DNA from: Planctomycetota bacterium
Lineage (GTDB): Bacteria > Planctomycetota > Planctomycetia > Gemmatales > Gemmataceae
DNA length: 64,000 bases
Assembly (NCBI GenBank): GCA_021807595.1
Contig: JAKBCS010000003.1
Location: 28,624-92,623, forward strand
Reading direction: 5' to 3'
Of this stretch, positions 1-64,000 are shown piece by piece. The notes beneath the pieces were generated by a model. The model did not search any database. It saw only the letters and a program-made list of their open reading frames with translations, and was not told where the DNA came from. The stretch's first letter is position 1, and each line of letters starts with the position of its first letter. The position numbers and the translations under genes are program-made.

Positions 1-1146
1 TTTCCCGATCTGTTGGTGGCATTAATTCTGGCAATGGCGGCCGCGCCGTTTATCGGCTGGCATCCCAGCGACGCGCCGCTTCATGTAGAACCTGGATTAC
101 CCGCGCCAGTGCTTCCACCGGTCTGGCGGCTCGATTGGATACGTTCGCTCGGCGGCAGCGCGATGACGATTGCCGTCCTCGGCTTGCTCGAAGCGGTAGC
201 CGTCGCCAAGTCAATCTCCGCGCGCACGCGCCAACCGCTCGACTTCAACCGCGAGTGCCTGGCCCAAGGGATCGCCAATCTGACCGGTGCTTTCTTTCAG
301 TGCATGCCCGGCTCCGGCTCGTTGACGCGCTCGAATCTCAACTATCAGGCCGGGGCCGTGAGTCGATGGGCCGGCGTCATGGCCGCTCTCGTCGTCGCCG
401 CCGCGCTGCTCGTGTTGGCTCCGCTCGCCCGCCATGTGCCCAAACCCGCTTTAGCCGCCCTCCTCATCGTCACCGGCTATCGCCTCATCGACCGCTCGCG
501 GTTTCTCTATTGCCTCCGCGCCACGCGCTTCGACGCTATCATCGCCCTCGGCACCGCCGCCGCTGCCGTGTTCCTTAGCATCGAATTGTCGATCTTAATT
601 GGCGTATGTATCTCCTTCCTGCTCTTCGTTCCGCGGGCCGCGCGCTTGCAGGTTACCGAGTTGGTCGTCGCCGCCGAGCGCGTGGTACGCGAACGGCAAC
701 CCAACGATCCCGAATGCAAGCGCTTGGCGATCTTTGGCTTGGAAGGCGAGTTGTTCTTCGGTGCCTCGCCCCTCTTGGCCGACTTTCTCGACACGCTGCG
801 GCGGCGCGTCAAAGGCGGAGCGCGCATCCTGATACTCCGCCTCAAGCGCACGCGCAATCCGGACATGGTGTGTCTGGAAATGTTGCAACAATTCCTCGAA
901 GAAATGCAGGATCGCCGCGTACCCGTCCTCTTATGCGGCATCCGTCCCGATTTCGAGCAAGCGCTGCGCAACTTGCGCTTCCACCATTGGCTGCCGCGCG
1001 AATCGGTCTTCCTCGAAGACGCCGCGGCAGGCTCCTCGACCCTCCGAGCCGTTCGCCGCGCCTACGAAATCCTGGGTAGCGATCGATGCGACACCTGCCC
1101 ACGCCTCAAGGAAGAACACAAACAGGATTGGTATTATATGATTTAA
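1..1146 (+). CDS. SulP-family anion transporter, C-terminal part (5' end outside window)
   Basis: The frame is open to the left edge (it begins FPDLL before the first listed start), so the N-terminal transmembrane helices are missing. What remains is the end of a SulP permease: hydrophobic helices, the conserved GSGSLTRSNLNYQAGA segment typical of SulP carriers, more helices around ALLIVTGYRLIDR and FLSIELSILIGVCISFLLFV, and then a cytoplasmic STAS domain from about residue 215 of the visible part (RLAIFGLEGELFFGA onward). SulP proteins move sulfate, bicarbonate or other anions across the inner membrane, and the STAS domain regulates or couples transport. The C-terminus carries a short Cys-containing tail (CDTCPRLKEE). 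The substrate cannot be told from this part. A strong hairpin follows the gene. Confidence 0.9.
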   Translation, partial: FPDLLVALILAMAAAPFIGWHPSDAPLHVEPGLPAPVLPPVWRLDWIRSLGGSAMTIAVLGLLEAVAVAKSISARTRQPLDFNRECLAQGIANLTGAFFQCMPGSGSLTRSNLNYQAGAVSRWAGVMAALVVAAALLVLAPLARHVPKPALAALLIVTGYRLIDRSRFLYCLRATRFDAIIALGTAAAAVFLSIELSILIGVCISFLLFVPRAARLQVTELVVAAERVVRERQPNDPECKRLAIFGLEGELFFGASPLLADFLDTLRRRVKGGARILILRLKRTRNPDMVCLEMLQQFLEEMQDRRVPVLLCGIRPDFEQALRNLRFHHWLPRESVFLEDAAAGSSTLRAVRRAYEILGSDRCDTCPRLKEEHKQDWYYMI

Positions 1147-1321
1147 GATGCGTCCAGACACTTGCTCGAAACCTGCGAACCGAAGAATCATACCGCAAAT
1201 CCGCCGTCGTTTCTTGGCCGCAATTGGAATCGGATGCCTCATTTCGCCCCCGTTTCCGAACGATCGCGGTGCCGATAATCGCCCATGAGGGACAGGCTCG
1301 GAACTTTCCGAAAGGGTACAG

Positions 1322-1367
1322 ACGAAAGCAGCCGATTCGCCCGCAAGCGCGAATCGGCTGCTTTCGT
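1322..1367. terminator. 18-bp perfect hairpin between convergent genes
   Basis: An 18-bp perfect inverted repeat (CGAAAGCAGCCGATTCGC and its complement, arms 1323-1340 and 1349-1366, 8-nt loop) lies between the end of the SulP gene and the end of the minus-strand secreted protein gene. On the plus strand it is followed by a short T-run (CGTTTTC). The position and symmetry suggest a bidirectional intrinsic terminator. Confidence 0.75.
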
Positions 1368-1400
1368 TTTCAGTTGAATTGCTCGGCTTCCAAGAGACGG

Positions 1401-1934
1401 TTAGTTCCCCCAGTACGACGGTGCGGCCATCATTTGCGGCTGCATGCGAACTGGAGCGGGGGTGTTGGCAGCGGGGGTGTAGCCGACCGAACGGAACGTC
1501 GCATTTTGAATGTTCCGATTGCCGACCGCCTTTGAGGTCGGGATGGCCGGCATCGGTTCGGGGGAGACGATCGGGTTGGCGTTGGTTGTGGCCGGAGCGT
1601 TCGGAGCCGGCTCGCTCGGCGGCAACGAGCCGAGGCAAGAGCCGTCCCCACAACCGAGATTACCCATGAACGGCACGCCGCACGCGCCGTTGGCGCAGCC
1701 GCCGTTGCCGCCGTAGCCGCATCCACTCGGCCCGAACGGGCAACAGCCATCGCAGAAGACGGTTCCGGAGCAAACCGGGCTGAAGGCGTTGTATTGGCGG
1801 ACGCAGAACTTCGCGCCGCAGTTGCAACAGCCGTGATGATAGAAGAGGCCGAAGGTGTGTCCGGCAAACGACGTTGCCGAGACGAAGGCGGAGACGACCA
1901 AGGCCAAAGCGGCGGACGGAAGCAATTTTTTCAT
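1401..1934 (-). CDS. Secreted cysteine-rich protein of unknown function
   Basis: 177 residues when started at MKKLLPSAALALVV, a clean Sec signal peptide ending near TSFAG. The longer ORF upstream has no such signal, so the downstream ATG is chosen. The mature N-terminal half holds 13 cysteines, many in CC, CxC or Gly-flanked contexts (HHGCCNCGAKFC, FCDGCCPFG). A Pro/Ala/Asn-rich half follows and ends in YWGN. The spacing is not a known metal-binding signature that I recognise; disulfide-linked surface or cell-envelope roles are possible. Short secreted Cys/Gly/Pro-rich proteins of this style are common in planctomycetes. No function can be assigned. Confidence 0.75.
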   Translation of the reverse strand: MKKLLPSAALALVVSAFVSATSFAGHTFGLFYHHGCCNCGAKFCVRQYNAFSPVCSGTVFCDGCCPFGPSGCGYGGNGGCANGACGVPFMGNLGCGDGSCLGSLPPSEPAPNAPATTNANPIVSPEPMPAIPTSKAVGNRNIQNATFRSVGYTPAANTPAPVRMQPQMMAAPSYWGN

Positions 1935-2172
1935 GGTGGTGGGTCCGTGAGTGTGCCACGGGAGGAGCCGGACAACATCCCTGATGGAGGGCATCCTCCC
2001 TGATTCCGCCCAAATATAGCCGCGCCGGAGCGGCCGCGCCGGAAATGCAAGGCTTTTTTGCACTCCATCCCGTGAGCCGTTCGCCGCGCCACGGGCACAT
2101 CGCAAGCAATCGCCACGATCCGCCCAATCGTGGGGTGGAATCGCTCAAAGCGCGAAATTCGGCGAGAAAAAC

Positions 2173-3201
2173 TCAAGTTGCCGGTGAGGGGGTCCACGAC
2201 GGGACGGCGTCGAGAGCGAGTGAGGCCCATTCGTTCCGCCGCCATTTCTCCACAGCGACGGCAGCCATCGCCGCATTGTCGGTGCAGAGCGACAGCGGCG
2301 GGATGAATAGTTCGGCTCCTTCGTCGCGCGCCATCGCCTCGAGCGCGCTGCGCAAGCAACCGTTGGCGGCTACCCCGCCACCGACGGCGAGTCGCTTCAG
2401 TCCCGTTCGCCGTAACGCCTGGCTCGATTTGGCGACGAGAACATCGACGACGGCTTTTTGAAAACTGGCGGCCAGATCGGCGCGTCGCTGACTTGGAGGC
2501 GGCGGTTCGGGGCGCGGCTGGCTCTGTCCCGCCAGGGCATACAGCACCGCCGTCTTCAACCCGCTGAAACTGAAATCGAGCCGTTCGTCGTGCAAGAAAG
2601 AGCGCGGCAGCTTCACGGCATCCGCCTGGCCGCCCGCCGCCTCACGCTCCACGGCTGGCCCGCCCGGAAAACCCAGACCGAGCAGACTGGCCACTTTATC
2701 GAACGCCTCACCGGCCGCATCGTCGAGCGTCCCGCCGAGGAGGTCAAACCGCAACGCGTCGCGGCAATGAAACAGAACCGTATGGCCCCCGCTGACCACC
2801 AGGCCGACACACGGGAAAATGTCGCGCTCCGCCGCCAGCCGCGCCGCATAGATGTGGCTCTCGATGTGATTGACCGCGATCAGCGGCACATCCAGCACCA
2901 GCGCCAGCACCTTGGCCGCGCTGACGCCGACCAACAATGCTCCCACCAAACCCGGTGTGTTGTGTACGGCGATGCAGCCAATGTCTTCGAGCCGGAGATT
3001 CGCTCGCGCCAACGCCTCGTCCACGATGGGCAAGAGTCGTTGCAAATGGGCGCGCGCGGCCACCTCCGGCACCACTCCTCCGAAGCGCGCGTGCAACTCG
3101 GTCTGCGAGGCGACGACGTTGGAAAGAATCCTCGGCTCGTCCGTGAAAACGGCGGCCGCGGTCTCATCGCAAGAAGTTTCGATAGCGAGAATATTCGGCA
3201 C
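2173..3201 (-). CDS. tsaD: tRNA N6-adenosine threonylcarbamoyltransferase TsaD
   Basis: 342 residues, the usual length for TsaD (Kae1/Gcp family). The start MPNILAIETSCDETAAAV is the canonical N-terminus, with the ASKHA nucleotide-binding fold beginning at once. The metal-binding NHIESH motif is near residue 110, and the glycine-rich VVSGGHT and GGVAANGCLR motifs are in place. With TsaB, TsaE and threonylcarbamoyl-AMP from TsaC, it puts the t6A modification on A37 of ANN-decoding tRNAs in the cytoplasm. None of the partner genes is nearby. The gene is last in a run of minus-strand genes, separated from the ABC ATPase by a decayed gene. Confidence 0.96.
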   Translation of the reverse strand: MPNILAIETSCDETAAAVFTDEPRILSNVVASQTELHARFGGVVPEVAARAHLQRLLPIVDEALARANLRLEDIGCIAVHNTPGLVGALLVGVSAAKVLALVLDVPLIAVNHIESHIYAARLAAERDIFPCVGLVVSGGHTVLFHCRDALRFDLLGGTLDDAAGEAFDKVASLLGLGFPGGPAVEREAAGGQADAVKLPRSFLHDERLDFSFSGLKTAVLYALAGQSQPRPEPPPPSQRRADLAASFQKAVVDVLVAKSSQALRRTGLKRLAVGGGVAANGCLRSALEAMARDEGAELFIPPLSLCTDNAAMAAVAVEKWRRNEWASLALDAVPSWTPSPAT

Positions 3202-3262
3202 GAAGAGTATCCCATCGACTCGAGGCCGCTACTTTCGAGCGCGGCGAAACAAACAATTCAAT

Positions 3263-3607
3263 TTACGACAGGGTGGTTATGTGAAAACGTCGCGCGGTGC
3301 CACGGTCGATTCTCCCGCATTCGGCGGACTTGATTTCGAGCTTCCAGGGCTTGTCGGCTTTATTCGATCTGCTTTGGGATCAATGTCGCCGTTGCTCTCA
3401 GCGGGAAGGGAGAGCAAATCGACTGGCTTTGCTCCGTTTCCGCTTCGAGTCTGGGCCAAGCACCACAGTATCCAATCTCTTTTTGCGTTCCTCGATCGCT
3501 ACTTCCAAGGTCAACTCATCTCCCCACTCGACTGGATGGTCGGTTGAGGCGAGGCCAAGGACGGTTGGGGAGGAGAAGTCATTCGAGGAATCTACTCTCC
3601 GAGAAGC
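3263..3607 (-). pseudogene. Frameshifted relic of a small protein-coding gene
   Basis: No single ORF fills this gap, but three minus-strand frames join end to end into one sensible protein. The first frame runs from a TAG at 3608-3610 and reads through HPVEWGDELTLEVAIEERKK and RLDTVV. A shift near GTGGTGC leads into WCLAQTRSGNGAKPVDLLSL and ending PKADRI. A second shift leads into NKADKPWKLEIKSAECGRID and a TAA at 3263-3265. The joined product would be about 110 residues with no obvious start codon left. The coding-like composition continues across both shifts, which argues for a decayed gene rather than chance. I do not recognise the family. Sequencing error is the alternative explanation. 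Confidence 0.6.
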
Positions 3608-3643
3608 CTACACTAACAAGGATAACAAACGAATGCCGAACCC

Positions 3644-4579
3644 TCAATTCGTAATTCCCTTCGTAATTCCCATGAACACGTCCTCGAGATCGATCTCCTC
3701 TTCCTTGAACATCTTCAATCGCAAGCCATTTTGCAGCAGCAATTCCGGAATAAAACTGCCGTCGTGTACGCTGTCGCTGAGCGTGACGCGCAGGCATTCC
3801 TCTTCCTCGCGCGCCTCGACCTTGAGGATGTCGAGATGGGCTTCGAGAAGTTCTCGGGCGGCGGCGTTCTTGCCTTCGCCGACCGTCACGAGATAAACCG
3901 TGTGCTGACGCACCTTACGGATGGCCGTCTGTACGTCGCCATCGAACTCCAGTTTGCCGCGCTCGATGATGCCGATTTTGTTGCAGATGTCGGCCAACTC
4001 CGGCAGGATGTGGCTGGAGACGAGGATCGTTTTGCCCATGTTGCGCAGCTCTTTGAGCAGGCCGCGCATCTCGATGCGGGCGCGCGGATCGAGACCGCTG
4101 GCCGGTTCGTCGAGCAACAACACCTGCGGTTCGTGCAACAGCACGCGGGCCAACCCGAGTCGTTGCGTCATGCCGCGCGAGAGACTCGTCACAAGGGCGT
4201 CGCGCTTGTAGCCGAGATCGACCAGATCTAACACCTGATCGACCTTGCGCCGTCGCTCAGGTCCTTGAATGCGATAGGCGGCGGCGAAAAACTCGAGATA
4301 TTCCGTCACCTTCATGTCGTCGTAGACGCCGAAGAAGTCGGGCATGTAACCCATGAGGCGGCGGATTTCTTGGGCGTTGTTGTAAATCGAGTAGCCGCAC
4401 ACCGTCGCCTCGCCCCAGGTGGGGTTCAGCAACGTGGCCAGGATGCGCATGGTCGTCGTCTTGCCCGCCCCGTTGGGACCGATGAAGCCGTACACGTCGC
4501 CTCTTTCCAGCTTCAAAGTCAGCCGATTGAGGGCGTACAGATCGCCATACATTTTCGTGAGATCGCGAGTTTCAATCAT
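3644..4579 (-). CDS. ABC transporter ATP-binding protein (ABC-2 type export)
   Basis: 311 residues from MIETRDLTKMYGD; the 27 residues upstream in the long ORF are encoded by a heptamer repeat and are not part of the protein. A single ATPase domain fills residues 1-215: Walker A GPNGAGKTTT, signature LSRGMTQRLGLARVL (LSRGM rather than LSGGQ), Walker B VLLLDEPASGLDP and the switch His in ILVSSHILPE. The C-terminal region (about 220-311) is typical of ATPases that serve ABC-2 membrane exporters. No ABC-2 permease is in the window. The gene follows, on the same strand, a large membrane protein with which it probably forms a transport or envelope unit. No Shine-Dalgarno sequence is seen because the repeat abuts the ATG. 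Confidence 0.9.
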   Translation of the reverse strand: MIETRDLTKMYGDLYALNRLTLKLERGDVYGFIGPNGAGKTTTMRILATLLNPTWGEATVCGYSIYNNAQEIRRLMGYMPDFFGVYDDMKVTEYLEFFAAAYRIQGPERRRKVDQVLDLVDLGYKRDALVTSLSRGMTQRLGLARVLLHEPQVLLLDEPASGLDPRARIEMRGLLKELRNMGKTILVSSHILPELADICNKIGIIERGKLEFDGDVQTAIRKVRQHTVYLVTVGEGKNAAARELLEAHLDILKVEAREEEECLRVTLSDSVHDGSFIPELLLQNGLRLKMFKEEEIDLEDVFMGITKGITN

Positions 4580-4580
4580 A

Positions 4581-4622
4581 GTAGTCAGTAGTCGGTAGTC
4601 AGTAGTCGGTAGTCGGTAGTCA
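4581..4622. repeat. Six tandem heptamers GTAGTC(A/G)
   Basis: Six consecutive 7-mers (GTAGTCA or GTAGTCG) sit directly against the start codon of the ABC ATPase, in the place where its ribosome-binding site would be. A shorter run of the same unit (CTGGCTACTGACTACTGG, about 4680-4697) overlaps the 3' end of the preceding gene. The two arrays bracket the 96-bp intergenic space. Confidence 0.85.
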
Positions 4623-4675
4623 GAATGCTGAAGGAAGTAGCAAGGAGCTAAATCATACATTTTCTCCGTTGATTT

Positions 4676-7129
4676 CTACTGGCTACTGACTACTGGAATA
4701 TAAATCCGCACATAGGTTTCTTGTTGCACATAGCCCGATAACGGCGGGCGCTGAGTTTGCGTTTCGGGCAGTTCGTCGAGCCAGAGTCGCGTTGGGCTGA
4801 CGCCGTCTTGGGAGATCGTCTCGGCGCGGTCGTGGCGCGGCGGGGTGCGAGCGACCAGAATCGCCTCGGCCCGGTAGCGCCGCTGCGGTCCTTCGCCGTG
4901 GGCTTGGATGCGCCAGCCGGCATCGAGAAAGCGTAATCCAAAGTTTGATCGCTGTCCTCCTCCGGCGACGCCATGAAACAGAGCGGCACGCATGGTTTCG
5001 TGAGAAGCCAGCGACGGAGACGCGCCGCCCGACGCCGAGGGTATCTTGGCCGCGCGCGGCTGCCATATTTTCGAGGCGAACCAGTCGGCCAGCAAGTTCG
5101 GCTTCACGTCGCGCTCAAACAACGGCCCTACCTCGCGCGTCTCGCCGGGCGCGAGATCGCCGACGGCGTACCACTGTCCCTGAAAGAACAGAGCCGTTCC
5201 ATGCAGTTCGCAGGGCAGCTGGTTTACCAGCGCGCCGCTCAGCGCCTTGCCGTCGCGGCTGAGGCGCAACTCCGCTTGGAAGGGCGCAGGGCGATCCTTC
5301 GATTTCCGATCCTTGAATGGGGCGCGCCACGAGGATGCGAACGCGCGCGTCGCCCATATGGGAATGGGCAACCGACGAAGTCCCCCCGCATCGGCGGTGT
5401 AATCGTAGGGCTGGCGAAAGAGGCTCTGCGACACGCTGCCAAGACTCGCTTCGGGACCGTCTGACGCGGCCAACTCCACCGGCGGTATCGGCGCGTCGGG
5501 ATCGCCCACTTCCCAAGGGCCGCCCCACTCCGGCGCGACCGGCTCCAGCCCGATCGTGTAGTTCTCGATGCGCGGGCTAAACAGCGTGAACCAGGTCCGC
5601 CCGTATATTTGCCCCGACGCGCGCGCTTCGTTTTCTGCTAAATCGATCTTGTTTATAGGCAATTCGATTTCTACTAGGTCGATCTTATTTATGCGCAATT
5701 CGTCGCCCTTAACCGAATAGGCCGTCGCATAAGCGGCCACGCTGACAATCACCACCAGTGCGGGAAAGGTGATCCACGTCCATTCCAACCGCTTGAACAC
5801 TTTTTTGAGCAACAGGTAGTCGAGCGGGCCTACAAGAACGATGTAAAACAGGACGAACAGCGCGACCCAGCCGAACGAGATGACCGGCACTTCGGGAAAT
5901 GTCTCCAAGTTGCGCTTCAGATCGCCGGCCAATCCGCCTCCCGGCTCGTCGATGGGATTGGGATTGGGATTGGCGAGCGGCGCGCGGGGAGCGATCTCCT
6001 CGTGCAGTTTCTTCCAAAACGCGCTCTGGCCGTCCCAGTCGGAGAATGGCGGTGCATCCAGATCGAAGGGAACGAGTACCACGCGCCCCAGGCCGCAACT
6101 CGATTGCAGCACGACGGGCCTGATCTCACGATCGTTGTCGGTTGGATCTTCGTGGACTAGACCGAGCATTTTCGGGCCGGATTGCACGGCAACGAGGTCG
6201 ATCGCGCCAATCGGCTTCCGGCGGGGATCGGCTCCGATCCACTGTTGTAAACTCGGCAGCGCGGGGCGAGTGACTTTGCTTTCCAGCACGCCGTCCACCA
6301 AAGGTACTCGTTCCAGAAACTTGGCCGCGCTCGCTTGGTTCCGCCCCACCGAAAAGACCAATCGGCCTCCGCGGCGCACCCAATCGAACAGGGCATCTCG
6401 CCGCGCCTGATCCATGTCGAGCAGACCTTGGGCGAACGCATCGCCGCTCGTGGTCAGTACGAGAACGTCCACCGCTTCGTAGCCGAACCAGCGATCCGGT
6501 AGGTCGGCGATTTTCTGAATCGATGCGAAGCCGGGAATTGGCTCGTTGTCGTCTTCCTCCGGGTTCTCCTTCTTGGCCGGTTCGGGTTTGACGGCGGCCT
6601 TCAGGCGAGGAAGCGGCGAACCCACGGTCAAGTACAACAACTCGCGCGGTTCGAGTATTTCTTGGTTCGCGGGATTGCGCGTCAGTTGGGAGATGGTCTG
6701 GGCGACGGAGCCGTCCGTCGTTTGTAAGGTCAGAGTGAACGTCGCTCCCGCGCTGCCGGGCCGGACGTAGGCGAAGATCACCCGTTCGCCGTTGGCCGCC
6801 ATCGCCGGCACGGGCACGCGATAGCGATACGGCGTCGCTTCGCCGTCGAGGGATTCGACGACGACGAGATAGCGCTCGCCCAGTATATCGTCGGCCCCAG
6901 CCTTGAGTGGAATTTTTACCGGCGTCCACACGCCGTCGCGCGACCGTGCGACATTCGGACCATCGGGCAGTCCGATGCGCACTCCCTCTCGGTCGATGTG
7001 CGGCGGAGCGGAGGATAGTGCGATTGAGGGCAATAATCCCATCAGCAGAAGATAACCGAACGGACGAGCGGAGGGCGCAAACTCCCCGATACGTTTTCCT
7101 TTGGTGGGTTGAAACTCACCCCTCGCCAT
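4676..7129 (-). CDS. Large membrane protein of an ABC-linked operon, function unknown
   Basis: 818 residues from MARGEFQPTKGKRIGEF; the earlier in-frame part overlaps the MazG-like gene and is Arg-rich nonsense. An N-terminal hydrophobic segment (YLLLMGLLPSIALSS) looks like a signal. A long exported region follows to about residue 435, including a stretch that resembles a Rossmann/GATase-like fold. Membrane helices (FGWVALFVLFYIVLVGPLDY and TWITFPALVVIVSVAAYATA) come next, then a further soluble part. The GPLDYLLLKK..EWTW segment is typical of uncharacterised proteins encoded next to ABC-2 ATPases. The gene is 17 bp after the MazG-like gene and about 100 bp before the ATPase, so one operon is likely. 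The last residues PVVSSQ and the stop are made from the GTAGTCA-type repeat. Confidence 0.75.
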   Translation of the reverse strand: MARGEFQPTKGKRIGEFAPSARPFGYLLLMGLLPSIALSSAPPHIDREGVRIGLPDGPNVARSRDGVWTPVKIPLKAGADDILGERYLVVVESLDGEATPYRYRVPVPAMAANGERVIFAYVRPGSAGATFTLTLQTTDGSVAQTISQLTRNPANQEILEPRELLYLTVGSPLPRLKAAVKPEPAKKENPEEDDNEPIPGFASIQKIADLPDRWFGYEAVDVLVLTTSGDAFAQGLLDMDQARRDALFDWVRRGGRLVFSVGRNQASAAKFLERVPLVDGVLESKVTRPALPSLQQWIGADPRRKPIGAIDLVAVQSGPKMLGLVHEDPTDNDREIRPVVLQSSCGLGRVVLVPFDLDAPPFSDWDGQSAFWKKLHEEIAPRAPLANPNPNPIDEPGGGLAGDLKRNLETFPEVPVISFGWVALFVLFYIVLVGPLDYLLLKKVFKRLEWTWITFPALVVIVSVAAYATAYSVKGDELRINKIDLVEIELPINKIDLAENEARASGQIYGRTWFTLFSPRIENYTIGLEPVAPEWGGPWEVGDPDAPIPPVELAASDGPEASLGSVSQSLFRQPYDYTADAGGLRRLPIPIWATRAFASSWRAPFKDRKSKDRPAPFQAELRLSRDGKALSGALVNQLPCELHGTALFFQGQWYAVGDLAPGETREVGPLFERDVKPNLLADWFASKIWQPRAAKIPSASGGASPSLASHETMRAALFHGVAGGGQRSNFGLRFLDAGWRIQAHGEGPQRRYRAEAILVARTPPRHDRAETISQDGVSPTRLWLDELPETQTQRPPLSGYVQQETYVRIYIPVVSSQ
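5643..5702. repeat. 36-bp in-frame duplication inside the membrane protein gene
   Basis: Two near-identical 24-nt blocks (TCGATCTTGTTTATAGGCAA... and TCGATCTTATTTATGCGCAA...) start 36 bp apart, at 5643 and 5679. On the minus strand they encode INKIDLVEIELP followed by INKIDLAENEAR, a 12-residue tandem repeat just after the transmembrane helices. The block is visibly AT-richer than the surrounding gene. Confidence 0.8.
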
Positions 7130-7146
7130 TGTCCCATCGGTTGCCT

Positions 7147-7446
7147 TCACGGTTTCTCCATCCGATCGCAGGCACAGGGACTGTGACGGCATCCGGGGCA
7201 GCCCTCCCCGTACTTCGCCTGCACCGCTGACGCAAGATCGACACCGGCGATATTGGCCAACGTGGCCAGCCAAGCCAACACATCGGCGAATTCGGCGGCA
7301 CGCTCCTCGTCGCTGCCACTCCGCAACGCCGCCGACAACTCGCCCACTTCCTCCATGAACCACATGAACGTACCCTCGACGCCGCGCCGGCGATCCTTGG
7401 CGTCATAGGTATTACGGATGATGTCCTGCAATTGTTGGATGTTCAC
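7147..7446 (-). CDS. MazG-like nucleotide pyrophosphohydrolase
   Basis: 99 residues from a GTG start (VNIQQLQDIIRNTY); the longer ORF start has no supporting domain. The all-alpha NTP-PPase motif EEVGELSAAL followed by EFADVLAWLATLANIAGVDL matches the MazG/dUTPase-like ExxE..ExxD metal site that hydrolyses NTPs or dNTPs to monophosphates. The C-terminal CPGCRHSPCAC tail holds four cysteines, which suggests a small zinc knuckle not found in classical MazG. The protein is a short single-domain version rather than the duplicated E. coli form. It is the first gene of a probable operon with the large membrane protein. Its real substrate is unknown. Confidence 0.8.
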   Translation of the reverse strand: MNIQQLQDIIRNTYDAKDRRRGVEGTFMWFMEEVGELSAALRSGSDEERAAEFADVLAWLATLANIAGVDLASAVQAKYGEGCPGCRHSPCACDRMEKP

Positions 7447-7492
7447 GATTTTTTTGCTGGATTCGAGGAGTGGGAATCCCGAGCCGCCGTGT

Positions 7493-7837
7493 TCAGTGTA
7501 GGACACGAGCGCCGCGCTCGACAAGAGGAGGCCGACTCACAAAGTTGCAATAAGGGCTTGGCACGGATCGACTTTCCGAATGCGGAGTCTGGAGCGAGGC
7601 CCTCCACGGCGGGCCTGCGAAGTATCCGAAGAACCCATTGCAATTCTTATCCAGGGCGTCGAGGAAGCGGTACGTGCTTTCGCCGTTCGAGTGTAGCCTG
7701 CTGGGATTGAACGCGATCGAGCGATCCTCGACGGGGCGAGTATCGATCGGTCCCTGATCGATGCGGAGGCGGGCGAATAGATTAGCTTGAGGTTTCAGGG
7801 TGCCATCGGAGTACCCGCAATATCCCAACTTTGCCAA
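7493..7837 (-). pseudogene. Possible coding relic in a divergent intergenic region
   Basis: The 320-nt gap between the MazG-like gene and the esterase is not featureless. The minus-strand frame that continues from the antisense ORF 7493-8884 reads like protein over its last 115 codons (SRLHSNGESTYRFLDALDKN, CNGFFGYFAGPP), with ordinary residue composition. No ATG lies in frame; a TTG at 7835-7837 is the only early candidate. I do not recognise the family. It may be a truncated or dead gene, or a chance reading of noncoding DNA. Confidence 0.25.
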
Positions 7838-7846
7838 GAGGTCTTC

Positions 7847-8932
7847 ATGTATAAGCGAATCACCTTCCTTCTGATCGCGGCTCTCACAGGCTCCGTCTTG
7901 TTGGCCGCTCCAGTGCGCAAGTACGACGACAAAGGAACCCCACCCTTCAAAGTACTGAAAGAGGGTGAGCATCCACCGCTGGATGCCTACGACAATTTCG
8001 TCATCGGGCCGAAGTATGTGCCTGCGCCGGAGCGCAAAGTGGTCGAGGACGTTCCTAAAGGGAAGGTGGAGCAGTTCACCATCGACTCGAAGGAAACCAA
8101 GCTCTTCAATCCCGGCATTGCTCGCAAGCAGTTCGGCAAGGTGGACCCGGACAACCCGAAGACGCTGATCGTCGAGACCCACAAGATCGACTACAAGCGC
8201 AGGGTCGGAGTGTACATTCCCGCGCAATACAAGGAAGGTACCGAAGCGCCGTTCATGGTGGTCCACGACGGCCCCGGCTTGGGGATGAAGACCATCCTCG
8301 ACAACCTGATCGCCCAGAAGCGGATTCCTCCCCTCATCGTCATTTCCATTGCCAACGGCGGCGGCGACGCCCAGGGGCACGAGCGCGGCAAAGAATACGA
8401 CAACATGAACGGCGACTACGCCGAGTACATCGAAACGGAAGTGTTGCCGCGCGTGGAGAAAAACTACAAGGTGAAGCTGACGAAAGACCCCGATGGCCGC
8501 GCGGCGATGGGCATCAGTTCCGGCGGTTCGGCGGCGCTCATCATGGCCTGGTTTCGCAACGATCTCTATCACCGCGTGCTGACCATATCGGGCACATTCG
8601 TGAATCAAGCGTGGCCGTTCGATCCGAAGTATCCCGACGGCGCATGGGGCTTCCACGAAACGCTCATTCCCAACAACCCGAAGAAGCCTCTCCGCATTTT
8701 CCTCTCCGTGGGCGATTCGGACTTGCTCAACCCCAACGTCATGCGCGACGGCATGCACGACTGGGTGGAGGCCAATCATCGCATGGCCAAGGTGCTGAAG
8801 GCCAAAGGTTACGAATATCAGTATCTGTTTTGTCGCGGTGCCGGTCACGGCGTCGGCAACGCCCAGTCGCAGTTTCTCCCGCACGCCATCGAATGGGTCT
8901 GGAAAGGCTACACGGCGAAGGAAGGCAAGTAG
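7847..8932 (+). CDS. Secreted esterase-family alpha/beta hydrolase
   Basis: 361 residues from MYKRITFLLIAALTGSVLLAA, a typical signal peptide ending near AAP; the longer ORF start precedes this signal. The domain matches the putative esterase (EstD/Fes-like) family. The nucleophile elbow is GISSGGSAAL (about residue 226). A partner Asp is plausibly in LSVGDSDLLN, and the His is in GAGHGVGNAQ near the C-terminus. The acidic, Lys-rich N-terminal 100 residues are an extension before the fold. It probably hydrolyses an ester outside the cytoplasm, such as a sugar or siderophore ester. The exact substrate is unknown. It is transcribed alone. Confidence 0.85.
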   Translation: MYKRITFLLIAALTGSVLLAAPVRKYDDKGTPPFKVLKEGEHPPLDAYDNFVIGPKYVPAPERKVVEDVPKGKVEQFTIDSKETKLFNPGIARKQFGKVDPDNPKTLIVETHKIDYKRRVGVYIPAQYKEGTEAPFMVVHDGPGLGMKTILDNLIAQKRIPPLIVISIANGGGDAQGHERGKEYDNMNGDYAEYIETEVLPRVEKNYKVKLTKDPDGRAAMGISSGGSAALIMAWFRNDLYHRVLTISGTFVNQAWPFDPKYPDGAWGFHETLIPNNPKKPLRIFLSVGDSDLLNPNVMRDGMHDWVEANHRMAKVLKAKGYEYQYLFCRGAGHGVGNAQSQFLPHAIEWVWKGYTAKEGK

Positions 8933-8998
8933 CCTTCAGCGGCTCGGTTCCACGCTCGCCCACCTTCTCGCCCCCTGGCCGAACCCTCGCGGTTGGAG

Positions 8999-10882
8999 TC
9001 AGTGTTCTTGGGAGACGATTTGTCGCAATTCGATCTGATAGCAACTCGTCGTGCCGTTGCCGGTGAAGAGCGAGCGCGAGTCGGGGGCGAAGGATAGTGC
9101 CTTGATTTGCGTGTCCAGTTCCATCCAGCCGCGCGAATCGCCGGTGTAGGCATCCCACAGACGCAGGGCGCGGTCGTCGCCGCCGGAAGCGAGCCAGCGT
9201 CCGTCGGGACTGTAGGCGACACAGGTAACGGCGTCGAGAGGTCCGGTCAGCTCAGCCGCCTGTTGCTGAGAGTCCACGTCCCAAACGATGACGCTTTGCG
9301 TCAGAGTGGCCGCGGCGAGGTGTTGGCCGGACGGATGGAACGAGAGGCTGCTCGTTCCGCCGGGAAGAATGGCGAGCGGCTGGCGTGCATGGAGATCCCA
9401 GAGGACGACGCGGCCTTCGGGACCGCGCGGAGCCAGCCAGTTGATGCCGCCGATAGCCAACAACCGCCCTTGGGGGTGAAAGGCCAACGCCTCGACGCTG
9501 CACCCGGAAACGGCGTCGGGAATCAAAAACGGTTCGCCGTCCGGCACGGTCCACAACCAGACATCGCTGCAGCGCACTCCCGCCGAGGCCAAGAGATTGG
9601 AATCCGGATGAAACGCCAGAACAGTGATCGGCGCGGCTTGGCCGACGAAGCAGCGTTCGCGTCGTCCGTCGTCAGCTTGCCACAGCCATAGTGTCTCGCG
9701 GTCGGCCTCCGGGCCTTCCGGCGATGCCAGGCTCCCAGCGTACCAGCGTCCGTCCGCGCTCGCGGTGAAGGCGCGCAACGGCTCGTTGCCTTCCAACTCG
9801 ATGATCTGCTCGGTTGTGGCCGTACTCCAAACCCGCAACGGCGAACCGGCGGCAAGACCCGCCAACCGTTTGCCGTCACCACTCACCGTAACGCAGGTTC
9901 GCGCCAACAGCGGATCGATGGCCGGGGGGAGCAGCGTATCGCTGGCGGAATCCCAAACGTGGATGACGCATCCCGCACCGGCCGAGGCCAACGATTGACC
10001 GTCGAGGCTAAACGCCAGGCAGCGAATCTCACGAGCATGATCGCGGCGCACGGTAAGGGTTTGATAGCTTTGCGTATCCCACAGATGAACGCTGGGGGAG
10101 GAATCGGCGCAGGCGAGTAGGCGTCCGTGCGACGCGAAGGCCAGCGCCTGTAGCTGTCCTTCGTGGCTGTTGAGCAAAATGAGAGGTACGGCGGCCTGCG
10201 TATCCCACACGCGGGCGGTGGCGTCCCATCCTGCGGAAACGAGGCGTCGTCCGTCGGGATGCCAGGCCATCGCCGGGATGCGGTCGGTATGTCCGAGCAG
10301 GCAGCCGAGCATCTCGCTCGTGACGACATCCCACAGGTAGATGCTGCGATCCTCGGTGGCGACGGCAATTTTTCTGCCGTCCAGGCTGAAGGCCAGTGCG
10401 CTGACGGCCGATGGAGGAGCGGCGTTCGAGGGAGAGATTGGTCCGTGCAGTTCGTAGGCCAAGCGTCCGCCGACGTAATCCCACAAACGGACGATGCCGT
10501 CGTCGTGACCACTGGCCAAAAGCAAGCCGCTCGACTGAAACGCCAATGCCGTCACCCACGAGCGTTGCGGCCAACACGCCGTCAGTTCGCCGTTGTGCGT
10601 CTCCCAAAGGCAAACCTCATCGCTGCCGGCGGCGAGATAGTGGGCCGAACTGCTGAAGCACCATACCGAGGCCGGGTCGGCCAACTCGTGCCAGCCGATC
10701 TGTCGCCGAGTGTCCAAATCCCAATGCCGCAGCACGCCCGGTTCCTCGACCGACCACAAACTGCCGTCCGGCGCGAAGCGCAGCGCCAACAGTTCGCCGT
10801 CGGTATGGAACGGACGCGCGCCGAAGATACGATGAGGTAAGGAGGAACCCAACGGAGCGGAAGAATCGGTCAACGCAATCAT
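8999..10882 (-). CDS. WD40 repeat protein, cytoplasmic
   Basis: 627 residues with about 12-14 WD40 blades, such as LAFSLDGRKIAVATEDRSIY and MAWHPDGRRLVSAGWDATAR, most ending in W-D or close variants. This is enough for two beta-propellers. No signal peptide or membrane segment is visible at MIALTDSSAPLGSS. There is no attached kinase or protease domain; a stand-alone WD40 protein of this length usually acts as a scaffold. It converges with the esterase gene and diverges from thiL across a 136-bp AT-richer spacer. The partner and pathway are unknown. Confidence 0.85.
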   Translation of the reverse strand: MIALTDSSAPLGSSLPHRIFGARPFHTDGELLALRFAPDGSLWSVEEPGVLRHWDLDTRRQIGWHELADPASVWCFSSSAHYLAAGSDEVCLWETHNGELTACWPQRSWVTALAFQSSGLLLASGHDDGIVRLWDYVGGRLAYELHGPISPSNAAPPSAVSALAFSLDGRKIAVATEDRSIYLWDVVTSEMLGCLLGHTDRIPAMAWHPDGRRLVSAGWDATARVWDTQAAVPLILLNSHEGQLQALAFASHGRLLACADSSPSVHLWDTQSYQTLTVRRDHAREIRCLAFSLDGQSLASAGAGCVIHVWDSASDTLLPPAIDPLLARTCVTVSGDGKRLAGLAAGSPLRVWSTATTEQIIELEGNEPLRAFTASADGRWYAGSLASPEGPEADRETLWLWQADDGRRERCFVGQAAPITVLAFHPDSNLLASAGVRCSDVWLWTVPDGEPFLIPDAVSGCSVEALAFHPQGRLLAIGGINWLAPRGPEGRVVLWDLHARQPLAILPGGTSSLSFHPSGQHLAAATLTQSVIVWDVDSQQQAAELTGPLDAVTCVAYSPDGRWLASGGDDRALRLWDAYTGDSRGWMELDTQIKALSFAPDSRSLFTGNGTTSCYQIELRQIVSQEH

Positions 10883-11018
10883 GTCCTAACTTTACACCAA
10901 ATTTTACTGGCGTGTCGTACAAAGTACGAAGTACAAATGAAGGAACGCCCCAACGGACAAGGATGACGGCCATCCTTAAGCCGCTGCGCGTTTATTTCTT
11001 CGGGATGGAACGATAGGG

Positions 11019-11954
11019 ATGGGCGAATTCGCCTTTATCGACTGGCTGCGCCAACGAACGCCTTCCGCCGAGCGCGTTCTGTTGGGGCCGGGGGACGACA
11101 CCGCCGTCTTACGCTGGCCGAGCGGAGCGGATTGTCTGGTCACGACGGATATGCTGCTGGAAGGCAGTTGTTTTCGGCTCGCCGAGACGCATCCCGGTTC
11201 CGCGGGAGCGGGTACGGCCCGGCAGATCGGGCGCAAAGCGCTAGCTGTCAATCTGAGCGACATCGCCGCCATGGCTGGCATTCCGCGAGCCGCCGTCGTC
11301 AGCGTCGGTCTGCCGCGCCGAGGCGGACGATCGTTGGCCGAACAGCTATACTTAGGGATGCGCGAGATGGCCGATGCCTACGACACGGCCATTGTGGGCG
11401 GCGATACCAACAGTTGGGATGGCCCCCTCGTCATCAACGTCGCGCTCCTGGGCGAGACGACGCCCCGAGGCGCGGTCAGTCGCAAGGGCGCGCGGCCCGG
11501 CGACGCACTGATTGTGACGGGGCCGTTGGGCGGGAGCATCCTGGGTAAGCACTTAGACTTCACGCCGCGCGTCCAAGAAGCGTTGGCTCTGCACGCCGCC
11601 GTCGATTTGCACGCCGCCATCGACATCAGCGATGGTCTCGCCGCCGATGTCGCCCACCTGTGCCAAGAGAGCGGCTGCGGCATCGCCCTCCGCGCCGAAT
11701 CCATCCCCATCGCCGACGCCGCTCGTGCGATGCCGGATAAACGCACGGCTTTGGAACACGCTCTTGGCGATGGCGAAGACTTTGAGCTGGTCTTCGCTGT
11801 TTCACCCGCCGACGCCGCAACGCTGTTACGCTCTCCACCGATTCCTGGATTGACCGTCATCGGAGAGTGCCTCGCCGAACCGGGGCTATGGCTGGAAAAG
11901 GACGGCCAACGCCTACCCCTGCCTACGCTGGGATATGTACACGAGCTGGAATAA
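11019..11954 (+). CDS. thiL: Thiamine-monophosphate kinase
   Basis: 311 residues, the normal ThiL length. It starts MGEFAFIDWLRQRT and shows the AIRS/PurM-like ATP-binding features: GPGDDTAVL near residue 24, TTDMLLEGSCF near 48, KALAVNLSDIAAMAG near 75, GGDTNSWDG near 127, and the C-terminal DISDGLAADVAHL and GDGEDFELVF segments. The enzyme phosphorylates thiamine monophosphate to thiamine diphosphate in the cytoplasm, the last step of the pathway. No other thiamine genes are nearby. The product would be the cofactor of the E1 enzyme encoded at 32-34 kb. Confidence 0.95.
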   Translation: MGEFAFIDWLRQRTPSAERVLLGPGDDTAVLRWPSGADCLVTTDMLLEGSCFRLAETHPGSAGAGTARQIGRKALAVNLSDIAAMAGIPRAAVVSVGLPRRGGRSLAEQLYLGMREMADAYDTAIVGGDTNSWDGPLVINVALLGETTPRGAVSRKGARPGDALIVTGPLGGSILGKHLDFTPRVQEALALHAAVDLHAAIDISDGLAADVAHLCQESGCGIALRAESIPIADAARAMPDKRTALEHALGDGEDFELVFAVSPADAATLLRSPPIPGLTVIGECLAEPGLWLEKDGQRLPLPTLGYVHELE

Positions 11955-12030
11955 ATTGGGTTAGCCTCGAGGCGGACGGTTCGCGCTCCGCTTCGCGTCG
12001 CGGCTAATCGCACCCATGTTGCTACCCAAT
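11955..12030. repeat. Nested imperfect inverted repeat after thiL
   Basis: ATTGGGT (11955-11961) pairs with ACCCAAT (12024-12030). Inside it TTAGCC (11961-11966) pairs with GGCTAA (12002-12007) around a GC-rich core containing CGCGCTCCGCTTCGCG. The core resembles the hairpins at 28768-28838 and 45046-45077. It may terminate thiL transcription or be a copy of a small repeat family. Confidence 0.55.
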
Positions 12031-12046
12031 CTTAGGAGTGAATCGA

Positions 12047-13306
12047 ATGCGTCTTCCAATTCTCACGTTGACTGCTCTCGCATGGTTTGGCGGCCTCGTT
12101 CGTGCCGATAACTGGCCCGGCTGGCGCGGACCAAACGGGGATGGTCTCTCCCACGAGAAGAACCTCCCGCGAACGTGGAGCGAGAAAGAGAACGTCCGTT
12201 GGAAGACGCCCATTCCCGGCAAGGGACATTCCTCGCCCATCGTGTGGGGAGATCGAGTCTTTGTGACCACCTGCCTCGAAGAGAAGGGCGAGCGCGTGCT
12301 GATCTGTCTCGATCGCCGCGATGGTTCCATTGTCTGGCAGCGCGTCGTGCTGACCGCCAAACTCGAAAAGAAGCATCCGCTCAACAGCTTCGCCAGCGCC
12401 ACGCCCGTCACCGACGGCGAACACGTCTGGGCCGCCTTCCTCGCTTATCCCGAAATGCAGGTGGCCTGCTACGACTTCAAGGGCAATAAAGTCTGGGCAC
12501 GCTCGCCCGGCAAACTACTCTCAGTCCACGGCTTTTGTAGTTCGCCGATCTTGCACAAAGGTCTCGTCATCCTCAATGGCGATCAAGACGCCAAGGCGTA
12601 TCTGGTCGCATTAGACAAAAAAACCGGCGAAGAACGCTGGCGCGTCGACCGGCCCAATCGCACGCGCTCCTACTGCACGCCCATCCTCATCCACGCCAAG
12701 AAGAGACCGGAGGTGACGCAACTCGTTCTCAGCGGCAGCAAATCGGTCACCGCCTACGACGCCGACAACGGTAAGCCGCTGTGGATTCTCGACGGTCCCA
12801 CGGAACAGTATGTGGCGAGTCTGGTGTATCTCGACGACATTCTTTTCCTGACGACGGGCTTTCCCGAATACCACCTGATGGGTCTCAGCCCCGAAGGCGA
12901 GGGGAACATCACGAAAAGCAGATACGTCCGCTGGCACATTCCACACAAGATCAATGGCCGCGACGGTGCGTCCTACGTCCCTTCACCGATTGCCGCCGGA
13001 GGCCATTTCTACGTCGCCTCGGATACCGGGTTTCTGAGTTGTTTGGAGCCACAGAATGGGAACCGGCTGTGGAAAAAGAAACTGGCGCGGCACATCAGCG
13101 CCTCGCCCGTGTTGGCGGATGGATACCTTTATTTTGTGGACGACGACGGTATCGCTTACGTTCTGAAGGCGAACGCCGAGTTCGACGTGATTCACAAAAA
13201 TAAGCTGAACGACGAGTGCTACGCCTCCCCTGCCATCTCGGAGGGACAGATTTTCCTTCGCGGTTTACACAATCTGTATTGCATCGGCGCGCATTCGGGC
13301 AAATGA
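12047..13306 (+). CDS. Secreted PQQ-like beta-propeller protein
   Basis: 419 residues from the ATG at 12047, preceded 8 nt upstream by AGGAG; the listed GTG start lies inside that ribosome-binding site. The signal peptide MRLPILTLTALAWFGGLVRA is followed directly by the DNWPGWRGPNGDGLS motif that opens many planctomycete PQQ-like propellers. Blades carry repeats such as GHSSPIVWGDRVFVTTC, VCCS-type turns and GYLYFVDDDGIAYVL. The family folds like PQQ-dependent dehydrogenases, but no dehydrogenase active-site Cys-Cys pair or cytochrome motif is seen. A binding or scaffold role outside the cytoplasm is therefore more likely than an enzyme. It is separated from the next gene by a terminator hairpin. 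Confidence 0.85.
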   Translation: MRLPILTLTALAWFGGLVRADNWPGWRGPNGDGLSHEKNLPRTWSEKENVRWKTPIPGKGHSSPIVWGDRVFVTTCLEEKGERVLICLDRRDGSIVWQRVVLTAKLEKKHPLNSFASATPVTDGEHVWAAFLAYPEMQVACYDFKGNKVWARSPGKLLSVHGFCSSPILHKGLVILNGDQDAKAYLVALDKKTGEERWRVDRPNRTRSYCTPILIHAKKRPEVTQLVLSGSKSVTAYDADNGKPLWILDGPTEQYVASLVYLDDILFLTTGFPEYHLMGLSPEGEGNITKSRYVRWHIPHKINGRDGASYVPSPIAAGGHFYVASDTGFLSCLEPQNGNRLWKKKLARHISASPVLADGYLYFVDDDGIAYVLKANAEFDVIHKNKLNDECYASPAISEGQIFLRGLHNLYCIGAHSGK

Positions 13307-13373
13307 ACCTCCTGCGCTCTCGATCCGCATTTCCTTCCCTCTCGGCGATTCGCCCTCGTCGCCTGGACGGTTC

Positions 13374-13400
13374 GTCTCGCATGGCGTGGCCATGCGAGAC
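13374..13400. terminator. Bidirectional hairpin between convergent genes
   Basis: An 11-bp perfect stem (GTCTCGCATGG / CCATGCGAGAC) with a 5-nt loop lies between the PQQ-like gene and the convergent WD40 gene. There is no clear T-run on either side, so the terminator role rests on position. Confidence 0.55.
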
Positions 13401-13414
13401 CGTTGGATGAGAGA

Positions 13415-14626
13415 TTACCTCAACCAGCGCCAGAGTCGAACGGTGCCGTCTTTTCCCGCGGTCAAACACTGCCGGCCATCGGGAAGCACTACGACATTCA
13501 GCAATCCCCCGTCCGCTCGTTCGGACACGCCCAGCAATTTGCCGGACGACACATCCCAAAGATGGACGTGGGGATCGGTCTCATCGCCGCAGGCCACGAT
13601 GCGCCGGCCGTCGGGAGTGAAGGCCGCACACTCGACGCGATTCATCGACCCTTGAAAGCGCTTCACCTCTTTGCCATCGGCCACGTTCCACAAACGCACC
13701 GTCTTGTCGAAACTGCTGGAGAGCAGCGTTTTCCCATCTTTGGAAAAGGAAAGATTCGTCACCTCCATATTGTGCCCCGGCAAAGAGCGAATCTCCGTTC
13801 CTTTGTCCACGTCCCAAATCCGTATCGTTCCCGGAGTCGCCTCCGCCGTGAAGTGACCGGCCGCCAGTAACTTGCCGTCCGGCGACACGGCCAAGCAGCG
13901 CACCATTCCACGCACGTTCTTGAAGGATCGCATTGATTTTCCGGTCGCTGTATCCCAAACACGGATCGACTGATCCCAGGCTCCGCTGATCGCGCGTTTG
14001 CCGTCCGCCATCAAGAGCGTTCCCCATACCGTCTGCTCGTGCCCCGTCATGGCGTGGACGATATTGCCCGTCTTCAAGTCGAAGAGATAGACTTTATCCC
14101 CGCCTGCAATCACCTGCCGCCCGTCCGCGGAGAAGGCCAGCGACCAGTAGCCATTGTGATGTTCTCCGAACAAGCGAATCTGTTTTCCAGCGGCTAGATC
14201 CCAATACCGAATGCCGTCTCCACCGGCCGTAATGGCACATTTACCGTCGGGAGACAAGGCGACGCGCCGCACCCATCGCATACTCGGCTCGTTGTTGAGG
14301 TTCGTATGCTCGCCCAGAACGCGGACCATCTCGATATTGACGGCAGAAATAGCGTAGGAAGCCCGCGCTGCGCGCAGCCGCACATCGGGATCGACGGTCA
14401 AGTCGGACGCCGTTCTCTCTAACGTCGTACTCGCCACGGAACCCAGAGCCACGAGGCGTCGCACGGCCTCCTCGCGCTCCTGAAAGGTTTTTCCATCTAG
14501 CTGAGCGATGAGCTTTTCGAGCGCCTTGCTCTCGGTCGAGGATTGGTCCTTTTCCGACTTCGCCTCTCTACCCAACGCGGTCGAGAGAATACTGGCAATG
14601 AGGATGGGACACAGAACGAATCGCAT
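13415..14626 (-). CDS. Secreted WD40 protein with HEAT-like N-terminal region
   Basis: 403 residues from MRFVLCPILIASILSTALG, a signal peptide; the extra 10 residues of the long ORF are dropped. Residues about 30-110 form a helical segment (LEKLIAQLDGKTFQEREEAV, VDPDVRLRAARASYAI) that recurs in planctomycete proteins ahead of other domains and looks like a short HEAT-type repeat. Seven WD40 blades follow (RWVRRVALSPDGKCAITAGG, ISGAWDQSIRVWDT, LLSSSFDKTVRLWN), ending at the stop with LWRWLR. It is an exported propeller, probably a scaffold. It diverges from the PHP-domain gene. Confidence 0.85.
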   Translation of the reverse strand: MRFVLCPILIASILSTALGREAKSEKDQSSTESKALEKLIAQLDGKTFQEREEAVRRLVALGSVASTTLERTASDLTVDPDVRLRAARASYAISAVNIEMVRVLGEHTNLNNEPSMRWVRRVALSPDGKCAITAGGDGIRYWDLAAGKQIRLFGEHHNGYWSLAFSADGRQVIAGGDKVYLFDLKTGNIVHAMTGHEQTVWGTLLMADGKRAISGAWDQSIRVWDTATGKSMRSFKNVRGMVRCLAVSPDGKLLAAGHFTAEATPGTIRIWDVDKGTEIRSLPGHNMEVTNLSFSKDGKTLLSSSFDKTVRLWNVADGKEVKRFQGSMNRVECAAFTPDGRRIVACGDETDPHVHLWDVSSGKLLGVSERADGGLLNVVVLPDGRQCLTAGKDGTVRLWRWLR

Positions 14627-14878
14627 GACTTGAACGCCTCTCGGTTTCTGGGGCAAACGGAGTTCGCTTCAAATAGTATATGCGCGTTGGCTCGTTGGAC
14701 ACAGTGTCGCCCCTCAATTCTGGCCGAACGATGACCCGTCCGTCGGATTCCGCAAAACGGAGCGCCTCGAGCTTGCCGCGCGGATACATTAACCGTGCCG
14801 CGCGACTCTCGGAAAGCGGAGCGGCGGAAGTCGTGGTTCGCCAGCCGAGTCTCCCCTCCTGCCCGTGTGAGTGCGGAA

Positions 14879-16318
14879 ATGCTTACGGTTCATGTCCGCG
14901 TTGTGGATGCCGTGGGAAAGCCGACCCCGGTGCGTCTGCGGTTGACCGACGCCGCCGGCGTCGGTCACATGCCGTTTGGACGAACGGCGACGACGGCCCT
15001 CGATTCCAAGGCAAGGGTAGGGGGACAAGTGCGCCTTGGCGATGTCGATTACGCCCATATCGACGGCACCTGCGAAGTGCAACTTCCGCCCGGCCCCATT
15101 CGCATGGAAGCCCATAAGGGACCGGAATATGAGGTAATCCTTCGCGAGGTACTCCTGGGGCCGGGGAAAATCGCTCTGAGATCGACCATCGAACGCGCGT
15201 TCGATTGGCGTTCGCGCGGCTGGTACTCGGGAGACGGCCGAGCGCACGAACTGTCGCCGCACGCGGCTCGCTTGGAGGGTGCGGCCGAGGGATTAGACGT
15301 CGTGAATCTGTTGGCTACCGATTACGTCGCGCTGTTGGCATTCAGCGGATCACAACCGGCGCTGGAAGGGGTGCCTTATGTTGTCGTCAATACGATGAAT
15401 AGCCACCCCACATTGGGGACCGTGGCGCTGTTGAATTGTCACCGCGCGGTCTATCCGCTACGTTTCGGGACGCCGGATGCGCGCGACGATTGGTCCGTCG
15501 TCGATTGGTGCGATCAATGCCATCGCAAGAAAGGTCTCGTTGTGTCGCCGGATCTGCCGCGTTGGACGCAAGAGCATCCGCAGGGAGAAGCATTGGCGGC
15601 TCTATTGCTCGGTAAGATCGACGCCTTCGAGATTTGCCATTTAGGCGATCCACAAGGGGAGAAAAGCCTCGCCGACTGGTATCGACTGCTCGCCTGTGGG
15701 GTTCGGAAGCCGTTGATGGGTTCCAGCGGCAAGATGAGTAATGCCACAGTCCTCGGAGCGGTTCGTACCTACGCTCGTCTGGAACCGGGATGTGATTTCA
15801 GGTACGGTTCCTGGATCGAGGCGGTGCGCGCCGGCCGAACCTTCATCACCGAGGGACCATTGTTGTCCCTGACGGTGAACGGGCTTGAACCCGGCGCGTT
15901 CGTGTCGCCACCCGACGACAAGCAACTGGCGCGCGTGGCAATCGAGGCGTGCAGCGTGACGCCGTTCGATCGTTTGGAATTGTTGTATAACGGCGAAGTC
16001 GTGGCACGATGCGAGGCGAGCGCGGATAAACGCCTGGAAAAACTGGAAGTCGAAGTGCCTCTCGGCGCGAGTGGCTGGCTGGCGGCGCGCTGTCTGAAAG
16101 GCGAAACCGTCCGCGCTCACACCTCACCGGTCTATGTGCGGATCGAGGGCCGCCCCGTGTCCGCGCATGCGGATACCCTCGCTCCGTTCCTTGCCGTGCT
16201 GGAGCGCACACTGGCATGGGTGCGAAACGAGGCGCGATGCGACAAGAAAAGCCGGCGCGAACAACTGGTGCAGACGTTGGAATCCGCACGGCAGGTGTTG
16301 ACTCGCCGTACTTCTTGA
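14879..16318 (+). CDS. CehA/McbA-like PHP-domain protein with altered metal site
   Basis: 479 residues from the ATG at 14879 (MLTVHVRVVDAVGKP); a GTG at 14795 would add 28 Arg/Lys-rich residues with no domain match. An N-terminal beta-sandwich-like domain comes first. The segment RGWYSGDGRAHELSPHAARL then sits where CehA/McbA hydrolases carry the PHP metal ligands in a GDxHxH context. Here Arg replaces the first His. A later conserved part (GSSGKMSNATVLGAVRTYAR, TFITEGPLLSLTVNG) is typical of the family. The protein may bind fewer metals or be inactive. No signal peptide is clear. Neighbouring genes give no pathway. Confidence 0.7.
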   Translation: MLTVHVRVVDAVGKPTPVRLRLTDAAGVGHMPFGRTATTALDSKARVGGQVRLGDVDYAHIDGTCEVQLPPGPIRMEAHKGPEYEVILREVLLGPGKIALRSTIERAFDWRSRGWYSGDGRAHELSPHAARLEGAAEGLDVVNLLATDYVALLAFSGSQPALEGVPYVVVNTMNSHPTLGTVALLNCHRAVYPLRFGTPDARDDWSVVDWCDQCHRKKGLVVSPDLPRWTQEHPQGEALAALLLGKIDAFEICHLGDPQGEKSLADWYRLLACGVRKPLMGSSGKMSNATVLGAVRTYARLEPGCDFRYGSWIEAVRAGRTFITEGPLLSLTVNGLEPGAFVSPPDDKQLARVAIEACSVTPFDRLELLYNGEVVARCEASADKRLEKLEVEVPLGASGWLAARCLKGETVRAHTSPVYVRIEGRPVSAHADTLAPFLAVLERTLAWVRNEARCDKKSRREQLVQTLESARQVLTRRTS

Positions 16319-16391
16319 CGGTCCAGCGCTCCTCGACTCCGCCCTCTACTCGGAGGCGAGGGGAGGAGCGAACTCACGGGAGAGTAAAACG

Positions 16392-17390
16392 GTGCCGCGC
16401 CGATACCTCGTATTGCTACTCATTCCCGTCGTCCTCATCTTGGCCGGCACGTTGGGCTACTACTTGATTGAGCCGAGCTATTCGCTGTTCGACGCCCTGT
16501 ACATGACCGTCATTACCCTGACGACGGTGGGGTACGAGGAAGTACATCATCCGTTGTCGCGGCACGGTCGCGTGTTCACGATGGCACTTCTGCTCATCGG
16601 CGTATTCGTGTTCTTCTACACCATCACCGAGCTATTGCGCTCGGTCGTAAGCGGCGAAGTAAGGCAATTGTTGGGGAGGCAGCGCATGGAGCGGAGTTTG
16701 GCGGGACTTAAGAACCATATGATAATCTGCGGCTATGGGCGCATGGGTCGGCGCGTCTGCGAAGAGTTCTCGCGCCAGGGGCTGCCGTTCGTTCTCATCG
16801 ACCGGCGCGCCGAGCTGTTGCAAGATTTCGAGGTGCCTCACGGCATCGCGCTGCCCGGCGATGCCACCTCGGACGAGGTACTCAAACATGCCGGAGTCGA
16901 GCGTGCCCGCGCCCTGGTGACGGTCGCCGCTTCCGACGCCGACAATCTGTTCATCACCCTTAGCGCGCGATTGCTCAACGACAAGCTGTTCATCGTGGCG
17001 CGCGCCGAAGGCGAGTTGGCCGAGGAAAAACTGCTCCGCGCAGGAGCCAATCGGGTGGTTGCGCCCTATGTCATCGGCGGCACCAAGGTAGCGATGGCGG
17101 TGCTGCGTCCCGCCGTGGTCGATTTCATCGAATTGGCCACGCGCACGGAGCATCTCGATCTGCAGATCGAAGAGACGTTGATCCAATCCGGCAGCAAGTT
17201 GGACGGTGCCACCCTGCACTCCAGCGGCTTACGGCAAGAGCTTGGAGTTATCGTCGTGGCCATCAAAAAGGCCGACGGGCATCTCGTTGCCAACCCTCCC
17301 GGCGACGCAAGAATGGTGCCCGGCGACACGCTGATCGCCCTCGGACCTCGCAAGGGGTTGGATCGCGTCGATGTCTTGGCGAGCAAGTAG
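16392..17390 (+). CDS. MthK-like potassium channel with RCK (TrkA-N/TrkA-C) domains
   Basis: 332 residues. Two transmembrane helices (LVLLLIPVVLILAGTLGYYL and VFTMALLLIGVFVFFYTITE) flank a pore loop LYMTVITLTTVGYEEVH. The selectivity filter reads TVGYEE, where the usual K+ channel filter is TVGYGD. Residues about 115-230 form a TrkA-N/RCK domain with the nucleotide motif IICGYGRMGRRVCEEF, and a TrkA-C domain follows (about 250-332). The architecture matches single-pore, RCK-gated channels that form tetramers in the inner membrane and respond to Ca2+, nucleotides or other ligands. The gene follows the PHP gene by 73 bp on the same strand. Confidence 0.9.
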   Translation: MPRRYLVLLLIPVVLILAGTLGYYLIEPSYSLFDALYMTVITLTTVGYEEVHHPLSRHGRVFTMALLLIGVFVFFYTITELLRSVVSGEVRQLLGRQRMERSLAGLKNHMIICGYGRMGRRVCEEFSRQGLPFVLIDRRAELLQDFEVPHGIALPGDATSDEVLKHAGVERARALVTVAASDADNLFITLSARLLNDKLFIVARAEGELAEEKLLRAGANRVVAPYVIGGTKVAMAVLRPAVVDFIELATRTEHLDLQIEETLIQSGSKLDGATLHSSGLRQELGVIVVAIKKADGHLVANPPGDARMVPGDTLIALGPRKGLDRVDVLASK

Positions 17391-18170
17391 CAAATCGGCG
17401 ACTCGACTCGACCGAATTGTGAAGATGCTCTTGACAGCGAGCAACACCTTTTGTATTAGCCCCACCCTCGCACTTAACGCATGGACTTGTCTGGGCGACG
17501 CCGATCTCGGCCAAGCGTCTTTCCCTTTTGGGGACGATCGCTTGCCGAGGAAGGATACCGTCGTCAATCGTGGGGCGATCCGCGCGAAGGGGTTCGCGCG
17601 GAGTTCGTGCAAATGCGAGACGTGGCCGTTGGGTGGCACGGGGGGCGAACGCGCAATCCGCGCGCACGGAGCGCTCGCGCCGAACGGCAACGACGAAGGG
17701 ATCGACGTACAAAAACGTGATTTTCTCTTCAGGGAACCACGGCGAGTCGTCGATAGAGGATTAGCTAACGGCCCCTTTTGGGCCGTCACGGACGGGGGTT
17801 TGGCAAGAGGGGGTTCGGTGCCCGCGAGGGCGAGCAGAGAATGCGACGAGCCGCAAACCGCTCCGACGACGGGGGAGTCGCGGAGTGGACCACGATACGG
17901 CTTCGCAAGCTCCAGAACGACTGTGAAACCAGGGGACGCCGGCTCGGCGTTGCCAACCGATTGAGGCGAAACGCGGCGGTTGGAATAACGGAAGACGCAT
18001 CGCGAGCAACCGGCTCGCAACGAACGCTTCCCAGGTATCGACAGTCCGACTTTCTTTCCCAATTGTCTCCGCTCGGAGTGCGAGCGTCGAAAGCGACGCC
18101 GTCCGCTCTGCGCACGGGGAACGATTGGGTGGGACCGAATGACCACTTGCCTTACAGCAGGGAGGAGTCC
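17391..18170. other. 780-bp region upstream of the sigma factor gene, no gene found
   Basis: The overlapping ORFs here (for example 17229-18251 minus and 17371-17964 plus) are low in hydrophobic residues and match no fold I recognise. One short hairpin is present, ACGGCCC CTTTT GGGCCGT at 17768-17786. The stretch next to it is rich in G and contains many short runs. It could be a long leader, a small RNA locus or decayed DNA. Confidence 0.4.
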
Positions 18171-18947
18171 ATGGCGACACATGTGGACGTGGATATTCAG
18201 CAAGTTTGGCGCGAGTATCGAGCGCATCCGAGCATCGAGTTGCGCAATCAACTCGTCGAACGCTATTTGCCGCTCGTCAAATACAATGCCGAGCGTATTT
18301 GGGCGCGATTACCCGATGGCGTCGATCTCGACGACCTCATCAGCGCGGGAGTCTTTGGCCTGATGGATGCCATCGACGCCTTCGATCTCGAACGCGGCGT
18401 GAAGTTCGAGACCTATTGCGTGCCGCGTATCCGAGGTGCCATGCTCGACGAGCTACGCACCATGGATTGGGTGCCGCGGCTGGTTCGCAGCAAGGCGACG
18501 AAGATGGAAGAAGCGCGCAAAACGCTCGAAGCCGCGCTCGGTCGCCCGCCGCGCCCCGATGAAATGGCCCTACGACTCGATGTCAGCATCGACGAGTACA
18601 ACAAAATGGTCGGCGATGCCACTGCCGTTAGCCAAGTCAGTCTCAACAAAAAATGGTACGAGACCGACAGCTACAAAGACGTGCGCGAGATCGACATTCT
18701 CGAAGACAAGAAGGCCGAAGATCCCACGCACCGTCTGCAAAACCGCGATCTGATGCGGCTCGTCACACGCGGCCTAAACCGCAACGAGCGGCTCATCATC
18801 ATTCTTTACTATTACGAAGACATGACGATGAAAGAGATTGGCGCGACGCTCGATCTCAGCGAGTCTCGCGTCAGTCAGATGCATTCGAGCATCGTTGCCC
18901 GTTTGCAAACGCAGCTGGCGCAGCGGCGTCCCGAGTTCAGCAATTAA
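18171..18947 (+). CDS. RNA polymerase sigma factor, FliA/WhiG family
   Basis: 258 residues from MATHVDVDIQQVWREY with GGAGGAG 4 nt before the ATG; the long ORF start at 17778 is rejected for that reason. Region 2 (LVERYLPLVKYNAERI, DLDDLISAGVFGLMDAIDAF, FETYCVPRIRGAMLDELR), region 3 (about 115-165) and region 4 (MKEIGATLDLSESRVSQMHSS) are all complete. The RIRGAMLDELR and WVPRLVR segments are those of the FliA/WhiG group that controls flagellar or developmental genes. Flagellar genes are absent from the window, so the regulon is unknown. No anti-sigma factor is adjacent. It has an unusually long upstream region. Confidence 0.92.
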   Translation: MATHVDVDIQQVWREYRAHPSIELRNQLVERYLPLVKYNAERIWARLPDGVDLDDLISAGVFGLMDAIDAFDLERGVKFETYCVPRIRGAMLDELRTMDWVPRLVRSKATKMEEARKTLEAALGRPPRPDEMALRLDVSIDEYNKMVGDATAVSQVSLNKKWYETDSYKDVREIDILEDKKAEDPTHRLQNRDLMRLVTRGLNRNERLIIILYYYEDMTMKEIGATLDLSESRVSQMHSSIVARLQTQLAQRRPEFSN

Positions 18948-18973
18948 ACGCTCGATACCAAGGTCGGTGCCAG

Positions 18974-19007
18974 AGTTGCCGGGTGGATACATCACCGCCC
19001 GGCAACT
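18974..19007. terminator. 13-bp hairpin between convergent genes
   Basis: AGTTGCCGGGTGG (18974-18986) pairs with CCGCCCGGCAACT (18995-19007) with one wobble position and an 8-nt loop. The right arm overlaps the stop codon of the Nudix gene. It is placed to end both the sigma factor and Nudix transcripts. Confidence 0.65.
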
Positions 19008-19422
19008 AGCGCTGCCGGTTCGCCGAGCAGAAGGGCATCGCCTCGCGGATCAATTCGCGCAAACCGGCGTCGTCGATACGTTGGATGGCTTCCTCGGGGA
19101 CGAGCCAACAGCGTTGGCGAAGGTCGCGTTCCGGCCAGCGTTCGGCCACGTCCGTCACATTCATTACGAAAATCGTGACGTGACAAGTAAAGCCCGACTT
19201 CTCGTAGAGATAAGTGCCGATGGGATCGGACTGTAGCACGCCGACCAAGCCGGCCTCCTCCCATGCCTCTTGCAAGGCGATCTCCGCGGACGACTTACCC
19301 GGTTCCAAACAGCCCTTGGGCACTACCCAGCGTTTGCCGCCGCGCGAAGACACGACACAAATACGATCGCCATCGATCGGAATGACGCCGGCTTGACGAA
19401 TCACACTTGAAGAGCTTGGCAT
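19006..19422 (-). CDS. Nudix hydrolase
   Basis: 138 residues from MPSSSSVIRQAGVIPID; the upstream 31 residues of the long ORF are not Nudix-like. The Nudix box reads GCLEPGKSSAEIALQEAWEEAGL. The central EAWEEAGL metal-binding core is intact, but the first Glu of Gx5E is Lys and the Arg of REUxEE is Gln. The preceding KRWVVPKG is typical of the diphosphoinositol-polyphosphate/Ap4A-type subgroup. It probably hydrolyses a nucleoside or inositol diphosphate. The real substrate is unknown. Convergent with the sigma factor gene. Confidence 0.85.
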   Translation of the reverse strand: MPSSSSVIRQAGVIPIDGDRICVVSSRGGKRWVVPKGCLEPGKSSAEIALQEAWEEAGLVGVLQSDPIGTYLYEKSGFTCHVTIFVMNVTDVAERWPERDLRQRCWLVPEEAIQRIDDAGLRELIREAMPFCSANRQR

Positions 19423-19566
19423 GTCGATCCCCGCGCAACCAAGAAATCTCGCCTCTGTATAAAATGTCCTAAAAGGCACTGCCGGGTCAAGAAGGGTTCG
19501 CGCATTTTCGCGCAATCTACTTGTCTTTCTGAAGAAATGGGATGTGTGCCAAGATGTATCGCCCGA

Positions 19567-20229
19567 TCATTGCGGCGCGCCCTCGCGGAATGTGTCGGGA
19601 GGAGGTTGCCGATCGTCTTCGGGACGAATGCGGTCGTCTTCGGATGTCGGCCGCTGGCTTGGGGTGTGGCGGGAGTCGTTCCAGCTCTCGCGCGCCAAGT
19701 CGTCGAGCCGTTCCGGCGCGACGTGCCATTCGTCCTGATAGGCGTTCACAAACTCTTGAGCCACCCCGACGAGCGTCATGTCCCGATCGGTGATCTCCCT
19801 GGCCCGAATGGAGTTGAACTGCACCACGACGGCGAGAATCACCCAAAGGATTAACATCACCACGGAGCCGACGCACAAGAGTCCTCCCAAATCGTCGCCC
19901 CTGGCATTGTTGTCGAGCGACACGGCCCAAGTGACTCCGCCAAGCAAAAGGATGCCGAACAGGCTGCCGACCACCAAAAGCTGTCGTGCGAGCCAATGGT
20001 TTTTATGCGCCTCGCACAGCGGGGCCTCGACCGTTCGCCGTTTGGTAGTGACGGCCGCGACGATCGCGAAGGGGACCAGCCCGCAGACAAAGAGTAGAAT
20101 CCACACCCAAGATGGAAACCAAGAGAATCGCTTGCGCTTAAAAAGCGCCGCGGGTTCGCCGCATTGCATGCACAGATCCGGCAACGCGGTCACTCGCTCG
20201 TCGCCAGAGTACAATCGTAGATCTGCCAT
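19567..20229 (-). CDS. Zinc-ribbon membrane protein of unknown function
   Basis: 220 residues from MADLRLYSGDERVTALP. A CxxC half-knuckle (LCMQCGEPA) and a nearby Cys-His pair (PLCEAHKNHW) may bind zinc. Four hydrophobic segments follow or interleave (VWILLFVCGLVPFAIVAAV, LLVVGSLFGILLLGGVTWAV, GLLCVGSVVMLILWVILAVV), so an integral membrane protein is expected. The last 60 residues are charged and Pro-rich (TPSQRPTSEDDRIRPEDDRQ) and probably disordered. Function is unknown. It lies divergently from truD with 91 bp between the starts. Confidence 0.75.
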   Translation of the reverse strand: MADLRLYSGDERVTALPDLCMQCGEPAALFKRKRFSWFPSWVWILLFVCGLVPFAIVAAVTTKRRTVEAPLCEAHKNHWLARQLLVVGSLFGILLLGGVTWAVSLDNNARGDDLGGLLCVGSVVMLILWVILAVVVQFNSIRAREITDRDMTLVGVAQEFVNAYQDEWHVAPERLDDLARESWNDSRHTPSQRPTSEDDRIRPEDDRQPPPDTFREGAPQ

Positions 20230-20320
20230 AACCAGTTCTCCGAGGTTGCCCAACGCGGTTGGTAAAGCGATAGTAGGCGGTTGCATTTATTTGGTCAAGT
20301 AACGTAGCGAGACATTTTCC

Positions 20321-21397
20321 ATGAGCGCATCGATCTTCGATCCTTTGACCCTGCCGCCCTTGTGGACGGCGGATCTGCCCGGCATCGGCGGACGTATCAA
20401 GGTGCGACTCGACGATTTCGAGGTCGAAGAGATTCCGGCCTATCCACCCTCTGGCGCGGGCGATTATTTGTACCTCTGGATCGAAAAGCGCGACATGGGG
20501 GCCGAGTTTTTCGCGCGGCAAGTGGCGCGTCGATTGGGCGTGGATGCGGCGGAGGTCGGCACTGCGGGGTTAAAGGATCGCCGCGCGGTGACACGGCAAA
20601 TGGTATCGGTGCCCGCCGTCGTCGAACCGCGCCTGAACGAGTTGGAAGGGGACGGCATACGTCTGTTGAGCGTCAACCGCCATACCAACAAGTTGAAGCC
20701 GGGCCATCTGCACGGCAATCGATTCCGCATCGTGGTGCGCGAAGCCCACGCCGATGCCGTTCGCCGGTTGCCGCCTTTGTTGGAGCGCGTGCGCCGCGAT
20801 GGCTTGGCCAATTTCTACGGCGAACAACGCTTCGGACGCGAAGGCGAAACGGTCCTCCTCGGCTTATCGATGTTGCGGAGAGAGCCGCCGCCGGAGGGGG
20901 CGGGCGCGAGCATCCGTAAGCCATTTCTACGCAAGTTAGCGCTGTCGGCGGCGCAATCGGCCCTGTTCAATCACTATCTGGCCGCACGCATGAAAGAGGG
21001 GCTTCTGCGAACCGTGCTTCGCGGTGATGCCATGGCGCGTTGGCCCTTCGGTGGGATGTTCGTGGCCGAAAATGTCGTGCGCGAACAAGAACGCTTGGAG
21101 GCGCGCGAGATCGTCGGTGCAGGACCAATGTTTGGACGGAAGATGTTTCGGGCCGCCGAAACTGCCGCCGAGCGCGAGGCAACGACACTGGCCGATTCCG
21201 GATTGACACCGATGGCCTTCCACGACTTCGGCAAACTTCTCTCCGGCACGCGGCGGCACAATCTCGTTTATGTGGATGATCTTCAGGCCGAAGTGGAAGC
21301 GGAAGGCGTTCGATTGTCCTTCAGCCTCCCAGCGGGCAGCTACGCCACCGTCCTGTTGCGCGAACTCACCAAGAGCGACCTGTCCAGCAACGATTAG
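20321..21397 (+). CDS. truD: tRNA pseudouridine(13) synthase TruD
   Basis: 358 residues, the normal TruD length. The catalytic Asp lies in AGLKDRRAVTRQ near residue 85. Other family motifs are KVRLDDFEVEEIP near residue 25, HTNKLKPGHLHGNRFRIVVR near residue 127, and FYGEQRFGREGETV with the TRUD domain following. The enzyme converts U13 of tRNA (mainly tRNA-Glu) to pseudouridine in the cytoplasm. Bacterial TruD is known from proteobacteria and scattered other phyla. The gene appears to be transcribed alone and ends at a hairpin before the convergent gene. Confidence 0.94.
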   Translation: MSASIFDPLTLPPLWTADLPGIGGRIKVRLDDFEVEEIPAYPPSGAGDYLYLWIEKRDMGAEFFARQVARRLGVDAAEVGTAGLKDRRAVTRQMVSVPAVVEPRLNELEGDGIRLLSVNRHTNKLKPGHLHGNRFRIVVREAHADAVRRLPPLLERVRRDGLANFYGEQRFGREGETVLLGLSMLRREPPPEGAGASIRKPFLRKLALSAAQSALFNHYLAARMKEGLLRTVLRGDAMARWPFGGMFVAENVVREQERLEAREIVGAGPMFGRKMFRAAETAAEREATTLADSGLTPMAFHDFGKLLSGTRRHNLVYVDDLQAEVEAEGVRLSFSLPAGSYATVLLRELTKSDLSSND

Positions 21398-21411
21398 CCT
21401 CGACGAAGACA

Positions 21412-21449
21412 AGCCGGAGGGGAAGGGCAACCAACGCCTCCCTCCGGCT
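21412..21449. terminator. 10-bp hairpin between convergent genes
   Basis: AGCCGGAGGG (21412-21421) pairs perfectly with CCCTCCGGCT (21440-21449), between the stops of truD and the minus-strand secreted protein. The loop is 18 nt and no T-run is evident. Confidence 0.5.
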
Positions 21450-21482
21450 CGCGAAATCGAGCGATGTTCGTTCTCCGTCGGG

Positions 21483-21953
21483 TCAACGCAGGCCGAACCC
21501 GAAAGCGGAGAAATAGGGATTGTAGGTAACGATATTGTAAGGGTTGTAGTTGTACGGATTGTAGTAGGGTATGCCCGTCGTCACATACGGATTGTACGTT
21601 GGATAAAAATAGGGGTTAAAGGGGTTGTAGAGGGCATTGTACAGCTGTGTCTGAATCCGCAAGGTGTTCAGAGCCGCGACTTGGTTGAGGTTCAAACCCA
21701 GCGGCGTGTAAGTGAACGAGTTGGCATAGGGTATGATGGGCGGCGGGGTGGCCACGAACGCGCGCGGCGGGATGTACGGAACCACCGGCGGAACGTAAGG
21801 CCGAACCATGGGAACGAAGGGCCGAACCGGAGCATAGGGCCGGATCGGTCCATAGGGTGGACGAAACTGAGCCTGGATCGAAGCCTGCGACAACGCGAGG
21901 CCGACTAGTCCCAGCAGCGATACCAAACCGAAGAAACGCCAAGAACGGTTCAT
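21483..21953 (-). CDS. Secreted Tyr/Pro/Asn-rich low-complexity protein
   Basis: 156 residues from MNRSWRFFGLVSLLGLVGLALSQASIQA, a clear signal peptide; the ATG at 21953 is chosen over the long ORF because of it. The mature protein has two low-complexity parts: a Pro/Arg/Tyr-rich part with short imperfect repeats (RPPYGPIRPYAPVRPFVP, PYVPPVVPYIPP) and a Tyr/Asn/Pro-rich part (YNPYNYNPYNIVTYNPY). No Cys residues are present. Such proteins could be structural, adhesive or wall-associated. I cannot assign a family. Confidence 0.7.
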   Translation of the reverse strand: MNRSWRFFGLVSLLGLVGLALSQASIQAQFRPPYGPIRPYAPVRPFVPMVRPYVPPVVPYIPPRAFVATPPPIIPYANSFTYTPLGLNLNQVAALNTLRIQTQLYNALYNPFNPYFYPTYNPYVTTGIPYYNPYNYNPYNIVTYNPYFSAFGFGLR

Positions 21954-22245
21954 GGGAGATTCCTCTCTGCGATTAGGGCCGGCAAATGCACCACCGTCTG
22001 CCCACTCGACTCTTCCGCATAGTCTCATTATGAGCGATTGTCGTACCGAACACGAGCCTTTTTTTGACATTGGCACGACGTTGGACATAACCGTATTCAA
22101 ATCATTAGGTTGCATCAAATGCCCTCGCTCGGTATTTGCCGACGAATCTCTAAGTGTCGCGGAAAGACACAACGGAATGTGTCAAGATGACACGGTTTAT
22201 CCAAGCGAGGACATGCGGAGCGCGTCCAAATCGGATCGTGCCTTC

Positions 22246-23307
22246 TCACTTCAAAATGGGCAGGTCTATCGTGCGTTTCGCTTGCAAGGCCGGGTCGAAC
22301 AGTTGGCGCGTGGCTTCGGAGTCAAGGTTGTCTTTGGTGACAACGTATTCGCCGGTACCGAGATTCATGCCTCCGCCGGAGACATCGACGCCTTCGAGAT
22401 GCTTCACCAGCGTCCATACGCCGAGGTAGCCCATGCGATAGGGATCTTGCACGATCGTGCCGTCGATGTCGCCTTCGCGGATCGCCTGTAACAGGGGTTC
22501 AGAGGAATCGAAGGCCACGAATCGTACTTTGCCGTTAAGCCCCTGACTGCGCAGCGCGTTGAGCATTCCGGAGGAACTGGACTCGTTCACCACGAATAAG
22601 CCATCCAGTTGGTCCCTGAATCGCAGCAGCAGCGGCCCGGCGTTTTTCTCGGCCTCGTTCACGGTCGCGCCGGCATACTGATCGGACGACAGCAAGGTAA
22701 ACGACTTTCCGGATTTCTTTTGTTCGTCAAGATAGTCGAGGAATCCCTGCTCGCGCTGTTCGGTGCTTTCGGAGCCTACGGCGTAGCGAAGCAGGGCGAT
22801 GTGGGGATTGCTTTTGCCGTCTTTGTCCAGCACTTCGAGAAGGCGTTTCGCGGCCAGACGGCCACCGTTGTGGTTGTCGGTGGCGACGTACTTGACGATC
22901 AGATTGGGGCGATCCTTCAATCGTTCCGCGTCGAGCCCCGAGTCGATGATGACAACGGGAACGCCCTTTTCCACCACATCGGCGACACAATCGAACGTGC
23001 GTTTGCTGTCCTGCGGCGCGAGTACCAGGCCATTAATTCCCGAACCGACCTTGAGATTGACGAGATTGATTTGCTCGCGTCCCTCGTTCTCCTTTTGCGG
23101 CCCGTCCCAATCGATGGCCACGGAAACGCCTTGGGCGCTGAGGTCGGACGCCGCCCGCTCCGCGCCGCGATGGATCGACTGCCAGAATTCGTGCGTCAAT
23201 CCTTTCGGAATCACGGCGATGCGGTATTTGACATCGGCGCGGGGCGGGCCGCACCCGGAGAGCAGCGCCGCAACGGCGGCCACGAACAAATAAGCCTTTC
23301 GAGGCAT
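22246..23307 (-). CDS. Substrate-binding lipoprotein of the ribose/galactose type
   Basis: 353 residues from MPRKAYLFVAAVAALLSGCG; the lipobox LSGC predicts a lipid-anchored protein, and the earlier ORF start precedes it. The body is a periplasmic-binding-protein fold of the sugar ABC family: VIPKGLTHEFWQSIHRGAER at the N-terminus, VVIIDSGLDAERLKDRPN, RLLEVLDKDGKSNPHIALLR, and the hinge-side FVAFDSSEPLLQAIREGDID with GTIVQDPYRMGYLGV. It should bind a monosaccharide or related ligand outside the membrane. The matching ATPase and permease genes are absent, so this is an orphan receptor or its transporter lies elsewhere. Confidence 0.88.
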   Translation of the reverse strand: MPRKAYLFVAAVAALLSGCGPPRADVKYRIAVIPKGLTHEFWQSIHRGAERAASDLSAQGVSVAIDWDGPQKENEGREQINLVNLKVGSGINGLVLAPQDSKRTFDCVADVVEKGVPVVIIDSGLDAERLKDRPNLIVKYVATDNHNGGRLAAKRLLEVLDKDGKSNPHIALLRYAVGSESTEQREQGFLDYLDEQKKSGKSFTLLSSDQYAGATVNEAEKNAGPLLLRFRDQLDGLFVVNESSSSGMLNALRSQGLNGKVRFVAFDSSEPLLQAIREGDIDGTIVQDPYRMGYLGVWTLVKHLEGVDVSGGGMNLGTGEYVVTKDNLDSEATRQLFDPALQAKRTIDLPILK

Positions 23308-23636
23308 GGTTTCCCCTTCCTCACGATGCGGCACGGTATTTCGGCGGTGTCTTTAAGGTAGTGGCTGTGTCCAAAGGGGTCAAGCCGATGGTGGGAAAGG
23401 ATCGCCGCGATGCACGGAGGAGGTTGAGGGGCAAGCCATATGTGTAGCTCTTCTTGCCCAGAGTGCCGAGGGAAACAGGCTTTCACAAGGGTTCTTTACC
23501 CGTTGCCGCGTCCTCGAATGAGTCTCCTCGTTGACGAGGCCGTGTCCATGAGGCTATAATTGGGAGAATTTGTATTCGGCCCATAATGCCTCGACGGCAA
23601 AGTTTCGTTTCGCGGAACTCTTTTCTTGGGAGTGCC
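23308..23636. other. 329-bp divergent intergenic region
   Basis: This space separates the sugar-binding lipoprotein gene from the receptor-like kinase gene and must hold promoters for both. I see no strong sigma70 pair, repeat or ORF. A possible earlier ATG for the kinase gene is at 23586. Confidence 0.35.
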
Positions 23637-26600
23637 ATGTCCTCGGAATCCGCCGCAAAAGGGCCGCGCCGGAACATCCGGATCGGCAAATATGAAGTCC
23701 TCTCGCACATCGCCACGGGGGGCATGGGAGCCGTCTACAAAGCGCGCGATACCGAGAGCGGCGAAGACGTTGCCTTGAAGGTGTTGTCGCCGGAGATGGC
23801 GGCCAAACCGGTGATGGTCGAACGCTTTCGCCGCGAGGCCAAACACGCCGCCAAACTGCGCCACGAAAATATTGTCACCCTCCACGAGTTCGGCGAAGCC
23901 AATCGAACTTACTATCTCGTCATGGAGTTCGTGGACGGGATCGATCTGCACGAGTTCAGCAATAAGCAAGGCCCGCTCGACCCCAAGGAGGCACTGGAGA
24001 TCGTTCTACAAGCGTGCCGCGCGCTCGATCACGCCTATCGCCAAAACGTCGTGCATCGAGACATTAAACCGTCGAATTTTCTGTTGACGGAGCAAAACGG
24101 CAAGCGCGTGGTCAAACTGACCGATCTCGGTCTGGCGCGCGAGGCGAATAACGAAGAGTTTCGCGTTACCCGCGCCGGCACGACCGTCGGCACGCTGGAC
24201 TATATGTCGCCGGAACAGGCGCGCGACAGCGGTTTGGCCGACATTCGCAGCGATCTCTATTCCCTCGGCGGCACTTGGTATCATTTGCTGTCCGGGCACG
24301 CGCCGTTCCCCAAGGGCGGACTCGGCGAGCGTCTACACCGCATTCTCAACGAGATTCCGCTGGACATCCGCGCCTGTAATCCCCACGTCTCCGAAGACAT
24401 GGCCGCCGTCGTGCATCGCCTATTGGCCAAGCGCCCTTCGCAGCGCTATCAAACGCCTGCGGAGTTGCTGCGCGATTTGGAAGCCTTGCAACGCGGCGAA
24501 GTACTGTTGTCCCCGCGCCAAGCCTTAGAACACCTCGCGCAACAGGAAGAAACCCCGCCCAAACCGCCGAAGAATAAGAAGGCTTCTCGCTCCGCCGACG
24601 GTCGCCGTACTCCGCGCTCCGTGTCCAATCGCGTCCGCGTCGATGGCAAATCCAGTAAATCGACGATGGAAGTTCCCATTCCCGAGGACGAAAGGACGAA
24701 GTCGCCCTATCTCTGGTATGGTATCGGTGGTGCCGCTGCGATTGTTGCGCTGGTGGCTGGGATACTCGTCCTTTCGCTGCGACACGGACGTGAGGACGAG
24801 CTTCGAGTCGAGCAGACGCCGAATTTCGAACCGGTGCCGCAACCGCCGAGCCAGGTTCCAGTGTTCGTGCCGCCCAATCCCAAGCCCGATCTGGTTCCGG
24901 GGACCGTCCTCAAGACGGGCGAGAATCCTCCGGTTGCGGCTCCGCCGAAGAAATCGACTTGGCCGTCTCTCTATCGACGAACGGAGAAGATCGATGTCGC
25001 AGCCCTACGAAAGGAGATCGAAGCGCCGTGGACCGCGCCGACGGTGAGCGGACCATCGGTACGGCTTGTGGTCGGTCGATTGCCTTCCGATCCCTCCGGT
25101 AAGACGTTCATTTCGCTCGCCGCCGCTTGCAAGGAAATCCCCCCCGGCGCGACGGGGATTGTCGAATTGCGAGACAATGGCCCTTTCTACGACCTTCCGG
25201 CCGCGCTGGACGGTCGCAGTCTGGTGATTCGCGCGGCCAAGGGGTATCATCCGTTGTTGGTGTGGGATGTGCCGCGCATGTTGGACGAACAACGCCTCGC
25301 CCGACGCAAGCCGGAGGAAACCTTTCCTTCGCCGGTGTTTCTCGACATCAGCCGAGGCGACCTTACGCTACAGGGCATTCAGCTGGCGTTCCAATGGCCC
25401 GATTCCCCCTCTCAAGGCGCGACTGTGTTGCGCGTGCGGGACGGCGATTTGAACCTCGAAGACTGTACGTTTTCCGTGGGCGGCAAGCCGCGCGACGGAG
25501 CGACCATCGCCCAATTCCTGGAATCGCCCGATCCCGCGACGCCTCCGGCGAAGAGAAACGATATTCACGCTCGCAAATGTCGCTTTAGCCGTTGCTATCT
25601 CCGCGGTGCGAGGATGTCAGTTCTCGATGTGAAGGCTCCCGGCTCCCACATTCTGTTCGACCATTGCTTGCTCGTCGGCGACGAAATGCCGCTACTGCGC
25701 ATCGGAGCGGCGCACAACCGCGCCGTTCATCTGCACGCCGCCCGCTCGACCATGATTTGCGGCAAGACGTTCCTCGAACTGCACCCAGTAGACATGCTGG
25801 ATCGCACGCCGGCCCTCGATTGGCTGGGCTGGGATCTGTTACTGACGCGCAAGAATCCCGAAGTCGGCGGCGAATTGGTGCGCCTGAGTGACGGCATCGA
25901 AACGAGCCGCATGACTTGGCGCGCCGTCAACTGCTTGTATGGAGGTTGGAGCTATCTGTTGGCAGGTAGCACCACCGTGGCGGCGACGGACCTATCGGGC
26001 TGGCATCGACTGTGGAACCAAGGCGAAGGCGATGCCGTGCAGAGCGATCGTTGGCCGACCGCCGTTTTTCCCGAACTCGCCGAGGTTCCAGCCAATACTT
26101 ATCGCAACGCCGACACTCCGGTCGCCTTCGCCGCCAGTACCAGCGACGAACAACTGCTCGGCTGCGACCTGTCGCGTTTGCCGCCAGCCCGCGACAATTG
26201 GCTCTCTCTCACCTTCGACCGCTATCCGTTTCTCGTTCCCGAAGCGCCCGAAGAATCTGCGCCGCCCGAGATTCTTCCGAACGGCGATGGCATGTATCAC
26301 GGCGAGCGTTTGATACTCGACGATAAATCGGATCTCGGTGTCTATCTGGCCAAGATGCGAACCTCCGCGCGCTTCGCACCGGAAATTGTCCTCCATCTGG
26401 GCGGCAGCGGGAACATCCTGACGACACCCATTCGGCTCAAAGGCTGCCATCTTACCCTCTATTTCGAGCCGCCCGAAGGCAAGAAGGAGCCGCTCGCACT
26501 CGTACCCGCCGGTCGTGCCGTCGCCGAGGGGCTATTTGACGTGGAAGATGGGAATCTCACCATCATCAATGGCAACCTTCGTTTCACCAACGCGGCGGAG

Positions 26601-27407
26601 GCGCGCGTGGTACCGTGGCTGATTCACATGCGCGGCGGCGATCTTCGACTGTTCCGAACGCACTTGTTGGTACCGCCGCTCGAAAGCGGAGCAGCGTTCC
26701 GCGGCCTCATCGCCATCGACGGCTCCGGCGATGCCGAACGCGCGCGCTCCTGTTTGGTCAACGAAAGTTTACTGCTCTCGGCTGCCGACGCCGTCTCGGT
26801 CGAGGGCATCGGCGCGCGCGTCCTGTTCAAACAGACGTTGTGCATCGCAAAAGGCAGCGCGCTGCGCTTGAAGCTCGATCCCGGTTTCTCCCGTTTGGCG
26901 AAAGATTTGCCGTTCGGCGGCAAGGCAAACGTCCAATGCCTCTTCGATCGCTCCACCGTTTCGGCCAACGGCTCGGTGTTGAATCTGTCCGACGTGGCCG
27001 CGCTAGGCCCGCCCGCCGATCCGATCGTTTTCCATTCTCACGATAGCGGCTTCGTCAATCTATTCGGAAATACGTCGCGTCCTTGTATGATACGCTACGA
27101 TGGCGAAGCGTTGGCGCGAGGATTGCTTCTGTGGCAGAGCGAGAATGATGCCTTCGATCGCCGGCTTTGGTTTGGAGGCTCGGGAGGCACGAACGAATTG
27201 CCCAAGAGCGCTCAACCGCGCGCATCCTGGACCGCTTTCTTGGGATCGCCGGTGATGCGCCAAGCCAAGGATATCGTCGTGCCCGTCGGCCACCATTTGG
27301 ACGGCGATCGCTGGTCGTTGGACCGCCTTCTTGGTTGGAAAGCTCCTGGGGCCAATTTAGAGAAATTGCGGCTGCCGGAGAAAGCGCCGATCAAGCTGCC
27401 TCGCTGA
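23637..27407 (+). CDS. Receptor-like Ser/Thr kinase with large beta-helix C-terminal half
   Basis: 1256 residues from MSSESAAKGP, with GGGAG 4 nt upstream of the ATG. The kinase domain spans about residues 18-290: Gly loop IATGGMGAVYKA, catalytic Lys in VALKVL, HRDIKPSNFLL, and DLG in place of DFG (LTDLGLA). The activation segment is intact (GTLDYMSPEQARD). A Lys/Arg-rich linker leads to one membrane helix (about 358-382, IGGAAAIVALVAGILVLSL). The C-terminal 870 residues lie outside the cytoplasm and contain many parallel-beta-helix-like strands (LTLQGIQLAF, LNLEDCTFSV, LHAARSTMICG). The topology is that of a receptor kinase. The ligand and the substrates are unknown. Confidence 0.9.
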   Translation: MSSESAAKGPRRNIRIGKYEVLSHIATGGMGAVYKARDTESGEDVALKVLSPEMAAKPVMVERFRREAKHAAKLRHENIVTLHEFGEANRTYYLVMEFVDGIDLHEFSNKQGPLDPKEALEIVLQACRALDHAYRQNVVHRDIKPSNFLLTEQNGKRVVKLTDLGLAREANNEEFRVTRAGTTVGTLDYMSPEQARDSGLADIRSDLYSLGGTWYHLLSGHAPFPKGGLGERLHRILNEIPLDIRACNPHVSEDMAAVVHRLLAKRPSQRYQTPAELLRDLEALQRGEVLLSPRQALEHLAQQEETPPKPPKNKKASRSADGRRTPRSVSNRVRVDGKSSKSTMEVPIPEDERTKSPYLWYGIGGAAAIVALVAGILVLSLRHGREDELRVEQTPNFEPVPQPPSQVPVFVPPNPKPDLVPGTVLKTGENPPVAAPPKKSTWPSLYRRTEKIDVAALRKEIEAPWTAPTVSGPSVRLVVGRLPSDPSGKTFISLAAACKEIPPGATGIVELRDNGPFYDLPAALDGRSLVIRAAKGYHPLLVWDVPRMLDEQRLARRKPEETFPSPVFLDISRGDLTLQGIQLAFQWPDSPSQGATVLRVRDGDLNLEDCTFSVGGKPRDGATIAQFLESPDPATPPAKRNDIHARKCRFSRCYLRGARMSVLDVKAPGSHILFDHCLLVGDEMPLLRIGAAHNRAVHLHAARSTMICGKTFLELHPVDMLDRTPALDWLGWDLLLTRKNPEVGGELVRLSDGIETSRMTWRAVNCLYGGWSYLLAGSTTVAATDLSGWHRLWNQGEGDAVQSDRWPTAVFPELAEVPANTYRNADTPVAFAASTSDEQLLGCDLSRLPPARDNWLSLTFDRYPFLVPEAPEESAPPEILPNGDGMYHGERLILDDKSDLGVYLAKMRTSARFAPEIVLHLGGSGNILTTPIRLKGCHLTLYFEPPEGKKEPLALVPAGRAVAEGLFDVEDGNLTIINGNLRFTNAAEARVVPWLIHMRGGDLRLFRTHLLVPPLESGAAFRGLIAIDGSGDAERARSCLVNESLLLSAADAVSVEGIGARVLFKQTLCIAKGSALRLKLDPGFSRLAKDLPFGGKANVQCLFDRSTVSANGSVLNLSDVAALGPPADPIVFHSHDSGFVNLFGNTSRPCMIRYDGEALARGLLLWQSENDAFDRRLWFGGSGGTNELPKSAQPRASWTAFLGSPVMRQAKDIVVPVGHHLDGDRWSLDRLLGWKAPGANLEKLRLPEKAPIKLPR

Positions 27408-27419
27408 GCGCCGGAGGAT

Positions 27420-27436
27420 CTACCCCGGAAGGGTAG
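27420..27436 (+). terminator. Short hairpin after the kinase gene
   Basis: CTACCC CGGAA GGGTAG forms a 6-bp stem 12 nt after the kinase stop and is followed by TTCTGTC. It is weak for an intrinsic terminator. Confidence 0.3.
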
Positions 27437-27558
27437 TTCTGTCAGAGCTGCGACAGTGTTGGGGCGGTTTTTCGAGCCGGTTCGTCTCCGCTCCCTGGCG
27501 GTCGCGGCTCGGATATTACCCTTTCGGTTTGCATATTGCCTAGTGATCGGATGTGAGC

Positions 27559-28746
27559 ATGCGTTTCGCGCTTCTGGGAGATCATCCCGATGGAATCGAC
27601 ATGGCCCTCGCCTTGGCGCAAACCGGACGACATCAAATCCTTGCCTTTACGACGACGCTTTCCGACGAAGTCCAACGCGGTCTCGGCTCGACAGCGCGGC
27701 GAATCGGCGATGTGGAGGAAGTGTTAGCGGATCCGGCCGTTGAGGCCGTCCTCGTCGCATCGCGGGCCGACCAACGCCCGGCGCACCTCCGCCGCGCCCT
27801 ACAATCCGAGCGACACGTTCTCTGCGTTCATCCCCCCGATCAATCGCCGGAGGTGGCCTACGAGGCGGCCATGCTCCGCAACGATACCGGCTGCGTCCTC
27901 TTGCCGCTGCTGCCCGAAGCGACCCATCCCGCTATCCGCCGCTTGGCCGAGTTCGTCCGCCGCAAAGAAGGCGACCGTTCGCCCGTCGGCGCGTTCCGTC
28001 TGCTCGATATTGAGCGCGGCGTCTCGGAGGAAGTCCTCGACGGCTTTGGGTTGCCCGGCCACAAACCGGCCTTTCCGGGTTGGGACATCCTCCGCACGAT
28101 CGGCGGAGAGATTCAAGAGGTATCGGCATTTGCCGAGGCGGAGGAGTTGCGCGAGGGCGAGCCGGTGTTGCTTGCCGGTCGATTCCAGGAGGGAGGTCTG
28201 TTTCAGGTTTCCCTCGTGCCGTGCCAGCAACAGCCGCGATGGCGCTTGAGTGTCCTCGGCAGTATGGGCCGAGTCGAATTATGTTTTCCTCAAGGCTGGA
28301 ACGGCCCGGCCATTCTCGACTGGCGCGACGCCGACGGCGAGCCGCGCGAGGAATACTGGCAACACGGGGATCCGTGGCCCGTCCTTATCGAGGCGTTCGA
28401 GCAGACAGTATCCCCATCGCCTTCCGAAGCGGGGGAGGGCAGCGAGCGGGGAGCCTTTCGCCTTTCTTGGCAAGACGCCATTCGAGCCTTGGAGTTGGAC
28501 GACGCGGCCCGGCGGGGCGTCGAGAAACGACGGTCCACGCTCCTCGAATATCCCGAAGCCACCGAGGAGGTCGGTTTCAAGGGCACGATGACGCTGCTCG
28601 GATGTTCGCTGCTGTGGGGTGTCCTTTTACTTCTCATCCTCTCTGTTTGGTGGCCTATATTCGGTTTTCTTATCGTGCCATTAATCGTGGTATTCCTCGG
28701 TTTGCAATTGCTGCGCTACCTCCTGCCGCCCCAGCGCGAGAAGTAA
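27559..28746 (+). CDS. Gfo/Idh-like protein with C-terminal membrane anchor
   Basis: 395 residues from the ATG at 27559 (MRFALLGDHPDGIDMALALA); a GTG lies two codons earlier. The N-terminal 120 residues look like the NAD-binding half of Gfo/Idh/MocA oxidoreductases: a beta-alpha start, then DVEEVLADPAVEAVLVASR, where the family has a very similar segment. The usual catalytic EKP is not visible (HPPDQSPEVAYEA at that position). The dinucleotide loop is GDHPDG rather than GxGxxG. Two C-terminal hydrophobic helices (LLGCSLLWGVLLLLILSVWW, FLIVPLIVVFLGLQLLRYLL) would anchor it to the membrane, which is unusual for the family. It may be a non-catalytic homologue. Confidence 0.65.
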   Translation: MRFALLGDHPDGIDMALALAQTGRHQILAFTTTLSDEVQRGLGSTARRIGDVEEVLADPAVEAVLVASRADQRPAHLRRALQSERHVLCVHPPDQSPEVAYEAAMLRNDTGCVLLPLLPEATHPAIRRLAEFVRRKEGDRSPVGAFRLLDIERGVSEEVLDGFGLPGHKPAFPGWDILRTIGGEIQEVSAFAEAEELREGEPVLLAGRFQEGGLFQVSLVPCQQQPRWRLSVLGSMGRVELCFPQGWNGPAILDWRDADGEPREEYWQHGDPWPVLIEAFEQTVSPSPSEAGEGSERGAFRLSWQDAIRALELDDAARRGVEKRRSTLLEYPEATEEVGFKGTMTLLGCSLLWGVLLLLILSVWWPIFGFLIVPLIVVFLGLQLLRYLLPPQREK

Positions 28747-28767
28747 TTCCTCTCCCCCCCAGCGAAT

Positions 28768-28838
28768 CCGGTCGTCGGTTGGCCGCGATGCGGAGCGCGA
28801 GGGCCTAGCGCTCCGCATCGCGGCCAACCGACGACCGG
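28768..28838. terminator. 31-bp perfect hairpin between two plus-strand genes
   Basis: The arms 28768-28798 and 28808-28838 are exact complements over 31 bp around a 9-nt loop (GAGGGCCTA). The stem starts CCGGTCGTCGGTTGGCCGCG. It lies 22 bp after the Gfo/Idh-like gene and 85 bp before the PAC2 gene. It is longer and more perfect than an ordinary terminator and has no T-run. It could be a terminator, an RNA processing site or a copy of a palindromic repeat family. Confidence 0.7.
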
Positions 28839-28923
28839 TGGACATTCTTGTACCCCTCTGGTAGTTTTATCTCGATGGGCCGATGCGGCTGGGATAACGA
28901 GAACCTGGAAAAAAATCTCTCTC

Positions 28924-29772
28924 ATGGCGAACGCAATATCCGACCTGATTCGCTTCCTCCATCGTCCCGCGCTCCGCGACGCCACGTTGGTGCTTGCCTT
29001 CGATGGTTGGATGGACGGTGGCGACGTGTCCACCGGCACGGTCCAGCGTCTGGTCGATCTGTTGCAAGCAAAGCCGGTCGTGGAGATCGATCCCGATTCG
29101 TTCTACATTTACAATTTCCCCGGCACGATGGAATTGGCCGCTCTCTTTCGTCCCAGCATCGAGATCGAAGACGGACTCATTAAAGCCATCGACCTTCCCA
29201 CGGCAAAATTCTTTTGTCACGAAACGGCCAATCTCCTGCTCTTTCTCGGCAAAGAACCGAATCTGCGCTGGCCCACCTTCGCCGAGTGTATGTTGGCCGT
29301 CATCGACGTTTTCCAGGTGCGACGCATCCTTTTTGTCGGTTCGTTCGGCGGGACGGTTCCTCACACGCGCGAGCCGCGCCTGCACGTCACCTGCTCCGAC
29401 GCGGAGATGCTGCCGGAGATGGAACCGTATGCTTCGCGGCGAACCGCCTACGAAGGACCGGGTTCCTTCGCCAGTTATCTGATGACGCGAGTCTGCGAAA
29501 CCGGCGCGCGCATGGCCACGCTGGCCGCCGAGATACCCGGCTACTTGCAAGGCCCGAATCCCGTGTGCATTGAGGCCGTCACGCGCCGCCTGGCCAAGAT
29601 TCTTCAATTGCCGCTCGACCTTGCGCCGCTGCGCGCGGCCAGCACCGAATGGGAACTGGCCGTGACGGCGACTATCGAGAAGGACGAAGACACGAGCGGC
29701 AAAGTGCGCGAGATGGAAGAGGCATACGATAACGAATTGTTGCGTAGCGGCGAAAGTGAAGAAGCCGTTTAG
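28924..29772 (+). CDS. PAC2-family protein
   Basis: 282 residues from MANAISDLIRFLHRPALRDA. The sequence matches the PAC2 (proteasome assembly chaperone 2-like, COG2047/DUF75) family: LVLAFDGWMDGGDVSTGTVQ at the start, PDSFYIYNFPG, RRILFVGSFGGTVPHTREPR, then AYEGPGSFASYLMTRVCETG. In archaea and actinobacteria the family is linked to proteasomes, but its role in planctomycetes is unknown. There is no proteasome gene in the window. The C-terminal 40 residues are charged and probably helical. Confidence 0.88.
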   Translation: MANAISDLIRFLHRPALRDATLVLAFDGWMDGGDVSTGTVQRLVDLLQAKPVVEIDPDSFYIYNFPGTMELAALFRPSIEIEDGLIKAIDLPTAKFFCHETANLLLFLGKEPNLRWPTFAECMLAVIDVFQVRRILFVGSFGGTVPHTREPRLHVTCSDAEMLPEMEPYASRRTAYEGPGSFASYLMTRVCETGARMATLAAEIPGYLQGPNPVCIEAVTRRLAKILQLPLDLAPLRAASTEWELAVTATIEKDEDTSGKVREMEEAYDNELLRSGESEEAV

Positions 29773-29836
29773 CCGCAAACCGAGAAGTATCCCTCTGTTC
29801 TCAGGAGGAGAGGGGGGCTTTGCGGATAGTCTTTTT
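29773..29836 (+). terminator. Probable terminator of the PAC2 gene
   Basis: CCGCAAA (29773-29779) pairs with TTTGCGG (29819-29825). Inside it CCCTCT can pair with AGAGGG, and a CTTTTTG run follows at 29831-29837. The site is directly after the PAC2 stop. Confidence 0.45.
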
Positions 29837-29908
29837 GCCGCGAACCGATGGACATTGCAGTGGTCTGCCCTGCCATCGAATCGCGGCCAGAGGATACGAC
29901 TTATCGCA

Positions 29909-32035
29909 CTACTTGTTCTCGCCGTTCAACTCGATGCGGCAAGTGTAGCCCAATTGCGGATCGCCTCGTTCGAGCAGCGATTCGCACAGCGTTCGCAAGC
30001 TCGGTTCCACCTTCAGCGACTTTTCCTTACCGTCGAGGAAAACCCGCACCGCTTTGCCGAAGTCGAGGTTCCTGCCATCGAGATTAAGACACAATGCGTT
30101 TACTTTGTGTGTCTTTAGGTCGATGCGATTGTCTCGAATAACGGCGTCGATGCTGCCTCCCTTGGCCGGATGGGAGACCGCCAGCCAATAGAAATGGTCC
30201 ACGACCGCATCGGTCAAATCCCAGGTGAGATGGCGCGGCGCGGCCTTGCGCGCGAAGGGGTACATCTCTTTGATCTTGTCGCGGTCGGGCAGTCCGCCGT
30301 GGCCAAACCCTTTCTTAAGCTCCATTTCAACGGGATAGTCTCCCTTATTCTCGCCTTTCAATTTCTCGATTTGCTTGTTGAACGCCTCGCAGCGTTCGCG
30401 GCGTCCGTAGGCGTTGTCGTTCTCGCCGATCATAAAGGTGAAGCGTGTATTACGCAGCGTTCGCGGCGAGATAGCCCCGTCGGTGGGAGCGGCGGCGCTG
30501 CTGTGAACGGCGGCAAAGCGATCGGGAATTTTCGGTCCCAGGAAGAACGCGCCGTACCCGCCGTGCGAGTAGCCCATGAGGTATACTTTGTCCGCATCCA
30601 CGTCGCCGAAAAGCAAAAACTGTCGGATCAAGTTGGCGAGCAATGGCGGGACGTAATCGTCGTAGAATCCATTCCAGGTATCGTTGGGCGCACGCAGCGC
30701 GAGATATTGATAGCCGCCGACGCTCGGTTGATCGCGGTAATAATTTTGCATGATACGCCACTGGCTGTCGTTGACTTGCTTGGGCGCTCCGCCGCCGCCG
30801 TGCATGGCGATGAACAAAGGCCAACCGTTGGCCGGTCTTTTGCCCACTTTGCGGATCGTGTAAGCACTGGTGTATTTGTCGAAACGCACTTGGTTCTGCG
30901 CGAAATCATTCTTGACCCTCTCGTGCTGCGGAGCTTCTCGATACGATTTCCAAACCACTCGGCGCACCGCCTCCTCGTGCCGCGCCAGCAAGCGATCGAA
31001 CGACACGTCGAAACCCCACTTCCTCCGTTCCTCCGCGCCGGCGGCGAAGTACGCCTTCACTGCTTTTTCGATGCGCTCGGTCTGCTCTTGCGTTAGCGCC
31101 GCCTTGCCTTCCTCCTTGGGCTTAGCGGTTTCGGCGCGGGCATAGCGATCGGTGACGTTCTCGGCAAACACTTCTTTTTGATCGGGTGCCCACACCAGGG
31201 GAAAGAGAACCTCGGTACGCCGAAAACTGGAAGCATAAATGGCATGTCGGGGCGAATCCTTTTGTGCTTTGGCGGCAATGCCGGTGAACCAACCGCGATC
31301 CAGTCCCTTCGAGTCCGGCTCGGCCGCGCCGGCGAAGTGCCAACCGTCGTCCCAGATTTCGACCCAGGTATGATTGCCGCTCTTGTCCGCCCACAACGGC
31401 GTCCCCGCCAAACGCGCCGGCACGCCCACGCTTCGGCAAGCATCGCTCAACAGGATCGACAAGCCGGTACACGTCGCCCTGCCCTGGGCAATCGTTTCCT
31501 TGGGACTTTGATGCGGCTGCTTGCGTTCGCGGGAATAGCGAACCTTCAGCTTGGGGAAGATCGTCTCGTTGAGCCGTCGTGCCGCTTGGCCGGAAGTCTT
31601 GCAGTCTTTCACGAGCGGCGCGCACAACTCGTACAACTCCTTCCGCCACGAATCGCGCGCCTCATCCACGTTGGCATAAGCGAGGACATCGTTGAGGAAA
31701 ATGTCTTCTGGAATCTTTGCCCCCCAAGGAGACTCCTTGCGTACCTTGTACGCCAACTCGACGTTGGACAGCAAAAAGTCACAACGGAGAGAACGCAAAT
31801 CGCGCGGCGGCATGTTGGCAATCAGAAAAGTCATCCCCTTGCTCTGCTCGCCCGGAACCGTCTTCAGCGCTTTCTCCAACTCGACGCGATTGTCTCCGGC
31901 TCGTCGCAGCGCCTTTTCGATTTCTTCCGGCCAACGCTTCGCCTTCTCCTCACCCGCTCGCGGGGGAGACGAAATCGAAGAGGCAGCCAGCAAAGCCAAT
32001 CCAAGGGACACTCGAACGATCGCGTTAGTCTTCAT
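29909..32035 (-). CDS. Secreted transglutaminase-like domain fused to an alpha/beta hydrolase
   Basis: 708 residues from MKTNAIVRVSLGLALLAASSISS (signal peptide). The first half contains a transglutaminase-core domain: catalytic Cys in GRATCTGLSILLSDACRSVG, His in NHTWVEIWDDGWH and Asp in the following strand (AAEPDSKGLD). After a charged linker the second half is an alpha/beta hydrolase of the secreted esterase/phospholipase type: WPLFIAMHGGGGAPKQ, nucleophile elbow MGYSHGGYGAFFLG, and a late His in GFGHGGLPDRDK. The combination would allow cleavage or cross-linking of peptides and of esters by one exported protein. I know the domains separately; their pairing is the odd feature. Substrates unknown. 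Confidence 0.82.
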   Translation of the reverse strand: MKTNAIVRVSLGLALLAASSISSPPRAGEEKAKRWPEEIEKALRRAGDNRVELEKALKTVPGEQSKGMTFLIANMPPRDLRSLRCDFLLSNVELAYKVRKESPWGAKIPEDIFLNDVLAYANVDEARDSWRKELYELCAPLVKDCKTSGQAARRLNETIFPKLKVRYSRERKQPHQSPKETIAQGRATCTGLSILLSDACRSVGVPARLAGTPLWADKSGNHTWVEIWDDGWHFAGAAEPDSKGLDRGWFTGIAAKAQKDSPRHAIYASSFRRTEVLFPLVWAPDQKEVFAENVTDRYARAETAKPKEEGKAALTQEQTERIEKAVKAYFAAGAEERRKWGFDVSFDRLLARHEEAVRRVVWKSYREAPQHERVKNDFAQNQVRFDKYTSAYTIRKVGKRPANGWPLFIAMHGGGGAPKQVNDSQWRIMQNYYRDQPSVGGYQYLALRAPNDTWNGFYDDYVPPLLANLIRQFLLFGDVDADKVYLMGYSHGGYGAFFLGPKIPDRFAAVHSSAAAPTDGAISPRTLRNTRFTFMIGENDNAYGRRERCEAFNKQIEKLKGENKGDYPVEMELKKGFGHGGLPDRDKIKEMYPFARKAAPRHLTWDLTDAVVDHFYWLAVSHPAKGGSIDAVIRDNRIDLKTHKVNALCLNLDGRNLDFGKAVRVFLDGKEKSLKVEPSLRTLCESLLERGDPQLGYTCRIELNGENK

Positions 32036-32381
32036 CGCCATCTCCAAGGGAGACCGGAAAGCAGCCCGAAAATACCCCAGTGCGTTTTACGACTCCAACG
32101 CGGTGAAGGCACATCGGTGCGCGAAACACGAACGATTCGAGGTCGTCCTCCGGTTTTCGTTGTGTCTTGTGAAATGTTGCAATCGAATTCGTTCCGTAGC
32201 CAGCGCGTCGAACGGTAAAATAGGAATTGTCATTCCGCCGACGAGTCGATATGAGGATTTGGCGAGAGACTGCGGAAGGTCTATCGCAAGACGCGGCGGA
32301 GAAGCGTAAGATAGAGGTAGAGAAGCGTTTCTCCGGTTCGCACTGGAGCAGCGGGATACTCCTCCGAGGAGGAAACGAGGT
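32036..32381. other. 346-bp divergent intergenic region
   Basis: It lies between the transglutaminase-hydrolase gene and the 2-oxoacid dehydrogenase operon and must hold promoters for both. A strong Shine-Dalgarno run (GAGGAGGAAA) precedes the E1 alpha ATG. I found no repeat, RNA gene or convincing ORF here. Confidence 0.4.
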
Positions 32382-33491
32382 ATGCCGACGGAAAATAAAA
32401 TCTTCGGGAGCGAGGGGGTGGCCCTGCTCGCTCCCGAAGTACGCAGCGGCCGGGAAACACTGCCCGCGGAACGCTGCTTAGAAATCCACCGGATCATGGT
32501 TCGCAGCCGCGTCATGGAAGAGCGGACGATTAAGATGAGCAAGTCGGGACAGGGGTATTTCTGGATCGGTGGGCCGGGTGAGGAAGCATTCAACACCTGT
32601 CTCGGATTGCAAGTCAAAAAAGGCCGCGGCCCCTCCTACGATTATCTCCACCTTCACTATCGCAACAGCGCCACCCTCGTCGCTCTGGGTATGCCGGTCG
32701 CGGACGGCATTCGCCAAATGGCTATGACCGCCACCGACCCGCACTCGATGGGGCGCAATTTCATCGGCCACTTCGCTTGCCGCGACTGGAATGTCTTGCC
32801 GGTCACCTCGGTCATCGAAGTGCAGCACGTCATGGCTCCGGGCACGGCGATGGTGCAGAAACGATTCGGCGGCGATGGCATCACCATCGTCACCGGCGGT
32901 GATGCCGGCAGCGCGGAGGGCGATTTCGCCTCCTGTCTGGTCTGGTGCAGCCGGCCGGGCAAGGAATTGCCGGTGTTGATTGTCGTCACCAACAACGGTT
33001 GGGGCATCTCCACATCGGCGAGCAGTCAGCACGGCGAAAGAAATATCTGCGATCGCGGCAAGGCGTTCGGCATTCGCGGCGAAGTCGTCGATGGCAACGA
33101 TGTCGTGGCCAGCTGGCACGCAGTTCGCCGAGGGATGGACTATTGCCGTCGAGAACGACGGCCTTACTTGCTTGAGGCGAAAGTCTCGCGACTCTACGGG
33201 CATTCGTCTTCTAGTGGAGCGCAGCGCGTGGCCCACGAAGACGATCCCATCGAACTATTCGAGCGCAAACTGCTCGATACAGGTCTCGTCGATAGTCTAA
33301 CTCTCGATCAAGCGCACGAGGAAGCCGATGCGGAAGTCGAAGCGGCGGTCGAGCAGGTCTTGAACGAGCCGATGCCCACTGCCGCCGATGTGGAGCGATA
33401 CACCTACGCGCCCAGCACGGTCGATGCGGTTTATCCAGAAGATTACACGGGACTGCCGGGATATGAATTGTCGGTACTCCGGAAGCCTTAG
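32382..33491 (+). CDS. 2-oxoacid dehydrogenase E1 component, alpha subunit
   Basis: 369 residues from MPTENKIFGSEGVALLAPEV with GAGGAGGAAA upstream. The thiamine diphosphate fold is present: YLHLHYRNSATLVALGM, MGRNFIGHFACRDWNVLPVT, and the TPP/Mg motif GDAGSAEGDFASCLVWCSRPG, closing with LIVVTNNGWGIS near residue 200. Sequence style and gene order (alpha, beta, E2) point to the branched-chain or acetoin type rather than the single-chain pyruvate E1. It decarboxylates a 2-oxoacid and passes the acyl group to E2. It overlaps nothing and is followed by E1 beta after 29 bp. The E3 gene (dihydrolipoamide dehydrogenase) is not in the window. Confidence 0.93.
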   Translation: MPTENKIFGSEGVALLAPEVRSGRETLPAERCLEIHRIMVRSRVMEERTIKMSKSGQGYFWIGGPGEEAFNTCLGLQVKKGRGPSYDYLHLHYRNSATLVALGMPVADGIRQMAMTATDPHSMGRNFIGHFACRDWNVLPVTSVIEVQHVMAPGTAMVQKRFGGDGITIVTGGDAGSAEGDFASCLVWCSRPGKELPVLIVVTNNGWGISTSASSQHGERNICDRGKAFGIRGEVVDGNDVVASWHAVRRGMDYCRRERRPYLLEAKVSRLYGHSSSSGAQRVAHEDDPIELFERKLLDTGLVDSLTLDQAHEEADAEVEAAVEQVLNEPMPTAADVERYTYAPSTVDAVYPEDYTGLPGYELSVLRKP

Positions 33492-33520
33492 CCGCCGATT
33501 CGTCTCCATAGAGGACTTTC

Positions 33521-34579
33521 ATGGCCACGTTGGTACAAGCCGTTCGTTTGGCGCTGCGCTACGGTGAAGAACATCTCGGCGTCACGGATGTTTTCGGCGA
33601 AGATGTCGGGCCGCCTTTGGGCGGGGTGTTCACGGCCACGCAGGGACTGAAAACGGCTTGGAATTCGCCCCTCGATGAGCGCGGCATCATCGGGGCGGCC
33701 ATGGGCATCGCCTATGCCGGCGGACGGCCCGTCGCCGAGATCCAATTCTGCGATTATGGCTTTAATACCATCGACCTGCTCAAGGTGGCGGGCAATCAGC
33801 GCTGGGCGGGCGCGGGCAATTACGAGTTGCCGATGGTGGTGATGACGCCCAGCGGTTCCGGCATTCGCGGCAGTCTCTACCATTCGCATTCCTTCGAGAG
33901 TTGGGCGAGTCGATTGGCCGGGTGGAAGATCGTTATGCCCAGCAATCCGCTCGACGCCTACGGCCTGATGCTGTCGGCCATCGTCGATCCCAATCCGGTG
34001 CTGGTGCTGTTGCCCAAGGCGTTGTTGCGAGTGCGCGGCGACAAGAAGATACCCGGTGAACCGGACGGCGAGGACGAATTGAAATCGCGCATCGACGCAC
34101 CCGTAGGGGATCGGGGCAATTGGCAGCCGCGTTGGCCGGAACTGAAGCCGTATTTTGTCCCGCTCGGCTCGGCGTCGCTAGTCCGCGAAGGCGTCGATGC
34201 CACGGTCGTCAGCTATGGCCGAACTCTACCCCTATGCGTGCAGGCGGCGGACAAGTTGGCCGAAGAGACGGGCAAACAATGCGACATTCTCGATCTGCGC
34301 AGTATTTTCCCCTACGATTGGAAAGCGATCTCCGATAGCGTCCGTAAGACGGGGCGCGTGCTGATCGTCAACGAGGATACCGAGGTGACGAACTTTGGCG
34401 AACACCTGTTGCGCCGAATCATCGACGAGCATTTCTACGATTTGTTGGTCCGTCCGCGCCTGCTCGCCGGTAAGCATGTACCGGGGATCGGCCTCAATCA
34501 AGTGTACGAACAAAATACCGTGCCGCAGCTGCCGGGCATCCGCGAAACCCTGCGGTCGGTCCTTACGGAAGAGGCTTAG
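33521..34579 (+). CDS. 2-oxoacid dehydrogenase E1 component, beta subunit
   Basis: 352 residues from MATLVQAVRLALRYGEEHLG. It shows the transketolase-type pyrimidine-binding region (DVFGEDVGPPLGGVFTATQG, AEIQFCDYGFNTIDLLKV, GSGIRGSLYHSHSFESWASR) and the C-terminal transketolase domain (YGRTLPLCVQAADKLAEETG, DILDLRSIFPYDWKAI, NEDTEVTNFGEHLLRRI). It pairs with the alpha subunit encoded 29 bp upstream to form the alpha2beta2 E1 that needs thiamine diphosphate. The E2 gene follows 49 bp later, so the three genes are an operon. Confidence 0.93.
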   Translation: MATLVQAVRLALRYGEEHLGVTDVFGEDVGPPLGGVFTATQGLKTAWNSPLDERGIIGAAMGIAYAGGRPVAEIQFCDYGFNTIDLLKVAGNQRWAGAGNYELPMVVMTPSGSGIRGSLYHSHSFESWASRLAGWKIVMPSNPLDAYGLMLSAIVDPNPVLVLLPKALLRVRGDKKIPGEPDGEDELKSRIDAPVGDRGNWQPRWPELKPYFVPLGSASLVREGVDATVVSYGRTLPLCVQAADKLAEETGKQCDILDLRSIFPYDWKAISDSVRKTGRVLIVNEDTEVTNFGEHLLRRIIDEHFYDLLVRPRLLAGKHVPGIGLNQVYEQNTVPQLPGIRETLRSVLTEEA

Positions 34580-34628
34580 ACGACTCGGCGTCGGAAGCCG
34601 CCGAGTATCAATTTCGGTGAGGATCATC

Positions 34629-35870
34629 ATGGACTTTGCGCTGCCGGAAATCGGCGAGGGCGTCTACGAAGCCGAGTTGATTCGCTGGCTGATCGAGCCG
34701 GGCGCTGCCGTCAAGCGCGGCCAAGCGCTCGCCGAAGTGATGACTGACAAGGCGACCATGGAAGTCCCCGCGCCGTTTTTGGGTACTGTTGTCGCGCTGC
34801 GCGCTCAGCCCGGCCAACCGATCAAAGTTGGTGAGGTTCTGCTCAGCTACGAAGAATTGGGCGAGAAAGGGAGAGGAGGGAAAGAGGCGAAGCAGCGAGG
34901 AGGAGAAACGGAGAACGGAAAGCAGGGAGACGGAGAGATGGATGCGCTGCCGATCCCGAAATCCGCTTCTCCTCTTCTTTCCTCCCTTTCCGTCAAGGCA
35001 GCTCCGTCGGTGCGGCAATTGGCTCGAAAGCTGGGCATCGATCTGCGCACCTTGACGGGAAGCGGTCCAGAGGGGCGCATTCTGATTGAGGATCTTGCGC
35101 CGAGGCTTCAGAAACCGACGGCTCCGATGACGCGCATCGAGGCAGTGCCCGATTATGGGAAACCCGGCACGCGCATCAAAATGCAAGGATTGCGGCGTAC
35201 GATTGCCCAACGCATGGTGTTATCCAAGCGGACGATTCCGCATTACAGCTACGTCGATGAATGCGACGTGACCGATCTCGTTCGTCTGCGCGAGCGCTTG
35301 CGCGACGTTTATGCCCGCGCCGGCATCAAGTTGACTTACTTGCCATTTTTCGTGAAGGCGGTGGTAGCCGCCCTCAAGGAAGTGCCGATCGTTAATGCCA
35401 GCTTCGACGAAGAAGAAAACGAGATTGTCCTGCACGATCGCTATCACGTCGGCATCGCCGCCGCCACGCCCGCCGGGCTGATGGTTCCGGTCGTCCACGA
35501 CGCCGATCGCAAGGACATCGGCACGATTGCCCGCGAAATTGAGCGCTTGAGCGGAGCGGCCCGCGTCGGCAAGTCGAACCGCGAGGATCTGCGCGGCAGC
35601 ACGTTTACGATTACCTCGGTAGGCAGCCACGGCGGACTCATCGCCACGCCGGTTCTGAATCCACCGGAGGTCGGCATCCTGGCCTTGGGTAAGATCTTTC
35701 GCCGACCGGTCTACGACGACGCCGGACGGATTCGCCCCGCCGACATCATCTATCTTTCGCTGTCGTTCGATCATCGCATCGTCGATGGGGCCGTCGGCGC
35801 GGTGTTCGCCAACGCCATCTTGCGCCAACTTCAAAATCCCGCCGCTCTGTTGCTGCCGGCGCAGCTGTAA
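34629..35870 (+). CDS. 2-oxoacid dehydrogenase E2 (dihydrolipoyl acyltransferase)
   Basis: 413 residues from MDFALPEIGEGVYEAELI; the ORF start at 34395 lies inside E1 beta and is rejected. One lipoyl domain (1-76) carries the lipoylated Lys41 in TDKATMEV. A linker of about 45 residues is Gly/Lys/Glu-rich and is encoded by an almost pure purine run. An E3/E1-binding domain (PSVRQLARKLGIDLRTLTGS) and the catalytic domain follow, with the CoA/acyl site SVGSHGGLIATPVLNPPEVG and the HRIVDGAVGA active-site motif near the C-terminus. The enzyme takes the acyl group from E1 to CoA. No E3 gene follows. Confidence 0.93.
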   Translation: MDFALPEIGEGVYEAELIRWLIEPGAAVKRGQALAEVMTDKATMEVPAPFLGTVVALRAQPGQPIKVGEVLLSYEELGEKGRGGKEAKQRGGETENGKQGDGEMDALPIPKSASPLLSSLSVKAAPSVRQLARKLGIDLRTLTGSGPEGRILIEDLAPRLQKPTAPMTRIEAVPDYGKPGTRIKMQGLRRTIAQRMVLSKRTIPHYSYVDECDVTDLVRLRERLRDVYARAGIKLTYLPFFVKAVVAALKEVPIVNASFDEEENEIVLHDRYHVGIAAATPAGLMVPVVHDADRKDIGTIAREIERLSGAARVGKSNREDLRGSTFTITSVGSHGGLIATPVLNPPEVGILALGKIFRRPVYDDAGRIRPADIIYLSLSFDHRIVDGAVGAVFANAILRQLQNPAALLLPAQL

Positions 35871-35970
35871 TACCTTCCGTTTGCCGGGTCTACTCATGCC
35901 ACGGAAGATGGGCGACAGCGGCGGTTTTCTCGCGGGAGGCCGCCAACGATTGGCCGTCGATCGATTTCGC

Positions 35971-38900
35971 CTATCCGCCGGTGTGCCAATCGTCCCCGTT
36001 CTCTCGGATGCGCTGGGGTCGCCGATCGTTGAACCATTGGATGACGTAGTAGAACACCGGCGTGAGGAAGATGCCGAACAGCGTGACGCCGAGCATACCG
36101 GAGAACACCGCCGTCCCCAGGGTTCGCCGCATCTCGGCTCCCGCGCCCTCCGACACCATCAACGGAACCACGCCGAGAATGAAGGCGAACGAAGTCATGA
36201 TGATGGGCCGCAAGCGCAGTTCGCAGGCGGCCAGCGTCGAGGCTCGGCGGTCCAGGCCCGCTTCGCGCTGCGCCTTGGCAAACTCGACAATCAAGATCGC
36301 ATTTTTGCAAGCCAGGCCGACCAACACCAAGAAGCCGATCTGCGTGAAAATGTTAATGTCCATCGACGCCGCGACCACGCCCGCGATGGCGCACAGCAAG
36401 CACATGGGTACGACGAGAATGACGGCCAACGGCAGCGACCAGCTTTCGTACTGCGCCGCCAACACCAAGAAGACCAATACGACGGCCAGTACGAATACCC
36501 ACATCGCCGTATCGCCGGTTTTCAGTTGCATCAGCGCCAACTCGGTCCACTCGGTGCGCATCGAACGCAGCAGTTGTTCGTCGGCCGACTGTTGCAGTAG
36601 TTCGATGGCTTGGCCGGAACTGGTGTCCGGGCCGGCGTCGGCGTGGACGGCGGCGGAAAGATACATATTGTAACGCATCACCATGACGGGACCGCTGACG
36701 TAGCGTATGGTGGCGAAATCGGCCAACGGCACCGCATCCCCACGGTTGTTGCGCACCTTTAACTGCTTAATATCTTCAACACTTTGACGATAGGTATAGT
36801 ACGCTTGGACGTTAACCTGCCAGGTGCGACCGAAGAGATTGAAGTCGTTGATGTAATACGGTCCGATCGTCGATTCCAATTGCGTGCGGATGTCGTCGAT
36901 GGACACGCCGCGATCCTTGGCCTGCGTCCGGTCGATAATGAGTTCCAACCAAGGAGTATCGGCGCGGAAGCTGGTGAACACCCCCTGCAAATGAGGTTCC
37001 TTCGTTCCTGCGGCGACGACCCGGTCGGTGATGCGTTGCAATTGTCCGAAACTGCCGTTGCCTATGTCTTGTACCACGATCTTGAAACCGCCCGCCGTGC
37101 CCAACCCTTCCACCGGCGGCGCGCCGAAGATGTTGACGACGGCTTCCGGTATCTCGTTCGACAGCCTTTCTTGGAGCGCCGCGGCAATGGCCTCGCCGGA
37201 CAACTCTGGACGCGCGCGGTCGTCGAAGGAGTCGAGCATCAGATAGAGCGCGCCGAAGTTCGAGGCGTTGGCGTTCAACAAGATCGACTGCCCGGAAAGA
37301 GCGACGGTGTGCTTGATGCCCGGCGTTTTCAGGGCGATGTCTTCGATGCGGCGAACAACGTCTTCGGTGCGTTTGACGGAGGCGGCGTCGGGGAGTTGCA
37401 CGTTGACGAGCAGATACCCTTTGTCCTGCTGTGGAATAAAACCCGTCGGCGTCCGCGTAAATCCCCACCACGTCAACGCCAGCAGCCCGCCGTAAACCAA
37501 GAGCATCAACAGGCTGACGCGCAACAAGCCGGACACGGCGCGGGTGTAGAGGGTGGTCGAGAGGTCGAAGCCGCGATTGAACTGGCGGAACGTCCATCCG
37601 AGCAGATAGTTTAAGGGCCGACCCAACGTCAGACCCACCAACAACCCTACGAACCCTCCAGCCCACTTTGGTCCCCAAGATCGCAAGAGGTCCCAATCCA
37701 GTTCCGACAATTCCAGAGCGGCGAGTTGGGCCACGAGTTGTTCGACCAAGTGCCGCCCAATCAGCTTATGGCCGAGCCAGGCTCCTATGGGGATAAAAGC
37801 AAACCAGGGCAATGCCTCGAAGTGTCCCTTCTCGCGCCGTTTGAGCAATAGCGCGGACAGCGCCGGACTCAGCGTCAGCGAATTAAATGCCGAGATGACC
37901 GTGGACACGGCTATGGTCAAGGCAAACTGGCGGAAGAATTGTCCGATGATGCCGGTGATGAACGCGCACGGCACGAACACGGCGCTGAGGACGAGACCGA
38001 TGGCGATGACCGGGCCGGACACCTGCTCCATCGCCTTCAGCGTCGCTTCTTTGGGGGCGAGACCGTGTTCGATGTGGTGTTCGACGGCCTCGACGACGAC
38101 GATGGCGTCATCGACGACGATGCCGATGGCCAACACCAGGCCGAAGAGGGTGAGGTTGTTCAGCGAAAAGCCCATCGCGGCCATGACGGCGAACGTCCCG
38201 ATAACGGCCACGGGCACGGCCACCAGCGGAATCAACGCCGAACGCCAGTTTTGCAAGAACAACAACACGACGACCGCCACCAACACTACGGCGTCAAACA
38301 GGGTTTCGCCGACCTCGGAGATCGACTCCTTGATGAACGGCGTGGTGTCGTACACAATGTCGTAGTCGATGCCCGGTGGAAAGCCGCGTTTCAGCTGTTT
38401 CATGCGATCCTTGACGCGCTTGGCCACGTCCAGGGCATTGGAACCGGGAAGTTGATACACCGAGAGGGCTACCGAAGGTTGACCGTCCAGCGTGCAAGTC
38501 TGATCGTAGGATTGCGCGCCCAACTCGATATTGGCCACATCTTTCAGATAAACCAGCGAACTACCGTTGTTCTTGACGACGATGCGCTCGAACTGTTCAG
38601 TGTTCTCGAGCCGGCCGAGGGTGGTGATGATGTACTGCGACACTTGACCGCTGGGCGTCGGCGGTTGACCGATTTGACCGGCGGCAACTTGGATGTTCTG
38701 CGCTTGAACCGCCATCACGATGTCTTGCGCGTTGAGGTTGTACGTCGCCAGCTTCTGCGGATCGAGCCAGATACGCATGCTATAATCGCGCTGTCCGAGA
38801 TAGGTAATGTCTCCCACTCCGGGCAAACGCGAAAGCTCGTCGCGGATCTGAATGGTGGCATAATTGCTTAAGGCCAGGCTCTCGCGGCTCCCATCGCGAG

Positions 38901-39333
38901 AGACGAGGTTGACGATCATAAGAGTGTTCGACGATTTCTTCTTGACCGAGATACCGCGCCGTTTGACGAGATCGGGCAAAATCGGCTCGGCTAACGATTC
39001 GCGATTCTGCACCAGAACCTGCGAGATATTCAGATCGGTGCCCGGTTCAAAGGTGACGGTAAGCGTGTACTTGCCGTCGTTGGTGCATTGGGACGACATA
39101 TACATCATGTTTTCAACGCCGTTGACCTGTTGTTCGATGGGCGCGGCCACGGTGTCGGCGACAACTTGGGCATTGGCACCGGGATAGTAAGCGGAGACCT
39201 CCACCGTCGGCGGCGCGATTTCCGGATACTGGGCGATCGGCAGTGTGAACAGCGCAATGGTGCCGCCCAGAACGATGACGATCGACAGTACGGAGGCGAA
39301 GATGGGTCGATTGATGAAGAAGCGTGAAAACAC
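35971..39333 (-). CDS. RND efflux permease (HAE1/AcrB type), second in operon
   Basis: 1120 residues from a GTG (VFSRFFINRPIFASVL), with AGAGGT 6 nt upstream; the listed start adds 7 residues. It has the 12-helix RND plan: helix 1, a large periplasmic domain, helices 2-6 with the proton-relay pair in GIVVDDAIVVVEAVEHH (Asp-Asp of TM4), a second periplasmic domain, and helices with the partner Lys in GLACKNAILIVEFAK (TM10). It pumps substrates from the inner membrane or periplasm through an outer-membrane channel using the proton gradient. A hydrophilic stretch near residues 510-570 is longer than in its neighbour. Its stop is 76 bp after the acyltransferase gene on the other strand. Confidence 0.93.
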   Translation of the reverse strand: MFSRFFINRPIFASVLSIVIVLGGTIALFTLPIAQYPEIAPPTVEVSAYYPGANAQVVADTVAAPIEQQVNGVENMMYMSSQCTNDGKYTLTVTFEPGTDLNISQVLVQNRESLAEPILPDLVKRRGISVKKKSSNTLMIVNLVSRDGSRESLALSNYATIQIRDELSRLPGVGDITYLGQRDYSMRIWLDPQKLATYNLNAQDIVMAVQAQNIQVAAGQIGQPPTPSGQVSQYIITTLGRLENTEQFERIVVKNNGSSLVYLKDVANIELGAQSYDQTCTLDGQPSVALSVYQLPGSNALDVAKRVKDRMKQLKRGFPPGIDYDIVYDTTPFIKESISEVGETLFDAVVLVAVVVLLFLQNWRSALIPLVAVPVAVIGTFAVMAAMGFSLNNLTLFGLVLAIGIVVDDAIVVVEAVEHHIEHGLAPKEATLKAMEQVSGPVIAIGLVLSAVFVPCAFITGIIGQFFRQFALTIAVSTVISAFNSLTLSPALSALLLKRREKGHFEALPWFAFIPIGAWLGHKLIGRHLVEQLVAQLAALELSELDWDLLRSWGPKWAGGFVGLLVGLTLGRPLNYLLGWTFRQFNRGFDLSTTLYTRAVSGLLRVSLLMLLVYGGLLALTWWGFTRTPTGFIPQQDKGYLLVNVQLPDAASVKRTEDVVRRIEDIALKTPGIKHTVALSGQSILLNANASNFGALYLMLDSFDDRARPELSGEAIAAALQERLSNEIPEAVVNIFGAPPVEGLGTAGGFKIVVQDIGNGSFGQLQRITDRVVAAGTKEPHLQGVFTSFRADTPWLELIIDRTQAKDRGVSIDDIRTQLESTIGPYYINDFNLFGRTWQVNVQAYYTYRQSVEDIKQLKVRNNRGDAVPLADFATIRYVSGPVMVMRYNMYLSAAVHADAGPDTSSGQAIELLQQSADEQLLRSMRTEWTELALMQLKTGDTAMWVFVLAVVLVFLVLAAQYESWSLPLAVILVVPMCLLCAIAGVVAASMDINIFTQIGFLVLVGLACKNAILIVEFAKAQREAGLDRRASTLAACELRLRPIIMTSFAFILGVVPLMVSEGAGAEMRRTLGTAVFSGMLGVTLFGIFLTPVFYYVIQWFNDRRPQRIRENGDDWHTGG

Positions 39334-39408
39334 GTTGTTACCTCTTAGCCACAAGCCTGCGTGCGAACGGTGTTCGCCGTCAGGATACGCTTGCCTTCAC
39401 TCGGTAGG

Positions 39409-42400
39409 TCAGCTGGTCGGTTTGCCGGTTCGCGCTTTTTCCTGCGCATTGGGTTTCACCGCATGTCCGTTGCCGTGAACGATCGCTCCGTTTTCACTGA
39501 GGCGGAACGGCTTGTTCGATGGCGGCGCGGCGCGATCTCGCCGAATCATGCCCACCATTGCCATCAGTAGCCAGGGAATGCCGAGCGTTGCGCAGTTGGC
39601 CGCATAAATGAAACCTCTGCCGATCAACCGCACGCGCGCTTCGGCGAACAAAGGGGATTCGGCGAACCCCTCGATGACATAGAAGAACACCGGCGTCAGG
39701 AAGATGCCGAACAGGGTTACCCCCAACATGCCGCTGAAGACGGCGACGCCTAGCGTCCGTCTCATCTCGGACCCTGCCCCGTGACTGAGCAACAGTGGCA
39801 ACACGCCGAGAATGAAGGCCAACGAAGTCATCAGAATGGGCCGCAAGCGCAAGCGGCACGCTTCCAAGGTGGCCTCGCGCCGAGAGAGACCGCCTTCTTC
39901 GTGCTTGTGCTTGGCAAACTCGACAATAAGAATCGCATTCTTGCTGGCCAACCCGACCAGCACGACGAAGCCGATCTGCGTGAAAATGTTGATGTCGTCG
40001 CCGGCGATGGCCACGCCGGTCAGCGAACCGAGAATGCACATGGGCACGACGAGGATGACGGCCAACGGCAGTGCCCAGCTTTCGTACTGCGCCGCCAACA
40101 CCAGAAAGACGAACACCACCGCCAAGGGGAAAATCAAATTGTTCCAGATGTTCTTCGAGGCGTCGATCTGCATGTAGTTGATTTCGGTCCACTCGAAGGC
40201 CATGCCAGGCTGCAACACGTCGTTGCAGAGTCGTTCCAATTCCTCAATGCCTTCTCCGGAGGCCACTCCGGGTTTGGTCGCGCCCAGAATGGCGGCAGCG
40301 GGATACATATTGTAGCGGCCTATGTTGATGGGGCCGCCGATTTCGCGCACATTGACGACCGAACCGAGCGGCACCATCTCTCCGGTGGCGTTGCGCACTT
40401 GTAGAAGGCGAACCTTGCGGAGATGATCCCGGTATTCGCCGGAGGCTTGGGCGACTACTTGCCAGGTGCGGCCGAAGCGATTGAAGTCGTTGATGTACTG
40501 CGAACCGAGATAGATTTGCAACGTGGTAAACACGTCGAGGGGATTGACCCCCATCGCCTGGCATTTGTCGCGCTCGATGTCCATAAACAGCTGCGGCACA
40601 TTGGCACGGAAGATGCAAAAGAGATTCTCCACCTTACTACTCTTTTTTGAGGCGTCGATAAGCGATTTGATCTGCTTTTCCAAAGTCTCCAGTCCGAGAT
40701 TACTGCGATCCTCAATGATAATCTTGAAGCCGCTGGCCGAGCCGAGGCCGGATACGGGCGGCGGCGTGAAGATCGAGACCAACGCGCCGGGAATTTCTTT
40801 GTCCAACAGTGCCCTCACGCGGTCGGTTATGGCCGTCGCGGTCAAAGAGGGATCGCGGCGCTCATCGAACGGCGAGAAGCCGACGAAAAACTGACCGAAA
40901 TTCGAGCCGTTGGCGTTGAGCGTGAACGATTGACCGGCGATTTCCGTGACGTAGACGACGCCGGCCAATTCTTGGACCTTGCGTTGAATGCGGTCGACGA
41001 CGTCTTGAGTTCGTTCCAGGGAAGCGGCGTCGGGCAATTGCACCGAGATGTAAAAGCGGCCCTGATCCTGATTGGGAATGTAGCCGACCGGCAAGCCGTT
41101 GGCCGGATCGAACGAACCCAATTTCCACGAAAGTCGCTCGGTAAAGTCGTTTTTCGGCAAGCGGCTGAGAACGAAATTGTAGCCGGGAACGCCGGTGAAA
41201 CCGACGCCGGTGAGACAAACGAGGCCGAGGTACAGCAACAGTACCACGGCGCTGTAGCGCACCATGCGTCCGACCAAACCCGTGTAGCCACGAGTCATCT
41301 GCCGGAAGCTGAAGTTGAACAGGCGGAAAAACCAGCCCAACACGAAATGGAGCGTGCGGCCGATGGGATCGCGCTTCGCCCCGTGCGGTTGCAACAGGAT
41401 GGCCGCCAGCGCCGGACTCAACGTCAGCGAATTGAACGCCGAGATGACGGTCGAGACGGCGATGGTGAGGGCGAATTGGCGGAAGAATTGCCCAGTGATG
41501 CCGCTGATGAACGCGCACGGCACGAACACAGCGCACAGCACCAAGGCCACCGCGATGACTGGCCCCGATACTTCGTCCATCGCCTTGTGTGCGGCGAGGC
41601 GCGGACTCAGACCGCGCTCGATGTGCTGCTCCACCGCTTCGACGACGACGATGGCGTCATCGACGACGATGCCGATGGCCAAGACTAAGCCGAACAGCGT
41701 TAGATTGTTGAGGGAGAATCCGATGACCGCCATGACTGCGAAGGTGCCGATCACGGCCACGGGAACCGCAACCAACGGAATCAAGGCAGACCGCCAATTC
41801 TGCAAGAAGATCAGTACCACGGCGGCGACGAGAACAATGGCCTCGACGAGCGTTCGCACCACCTCGTTAATCGACTCTTGGATGAAGGGGGTCATGTCCA
41901 ACGAGACGGCATAATCGATATCCGCCGGAAAGCTCTTTTTTAACTCGTTCATTTTGTCGATGACGCGCTTCGCCGTGGCAATCGAGTTGGCATCGGGCAG
42001 GGCGAAGATGGCAATGCTTCCATTGGGCATGCCGTTGAGCTTACTGGTCGAATCCTTGTTCTTCGCGTCCAAGGTCGCATGGCCCACATCCTTGAGCCGC
42101 ACCGTGCGTCCCTCTCCATCGACCCGCAGTACGATTTCATCGAACTCTTCCGGTTCGGACAATCGACCCAGCATCGTGATGGTCAATTCAAATGGCTTGT
42201 CTTTGGCCGTCGGTTGTTGACCGATGTGCCCCGCCGCCACCTGCCGATTTTGCTCGCGGATAGCGTTGGCCACATCGTTGGCCGTCATATTCAGCGATGC
42301 CAACTTCTCCGGGTCGAGCCAGATTCTCATGCTGTAGTCTTGCTGACCGAAAATGGTCACATCGCCCACGCCGGACACACGCTTCAGCTCGTCGGCAATG

Positions 42401-42885
42401 GTGATGGTGGCAAAATTGCTCAGATACAGCTGATCGTAACGGCCCTTCGGGGAATAGACCGCGATGACTTGCAGGATGTCCGGATTGCGCTTGCGGGTGG
42501 TGACGCCGGTTTGCTTGACCACGTCGGGAAGCAGAGGCAACGCCAGATTGACTCGGTTTTGCACCAGCACCTGCGCGAAATTGAGATTGACGCCGGGCTT
42601 GAACGTGACGGTCAGTGTGTAAGATCCATCGTTGTTCGACTGCGACACCATGTACATCATGTCTTCGACGCCGTTGACCTGTTGCTCGATGGGAGCGGCC
42701 ACCGAGTCGGCCACGACTTGGGCGTTGGCACCGGGATAGGTACACATCACCATGATGCTTGGCGGCGTGATCGGCGGATACTGTGCCAACGGCAGATGGA
42801 ACAGCGCCACGGCTCCGGCCAACGTAATGACGATGGACAAAACCGAGGCGAAAATCGGCCGTTGGATAAAAAAATGCGAGAACAT
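39409..42885 (-). CDS. RND efflux permease (HAE1/AcrB type), first in operon
   Basis: 1158 residues from MFSHFFIQRPIFASVLSIVI with GAGGAG 5 nt before the ATG. The TM4 pair GIVVDDAIVVVEAVEQH and the TM10 Lys in GLASKNAILIVEFAKHK are intact, so it should be active in its own right. It is closely related to the downstream permease; the two probably arose by duplication. A single adaptor with two RND pumps resembles the MdtABC arrangement, in which the pumps form a mixed trimer. No outer-membrane TolC-like gene is encoded here. The C-terminal tail is about 60 residues longer than usual and charged (FRLSENGAIVHGNGHAVK). Confidence 0.93.
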   Translation of the reverse strand: MFSHFFIQRPIFASVLSIVITLAGAVALFHLPLAQYPPITPPSIMVMCTYPGANAQVVADSVAAPIEQQVNGVEDMMYMVSQSNNDGSYTLTVTFKPGVNLNFAQVLVQNRVNLALPLLPDVVKQTGVTTRKRNPDILQVIAVYSPKGRYDQLYLSNFATITIADELKRVSGVGDVTIFGQQDYSMRIWLDPEKLASLNMTANDVANAIREQNRQVAAGHIGQQPTAKDKPFELTITMLGRLSEPEEFDEIVLRVDGEGRTVRLKDVGHATLDAKNKDSTSKLNGMPNGSIAIFALPDANSIATAKRVIDKMNELKKSFPADIDYAVSLDMTPFIQESINEVVRTLVEAIVLVAAVVLIFLQNWRSALIPLVAVPVAVIGTFAVMAVIGFSLNNLTLFGLVLAIGIVVDDAIVVVEAVEQHIERGLSPRLAAHKAMDEVSGPVIAVALVLCAVFVPCAFISGITGQFFRQFALTIAVSTVISAFNSLTLSPALAAILLQPHGAKRDPIGRTLHFVLGWFFRLFNFSFRQMTRGYTGLVGRMVRYSAVVLLLYLGLVCLTGVGFTGVPGYNFVLSRLPKNDFTERLSWKLGSFDPANGLPVGYIPNQDQGRFYISVQLPDAASLERTQDVVDRIQRKVQELAGVVYVTEIAGQSFTLNANGSNFGQFFVGFSPFDERRDPSLTATAITDRVRALLDKEIPGALVSIFTPPPVSGLGSASGFKIIIEDRSNLGLETLEKQIKSLIDASKKSSKVENLFCIFRANVPQLFMDIERDKCQAMGVNPLDVFTTLQIYLGSQYINDFNRFGRTWQVVAQASGEYRDHLRKVRLLQVRNATGEMVPLGSVVNVREIGGPINIGRYNMYPAAAILGATKPGVASGEGIEELERLCNDVLQPGMAFEWTEINYMQIDASKNIWNNLIFPLAVVFVFLVLAAQYESWALPLAVILVVPMCILGSLTGVAIAGDDINIFTQIGFVVLVGLASKNAILIVEFAKHKHEEGGLSRREATLEACRLRLRPILMTSLAFILGVLPLLLSHGAGSEMRRTLGVAVFSGMLGVTLFGIFLTPVFFYVIEGFAESPLFAEARVRLIGRGFIYAANCATLGIPWLLMAMVGMIRRDRAAPPSNKPFRLSENGAIVHGNGHAVKPNAQEKARTGKPTS

Positions 42886-42967
42886 TACCGCTCCTCAAGG
42901 TAGCACACTAGCTCGACGAGTGCTTGCCGAATCGCCCAGCGCTCTGGACGCGGGCATCTTTCACAAC

Positions 42968-44353
42968 TCAGTTTTTACCTCCCTTGGCGCGCCCCTTGGT
43001 TTGGGAGGGTAGGGACTTCATGTCATCGAGAGCGGAAACGGGTTTCTTCTCCTTGCCTTTCGCCCCATCCTCGGTGGTAGACGATTGGGGAGCGGTTCGG
43101 TCGCTTTGAAGCTGTTGGATGAGCGGCGATTGCGGGGGCTTCGACGATTTGCCCATTTCGATCTCAACCTCAGAGTTATCGTGTACTTTCTGTAATCCGC
43201 TGACGATTACAAGCTCGTCTTTCTTCAATCCTTCCTTGATTGCGCGATAATTGCCCAACGATTGTCCCAAGAACACGTTGCGATATTTCACCACATTCAC
43301 CTCTTCGCCCTTGGCATTCTTCCCCTTTTCGACGACGTAGATGTGTTTTCGCCCCTGATCGCTCAACACGGCTTCATCGGGGACGATCAACGCCTTATAC
43401 GGTTTGGCGATGGGGAGGCGGATACGGACGAACAGACCGGACTTCAACAACTCTTTGGGATTGTCGAACCACCCGCGCATTCGCACGGTTCCAGTATTGG
43501 CGTTCAGGCGGTTGTCGAGGAAGTTGACGTACCCCTTGTGCGCAAATTCTTCTTCGTTGGCCAGTCGCATCATCACGGGGAATTTCCGGGAGGAAAACGA
43601 AGAATCGGTTCTGCGGTCGGCGAGAGTCGCCAGTTCGAGATAGGTGCGTTCGTCCACATCGAAGTAGGCGTACATGCGATCGACGCTCACGAGGGTGGTA
43701 AGGATGGTTTGATCGGCATTGACAAGATTGCCTGGGTCCACTTGGCGGCGGCTAATTCGACCGACCAACGGTTTGCCGTCGTCGTCAACCAACGGCGGAG
43801 CGGTCACGCGAGTGAAGTCGAGGAACAGCTTGGCGCGATCGCGCGTCGCCTTCATGGCCGACACGGTGGCCTTGGCCTTGTCACGGGCGGCGACGAGTTG
43901 ATCGTAGTCTTCAGGTCCGATGGCCCCCGAACCGCTGTTGATGAGACGTATACCGCGTTCGGCGCGCTTGGTCTGAAGCACCAACTCGGCCTCGGCCTGC
44001 TTGAGGTTGGCCTCGGCCAAATCCAAATCATCCTGATACGTTCGCGGATCGATTTGAAACAGCAACGCGCCTTCTCCGACCAAGTCGCCTTCGGTGAACG
44101 GCGCTTGGGTGATGTACCCCGAAACGCGGGGGCGGATGTCCACCGTCTTCAAGGCGTCGATGCGTCCGGTAAAGTCCTGGTAGTCGACGATTTCCTCGTA
44201 TTCTGGAAGCGCGACGACGACCTTGGGCAATTTGGCTTCTTTGGGCGGCTGATGTTTGCAACCGGCGGCGAGAATCATCGCGCTCAAAACGAGGACACCG
44301 AACCCATGGCGTCGCGTGGGACTGCAAACGGCTGAGGAGGTAAGAAAGGTCAT
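42968..44353 (-). CDS. RND efflux periplasmic adaptor (membrane fusion) lipoprotein
   Basis: 461 residues from MTFLTSSAVCSPTRRHGFGV with GGAGATCGACG before the ATG. The signal sequence ends in LAAGC, a lipobox, so it is anchored by lipid. The order is a barrel-sandwich half (DFTGRIDALKTVDIRPRVSG), a coiled-coil hairpin (about 120-180, DLDLAEANLKQAEAELVLQT and KAKATVSAMKATRDRAKLFL), the second half and a beta-barrel (MYAYFDVDERTYLEL). A C-terminal Ser/Lys/Pro-rich tail of about 70 residues is an extension. The adaptor joins RND pump and outer-membrane channel. It is the first gene of the operon, behind a clear promoter. Confidence 0.92.
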   Translation of the reverse strand: MTFLTSSAVCSPTRRHGFGVLVLSAMILAAGCKHQPPKEAKLPKVVVALPEYEEIVDYQDFTGRIDALKTVDIRPRVSGYITQAPFTEGDLVGEGALLFQIDPRTYQDDLDLAEANLKQAEAELVLQTKRAERGIRLINSGSGAIGPEDYDQLVAARDKAKATVSAMKATRDRAKLFLDFTRVTAPPLVDDDGKPLVGRISRRQVDPGNLVNADQTILTTLVSVDRMYAYFDVDERTYLELATLADRRTDSSFSSRKFPVMMRLANEEEFAHKGYVNFLDNRLNANTGTVRMRGWFDNPKELLKSGLFVRIRLPIAKPYKALIVPDEAVLSDQGRKHIYVVEKGKNAKGEEVNVVKYRNVFLGQSLGNYRAIKEGLKKDELVIVSGLQKVHDNSEVEIEMGKSSKPPQSPLIQQLQSDRTAPQSSTTEDGAKGKEKKPVSALDDMKSLPSQTKGRAKGGKN

Positions 44354-44487
44354 CGTCGATCTCCAAAGGGTTGCATACCGAGGCAGGATGGCAAGACGTT
44401 TACAAGATTTAGTCTTATGAATCTCGACGCTGGCTCGGTCTGGGAAAGTCTATCGCAGAGGCGTGTGTACCGCCGTTTCGGCCACGG

Positions 44488-44538
44488 ACTGACCAGTCAG
44501 TTCTATCGATATATTAACGGTATACACAGATAAGTCAA
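44488..44538 (-). promoter_or_regulatory. Promoter and operator-like dyad of the efflux operon
   Basis: Read on the minus strand, TTGACT (44533-44538), a 16-bp spacer and TAATAT (44511-44516) form a good sigma70-type promoter. Ten bases further on is ACTGACTGGTCAGT (44488-44501), an inverted repeat with 5-bp arms ACTGA/TCAGT. The dyad lies at about +3 to +16 of the expected transcript. TetR-type repressors of efflux genes often bind dyads of this size and place near the start point, but no repressor gene is adjacent. The leader to the adaptor ATG is about 150 nt. Confidence 0.6.
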
Positions 44539-45045
44539 CCAAAAAATGTTCGAGTTTGTCTCAACTTCTACTCGGATGTGGTCTCGATCGGCACGGTTCC
44601 ATCCTGATGGGCCCAGAGTGTTGGAATTCGATCGTCTGCCTCACAGGCCGCAAGAAAAGGGCAAGCGACTCGATTTCACGCTGCAAGGGCGGCGACAGAC
44701 GGGCAGTCGATGAACTTGGAGGGAGCCTTGCAAATCGGGCAAGACGTTCCAAGGCGAGTAGCGTCCCCTATTTTTCGCGGCGCAAGAGAGGTTGTTCCGG
44801 TTGCCAGTCGCCCGCGGTGAAGCATCTCCGTAAGCAGTCCCCCGAAGAGACGCGAACCCGATTCGGAGAGAGTGCTGTCGTGAGGGAAGACGAATGGTAC
44901 AAAACAAATGAAAATCCCGCTCCCGTCAGAATCCTGTTCCGTAGCAGCTGTGGTGTACGAACCTCAAGTCCCTTAGACTCCTATCGTTTCCTCTTTCGTA
45001 TTTCCCCTGCGATCTTTGCGGTCTCTGCAGTGTGATATTTGGGTT
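44539..45045. other. 507-bp region without a supported gene
   Basis: The plus-strand ORF 44556-45035 (159 residues) is Arg/Ser-rich without a fold. Short minus-strand fragments such as GTSCPICKAPSKFIDCP hint at a CxxC protein but stop after about 50 codons and overlap stops in all frames. I call no gene. Confidence 0.4.
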
Positions 45046-45077
45046 AAGCGGAGCGTGGGGCTTCGCGCTCCGCTTAG
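45046..45077. terminator. 11-bp hairpin of the GCGGAGCG family
   Basis: TAAGCGGAGCG (45046-45056) pairs with CGCTCCGCTTA (45067-45077) around a 10-nt loop. The right arm overlaps the stop of the small membrane protein gene. The GCGGAGCG/CGCTCCGC core is shared with the repeats at 11955-12030 and 28768-28838. Confidence 0.55.
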
Positions 45078-45376
45078 CGGCGATAGCGCGATTCGGGAGG
45101 GTGCCAGTGTTGGTCCGTCTCAATCTCGGCGGCGCGTTGGCGGAGTTGCTCCTCTTCGCGCTCGCCGGACGTCTCTTGGGAAAAGGCGCGGCCCCACAAA
45201 AGGTAATGAAACGCACCGAGCATCAGGATGCCGCCGCCGAACAGTACGACGTAGAGGAAAAAGCCGCCGCTGAGGAAGATCAACACCAGCAAGCCGATAC
45301 CCAAAGCCAAGAGAGTGAGAAATACGGACAGAAAGGCATGGCGCTGTTGCTGCCCCGACGAATAATCGCGTGTCAT
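45074..45376 (-). CDS. Small two-helix membrane protein
   Basis: 100 residues from MTRDYSSGQQQRHAFLSVFL with GGAGG 6 nt upstream of the ATG (the longer ORF start has none). Two hydrophobic helices (FLTLLALGIGLLVLIFLSGG and FFLYVVLFGGGILMLGAFHY) are followed by a charged C-terminal tail (EREEEQLRQRAAEIETDQHW). No family is recognised. It diverges from the VanZ-like gene. Confidence 0.65.
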   Translation of the reverse strand: MTRDYSSGQQQRHAFLSVFLTLLALGIGLLVLIFLSGGFFLYVVLFGGGILMLGAFHYLLWGRAFSQETSGEREEEQLRQRAAEIETDQHWHPPESRYRR

Positions 45377-45543
45377 GGCATCCTCCGGCACGAACTTTAG
45401 GCGAGCTTCCTCCCTTTCATTATAGGAGCAATCGAGCCGTGCCGCGTCTGGCCCCGGCAGCCGGTCTCGGCGCGCCCTCTTGACAGCAGCCACATGAGGG
45501 TGCTACACATCGACAATTGCCCGATGCTGGAAGGAGCGGAACG

Positions 45544-45951
45544 ATGGCGGAATGGGAAAACCGGGAGAGTCGGCCAAAGGTTCCGTGGCGCGGACTTGGC
45601 TGGTGTTTGTGTGTCGCGCTGTGGACCGTTGCATTGCTGACCACAACATCAATGCGCGCGGGCGAAGCCATCACGCCGACCGCCCTGCACTTTCCCGCCG
45701 CCAAAACGCTGCACGTCTGCGTCTACGCTTTTCTGATGGCCTACACCGCCTGGCTGCCGGTGGGTCGTTGGCGCTGGCTGCTGGCTGCCTTTTTGTCGCT
45801 TCACGCCGGCGGGACCGAGTTTTTTCAACAGTATGTGCCTGGACGACACGGCGCGATTCAAGACGTGCTGATCGATCACGCCGGTTTGCTTCTGGGTCTG
45901 GCATTAACCTGGAAGCGTTGGGCGCAGCGTTCCAGCGGCGTCTTCGTATAG
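45544..45951 (+). CDS. VanZ-like membrane protein
   Basis: 135 residues from MAEWENRESRPKVPWRGLGW with GGAGCGG before the ATG. Four hydrophobic segments include LHVCVYAFLMAYTAWL and WRWLLAAFLSLHAGGTEFFQ, followed by the conserved GRHGAIQDVLIDHAGLLLGL. That D-x-x-x-N/D-x-x-G pattern is the hallmark of the VanZ-like family. VanZ gives low-level teicoplanin resistance in enterococci; most homologues have no known role. Its stop is 9 bp from the convergent lgt gene. Confidence 0.8.
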   Translation: MAEWENRESRPKVPWRGLGWCLCVALWTVALLTTTSMRAGEAITPTALHFPAAKTLHVCVYAFLMAYTAWLPVGRWRWLLAAFLSLHAGGTEFFQQYVPGRHGAIQDVLIDHAGLLLGLALTWKRWAQRSSGVFV

Positions 45952-45960
45952 CCGCGATCT

Positions 45961-47256
45961 TCACGCGATCTCCTTCGAGTCGTGCCCAACCATCGGGGCA
46001 AACGCTTGCAGATAGATCCACAGAGCGATGCCGGCTACGACGAGGAAAACACTCGTATAACTCTCCAATCCCTGCGGGCGCGGATCGTCGCGTAGGAGTT
46101 CGTTGAGAAAGCGGTGGACGCCGTAGCTGGCCATCAACACGGCCATCACCTGCCCCAGACGGCGGCGCAGCGGATAGTACGCCGTTAGTAACAAGAACAA
46201 GAGTGCCATGCTGACGACTTCATACAGCTGCGTCGGATGCAGGCCGAGTGTTCGCGGCGCGATGGTCGGCAAGTCGAGTTCCTTGCCCTCGCGGCGAACG
46301 GTCAGGCTCAAGTCGTTCGCCCCGCGCGGCCAATTGTTAACGAGTCGGTAGGTCAGATCGTCCGGCGTGGAGACGGTTTTGCCGTTGACGCCGACGATCC
46401 GATCGCCGGCGTGCAGGCCCGCTTCCAGATAGGCCGATGACCTCGGATCGACTCGATCCACGAGAACCCCGTCGTTGTCCCTCGATTGGAATCGCGCCAC
46501 GGTGAAGCCGGCCGGCGTTTGATAGCCTTGCTCGACCAACCCCTCGCGTGCCGCCGCCGACAGCGGGAAGTGAACGGCGTACACCGGACAGGTGGGACAA
46601 GCGACTTGACCGTAGCAGCAGCCGTTCAGGAAGCAGCCAAAACGACCCAGACAGATCCCCAACGCGATCGACGGGGCGAGGATGTCGGCGAGTTTCAACG
46701 TGGACAGACCGTATTTGCGGAAGATGAACCAGTAAGCGAATGCGTAGCCCACTAAACCGCCCAAAACCGATCCGTACAGCACGATGCCGCCGTCCCAGAT
46801 GCGATAGAACTCGGTCAGCATCTCATCGAAGGCCATGTGGCGCTCGGCTCGCAAGTAGACAATGCGCGCGCCGATCAGTCCACCGATGAACAGCCACATC
46901 GCCACGTCCTGAATGTGTTCCCGTGCCACTCCCTCGGCCTCGGCCCGCCGTCCGGCCAGCCAAGTGCAAAGGATGAAGGCGAGAAACAGCATCATGCCGA
47001 AGCCGTAGATGGGCAAGCCCTGTAGCAACCTCGGCGCGGCGAAATAGACGACGAACGCCGACAAGACGCCGAAACCCATCAACCACGATGCTGCTCCGCG
47101 TAGCCCCTCCTTGATCGCCTTGTCCCGGACGCGCCCGCCGAGCAACCAGACGATCCCCGCTAGGCTGAGACCGGCTACAAACAGAAAAACGTACAACGGC
47201 AGATTCGCCGGCAGCCAGTCGGCTTTGAGTGGGATGTGAAACAGAACCTGACGCAT
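45961..47256 (-). CDS. lgt: Prolipoprotein diacylglyceryl transferase with inserted PDZ domain
   Basis: 431 residues, against about 260-300 for a normal Lgt. The multi-helix core carries the family motifs WDGGIVLYGSVLGGLVG (near 150) and LGRFGCFLNGCCYG (near 205), which bind phosphatidylglycerol and prolipoproteins. Between the signature and the last helices an extra soluble segment (about 250-338) reads like a PDZ domain: GVLVDRVDPRSSAYLEAGLHAGDR and IVGVNGKTVSTPDDLTY. LHPTQLYEVVS, a conserved Lgt motif, follows the insert. An N-terminal extension of two helices is also present. The protein transfers diacylglycerol to the lipobox Cys. The PDZ insert may recruit or select substrates; this is inference. 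Two lipoprotein genes in the window are likely clients. Confidence 0.93.
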   Translation of the reverse strand: MRQVLFHIPLKADWLPANLPLYVFLFVAGLSLAGIVWLLGGRVRDKAIKEGLRGAASWLMGFGVLSAFVVYFAAPRLLQGLPIYGFGMMLFLAFILCTWLAGRRAEAEGVAREHIQDVAMWLFIGGLIGARIVYLRAERHMAFDEMLTEFYRIWDGGIVLYGSVLGGLVGYAFAYWFIFRKYGLSTLKLADILAPSIALGICLGRFGCFLNGCCYGQVACPTCPVYAVHFPLSAAAREGLVEQGYQTPAGFTVARFQSRDNDGVLVDRVDPRSSAYLEAGLHAGDRIVGVNGKTVSTPDDLTYRLVNNWPRGANDLSLTVRREGKELDLPTIAPRTLGLHPTQLYEVVSMALLFLLLTAYYPLRRRLGQVMAVLMASYGVHRFLNELLRDDPRPQGLESYTSVFLVVAGIALWIYLQAFAPMVGHDSKEIA

Positions 47257-47296
47257 GGATGAATGCCAACCTTTCGACTATCGGCAGCATAAAGTT

Positions 47297-47430
47297 CTCC
47301 CCTCTCCCCTGAGTACAGGGGAGAGGGGTGTGGAGATTCGTCCCCCTCACCCCCAGCCCCTCTCCCCTGAGTACAGGGGAGAGGGGTGTGGAGATTCGTC
47401 CCCTCTCTCCTGAGTACAGGGGAGAGGGGA
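47297..47430. repeat. Three copies of a hairpin repeat CCCCTCTCCCCTGAGTACAG...
   Basis: Three palindromes with 13-bp arms (CCCCTCTCCCCTG AGTA CAGGGGAGAGGGG) occupy 47299-47328, 47357-47386 and 47400-47429. The third has one mismatch. Copies 1 and 2 share the flank TGTGGAGATTCGTC, so a longer unit of about 58 bp has been duplicated. They lie in the leader region between lgt and the MFS gene and could act as terminator stacks or as a mobile palindromic element. Confidence 0.85.
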
Positions 47431-47447
47431 GAAAGAGAATCGCCGTT

Positions 47448-47530
47448 CGGCTATCGGCTATCCTACGAGTCAGATAGCCGATAGCCGATAGCTGTAAGCC
47501 GATAGCCGATAGCCGTCACAAGATAGCCGA
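47448..47530. repeat. Heptamer repeat GATAGCC in both orientations
   Basis: CGGCTATCGGCTATC (47448-47462) is the exact complement of GATAGCCGATAGCCG (47473-47487), a 15-bp hairpin. More GATAGCC-type heptamers (GATAGCTGTAAGCCGATAGCC...) continue to 47530. The unit length is the same 7 bp as the GTAGTC(A/G) array at 4581, but the sequence differs. Confidence 0.8.
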
Positions 47531-47608
47531 TTGCGACGGAAGACGGTATATCAATCAGGACTTTGAATCCCTCGACATTCTCCCGCCCGCGGTTGCGAGT
47601 ACCTCGCC

Positions 47609-49012
47609 ATGCACCTGAGCGACGACCCCTCGATTTCCTCCAAGCCCGCTTTTGATTCCGACAACCGACCGTGGTGGCGATTGCTCAATCGCTATCACTG
47701 GTTTGTATTCACCGTGGCCGCGCTCGGCTGGTTGTTCGATACGATGGATCAACAATTGTTCAACATCGCACGCGCCCCGGCGATCCGTTCCGTCCTCTCC
47801 CACGATCTCGGACGGTCTCCCACCGATGGCGAAGTGCAAGAGTACGGCGGCTATGCCACCTCGATCTTCCTCCTCGGTTGGGGAACGGGAGGGCTAATTT
47901 TTGGGATGTTGGGCGATCTGCTGGGCCGTGTCCGCTCCCTAATGCTGACGATCTTGTTGTATTCGTTCTTCACCGGATTGAGCGCGATCTCCAGCACGGT
48001 GTTCGACTTCTCGGTCTATCGGTTTCTGACCGGCTTGGGAGTAGGAGGCGAATTCGCGGTCGGTGTCTCACTGGTGGCGGAGGTCATGCCCGATCGCGCG
48101 CGGCCGTTTGCGTTGGGGTTGCTGCAAGCCCTTTCGGCGGTTGGTAACATCACCGCCGCCCTCGTGGGTATGTTTCAGGGCTATCTGACGCAGCACGGCA
48201 TCTTGAAAGGCGACTACGGCTGGCGAGGCATGTTCCTCTTCGGCACCCTGCCCGCCTTGCTGACACTGCTCATCATGCGGCGATTGAAAGAGCCGGAACG
48301 CTGGCAAGCGCTGGCCTCCGCCAGCAGCGCCGGCGAACGGCTCCGCGCCTATTTCGGCGAACTGTTCGGCAATCCTCGCTGGACACGCAACGCCGTCTTC
48401 GGTCTATTGTTGGCCTCGTCCGGCATCATCGGTTTGTGGGGCATCGGCTTTTTCAGCATCGACTTGCAACGTCACGTTTTTCGCCAGGCCTTTGAGGAGC
48501 GCGGACTACCCAAAGAGCAAATTGATGGCCTGGTCGGTTTTTGGGCCGGAGTAACCTCGCTGACTTTTAACATCGGTGCCTTCTTTGGAGTGTACGGCTT
48601 CAGCGTCGTCACGCACCATCTCGGCCGGCGCAAGACGTTCGCCATTTCGTTCGTGCTGGCGATGTTCAGTACCGCCTTCGTCTTCTGGAATTTCCGCACC
48701 ATCGCCGACGTGTTCTGGATGATCCCGATTATGGGCTTCTGCCAACTCGCGCTCTTCGGCGGCTATGCAATCTATTTCCCGGAGTTGTTCCCGACGCGCC
48801 TGCGCAGCACGGGAACTTCGTTCTGTTACAATGGCGCGCGCTTCGTGGCGGCACTGGGTCCGACGATGCTGGGATTGTTGACCAACCGCGTTTTCAAGGA
48901 TTATCACGAGCCAATGCGCCTCGCAGGCGTGTGCATGTGCGCGGTCTTTCTGATCGGCCTCGTCGTCCTGCCCTTCGCTCCGGAGACGAAGGGACAACCG
49001 CTGCCAGAGTAA
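47609..49012 (+). CDS. Major facilitator superfamily transporter
   Basis: 467 residues from MHLSDDPSISSKPAFDSDNR, about 12 transmembrane helices. The loop 2-3 motif GDLLGRVRSLMLTI and the RFLTGLGVGGEFAVGVSLVAEV segment (near 140) match the sugar/aromatic-acid porter type of MFS. A second half starts at about residue 260 (WTRNAVFGLLLASSGIIGLW). The transported compound cannot be told. The start is placed after a cluster of hairpin repeats that may insulate it from lgt. A small gene follows 30 bp later and is probably co-transcribed. Confidence 0.9.
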   Translation: MHLSDDPSISSKPAFDSDNRPWWRLLNRYHWFVFTVAALGWLFDTMDQQLFNIARAPAIRSVLSHDLGRSPTDGEVQEYGGYATSIFLLGWGTGGLIFGMLGDLLGRVRSLMLTILLYSFFTGLSAISSTVFDFSVYRFLTGLGVGGEFAVGVSLVAEVMPDRARPFALGLLQALSAVGNITAALVGMFQGYLTQHGILKGDYGWRGMFLFGTLPALLTLLIMRRLKEPERWQALASASSAGERLRAYFGELFGNPRWTRNAVFGLLLASSGIIGLWGIGFFSIDLQRHVFRQAFEERGLPKEQIDGLVGFWAGVTSLTFNIGAFFGVYGFSVVTHHLGRRKTFAISFVLAMFSTAFVFWNFRTIADVFWMIPIMGFCQLALFGGYAIYFPELFPTRLRSTGTSFCYNGARFVAALGPTMLGLLTNRVFKDYHEPMRLAGVCMCAVFLIGLVVLPFAPETKGQPLPE

Positions 49013-49042
49013 CCAGATAACAACGGATAAAGAGAACAGAAT

Positions 49043-49300
49043 ATGACAACAACCACCCCCGATTGGCTGACGCGGCGCGGAGTGAAGTTGCAAGCGAGCA
49101 AAGACGATCTGTCTTGGCTGGTCTATCTCGGCAAGGAGCCGCATTATTTGCTCATGGCCGTGCCAGTGAAGGGACAATACGGCTGCCGCATCACCCAAAC
49201 CATCAACGGCCGACGCCTCGACGGCGGTTCGACGTTTGCAAGCGTTGAAGCGGCGTTGCAAGGCGGACTCGAAGAATTGCGCAAAGCACTCGGCTGGTAG
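49043..49300 (+). CDS. Small protein of unknown function
   Basis: 85 residues from MTTTTPDWLTRRGVKLQASK. It looks like a compact folded protein: LSWLVYLGKEPHYLLMAVPV, then GCRITQTINGRRLDGGSTFA and a C-terminal helix SVEAALQGGLEELRKALGW. No Cys or membrane segments. It is 30 bp after the MFS gene, on the same strand. I do not recognise a family, but the composition and a normal start make it a likely real gene. Confidence 0.7.
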   Translation: MTTTTPDWLTRRGVKLQASKDDLSWLVYLGKEPHYLLMAVPVKGQYGCRITQTINGRRLDGGSTFASVEAALQGGLEELRKALGW

Positions 49301-49462
49301 TCGAAAAGAATGAACGTGGAGGGGATGGCTGCGACCTTTCAAAAGCATCGAGATTTGTCTCGGACATGAGAAAGTCTCTACCGCGCCGCGAACGGCATCG
49401 GATGCTTCGAGGGCGACGAGACTGAAGGTCCGCCCTCTCCAGTTCACAAGGAATCAACATCT

Positions 49463-51103
49463 ATGGATTCGCGCGAACGTATCCCCGATGGGACATTTTC
49501 TCAATCGCATTCGTCTCGGTTTCGAGTCGAACCGCTGACGGATTTCAGCCGGGCCGAGGCGCGGCGGGATATGGATGCCGCACTCGCGGAAGTGGCATCG
49601 CAACTCGGACGAACGTATTGGCCGATTGTCTCTGGAAAAAGCGTTCCCACCGCAGCTACTTTTGCTTCGGTCGATCCCTCTTACAAGGCGCGGATTGTCG
49701 GCGTCTGCGGGCGTGCCGGCGTGGCACAAGCGAACGAAGCCGTCGCCGTCGCCAAAGCGGCATTTCCCGCATGGCGCGACACCGAGGCGGCGACGCGGGC
49801 CGAGTATCTGTTTCGCGCCGCCGAGGCGATGCGTCGGCGTCGTTTCGAGTATGCGGCCTGGCAGGTCTACGAGTGCGGCAAGCCGCGCCGCGAAGCCGAT
49901 GCCGACGTGGCCGAGAGCATCGACTATTGCGAGTTCTACGGCCGCGAGATGCTGCGGCTGGCCCAGCCGAGGCGGCGCGATGTCGCCGGGGAAGAGAACG
50001 TCTATTTCTACGAGCCTCGCGGCGTTACCGTCGTGATCGCGCCGTGGAACTTTCCCATGGCCATCCTGTGCGGGATGACCGTCGCCGCGCTCGTGACCGG
50101 CAACACGGTCGTAATGAAACCCGCCGAACAATCGAGCGTAGTCGCGGCCAAGCTGATGGAGGTGTTTCAGCAAGTCGGGTTGCCTCCTGGCGTTATCGCT
50201 TATCTGCCGGGCGTCGGCGAAGAGATCGGACCGGTCCTCGTCGAACATCCCGACGTGGCCACGATCGCCTTCACCGGCTCGCGCGCCGTGGGACTGGCAA
50301 TCGCGCGCGGTGCCGCCGAGGTGCGGCCCGGACAGCAACACATCAAGCGTGCGATTGCCGAGTTGGGCGGAAAAAATGCCATTGTGGTGGACGATGACGC
50401 CGACATGGACGAAGCGGTACACGGCGTCGTGGCCAGCGCCTTTGGCTATGCGGGTCAGAAGTGTTCGGCGTGCAGTCGGGTCATTGTGCCTGAGTCGCTC
50501 CACGATGCGTTTGTCGTCCGTCTTGTGGAAGCAATCCGAAGTCTGAAAATCGCACCCGCCGACGATCCCGGCTGTAGCATCGGCCCGGTGATCGACGGCG
50601 AAGCGCAACGGCGCATCTTGGCCGTCATCGAAAAGGGCAAAAGCGAAGGACGACTCGTCTTCGTCGGCGAAGTCGGGGCGTTCCAAGACGACGGCTACTA
50701 CGTCCCTCCGCATGTCTTCGCCGACGTTGCCCCGTCGGCAAGCATCGCCCAGGAAGAAATCTTCGGGCCGGTCTTGGCCGTGTTGAAGGCGCGCGATCTC
50801 GACCACGCTTTGGAAATCGCCAACGGCACGGCATACGCGCTGACAGGCGGATTCTTCTCGCGCAGCCCCCAACACATCGCGCGCGTCAAGCGGGAGTTTC
50901 GCCTCGGCAATCTCTATATCAATCGCAAGATCACCGGCGCGTTCGCGGATCGTCAGCCGTTTGGAGGATTCAAAATGTCGGGCATCGGTTCGAAGGCCGG
51001 CGGTCCCGATTATTTGTTGCAATTCGTGCTGCCTCGTACAATTACTGAGAACACGCTGCGGCGCGGCTTCGCACCCGATGTCGAAGCGACCGAATTGAGT
51101 TAA
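49463..51103 (+). CDS. Aldehyde dehydrogenase, 1-pyrroline-5-carboxylate type
   Basis: 546 residues from MDSRERIPDGTFSQSHSSRF. The length, the long N-terminal region (RVEPLTDFSRAEARRDMDAA) and PAFPAW-type segments match the L-glutamate gamma-semialdehyde dehydrogenase (PruA/RocA) group of the superfamily. The NAD site is in VVIAPWNFPMAILCGMTV and TIAFTGSRAVGLAIARGAAE. The catalytic Cys is near residue 334 in GYAGQKCSACSR, and the Glu is in AIAELGGKNAIVV. It oxidises glutamate semialdehyde or a similar aldehyde to the acid. No proline dehydrogenase domain or gene is present. Confidence 0.9.
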   Translation: MDSRERIPDGTFSQSHSSRFRVEPLTDFSRAEARRDMDAALAEVASQLGRTYWPIVSGKSVPTAATFASVDPSYKARIVGVCGRAGVAQANEAVAVAKAAFPAWRDTEAATRAEYLFRAAEAMRRRRFEYAAWQVYECGKPRREADADVAESIDYCEFYGREMLRLAQPRRRDVAGEENVYFYEPRGVTVVIAPWNFPMAILCGMTVAALVTGNTVVMKPAEQSSVVAAKLMEVFQQVGLPPGVIAYLPGVGEEIGPVLVEHPDVATIAFTGSRAVGLAIARGAAEVRPGQQHIKRAIAELGGKNAIVVDDDADMDEAVHGVVASAFGYAGQKCSACSRVIVPESLHDAFVVRLVEAIRSLKIAPADDPGCSIGPVIDGEAQRRILAVIEKGKSEGRLVFVGEVGAFQDDGYYVPPHVFADVAPSASIAQEEIFGPVLAVLKARDLDHALEIANGTAYALTGGFFSRSPQHIARVKREFRLGNLYINRKITGAFADRQPFGGFKMSGIGSKAGGPDYLLQFVLPRTITENTLRRGFAPDVEATELS

Positions 51104-51206
51104 CCAAATGGGTTCGTTTCGCCGTCACGGCGACAAACCAGCGCCAGAGTTTCTAGCGCTCTCATCCTGCCGTGCCGAATCGACCTTCGATGGAGAGCCA
51201 CTCGTC

Positions 51207-52172
51207 ATGAAGCGATGCCTACTCACCTTTGCACTCGTCCTCGTCCTCGGCCTCCCTCTGATGGCCGATGATTCCAGGGAATTGAAGGGGCACGACGTCC
51301 TGGTTTACAGCGTTGCCTTCAGCCCCGATGGCAAGGTTTTGGCCACGGCCGGTTTTGACAACACGATCAAGCTGTGGGACTTTCCTGCCGGCAAGGAGAT
51401 ACGAACGCTGACCGGCCATGCGGGGCCGGTCTATTGCGTCGTCTTCAGCAAGGACGGTAAAATGTTAGCGTCCTCCAGCCACGACAAAACCATCCGGCTT
51501 TGGAACCCCGCCGACGGTAAACTCATCCGCGAGTTGAAAGGTCACACCGAGATTGTAGACAGCATCGCCTTTCATCCCGATGGCAAATTGCTGGCGTCCG
51601 GCAGTTCCGATAAGAGCGTTCGCTTGTGGAACCCCGCCGACGGCAAGGAAATCAAGAACCTGGGCGCGCACGGAAATAACGTCTACAGTGTCGCCTTTAG
51701 CCCCGACGGTAAGACGCTCGCTTCGAGCGGCGCGGATGCCGTCATCAAACTCTGGGATGTGCCCGGACAAAAAGAGATCAAGACTATCAAAATGCCCGAT
51801 AGCCCGATCCTCAGCGGCGTCATGGGGGTTGCCTTCACGCCGGACGGCCAGCAACTCGTTACCATCGGCCAAGATCGCTTCGTTCGCGTGTGGGACGTAA
51901 AAGCCGGCAAACAACTGAAAGAGATGGGGCCGACCGAAGACGACCTCTACGGCATGGCTTTTTCGCCGGACGGCAAGAGATTGGCGACGAGCGGCTATAA
52001 GGGCACGATTACGCTCTGGGATGTCGCCGCCAGCAAGAAAGTCCTGGCGAAGAGACTAAAGGCGTTCGGCGCGTATTGCATCGCCTTCACGCCGGACGGC
52101 AAATCGGTGGTCACCGGCCACGACCAAAAAAGCAAGCACACCTGTTTGATTACACCTTTGAATAACCCCTGA
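51207..52172 (+). CDS. Secreted WD40 propeller protein
   Basis: 321 residues from MKRCLLTFALVLVLGLPLMA, a clean signal peptide; the 33-residue extension of the long ORF is dropped. Seven WD40 blades follow, highly regular (YSVAFSPDGKVLATAGFDNT, LASSSHDKTIRLWNPADGKL, FSPDGKTLASSGADAVIKLW, MAFSPDGKRLATSGYKGTIT), enough for one propeller. There is no catalytic domain. An exported stand-alone WD40 protein of this size probably scaffolds envelope proteins. It follows the aldehyde dehydrogenase by about 100 bp. Confidence 0.85.
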   Translation: MKRCLLTFALVLVLGLPLMADDSRELKGHDVLVYSVAFSPDGKVLATAGFDNTIKLWDFPAGKEIRTLTGHAGPVYCVVFSKDGKMLASSSHDKTIRLWNPADGKLIRELKGHTEIVDSIAFHPDGKLLASGSSDKSVRLWNPADGKEIKNLGAHGNNVYSVAFSPDGKTLASSGADAVIKLWDVPGQKEIKTIKMPDSPILSGVMGVAFTPDGQQLVTIGQDRFVRVWDVKAGKQLKEMGPTEDDLYGMAFSPDGKRLATSGYKGTITLWDVAASKKVLAKRLKAFGAYCIAFTPDGKSVVTGHDQKSKHTCLITPLNNP

Positions 52173-52410
52173 TGTCCACTCTTTTTGCAAGGCGCGTCGA
52201 CAGCACTCGACGCGCCACTTCCCGCAGGGCGGAGACCCATCGGTTCTCGTCGAGCGCCAACCTCTGGCGGCAAATCGGCGCGACGGCTGGAACGCGAGCT
52301 TTGACTCCCAGACTTTCCGCTTTACGAATCGACTGAAGGAGTTCGGATTGTTCTAGGAATGACGGTTTTTCCTCTTCCTTCGCTTGAAGTCGAGAACGAA
52401 AATCACTCGA
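52150..52410 (-). pseudogene. Possible relic ORF after the beta-helix gene
   Basis: In the gap downstream of the large secreted gene a minus-strand frame reads about 85 codons of protein-like sequence (KPSFLEQSELLQSIRKAESL, LALDENRWVSALREVARR) and ends in a TAA at 52150-52152, within the last 23 bp of the convergent WD40 gene. It has no ATG in frame. It may be the tail of a decayed gene. The hairpin at 52191-52216 lies inside it. Confidence 0.25.
52191..52216. terminator. 10-bp hairpin between convergent genes
   Basis: GGCGCGTCGA (52191-52200) and TCGACGCGCC (52207-52216) are exact complements with a 6-nt loop, 18 bp after the WD40 stop and in front of the convergent beta-helix gene. A CTTTTT run precedes it on the plus strand, which gives AAAAAG after it on the minus strand. 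Confidence 0.5.
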
Positions 52411-55400
52411 ACACCGCGAGCGCTCCGTCCTCCTTGGGCTGGAACGTGCCGTAGGAGGATGGCCACACGAGATAGTCTTGCACGTCGGTACCCGGTACGT
52501 CGTTGTCGCACAGCATCAGCCCCAGCCAGAACGTCGCGCCCCTCCTCACAGGAAATAGAGACTCTTCGGAGCCTCGATAGGTCATTTTATCGATCGGCAG
52601 TTTGAACTCGGTTGCGATAACCTTGCAATCTGACATATCGACTCCATACACGGCCTCGATCAGTTTGCGCTCGTCGACGCTCTGGGCATTGTCGAGTACG
52701 CGAACGGAGCGAGGGGCATGCTCGGCCGGAGTGCGGTCTTCGAGTTTGCCGTAAAAGAATCGTCGCCGCACCATCCCCGGCGTTTCGTCGGTGTAATTGG
52801 AGACGCTCCACTGAAAACCGTCGAAGAAACCGTTCACCATAATCTCGAATGTATCCTGCAGGTGCGACTTGGACACCGGCTGGTGGAAGGTGACGACATC
52901 GTCGAAGCGCAGCACCTGGACGTAGAGGTTATTCCCTTCGTAGGCGAGCCTTACGATGGCGCTGGCGTCTTTCGGGCCGTCGATGGAACCCGAGGCGGTG
53001 ACGGGAAGCATAAGGACTTGCGGCGTGATGCCGGCCGCGCGCCATTTGTTCAAGTCTCCGTCCATTTTCATCGGCCCATTCAGACGGCGAATCAGAACCT
53101 TGGGGGCGGCGGCCTTGCCGAGTCGATCGAACGCTTTCACCGGGCGAAATGCCAAGGCCCGAGACGAAGCGGCATCGAGCGTAAACGGGAAGCGGGCCGA
53201 GAGGAAATCGTCGTTATGGTCGAGAGTGAGCCAATGCGTGCCGTTAATCATGTAGTCGCCCACCAGGACTTGAACTTTGCCGTCGTTGCCCTCGAAGGTC
53301 AAGTATTGGCCGGGATGATCGACCCACATCCCCGTCCATTGTGCCTCGGCGGGGAAGCCGAGGCGGCCGAGACCCAGACCGTTTTCGTCGAGTCCAATCC
53401 ATTCGGCTTGATGTCCCCAACTCGTGAGGAACGCCTTCTTCCCCATGCGTTTGATCCCTTGGATGGGCGCGTATTCGTTGAGCGGGCGCAGCCAGCGCAT
53501 GTGGCCTTCGCGGTCGAAGAGGGCGAGATCGCTTCCGCCGCTATTGCTCAGGCTGTTGAGCGGGCTATGGCGAAACTGGAACGTCGCCAACAATCGTCCG
53601 TCTTTCGCCATTCGCGACTCGGATTGATTGCGGACATCTTCGATCTTGGAAAAGTCGTAAGGGGAGGCAATGGCCGGTCGTTGGGCGCGCAGCAGCGATT
53701 CGGGCGGAAATTCGTAAATCGGCACGCCGGAGGCATCGAGTCCCTTCCGCTTCCAAAGGAACCCGATGCCGTCGAGGCCGATGCCGACGGTGGTGCGGAA
53801 GTCCCCGCCGCCGTCCGGTTCGGCGAACATCCAGCGCGCCACCAGGGGCCAACGCACCGGCTTGCCATTCGTGTCCAGCACCGGATCTCCCGAACCGTCT
53901 TTATCGTCGATGGACCCATCGTGATTGGCATCGCGCCGTACCACCCATTGACCGTCTTTGGCGGGCGTGTACAGCAGCACGGGCTGGCCGAGGTGCTTCT
54001 CGAACCGGACGATGAGGAGCGCTCCTTGGGCGTTCTTTTGCCCCGGTTCGCGCCACTCGCCGCGCACGATGCCGAACTTCTTTCCGCCAGCGGAGAAATA
54101 GCCGACGATGCAATCCCCTTGAGCGGTCTGAGGAGGAAGCCCCCAGTAGGCGTCGGGTTGCCAGCGGCCCGCCTTGGCGTCGATCCACCATGAGAATCGA
54201 CCGCGATGATCGAAGAGGCGCGGGCGCGCGTCGTCGTCGAACAGGGCCAAGGTCGGTTGATTGCCGAACTGCGAGATACTGGCGTACTCGGCTTCCCCGG
54301 ACGCCGTCAGGACGACGACGCGCCCGGAAGCATCTCGTAAGGCGATACGTTCCTTCTCATCGAGTGCCAACGAAACCTGGCGCGACTCGCTGTAGAGTCC
54401 GGTCTGAAAGTGGAAGCGATCCGGCAGAAGCGGTCCAAAAGGGCCATCGCCTCGACCCACAGTGCGGATGGGTCGCAACTGTTTCGGATTGGAACAATCG
54501 AAAAGGTGAATTTTACCCGTAGCAGCCGAGGCAACGGCGAGGCGATCGCCGTTGAGAGCCAAGCCGACTGGAACGCGAACGCCGGTAAACTCGGAGAGGC
54601 GCTCCCCTTTCGGCGACAGCGCAATGAGCTTTTCCATGCCGCTCACGACCCAGAGGACTTTCCGCGCGCGGTCGGCTGCCGGTTGCGAGGGGGAAGGACA
54701 GGGTATCGACTCCGTGAACTGCGGTTTGTCGCTCGCCGTTCGATAGATCTTGTTGTTCTTCGTGTCCGCCAGATAGAGCGAGCCGTCCATCTCATCCATG
54801 CCGTTGAGTTGGGCGTCGGTCGGCGTTTGCAAGCCGTGCTTGGGGTCGCTCCAAGGCATCAGCTTGCCGTCGCGCGCATCGAGTCGAGAGAGAATATAGG
54901 TATCCTTTGCCCCCTGTGGACGAAGGAAATAGACGATCTCTCCTCGGACGCACAATCCTACCGGCTCGGCGTTTCCTTGAAACACCCACTGAGCGAGTCC
55001 GGTCTGTAAATTGCGACTGCGCAGATTTTCGTTGCGCTCATTCCAACCGTTGGCCATCAACAATGTGCCATTGGCAGCAAAGCGAACGAGCCGAGCGTGG
55101 CTTTGATCGGTGTTGTAACGCCCACTATCAACACCCGTGTTGCCGGTGAGTTGGCGATACTTCCAACGCAAGCGGCTCTCGACCACGCGAACTTCGTATG
55201 CCCCCGCCGAAATGGCCTCGCCTAGCTGAGTTCGACTCGGCAAGACGAATCCATGCGTTCCCTTCTTGAGCGGCAGATCGTGAAAGAGATACCGCACGAG
55301 CGTTCCATCCGGACGGAAAATGCCCGCGCTTTTCGTCCCTTCCTTCTGAGAGATGATGAATTCGGCATCCGGTTTGGGAGCGGGGAGGGGAGGAGCTTCG

Positions 55401-56338
55401 TAAGCGCCCAAATCGACGGCACCGATGCGCGGAAGGCCGTCGATGTCCGCGACGGGAGCTTTCTCATCGGCGAACTCCTCCGTTCCCCAATCGGAGGTCG
55501 TCGCGCGCCACGGTGCCCACTCCAGGACGGATACGGGTCGATAATCTCCAGCTTCCGCGTTGGCGAAATGGACGCGCAGAGCTACCGAATGGGCGTCCAG
55601 ACCGTTCGTCAGATCGCGCCATTGTGGCACGGTCGATCGGGTGACTTGTCCGTCCGTTTTCCCGGCGACGAGACAGCGGTACAAATTGTAATCGACGGCC
55701 AACCCGTTGTGCTTGCCATTGACGACGATGCCCGTGCCGGCATTTGCCACGAGATTGTTGAACGCACGGACATTCTGCGTCTCGCTGAGACTGAGACCGA
55801 CCGAGGCATTGCCGGCAAACGTGCAATTGACGACGACGGCGGCGCGCACGCGATTGAACGACAGGCCCACGAGCGAATCGGCCACGATGCAGTTTTCAAC
55901 GCGCCCGCCTTCGACCTTCGTCCATTGAATTCCCAATGCCCCTCCTTGAATGCGGACGCGGCAAATGGCGATATTCCGCGCATCTTCGACCACAAGAGCG
56001 GCGGTCCCTTTGGTTTGAACGGTCAGGTCCTCAATGCGACAATTCTCCGTTTTTCCTAGGGCGATGGCTGCCGGAGCCGTGCCGGCGTCGAGAATAGTTT
56101 TCGCATATCCCGCCCCGCGCAGGCTCACGCCGGGCGGGAGCTTGTTCGCGCCGGCGAAGGTGCCTGCCGGCAACACGATTGTCGTGCCTGGTTTTGCCTT
56201 CGCGATGACGGCTGCGAGCGATTTCGTCCCCGGTGGTATCTCGATTTGCTCGGCTCGACCGTTCGAGAGCCATGCGGCCCACACCAAGAAACAGCCGCGC
56301 CAACTCCACCGAGTCAACCGCCCTCGTCGCGTCGCCAT
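52403..56338 (-). CDS. Large secreted protein: beta-helix, propeller-like and CBM9-like domains
   Basis: 1311 residues from MATRRGRLTRWSWRGCFLVW, a signal peptide, with CGGAG upstream. Residues about 30-300 form a pectate-lyase-like parallel beta-helix: GTKSLAAVIAKAKPGTTIVL, LPPGVSLRGAGYAKTILDAG, then repeating turns (NCRIEDLTVQ, NIAICRVRIQ, VVVNCTFAGN). The centre (about 400-1000) has repeating strands with Trp/Phe-rich ends that look like a propeller. The C-terminal 200 residues (KMDGDLNKWRAAG, VRLAYEGNNLYVQVLRFDD, TFEIMVNGFFDG) resemble a CBM9 carbohydrate-binding domain. It probably binds or degrades polysaccharide outside the cell; catalytic residues are not identified. Confidence 0.8.
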   Translation of the reverse strand: MATRRGRLTRWSWRGCFLVWAAWLSNGRAEQIEIPPGTKSLAAVIAKAKPGTTIVLPAGTFAGANKLPPGVSLRGAGYAKTILDAGTAPAAIALGKTENCRIEDLTVQTKGTAALVVEDARNIAICRVRIQGGALGIQWTKVEGGRVENCIVADSLVGLSFNRVRAAVVVNCTFAGNASVGLSLSETQNVRAFNNLVANAGTGIVVNGKHNGLAVDYNLYRCLVAGKTDGQVTRSTVPQWRDLTNGLDAHSVALRVHFANAEAGDYRPVSVLEWAPWRATTSDWGTEEFADEKAPVADIDGLPRIGAVDLGAYEAPPLPAPKPDAEFIISQKEGTKSAGIFRPDGTLVRYLFHDLPLKKGTHGFVLPSRTQLGEAISAGAYEVRVVESRLRWKYRQLTGNTGVDSGRYNTDQSHARLVRFAANGTLLMANGWNERNENLRSRNLQTGLAQWVFQGNAEPVGLCVRGEIVYFLRPQGAKDTYILSRLDARDGKLMPWSDPKHGLQTPTDAQLNGMDEMDGSLYLADTKNNKIYRTASDKPQFTESIPCPSPSQPAADRARKVLWVVSGMEKLIALSPKGERLSEFTGVRVPVGLALNGDRLAVASAATGKIHLFDCSNPKQLRPIRTVGRGDGPFGPLLPDRFHFQTGLYSESRQVSLALDEKERIALRDASGRVVVLTASGEAEYASISQFGNQPTLALFDDDARPRLFDHRGRFSWWIDAKAGRWQPDAYWGLPPQTAQGDCIVGYFSAGGKKFGIVRGEWREPGQKNAQGALLIVRFEKHLGQPVLLYTPAKDGQWVVRRDANHDGSIDDKDGSGDPVLDTNGKPVRWPLVARWMFAEPDGGGDFRTTVGIGLDGIGFLWKRKGLDASGVPIYEFPPESLLRAQRPAIASPYDFSKIEDVRNQSESRMAKDGRLLATFQFRHSPLNSLSNSGGSDLALFDREGHMRWLRPLNEYAPIQGIKRMGKKAFLTSWGHQAEWIGLDENGLGLGRLGFPAEAQWTGMWVDHPGQYLTFEGNDGKVQVLVGDYMINGTHWLTLDHNDDFLSARFPFTLDAASSRALAFRPVKAFDRLGKAAAPKVLIRRLNGPMKMDGDLNKWRAAGITPQVLMLPVTASGSIDGPKDASAIVRLAYEGNNLYVQVLRFDDVVTFHQPVSKSHLQDTFEIMVNGFFDGFQWSVSNYTDETPGMVRRRFFYGKLEDRTPAEHAPRSVRVLDNAQSVDERKLIEAVYGVDMSDCKVIATEFKLPIDKMTYRGSEESLFPVRRGATFWLGLMLCDNDVPGTDVQDYLVWPSSYGTFQPKEDGALAVFE

Positions 56339-56607
56339 GTCTATCTCCGGAGCATCGAATGAATGGGGTGAAAAACGCCTGGGACCATTCCAAGGAAAAT
56401 CTCGACGGAACCGCTAGTCTGGCTGGAAGGAGCGATCGCGCGCCACGGCTGCCGACCACTTCTATGAGGACATCGTACAAGGACGGCCCCGCGAGTCGAT
56501 CCCTGGATCGTACGAGACAGCGGCGGGGGCTTGATAGCGGAGCATCATTCTCCCAACATGATAGAGGAAAGATTCGGCAAGGCGGAACTCCTGGGAGCGA
56601 TTTGGGT

Positions 56608-57219
56608 ATGTCATCTTTCGTCAACCTCGTGGCCGATCTCGCGCCCGGAAGGCCGCTGATCGACAATAGCAACGTCTTTTACTCCATCGTCGGCGGAGCG
56701 ATGCTGTTGTTATTGCTGCTGATTCTGTTCTTGCGGCGCGGTCGTCGGCCGTCGGTGGATGCCGAGGCAGGGCTTGTCGAAAAGCTGGTCGATTATCCGC
56801 CGGCGGGTCCGGGACCGTCGCGCTTATTCCTGCACGGGCAGCCCGTGCGTTTACGATTGGTGGTGATGGCACCGATGGGCAAACGGCCCTTGCCGTCCGA
56901 CATTGCAGTCGAACCGGCGCTCGAGCGCGTCGTGCGCGGCTTGGGAGGCATCGTGCGGCAAGATCGGCCTCGCGTGCGCGCTTGGCCGGCACAACTCAGC
57001 CAACACGGCTTCGCACCCACATTCTTTCGGCTGAGCCAGCGCCCGGAACCGGCCGGCAAGCCTTCGCCCTGGCTCTTCGCCGCCGGACCCGTTCGCGCCG
57101 ACGGCCAGCAATTCCTCCTCGGTCTCGTCCTGTTCGCCGATGTCTCGACTGCCGACAACAACTTGATCTTGGATGCGACTCAGTGGAGCGAATGGTTCCG
57201 CGTCGGTCCCAGGGCCTGA
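56608..57219 (+). CDS. Single-pass membrane protein of unknown function
   Basis: 203 residues from MSSFVNLVADLAPGRPLIDN. One strong membrane helix (YSIVGGAMLLLLLLILFLRR, residues 27-45) is followed by a soluble domain with basic and aromatic patches (PSRLFLHGQPVRLRLVVMAP, LFAAGPVRADGQQFLLGLVL). The 125-residue upstream part of the ORF is Arg-rich and is discarded; GGGAG lies about 10 nt before the ATG. It precedes the RNA ligase gene by 99 bp. No family is recognised. Confidence 0.7.
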   Translation: MSSFVNLVADLAPGRPLIDNSNVFYSIVGGAMLLLLLLILFLRRGRRPSVDAEAGLVEKLVDYPPAGPGPSRLFLHGQPVRLRLVVMAPMGKRPLPSDIAVEPALERVVRGLGGIVRQDRPRVRAWPAQLSQHGFAPTFFRLSQRPEPAGKPSPWLFAAGPVRADGQQFLLGLVLFADVSTADNNLILDATQWSEWFRVGPRA

Positions 57220-57318
57220 GCCGACGCGAAGGTCGCGAACCTGCCGCGATGTCGCCGTGTCCTCTCCACGACAAATGCCGAGGACGGCTTCGCCGATTCG
57301 TCTGGAAGGCCCGATCTC

Positions 57319-58572
57319 ATGGAATTGCGTCTCGATCTCTTGTTGCAGAAGTTGCGCGACCGTCCCGCTGCCGTGCTCGACGCCATCGACCGCGATCCGC
57401 TTTTGCTGAAGCGCGAGAGCGGATCGCTGGTGTTGGCCAATGCCAGTCAGGTCTTGTACACCCCGCAAGAAGAACATCAACTCTACGCCAAGGGCATCGT
57501 CTATCGCCGCCATCCCTACCGTCTGGTGTCGCTGCCGCTAGTCAAGATTTACAATCTCGGCGAGCGCGAGGTGACGGTGGCCGATTTGATCGCGCTGATG
57601 GGCGAGCCAAACGTCTCGTTGCGCTTTCCGCGAAAAATCGACGGCTCGTTGATCCAGGTGTTTCGGCACGAGGGGCGCGTCTGGTTTACGACGCGCGGAG
57701 CCATTGAAGGAGCGACGTGGCGCTCCGACCGTGAAACGGGCGACGAGTTCGATTATCTCGGCGCGGCCCGCCGTCTCGCCGTCGAGCGCTATCCGCGCCT
57801 GCTCGACGACGATGCCTTGCCCGAAGGCCGCACGTTGATTTTCGAGCTGATTCATCCGTTGGCGAAGAAGATAACGGACTACGGCGAGCGAGCGGACTTG
57901 ATCTTGTTGGCTTGCTTCGACGTTCGCCGATGGGCCTACGCCCGCTATGAGGAAGTCGTGGACCTTGCCGCGCGTCTTCAGCTTGTCGCGGTGGATGCCT
58001 ATTCCCCACGCGGGGCGACGCTGAGCGAACAGATCGAGGATCTTCTGCAATCGCTGGCCGGTTCCGATCAGGAAGGCAGCGTCCTCCAATTTGAGAACCG
58101 AGTCGAGGCGATCTATCGGGTCAAGGTAAAGTCGCCGGACTATCTCCGCCTGCTGCGCGCGATGTCCCAATGCACTTACGAGAATCTCGTCGCCCTCGTA
58201 GACAACAATTCCGATCTGAAAAGTTGGCAAGACGTGGAAGCCTACTTTCATTCGCTGGGAAGGGAGACGATGCCCGAAGAGATCTTGCAAATGTATCGTC
58301 CGCATTTCGATCGATTCCTGGCTTATCTCGCCGCTTGCGAGCGGCTGCGCCAATGGGCGCTGGCGACTTCTGCCGACCTGGCGCGCCGTCTTGGGGACGA
58401 GAAAGACACCCGAATCCAGCGCAAGGGGTTTGCTGCCGTGGCGTCGCGCTTCCCTCGCTCCAATCTGCTCTTCGCCGCGTTCGACAACCGCCTCGACGCC
58501 GACCGGATGCGTCGTCTCATCCGCGATCCCGACGAAGCCCGGCAAGCGCTCGCCGATCTCGACTTGGTTTAG
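57319..58572 (+). CDS. T4 Rnl1-like RNA ligase
   Basis: 417 residues from MELRLDLLLQKLRDRPAAVL. The nucleotidyltransferase motifs are in order: motif I RKIDGSLIQV (the AMP-accepting Lys of KxDGS) near 102, TTRGAIEGATW near 120, motif IIIa LIFELIHPLAKKI near 177, motif IV EGSVLQFENR near 256, and motif V YRVKVKSPDYL near 269. A helical C-terminal domain (about 290-417) fills the place of the T4 Rnl1 tail. The enzyme would seal RNA nicks or repair cleaved tRNA through a ligase-AMP step. No kinase/phosphatase end-healing gene is next to it. Confidence 0.85.
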   Translation: MELRLDLLLQKLRDRPAAVLDAIDRDPLLLKRESGSLVLANASQVLYTPQEEHQLYAKGIVYRRHPYRLVSLPLVKIYNLGEREVTVADLIALMGEPNVSLRFPRKIDGSLIQVFRHEGRVWFTTRGAIEGATWRSDRETGDEFDYLGAARRLAVERYPRLLDDDALPEGRTLIFELIHPLAKKITDYGERADLILLACFDVRRWAYARYEEVVDLAARLQLVAVDAYSPRGATLSEQIEDLLQSLAGSDQEGSVLQFENRVEAIYRVKVKSPDYLRLLRAMSQCTYENLVALVDNNSDLKSWQDVEAYFHSLGRETMPEEILQMYRPHFDRFLAYLAACERLRQWALATSADLARRLGDEKDTRIQRKGFAAVASRFPRSNLLFAAFDNRLDADRMRRLIRDPDEARQALADLDLV

Positions 58573-58635
58573 GCGTCCCCTTGGATTCGTTCGCTCGACT
58601 TCGTCCGCCATGTTCCGCCGTTCGACGCGACGGCA

Positions 58636-58761
58636 ATGCGGGAAGTCGAGGGGCAAGGAGAATTGCGACAATCGTTATCATTCGACCGCGATGATCCTCC
58701 CCGTCTCGCCCAAACGGCAATCGCGTTCGCTCTCGCTTGGCAGAACGCGAAAGACGGGTAA
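58636..58761 (+). CDS. Possible 41-residue ORF in frame with the RNA ligase
   Basis: The frame of the RNA ligase gene stays open after its TAG stop for 62 codons (ASPWIRSLDFVRHVPPFDAT...). The part from the ATG at 58636 (MREVEGQGELRQSLSFDRDD) ends at the TAA at 58759-58761. The composition is coding-like. It could be a separate short gene, or the ancestral C-terminus of the ligase cut by the TAG. No ribosome-binding site is evident. Confidence 0.25.
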   Translation: MREVEGQGELRQSLSFDRDDPPRLAQTAIAFALAWQNAKDG

Positions 58762-58818
58762 AATGAATTGTTGGGATTCGATGAGAGCATCGCGCCGCTT
58801 CCGCGCAACCGCGTCCGA

Positions 58819-60258
58819 ATGGGATCAGCCATGGATTCGATGGATGTCAATGTCTTCAGGCAAATGATTCTCAAACTCGGACTTGCCACCGAAGCCCAAA
58901 TGGCGGAAGTGCGCGACGAGATGGGCGATGGAGTGGACTTGATCCAATTTCGCAGCGCGATGGAACGCAAGAGTTTTCTGACGCCCTGGCAGAGCGGCAA
59001 AGTGCTGAAGGGCGACCTCGATGGCTTTTACCTGGGCGGCTATCGCATTCTCTACAAGATATCGTCGGGGAGCTTTGGCCGGGTATTCCGCGCCGACGAT
59101 CCGCGCAGCGGCCGCGTCGTCGCCGTCAAGGTGCTGCGCCGGCGTTGGAGCGAAGATCAGGCGCGCATCGACCTGTTCATCCGCGAAGGCAAAGTCGGAC
59201 TGACGCTGAAACACCCCAACATCGTCGAGGTGTTGGCCATCAGCCGCGACAATTCCTCCGGCCAATACTATCTCGTCATGGAGTTCGTTGAAGGCGGCAA
59301 CCTCCGCGAGATTTTGCAAATCCGCAAGAAATTAAATGTCGCCGAGTCGCTGCGCATCGTCTCCGACGCCGCCAGCGGACTCGCTTACGCCTACAGCCGA
59401 GGCATGGGGCACCGCGACATCAAACTGACGAACCTGCTCATCTCCAGCACGGGCGAGGCGAAGCTGGTGGACTTCGGTTTGGCTCAATTCTTTTCGACGC
59501 TGGCCAAAAAGGAAGAAGAGAAGGTCGATCGCACCGTCGATTATGCCGGTCTGGAGCGCGCCACTGGTGTGAAATCCGGCGATGTGCGCAGCGATATTTA
59601 TTTCCTGGGTTGCGTTCTGTACGAGTGCATGACGGGGCGCTCGCCGATCACCATGACGCGCGACAAGAACTCGCGCATGCGGAAAGAGCGGTTCGAGGAA
59701 GTCAAACCGATCAACCCCCACGAAATCGACGGGCCGCCCAGCGTCCTCTCGTTGGTGGAAACCATGATGGCGCTCGACCCCAAACAGCGCTACCAAACGC
59801 CGACGCAGCTGGTCGATGCCATCAAGACCGTGCGCCGCGATGTCGAGGGCAAGGCGGGCAAGGGCGATGGACGCGCGCCGTCGCGCTCGGTCTTCGTCGC
59901 CGAACGCGACGAGCATTTGCAAGACGTATTGCGCGACGGCCTTAAGGATCAGGGGTATCGCGTATTCATGGCCAGCGACCCGTTACGGGCATTGGACCGC
60001 TACCGGCAGCAGCCCTACGACGCCTTGATTGTGGACGCGCGGACCACCGGCGAAGACGGCTTTCGCGTCTTCGAGCATATCGTGGAGGAAGCGGCGCGAA
60101 AACGGCTGACTTGCGCCGCCGTTCTGCTCTTGGGGCAAGATCAAGCCAGTTGGGCAGGTCGATTGCACGAAGCGCCGCACGTCGGTGTCTTGGTGCAAAA
60201 CATCACGCTAAAAAGTGTTGCCCGCAAACTCAAGGAACTGATCGAGGCGGCACATTGA
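58819..60258 (+). CDS. Ser/Thr kinase fused to a response-regulator receiver domain
   Basis: 479 residues from the ATG at 58819 (MGSAMDSMDVNVFRQM). An N-terminal helical part (about 10-65) precedes a complete kinase domain (about 75-350): Gly loop SSGSFGRVFRADD, Lys in VAVKVLRR, HRDIKLTNLLI, DFGLA and VRSDIYFLGCVLYECMTG. The APE-type motif is replaced (DYAGLERATG). After a linker, a receiver domain runs from SRSVFVAERDEHLQDVLRDG to the C-terminus, with the phospho-acceptor Asp in DALIVDARTTGEDG. It joins two signalling styles in one cytoplasmic protein. Its target is unknown. It follows the RNA ligase gene. Confidence 0.88.
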   Translation: MGSAMDSMDVNVFRQMILKLGLATEAQMAEVRDEMGDGVDLIQFRSAMERKSFLTPWQSGKVLKGDLDGFYLGGYRILYKISSGSFGRVFRADDPRSGRVVAVKVLRRRWSEDQARIDLFIREGKVGLTLKHPNIVEVLAISRDNSSGQYYLVMEFVEGGNLREILQIRKKLNVAESLRIVSDAASGLAYAYSRGMGHRDIKLTNLLISSTGEAKLVDFGLAQFFSTLAKKEEEKVDRTVDYAGLERATGVKSGDVRSDIYFLGCVLYECMTGRSPITMTRDKNSRMRKERFEEVKPINPHEIDGPPSVLSLVETMMALDPKQRYQTPTQLVDAIKTVRRDVEGKAGKGDGRAPSRSVFVAERDEHLQDVLRDGLKDQGYRVFMASDPLRALDRYRQQPYDALIVDARTTGEDGFRVFEHIVEEAARKRLTCAAVLLLGQDQASWAGRLHEAPHVGVLVQNITLKSVARKLKELIEAAH

Positions 60259-60272
60259 CCGTCTCGCCGACC

Positions 60273-61067
60273 TCAACGACCGGGAATCGGCCGACCCATG
60301 CGCTCCAAGAGTTGCTTCATATCTTCCCACACCTCCTTCTTTTTCTGCGGGCTGCGTCCGGGTAGCAAATAGGCGGGATGATAAGTACACATCACGGGGA
60401 TGCCTTTGAAGTCGTGGAAGCGTCCGCGCAGTCTGCCAATGCCTTCGGTCGTGCCCAGAAGATTCTGAGCGGCGCAGGCTCCCAGCGCGCAGAGGAACCG
60501 AGGACGCACCAGTTCCAGTTGTCGTTCGAGGAATTCGCGGCAGTTACCGGCTTCCTGCGTTGTTGGCACACGATTGCCCGGAGGTCGGCATTTACAAATG
60601 TTGCAGATGTACACCTCCTCGCGCTTCATCCCACACGCCGCGATGATGCGATCGAGCAATTGCCCCGCCTCGCCCACGAACGGTTCGCCGCGTTGATCTT
60701 CGGTCGCTCCCGGCGCTTCGCCAACGAAACACAACTCCGGATCGAGAGGTCCGACGCCGAAGACGGTGCGCGAACGACTCACCACCAATTCGGTACAGCG
60801 CTGGCAGGACGCGATTTGCTCGGCCAATACGAGCAATTCGCTCCGTCGATTTACGACGCCGTTGGACGACACCGGCTCGCCGACGGCGGAGGCGGACGGG
60901 GATTGCGTCGGCGTCTCGGCGACCGTTGCCGACTCCACCGCCAGAGGTTGAGACGGCAGCCACGTCACCCCGGCGGCGCGGAGACTGTCTAAATGTTGCC
61001 GAACTTGACGGGCAGCATCCGCAGGCGTCGCGTCCGATTGTTCCGGGATGGCTTCGCGCTGGTTCAT
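60273..61067 (-). CDS. Family 4 uracil-DNA glycosylase
   Basis: 264 residues from MNQREAIPEQSDATPADAAR. The first 80 residues are a Pro/Ser-rich extension. The Fe-S cluster Cys pair is SCQRCTELVV near 88, and the later Cys residues are in ICNICKCRPPGNR and AGNCREFL. Motif A is VGEAPGATEDQRGEPFVG and motif B HPAYLLPGR, as in UDGa/family 4. It removes uracil from DNA to start base excision repair. It converges with the kinase-receiver gene after 14 bp. Confidence 0.9.
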   Translation of the reverse strand: MNQREAIPEQSDATPADAARQVRQHLDSLRAAGVTWLPSQPLAVESATVAETPTQSPSASAVGEPVSSNGVVNRRSELLVLAEQIASCQRCTELVVSRSRTVFGVGPLDPELCFVGEAPGATEDQRGEPFVGEAGQLLDRIIAACGMKREEVYICNICKCRPPGNRVPTTQEAGNCREFLERQLELVRPRFLCALGACAAQNLLGTTEGIGRLRGRFHDFKGIPVMCTYHPAYLLPGRSPQKKKEVWEDMKQLLERMGRPIPGR

Positions 61068-61200
61068 TTCTTAACCCTCGGACAGATGAAATGCTACGCT
61101 ATCGAAAACGGTTTCGTTTGGGGAGACGCTTTCAGCACGACCGCTTCGCTACTTCGCTACTGGATCATCCAACTCGAATCCCAACCGTGGAAGCAATCGT

Positions 61201-61438
61201 CTAATCCGCGATGTGAGGATGAATCGTGTAGTCGGCGAAGCGTTCCACGTCGCGGACGGCGTCTTCCCAACTGAAACGATCGCTGCCGAAGTGCCACAGA
61301 CGTATCGTCGAGTCCGACACGACGCGAAAGCCGCACGGCGTCGCCGCGCCGCGCCAATTCGCGCAGGGACAGCCTCGCAACCGGGTTCGGGAGCCCTACC
61401 CAGGGCACGAGGACGACACAGCGCGAAACGGGAGGCAT
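61201..61438 (-). pseudogene. Frameshifted, internally deleted relic of a planctomycete protein gene
   Basis: Minus-strand fragments join only through shifts. The start MPPVSRCVVLVPW (from 61438) continues in another frame as GRAPEPGCEA and returns as LRELARRGDAVRL. The end then jumps frame to CGFRVVSDSTIRLWHFGSDR and FSWEDAVRDVERFADYTIHP, ending HIAD and TAG at 61201-61203. The two ends are close together, so a middle part has been lost. The family is not named here, but the end pieces look like both ends of one protein family common in planctomycetes. The relic sits between the PDZ gene and the glycosylase. Confidence 0.65.
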
Positions 61439-61465
61439 GAGACTCCAAGTCGAGGGACAAACGAG

Positions 61466-62761
61466 TCAATCTTTAACGGCAATCGGTACTTCCACTGTCT
61501 TGCCCGCGCGAAGTAGCGTGAAAGTGATCGTTGGACCACCCTCGGCCAATTTTCCGCACAGAACCTTGCGGAATCTCTCATTCGTGCGGACTTCGATTTT
61601 ATCGACTGCGATAATCACATCCTCGACGCGCAGGCCGGCGGCGAAGGGCGAGTCCTTGCGCACTTCGTTGATCCGGACACCGTCGCCAGTAATGGGATTC
61701 CCCTTTATATCCACTATCGTATTGCCTCGATAGTGTTGTCCGACGGTGAGTCCCACCGTTTCTGGAACGAAAAACTTTACGGGGGATCGGTCTGCCTTGA
61801 TCGTGAGGATTGCGCTAGAATAAATCTTGGCACCTTTCGGAATCGAGACGGAACGTCCAGCGACAATGGTGCAATCCCTGACGAGAGTCGAACATCTCAC
61901 TTCCCCGTTGGCAACGATCAAACAATGGTCGAGAGGTCCCCCCTTTTTCGTGCAATCGCACATGAAGTCGCCAGCGCAGAAAATAATCGTGTTCTGAGCC
62001 TGGAGGACTTCGACGTTTCCATTGGCAAAGATTACGCCACAAAACACGCCTGGGAGGCGGACATCGCCGGAGGCAAGATAAATAGTTCCGACCGCCGCTC
62101 TTTGTATGTTTTCCTCCACGATATTCTTACCGCGAACCTCTTTATATTTCGTCTGTACCTCGGCGATATCCTCGACGGAAGGTGGCTCTCGTAATTCTCT
62201 TAATTCGCTTTCCGAGTATTTCTTACGCTGGGAGCGCGACTTAAAGCGCGGGCCGCCCAACTTAAATCCCTGATAAAAAGCCTCCAGATTAAAGAAATGA
62301 CGATGTTCCCATTCAAACGCTCGCGCCGTCAGTTCGGCAATGGCTTTGCCTCTTTCTTTCTCCCGATCGAATTCATTCCACAAGGCCAGCCGTTCGACCA
62401 TCTCCTCGACGCGCCCTTCCTTGGCTAAAGCTACGGCCTTTGCCAAGCCCCGCCGCGCTCGTTTGGGGACATAGGACTTCAAAATGCGGTCCACGCGCCT
62501 CCGCACCTCAAGGTCGGGAGACTTGAGAATCTCTCTCAAACCAATCGGTTCGTCTTCCAACGCCTCGAGGGCTCGGGTAGCCGCTTCGCGAGTCTCAAAT
62601 TGATCGCTTCCCAAATCTTTGAGCAGGCGTTCCAGGTTTATCGCAGCCGGTCCTTCCGCCGCATTTCCGCTCGGCTCTGTCGCGCCGGGAGACACCAACA
62701 AGCCGAGGGAAACGCCCAAAAGGAGCAGTAAAGCCATTGCTGCCAGCATGGATCGCGTCAT
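61466..62761 (-). CDS. Secreted PDZ-domain protein with helical repeat region
   Basis: 431 residues from MTRSMLAAMALLLLLGVSLG, a signal peptide; the longer ORF adds only 5 residues. Residues about 40-110 form a short helical repeat (LERLLKDLGSDQFETREAAT, LKSPDLEVRRRVDRILKSYV) like that in the secreted WD40 protein at 13.4 kb. A long middle region contains a parallel-strand stretch with Cys residues (LPGVFCGVIFANGNVEV, NTIIFCAGDFMCDCT). The C-terminal 90 residues are a PDZ domain (INEVRKDSPFAAGLRVEDVI). No protease triad is present, so it is a binding protein of the envelope. Confidence 0.8.
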   Translation of the reverse strand: MTRSMLAAMALLLLLGVSLGLLVSPGATEPSGNAAEGPAAINLERLLKDLGSDQFETREAATRALEALEDEPIGLREILKSPDLEVRRRVDRILKSYVPKRARRGLAKAVALAKEGRVEEMVERLALWNEFDREKERGKAIAELTARAFEWEHRHFFNLEAFYQGFKLGGPRFKSRSQRKKYSESELRELREPPSVEDIAEVQTKYKEVRGKNIVEENIQRAAVGTIYLASGDVRLPGVFCGVIFANGNVEVLQAQNTIIFCAGDFMCDCTKKGGPLDHCLIVANGEVRCSTLVRDCTIVAGRSVSIPKGAKIYSSAILTIKADRSPVKFFVPETVGLTVGQHYRGNTIVDIKGNPITGDGVRINEVRKDSPFAAGLRVEDVIIAVDKIEVRTNERFRKVLCGKLAEGGPTITFTLLRAGKTVEVPIAVKD

Positions 62762-62943
62762 GACCGAAACTCCCAAGGCTTCTTCGGATACGGGCTAATG
62801 TATCTCAGAGAGGCCAAGGTGAAGCCAAAGTACCTACGAGGGCTAGGAAGGAGGGCGGGCCAGCAACATTGCTCCCCCGCCTTCCTGGCATCAGGGTCCT
62901 TGCACGGGCTTACCGCCGGGATCGTCGTTGTCGGTCAGTCCGA

Positions 62944-64000
62944 TTATGGTACTGTGACGCCCACCAACAACACTGTTCCGGCACTGTATATCCCACCGCC
63001 AAAACGGGTGGCAGAATTGAGAAAGCCAGGGGCACCGATGGTACCACCGTACATGTTGAAGTCCCCGCCGGTACCTACAGCGACCCCACCGCCGTTACAA
63101 TTAAGCCCCCCGGGTGCGGCAGCTTGATTGAAGTAGATCGGCGGACTGCCTATCGTGGGGAGCGTGAAACAGGTGATCGTACCGACGTTTCCCACGAATT
63201 TATCAGTGTACAGACCGCCGCCGCTGAAAGCTTCGTTGGAATGAATCGAGCAATTGCCGCAGATGATGACGTTTCCACCAAAATTGCCCAACCCTCCACC
63301 AACAGCACTCGCAGCGTTTTCGACAAGTTCAACATTGATTAGAGATAGTGCCGGTGGGTCAACAGTATCAGCATTGTATACGCCTCCGCCATTGGTCGCA
63401 CGGTTATCTTCGATCACATCGCTCCCCAGCGTTAGATTTCCGTTGTTGTCAACGCCTCCTCCATTAACTGCATATCCGTCCATGATCGTCAGATTGTCGA
63501 TTTCCGCAGTGACATTAGAAGCAACGCTGAAGATGCTATAAAGATTCTGCGCCGTGGCAGACCCCTGCACCGTGACTTGACTGCTCGACGGTACAATGAT
63601 AGTTGTATTTTCGCCGATGGTCGGAAGAGGGAAAGCACCGATTTTAATGGTCCAGTCAACATTATTTTGAAACTCGATAATCGCACCAATATTCACCTGT
63701 TTGGCCGCCTGCGTCATGCAGTAGCGCAGATCGCCAGCATAGCCCGTACCCACCCCGGTATCCGTATTGGCACTTACGGTAAAGATCACCGGAGGCCCTT
63801 GAATAAGCCCAGCGAATTGGTTGGCCGACCCGCCCGGTGCCAATGCGAAAACGGGAGACAAACCGAGGGCATTGATGTTGCTATTGATACCGTTCGTGGC
63901 AACGTTCTCTTGCGTAGCCGTTTCGCCGTTGGGGAGGATGACCTGGATTCTGTACGGAGTGGGTTGAGAAAGTGAGAAGTTGAACGAGTAGTTACCATAC
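62944..64000 (-). CDS. Large beta-helix surface protein, C-terminal part (5' end outside window)
   Basis: The frame is open to the right edge (reading YGNYSFNFSLSQPTPYRIQV... before the listed start), so it is the tail of a longer protein. An SdrD-B-like segment (TPYRIQVILPNGETA) and GLSPVFALAPGGSANQFAGL lead into a polymorphic beta-helix: DNLTIMDGYAVNGGGVDNNG, GGGVYNADTVDPPALSLIN, GGGLYTDKFVGNVGTI. It is almost certainly exported and displayed on the surface. After the stop at 62944-62946 a one-base shift would add PIIGLTDNDDPGGKPVQGP and a second stop at 62891, so the true C-terminus may be frameshifted. Confidence 0.8.
   Translation of the reverse strand, partial: YGNYSFNFSLSQPTPYRIQVILPNGETATQENVATNGINSNINALGLSPVFALAPGGSANQFAGLIQGPPVIFTVSANTDTGVGTGYAGDLRYCMTQAAKQVNIGAIIEFQNNVDWTIKIGAFPLPTIGENTTIIVPSSSQVTVQGSATAQNLYSIFSVASNVTAEIDNLTIMDGYAVNGGGVDNNGNLTLGSDVIEDNRATNGGGVYNADTVDPPALSLINVELVENAASAVGGGLGNFGGNVIICGNCSIHSNEAFSGGGLYTDKFVGNVGTITCFTLPTIGSPPIYFNQAAAPGGLNCNGGGVAVGTGGDFNMYGGTIGAPGFLNSATRFGGGIYSAGTVLLVGVTVP

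Follow-up and report, generated by a model that had tools for sequence, protein, structure and literature searches.

The chromosome of a member of the Gemmataceae encodes a stand-alone RNA ligase resembling that of phage T4. This raises the question of what job such an enzyme does in a bacterium and whether the genes on either side of it take part. The ligase gene lies in a window of 64 000 nucleotides (contig JAKBCS010000003.1 of assembly GCA_021807595.1), to which all coordinates for this locus refer. It stands between a gene for a membrane protein and a gene that fuses a kinase with a receiver domain. The original prediction, made from the sequence of the window, read the three genes as a controlled unit for RNA repair or defence.

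Identity of the ligase

The ORF at 57319–58572 encodes a full-length T4 Rnl1-type RNA ligase, and we regard this assignment of enzyme class, already made in the original prediction, as very probable. The gene and its predicted functional features are as follows.

57319..58572 (+), T4 Rnl1-type RNA ligase, 417 aa (Pfam, PHROG, HMM–HMM and fold comparisons; 22 Gemmataceae orthologues; dN/dS)
57634..57636 (+), Lys106, predicted nucleophile of motif I (K-x-D-G-S/T), which aligns with T4 K99 and does not vary among 16 orthologues
57844..57846 (+), Glu176 of motif III, invariant and aligned with T4 E159
58072..58077 (+), Glu252-Gly253 of motif IV, invariant and aligned with T4 E227-G228
58123..58131 (+), Lys269 and Lys271 of motif V, invariant and aligned with T4 K240 and K242
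58174..58569 (+), predicted all-helical C-terminal domain, residues 286–417 (DSSP on the model; HMM–HMM alignment with phage Rnl1)

Searches against RNA ligase families placed the protein among them. It passes the Pfam cut-offs for PF09511 (RNA_lig_T4_1; 1.6e-11, 44.9 bits, cut-off 28.3) and PF09414 (RNA_ligase; 27.5 bits, cut-off 27), while PF16542 is absent from its Pfam matches. PHROG 562, the T4 RnlA family, matches residues 54–368 at 1.5e-30 and is also matched by 16 of 16 orthologues. The strict NCBI equivalog model for T4-phage RnlA, TIGR02308, scores 21.4 bits, below its cut-off of 242. Judged by these profiles, the protein is of the same kind as T4 RnlA and is not an orthologue of the phage enzyme. 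With the single ligase sequence as query, a sequence search of solved structures gave no match; the ligase profile retrieved T4 Rnl1 at 6e-4.

Among 16 aligned orthologues, K58, K76, K106, D108, G109, R126, E176, E252, G253, K269 and K271 are invariant. When T4 Rnl1 and further relatives from phages and plasmids are added, K76, K106, E176, E252, G253, K269 and K271 align with T4 K75, K99, E159, E227, G228, K240 and K242, respectively, and these seven residues are also invariant in the phage set. The motifs had been correctly located in the original prediction as I, IIIa, IV and V; the label IIIa does not hold, since the segment FELIHP, which contains E176, aligns with T4 E159, which we take to be motif III.

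An AlphaFold model of the ligase built from 16 sequences (mean pLDDT 87, pTM 0.79) has a predicted nucleotidyltransferase fold followed by a helical C-terminal domain of the Rnl1 type. Its best PDB match is T4 Rnl1 (2c5u), over the full length (E 3e-11, TM-score 0.41–0.44), and the second-best fold family is fungal Trl1 (E about 1e-9 to 1e-8). Because the global TM-scores of the best matches are only 0.41–0.48, with large rmsd, weight was placed on the E-values and the motif alignment. In addition, hhalign against phage Rnl1 proteins gave a probability of 99.4%, with an alignment that extends through the C-terminal domain, and an RK-[FY]-A motif of this domain is common to the Gemmataceae ligases and phage Rnl1. 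The residues and the modelled fold suggest that the protein is able to seal RNA.

Co-occurrence with Pnkp

A search with the kinase domain revealed an intact bacterial Pnkp gene in the same genome, adjoining Hen1 on contig 23, which is separate from the ligase contig. Both are well above their cut-offs (Pnkp, TIGR04075, 1356 bits against 750; Hen1, TIGR04074, 691 bits against 340), and this Pnkp carries the PF16542 ligase domain. RtcB is encoded on contig 18. PNK3P (PF08645) was sought in this genome and not found.

Of the 95 Gemmataceae genomes compared, 22 encode the ligase and 19 of these have Pnkp; among the 73 without the ligase, 17 have it (Fisher p 1e-7). Further tests were run because genus and genome size could cause such an association. 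It persists when genera are counted (Pnkp in 7/8 with the ligase and 9/31 without; p 0.004), within genus g17 (11/12 and 1/7, respectively; p 0.002), under within-genus permutation (p 0.003) and with genome size as a covariate (p 0.001). These tests correct in part, with phylogeny taken into account at the level of genus. PF13166, intended as an unrelated control, gave no matches: at E 1e-20, no PrrC/RloC-type nuclease was detected in the 95 genomes, so that internal damage is not due to a PrrC/RloC ribotoxin.

Other observations count against a partnership. G002, G028 and G461, all draft genomes, encode the ligase and have no Pnkp match over the cut-off, and in none of the loci read does the ligase adjoin Pnkp or Hen1. 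As Pnkp has a ligase domain of its own, a second sealer is not obviously needed. A relative in a Streptomyces phage adjoins a tRNA gene and lies near a gene annotated as a polynucleotide kinase, an arrangement that was counted in favour of partnership.

An active Rnl1-type ligase could instead have another job, such as rRNA repair, circularization of small RNAs or work on mRNA fragments, with lifestyle or large genomes accounting for the link with Pnkp. Both genes are commoner in large genomes, they are not physically linked, and the ligase has unrelated metabolic neighbours in different clades. There is also a precedent in an archaeal ATP-dependent RNA ligase that circularizes C/D box sRNAs (PMC9014305). 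We nevertheless consider this explanation somewhat unlikely, as the association with Pnkp survives both the genome-size covariate and the within-genus permutation, and the protein has a C-terminal domain of the kind found in T4 Rnl1.

Distribution and descent of the ligase

Searches for orthologues covered whole genomes and 84,980 species. Orthologues (E < 1e-100) are present in 22 of the 95 Gemmataceae genomes; in 392 genomes drawn across the phylum, apart from the gene of the window itself, there were just two remote matches. In the phylogenetic tree, the stand-alone ligases of the Gemmataceae form one monophyletic clade (support 100/100) with a long stem and deep internal splits. This clade is apart from the phage, plasmid and fusion ligases, among which the branching order is unsure owing to long branches. 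The dN/dS ratio is 0.24 against the closest relative (L027) and 0.22 against a congener (L028, 66% identity), which indicates a maintained gene under purifying selection. An accessory chromosomal gene, inherited within the Gemmataceae, is the best explanation of these data.

The neighbours of the ligase differ from locus to locus. Three of the other ligase genes come after a set of four genes that encode ketoacyl-synthase, hydrolase, AMP-ligase and dehydrogenase domains, four loci have an FAD oxidoreductase upstream, and in two a gene of the DAHP/KDO-8-P synthase type comes after the ligase. Given this frequent change of neighbours, the ligase is best read as a single-gene function.

Recent capture of a counter-defence ligase from a phage would be in keeping with PHROG 562 as the closest profile, and with the ability of T4 Rnl1 to counter PrrC. 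Such an origin is very unlikely. Inspection of the called genes of the window revealed no phage genes, the ligase is under purifying selection, and the long common stem and deep splits of the family do not suggest a recent arrival. The phage proteins are only 22–25% identical among the matches listed, and one scan of viral contigs (IMG/VR) found no relative of the ligase. A viral origin was disfavoured on these grounds, the phage and plasmid matches being remote. The defence or anti-defence role offered in the original prediction is not directly supported: there are no phage genes nearby, the scan of viral contigs gave no relative, and no PADLOC model matches the ligase.

The ligase differs from T4 Rnl1 at the motif Ia position, where Arg126 replaces T4 Lys119, and at the position of T4 Arg54, which is Lys58. 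These changes would fit a nucleotidyltransferase of Rnl1 fold that no longer ligates RNA and adenylylates another target, and we know of no member of the Gemmataceae clade that has been assayed. Loss of ligation is highly improbable, however: the Rnl1-type C-terminal domain is retained, and the catalytic residues in the alignment, among them the two lysines of motif V, are invariant.

Neighbouring genes

The features flanking the ligase gene are as follows.

56608..57219 (+), single-pass membrane protein, 203 aa, a neighbour and not part of the ligase system; homologues in 33/59 genomes
58737..58764 (+), promoter-like element TTGGCA-16-TAAAAT of the kinase gene; the sole such site in the region, conserved in congeners
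58831..60258 (+), Ser/Thr kinase with a partial receiver match, 475 aa (Pfam; PDLC04055 family in 54/59 genomes)

Both neighbours were recognized in the original prediction, the upstream one as an uncharacterized single-pass membrane protein. Both Pfam matches of the kinase-receiver protein are present, although that to the receiver covers only profile positions 1–68 of 111. Its start had been placed at TTG 58768. This codon follows a conserved -10-like element at a distance of only a few bases, for which reason ATG 58831 is most likely the start. In two congeners, the open frame of this gene is about 900 aa.

A scan of the region found a single promoter-like site, against 0.9 expected by chance. 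Four congeners keep both hexamers, their spacing and most of the spacer, even though the ligase is not upstream in two of them, and the kinase-receiver gene is thus probably a separate transcription unit. The PADLOC PD-T4-6 model PDLC04055 matches the protein over its full length with 577 bits. This was rejected as an argument for a defence gene because the family is class-wide (54/59 planctomycete genomes), and the match is likely to be a false defence call by this model.

No ligase or kinase-receiver gene was found within about 1.5 kb on each side of 18 membrane-protein homologues. What does recur beside the membrane protein, in several genera, is a divergent PD40-like gene, whose N-terminus bears the sequence signature seen in the PD40 beta-propeller gene of L028. 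In two congeners this membrane protein of the Gemmatales has shrunk to a stub of 55–67 aa, with the PD40-like neighbour retained; the stub is followed by the ligase in G002 and by a MoaA-type gene in G001.

It is scarcely credible, then, that the membrane protein and the kinase-receiver join the ligase in a module for RNA repair or defence under signalling control. In favour of such a module, strand and order are the same in two close species, and the three congeners with the ligase all have the membrane-protein gene, whole or as a stub, ahead of it. The complete trio, however, is confined to the window and to the 91% relative, which is also the only place where another kinase-receiver gene adjoins a ligase. 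The kinase-receiver lies elsewhere in the other ligase genomes checked (on another contig in the more distant congener G002), and the promoter-like element that belongs to it is conserved even in the absence of the ligase. The membrane protein recurs beside the PD40-like gene, not the ligase, and occurs without the ligase, as does the stub in G001. A conserved trio was rejected by the neighbourhood comparison, gene order not being kept across the ligase genomes. An operon model that was attractive but had little support is thereby set aside for this locus.

Comparison with known RNA repair systems

T4 RNA ligase 1 (RnlA; PDB 2c5u, 5tt6 and 9do4) shares with the Gemmataceae ligase its catalytic residues, motif order, fold over the full length and RK-[FY]-A motif. 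The two are 22% identical (374 and 417 aa, respectively), and in the Gemmataceae protein there is an additional helix at the N-terminus as well as an insertion around residues 132–143. It is chromosomal, whereas RnlA is viral, and a tail-fibre role is not indicated for it. The second-best fold family is the adenylyltransferase domain of the fungal tRNA ligase Trl1, which joins RNAs with a 2'-phosphate (PMC11494293) and is fused to healing domains; the window ligase stands alone.

In the Pnkp–Hen1 and Pnkp1–Rnl–Hen1 complexes, cleaved RNA is likewise healed and sealed, and Pnkp and Hen1 are encoded in this genome. The sealer in these complexes is the Pnkp ligase domain (PF16542) or an equivalent Rnl; the window ligase, by contrast, belongs to the PF09511 type, and the genome has it in addition to an intact Pnkp.

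Ligases of the Rnl1 type have been annotated in bacteria before, including some that lie beside rtcR on Rhizobium plasmids. One such ligase (NZ_CP020951) is also stand-alone, with 376 aa and 23–28% identity. It adjoins RtcR, an RNA-repair regulator, and a gene annotated as encoding an RNA-binding protein, neighbours that the Gemmataceae ligase does not have. This arrangement (L121:2902-5928) suggests RtcR-controlled repair of the Rnl1 type.

The Gemmataceae themselves encode single-chain fusions of a P-loop kinase, a metallophosphoesterase and an Rnl1-type ligase (L021:7920-10163; L022:9202-11430, reverse strand; L023:129-2387). These trifunctional proteins of 742–752 aa have the same PF09511 domain as the window ligase and fall in a different clade from the stand-alone ligases. 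They have the layout of Pnkp with a different ligase domain, and were counted in favour of a Pnkp–ligase partnership. At three further loci (L024:8576-10620, L025:8377-10421 and L026:14635-16682), a gene with HAD-PNKP and AAA_33 kinase domains adjoins a gene for a short Rnl1-type ligase. The L026 pair lies among phage-like genes, and in genome G035 two near-identical copies lie about 384 kb apart.

Proposed function

On balance, we lean towards a stand-alone ligase that seals Pnkp-healed, probably tRNA-like RNA, with its neighbours having no part in the process. RNA repair, as suggested in the original prediction, is thus the best reading of the gene. The enzyme would adenylylate itself on Lys106 in an ATP-dependent manner, pass the AMP to an RNA 5'-phosphate and join this end to a 3'-OH. 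Nicked tRNA-like RNAs would be the likeliest substrates; tRNA is the leading guess because the helical C-terminal domain is common to T4 Rnl1. By its title, a 2007 paper by Wang and colleagues, cited in PMC11494293, assigns to this domain of T4 Rnl1 the specificity for tRNA repair. The 5'-phosphate and 3'-OH ends would probably be supplied in trans by the Pnkp encoded beside Hen1 elsewhere in the genome. Both the tRNA substrate and the partnership with Pnkp are thus putative. T4 offers an established precedent for this division of labour, with the ends processed by Pnkp and then ligated by Rnl1 (PMC4411300; PMC11494293).

The ligase may, more specifically, be a second sealer of the Pnkp–Hen1 pathway, acting on substrates that the Hen1-gated Pnkp ligase cannot seal. 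We think this unlikely; if true, cells would have a repair system with two ligases in which the design of phage T4 is combined with that of bacteria.

The literature search found no paper on Gemmata Rnl1-type ligases, and as far as it shows, a clade restricted to the Gemmataceae, and its statistical association with Pnkp, appear to be new. Such ligases may already be listed in the survey of RNA repair systems that Burroughs and Aravind published in 2016.

If the sealing of Pnkp-healed RNA is the correct reading, the Gemmataceae ligase would be a cellular counterpart of the T4 Pnkp and Rnl1 tRNA-repair pair, in bacteria that own Pnkp–Hen1 and RtcB. In culturable relatives (Gemmata, Zavarzinella), one could then ask what makes a single cell retain RNA ligases of three different kinds.
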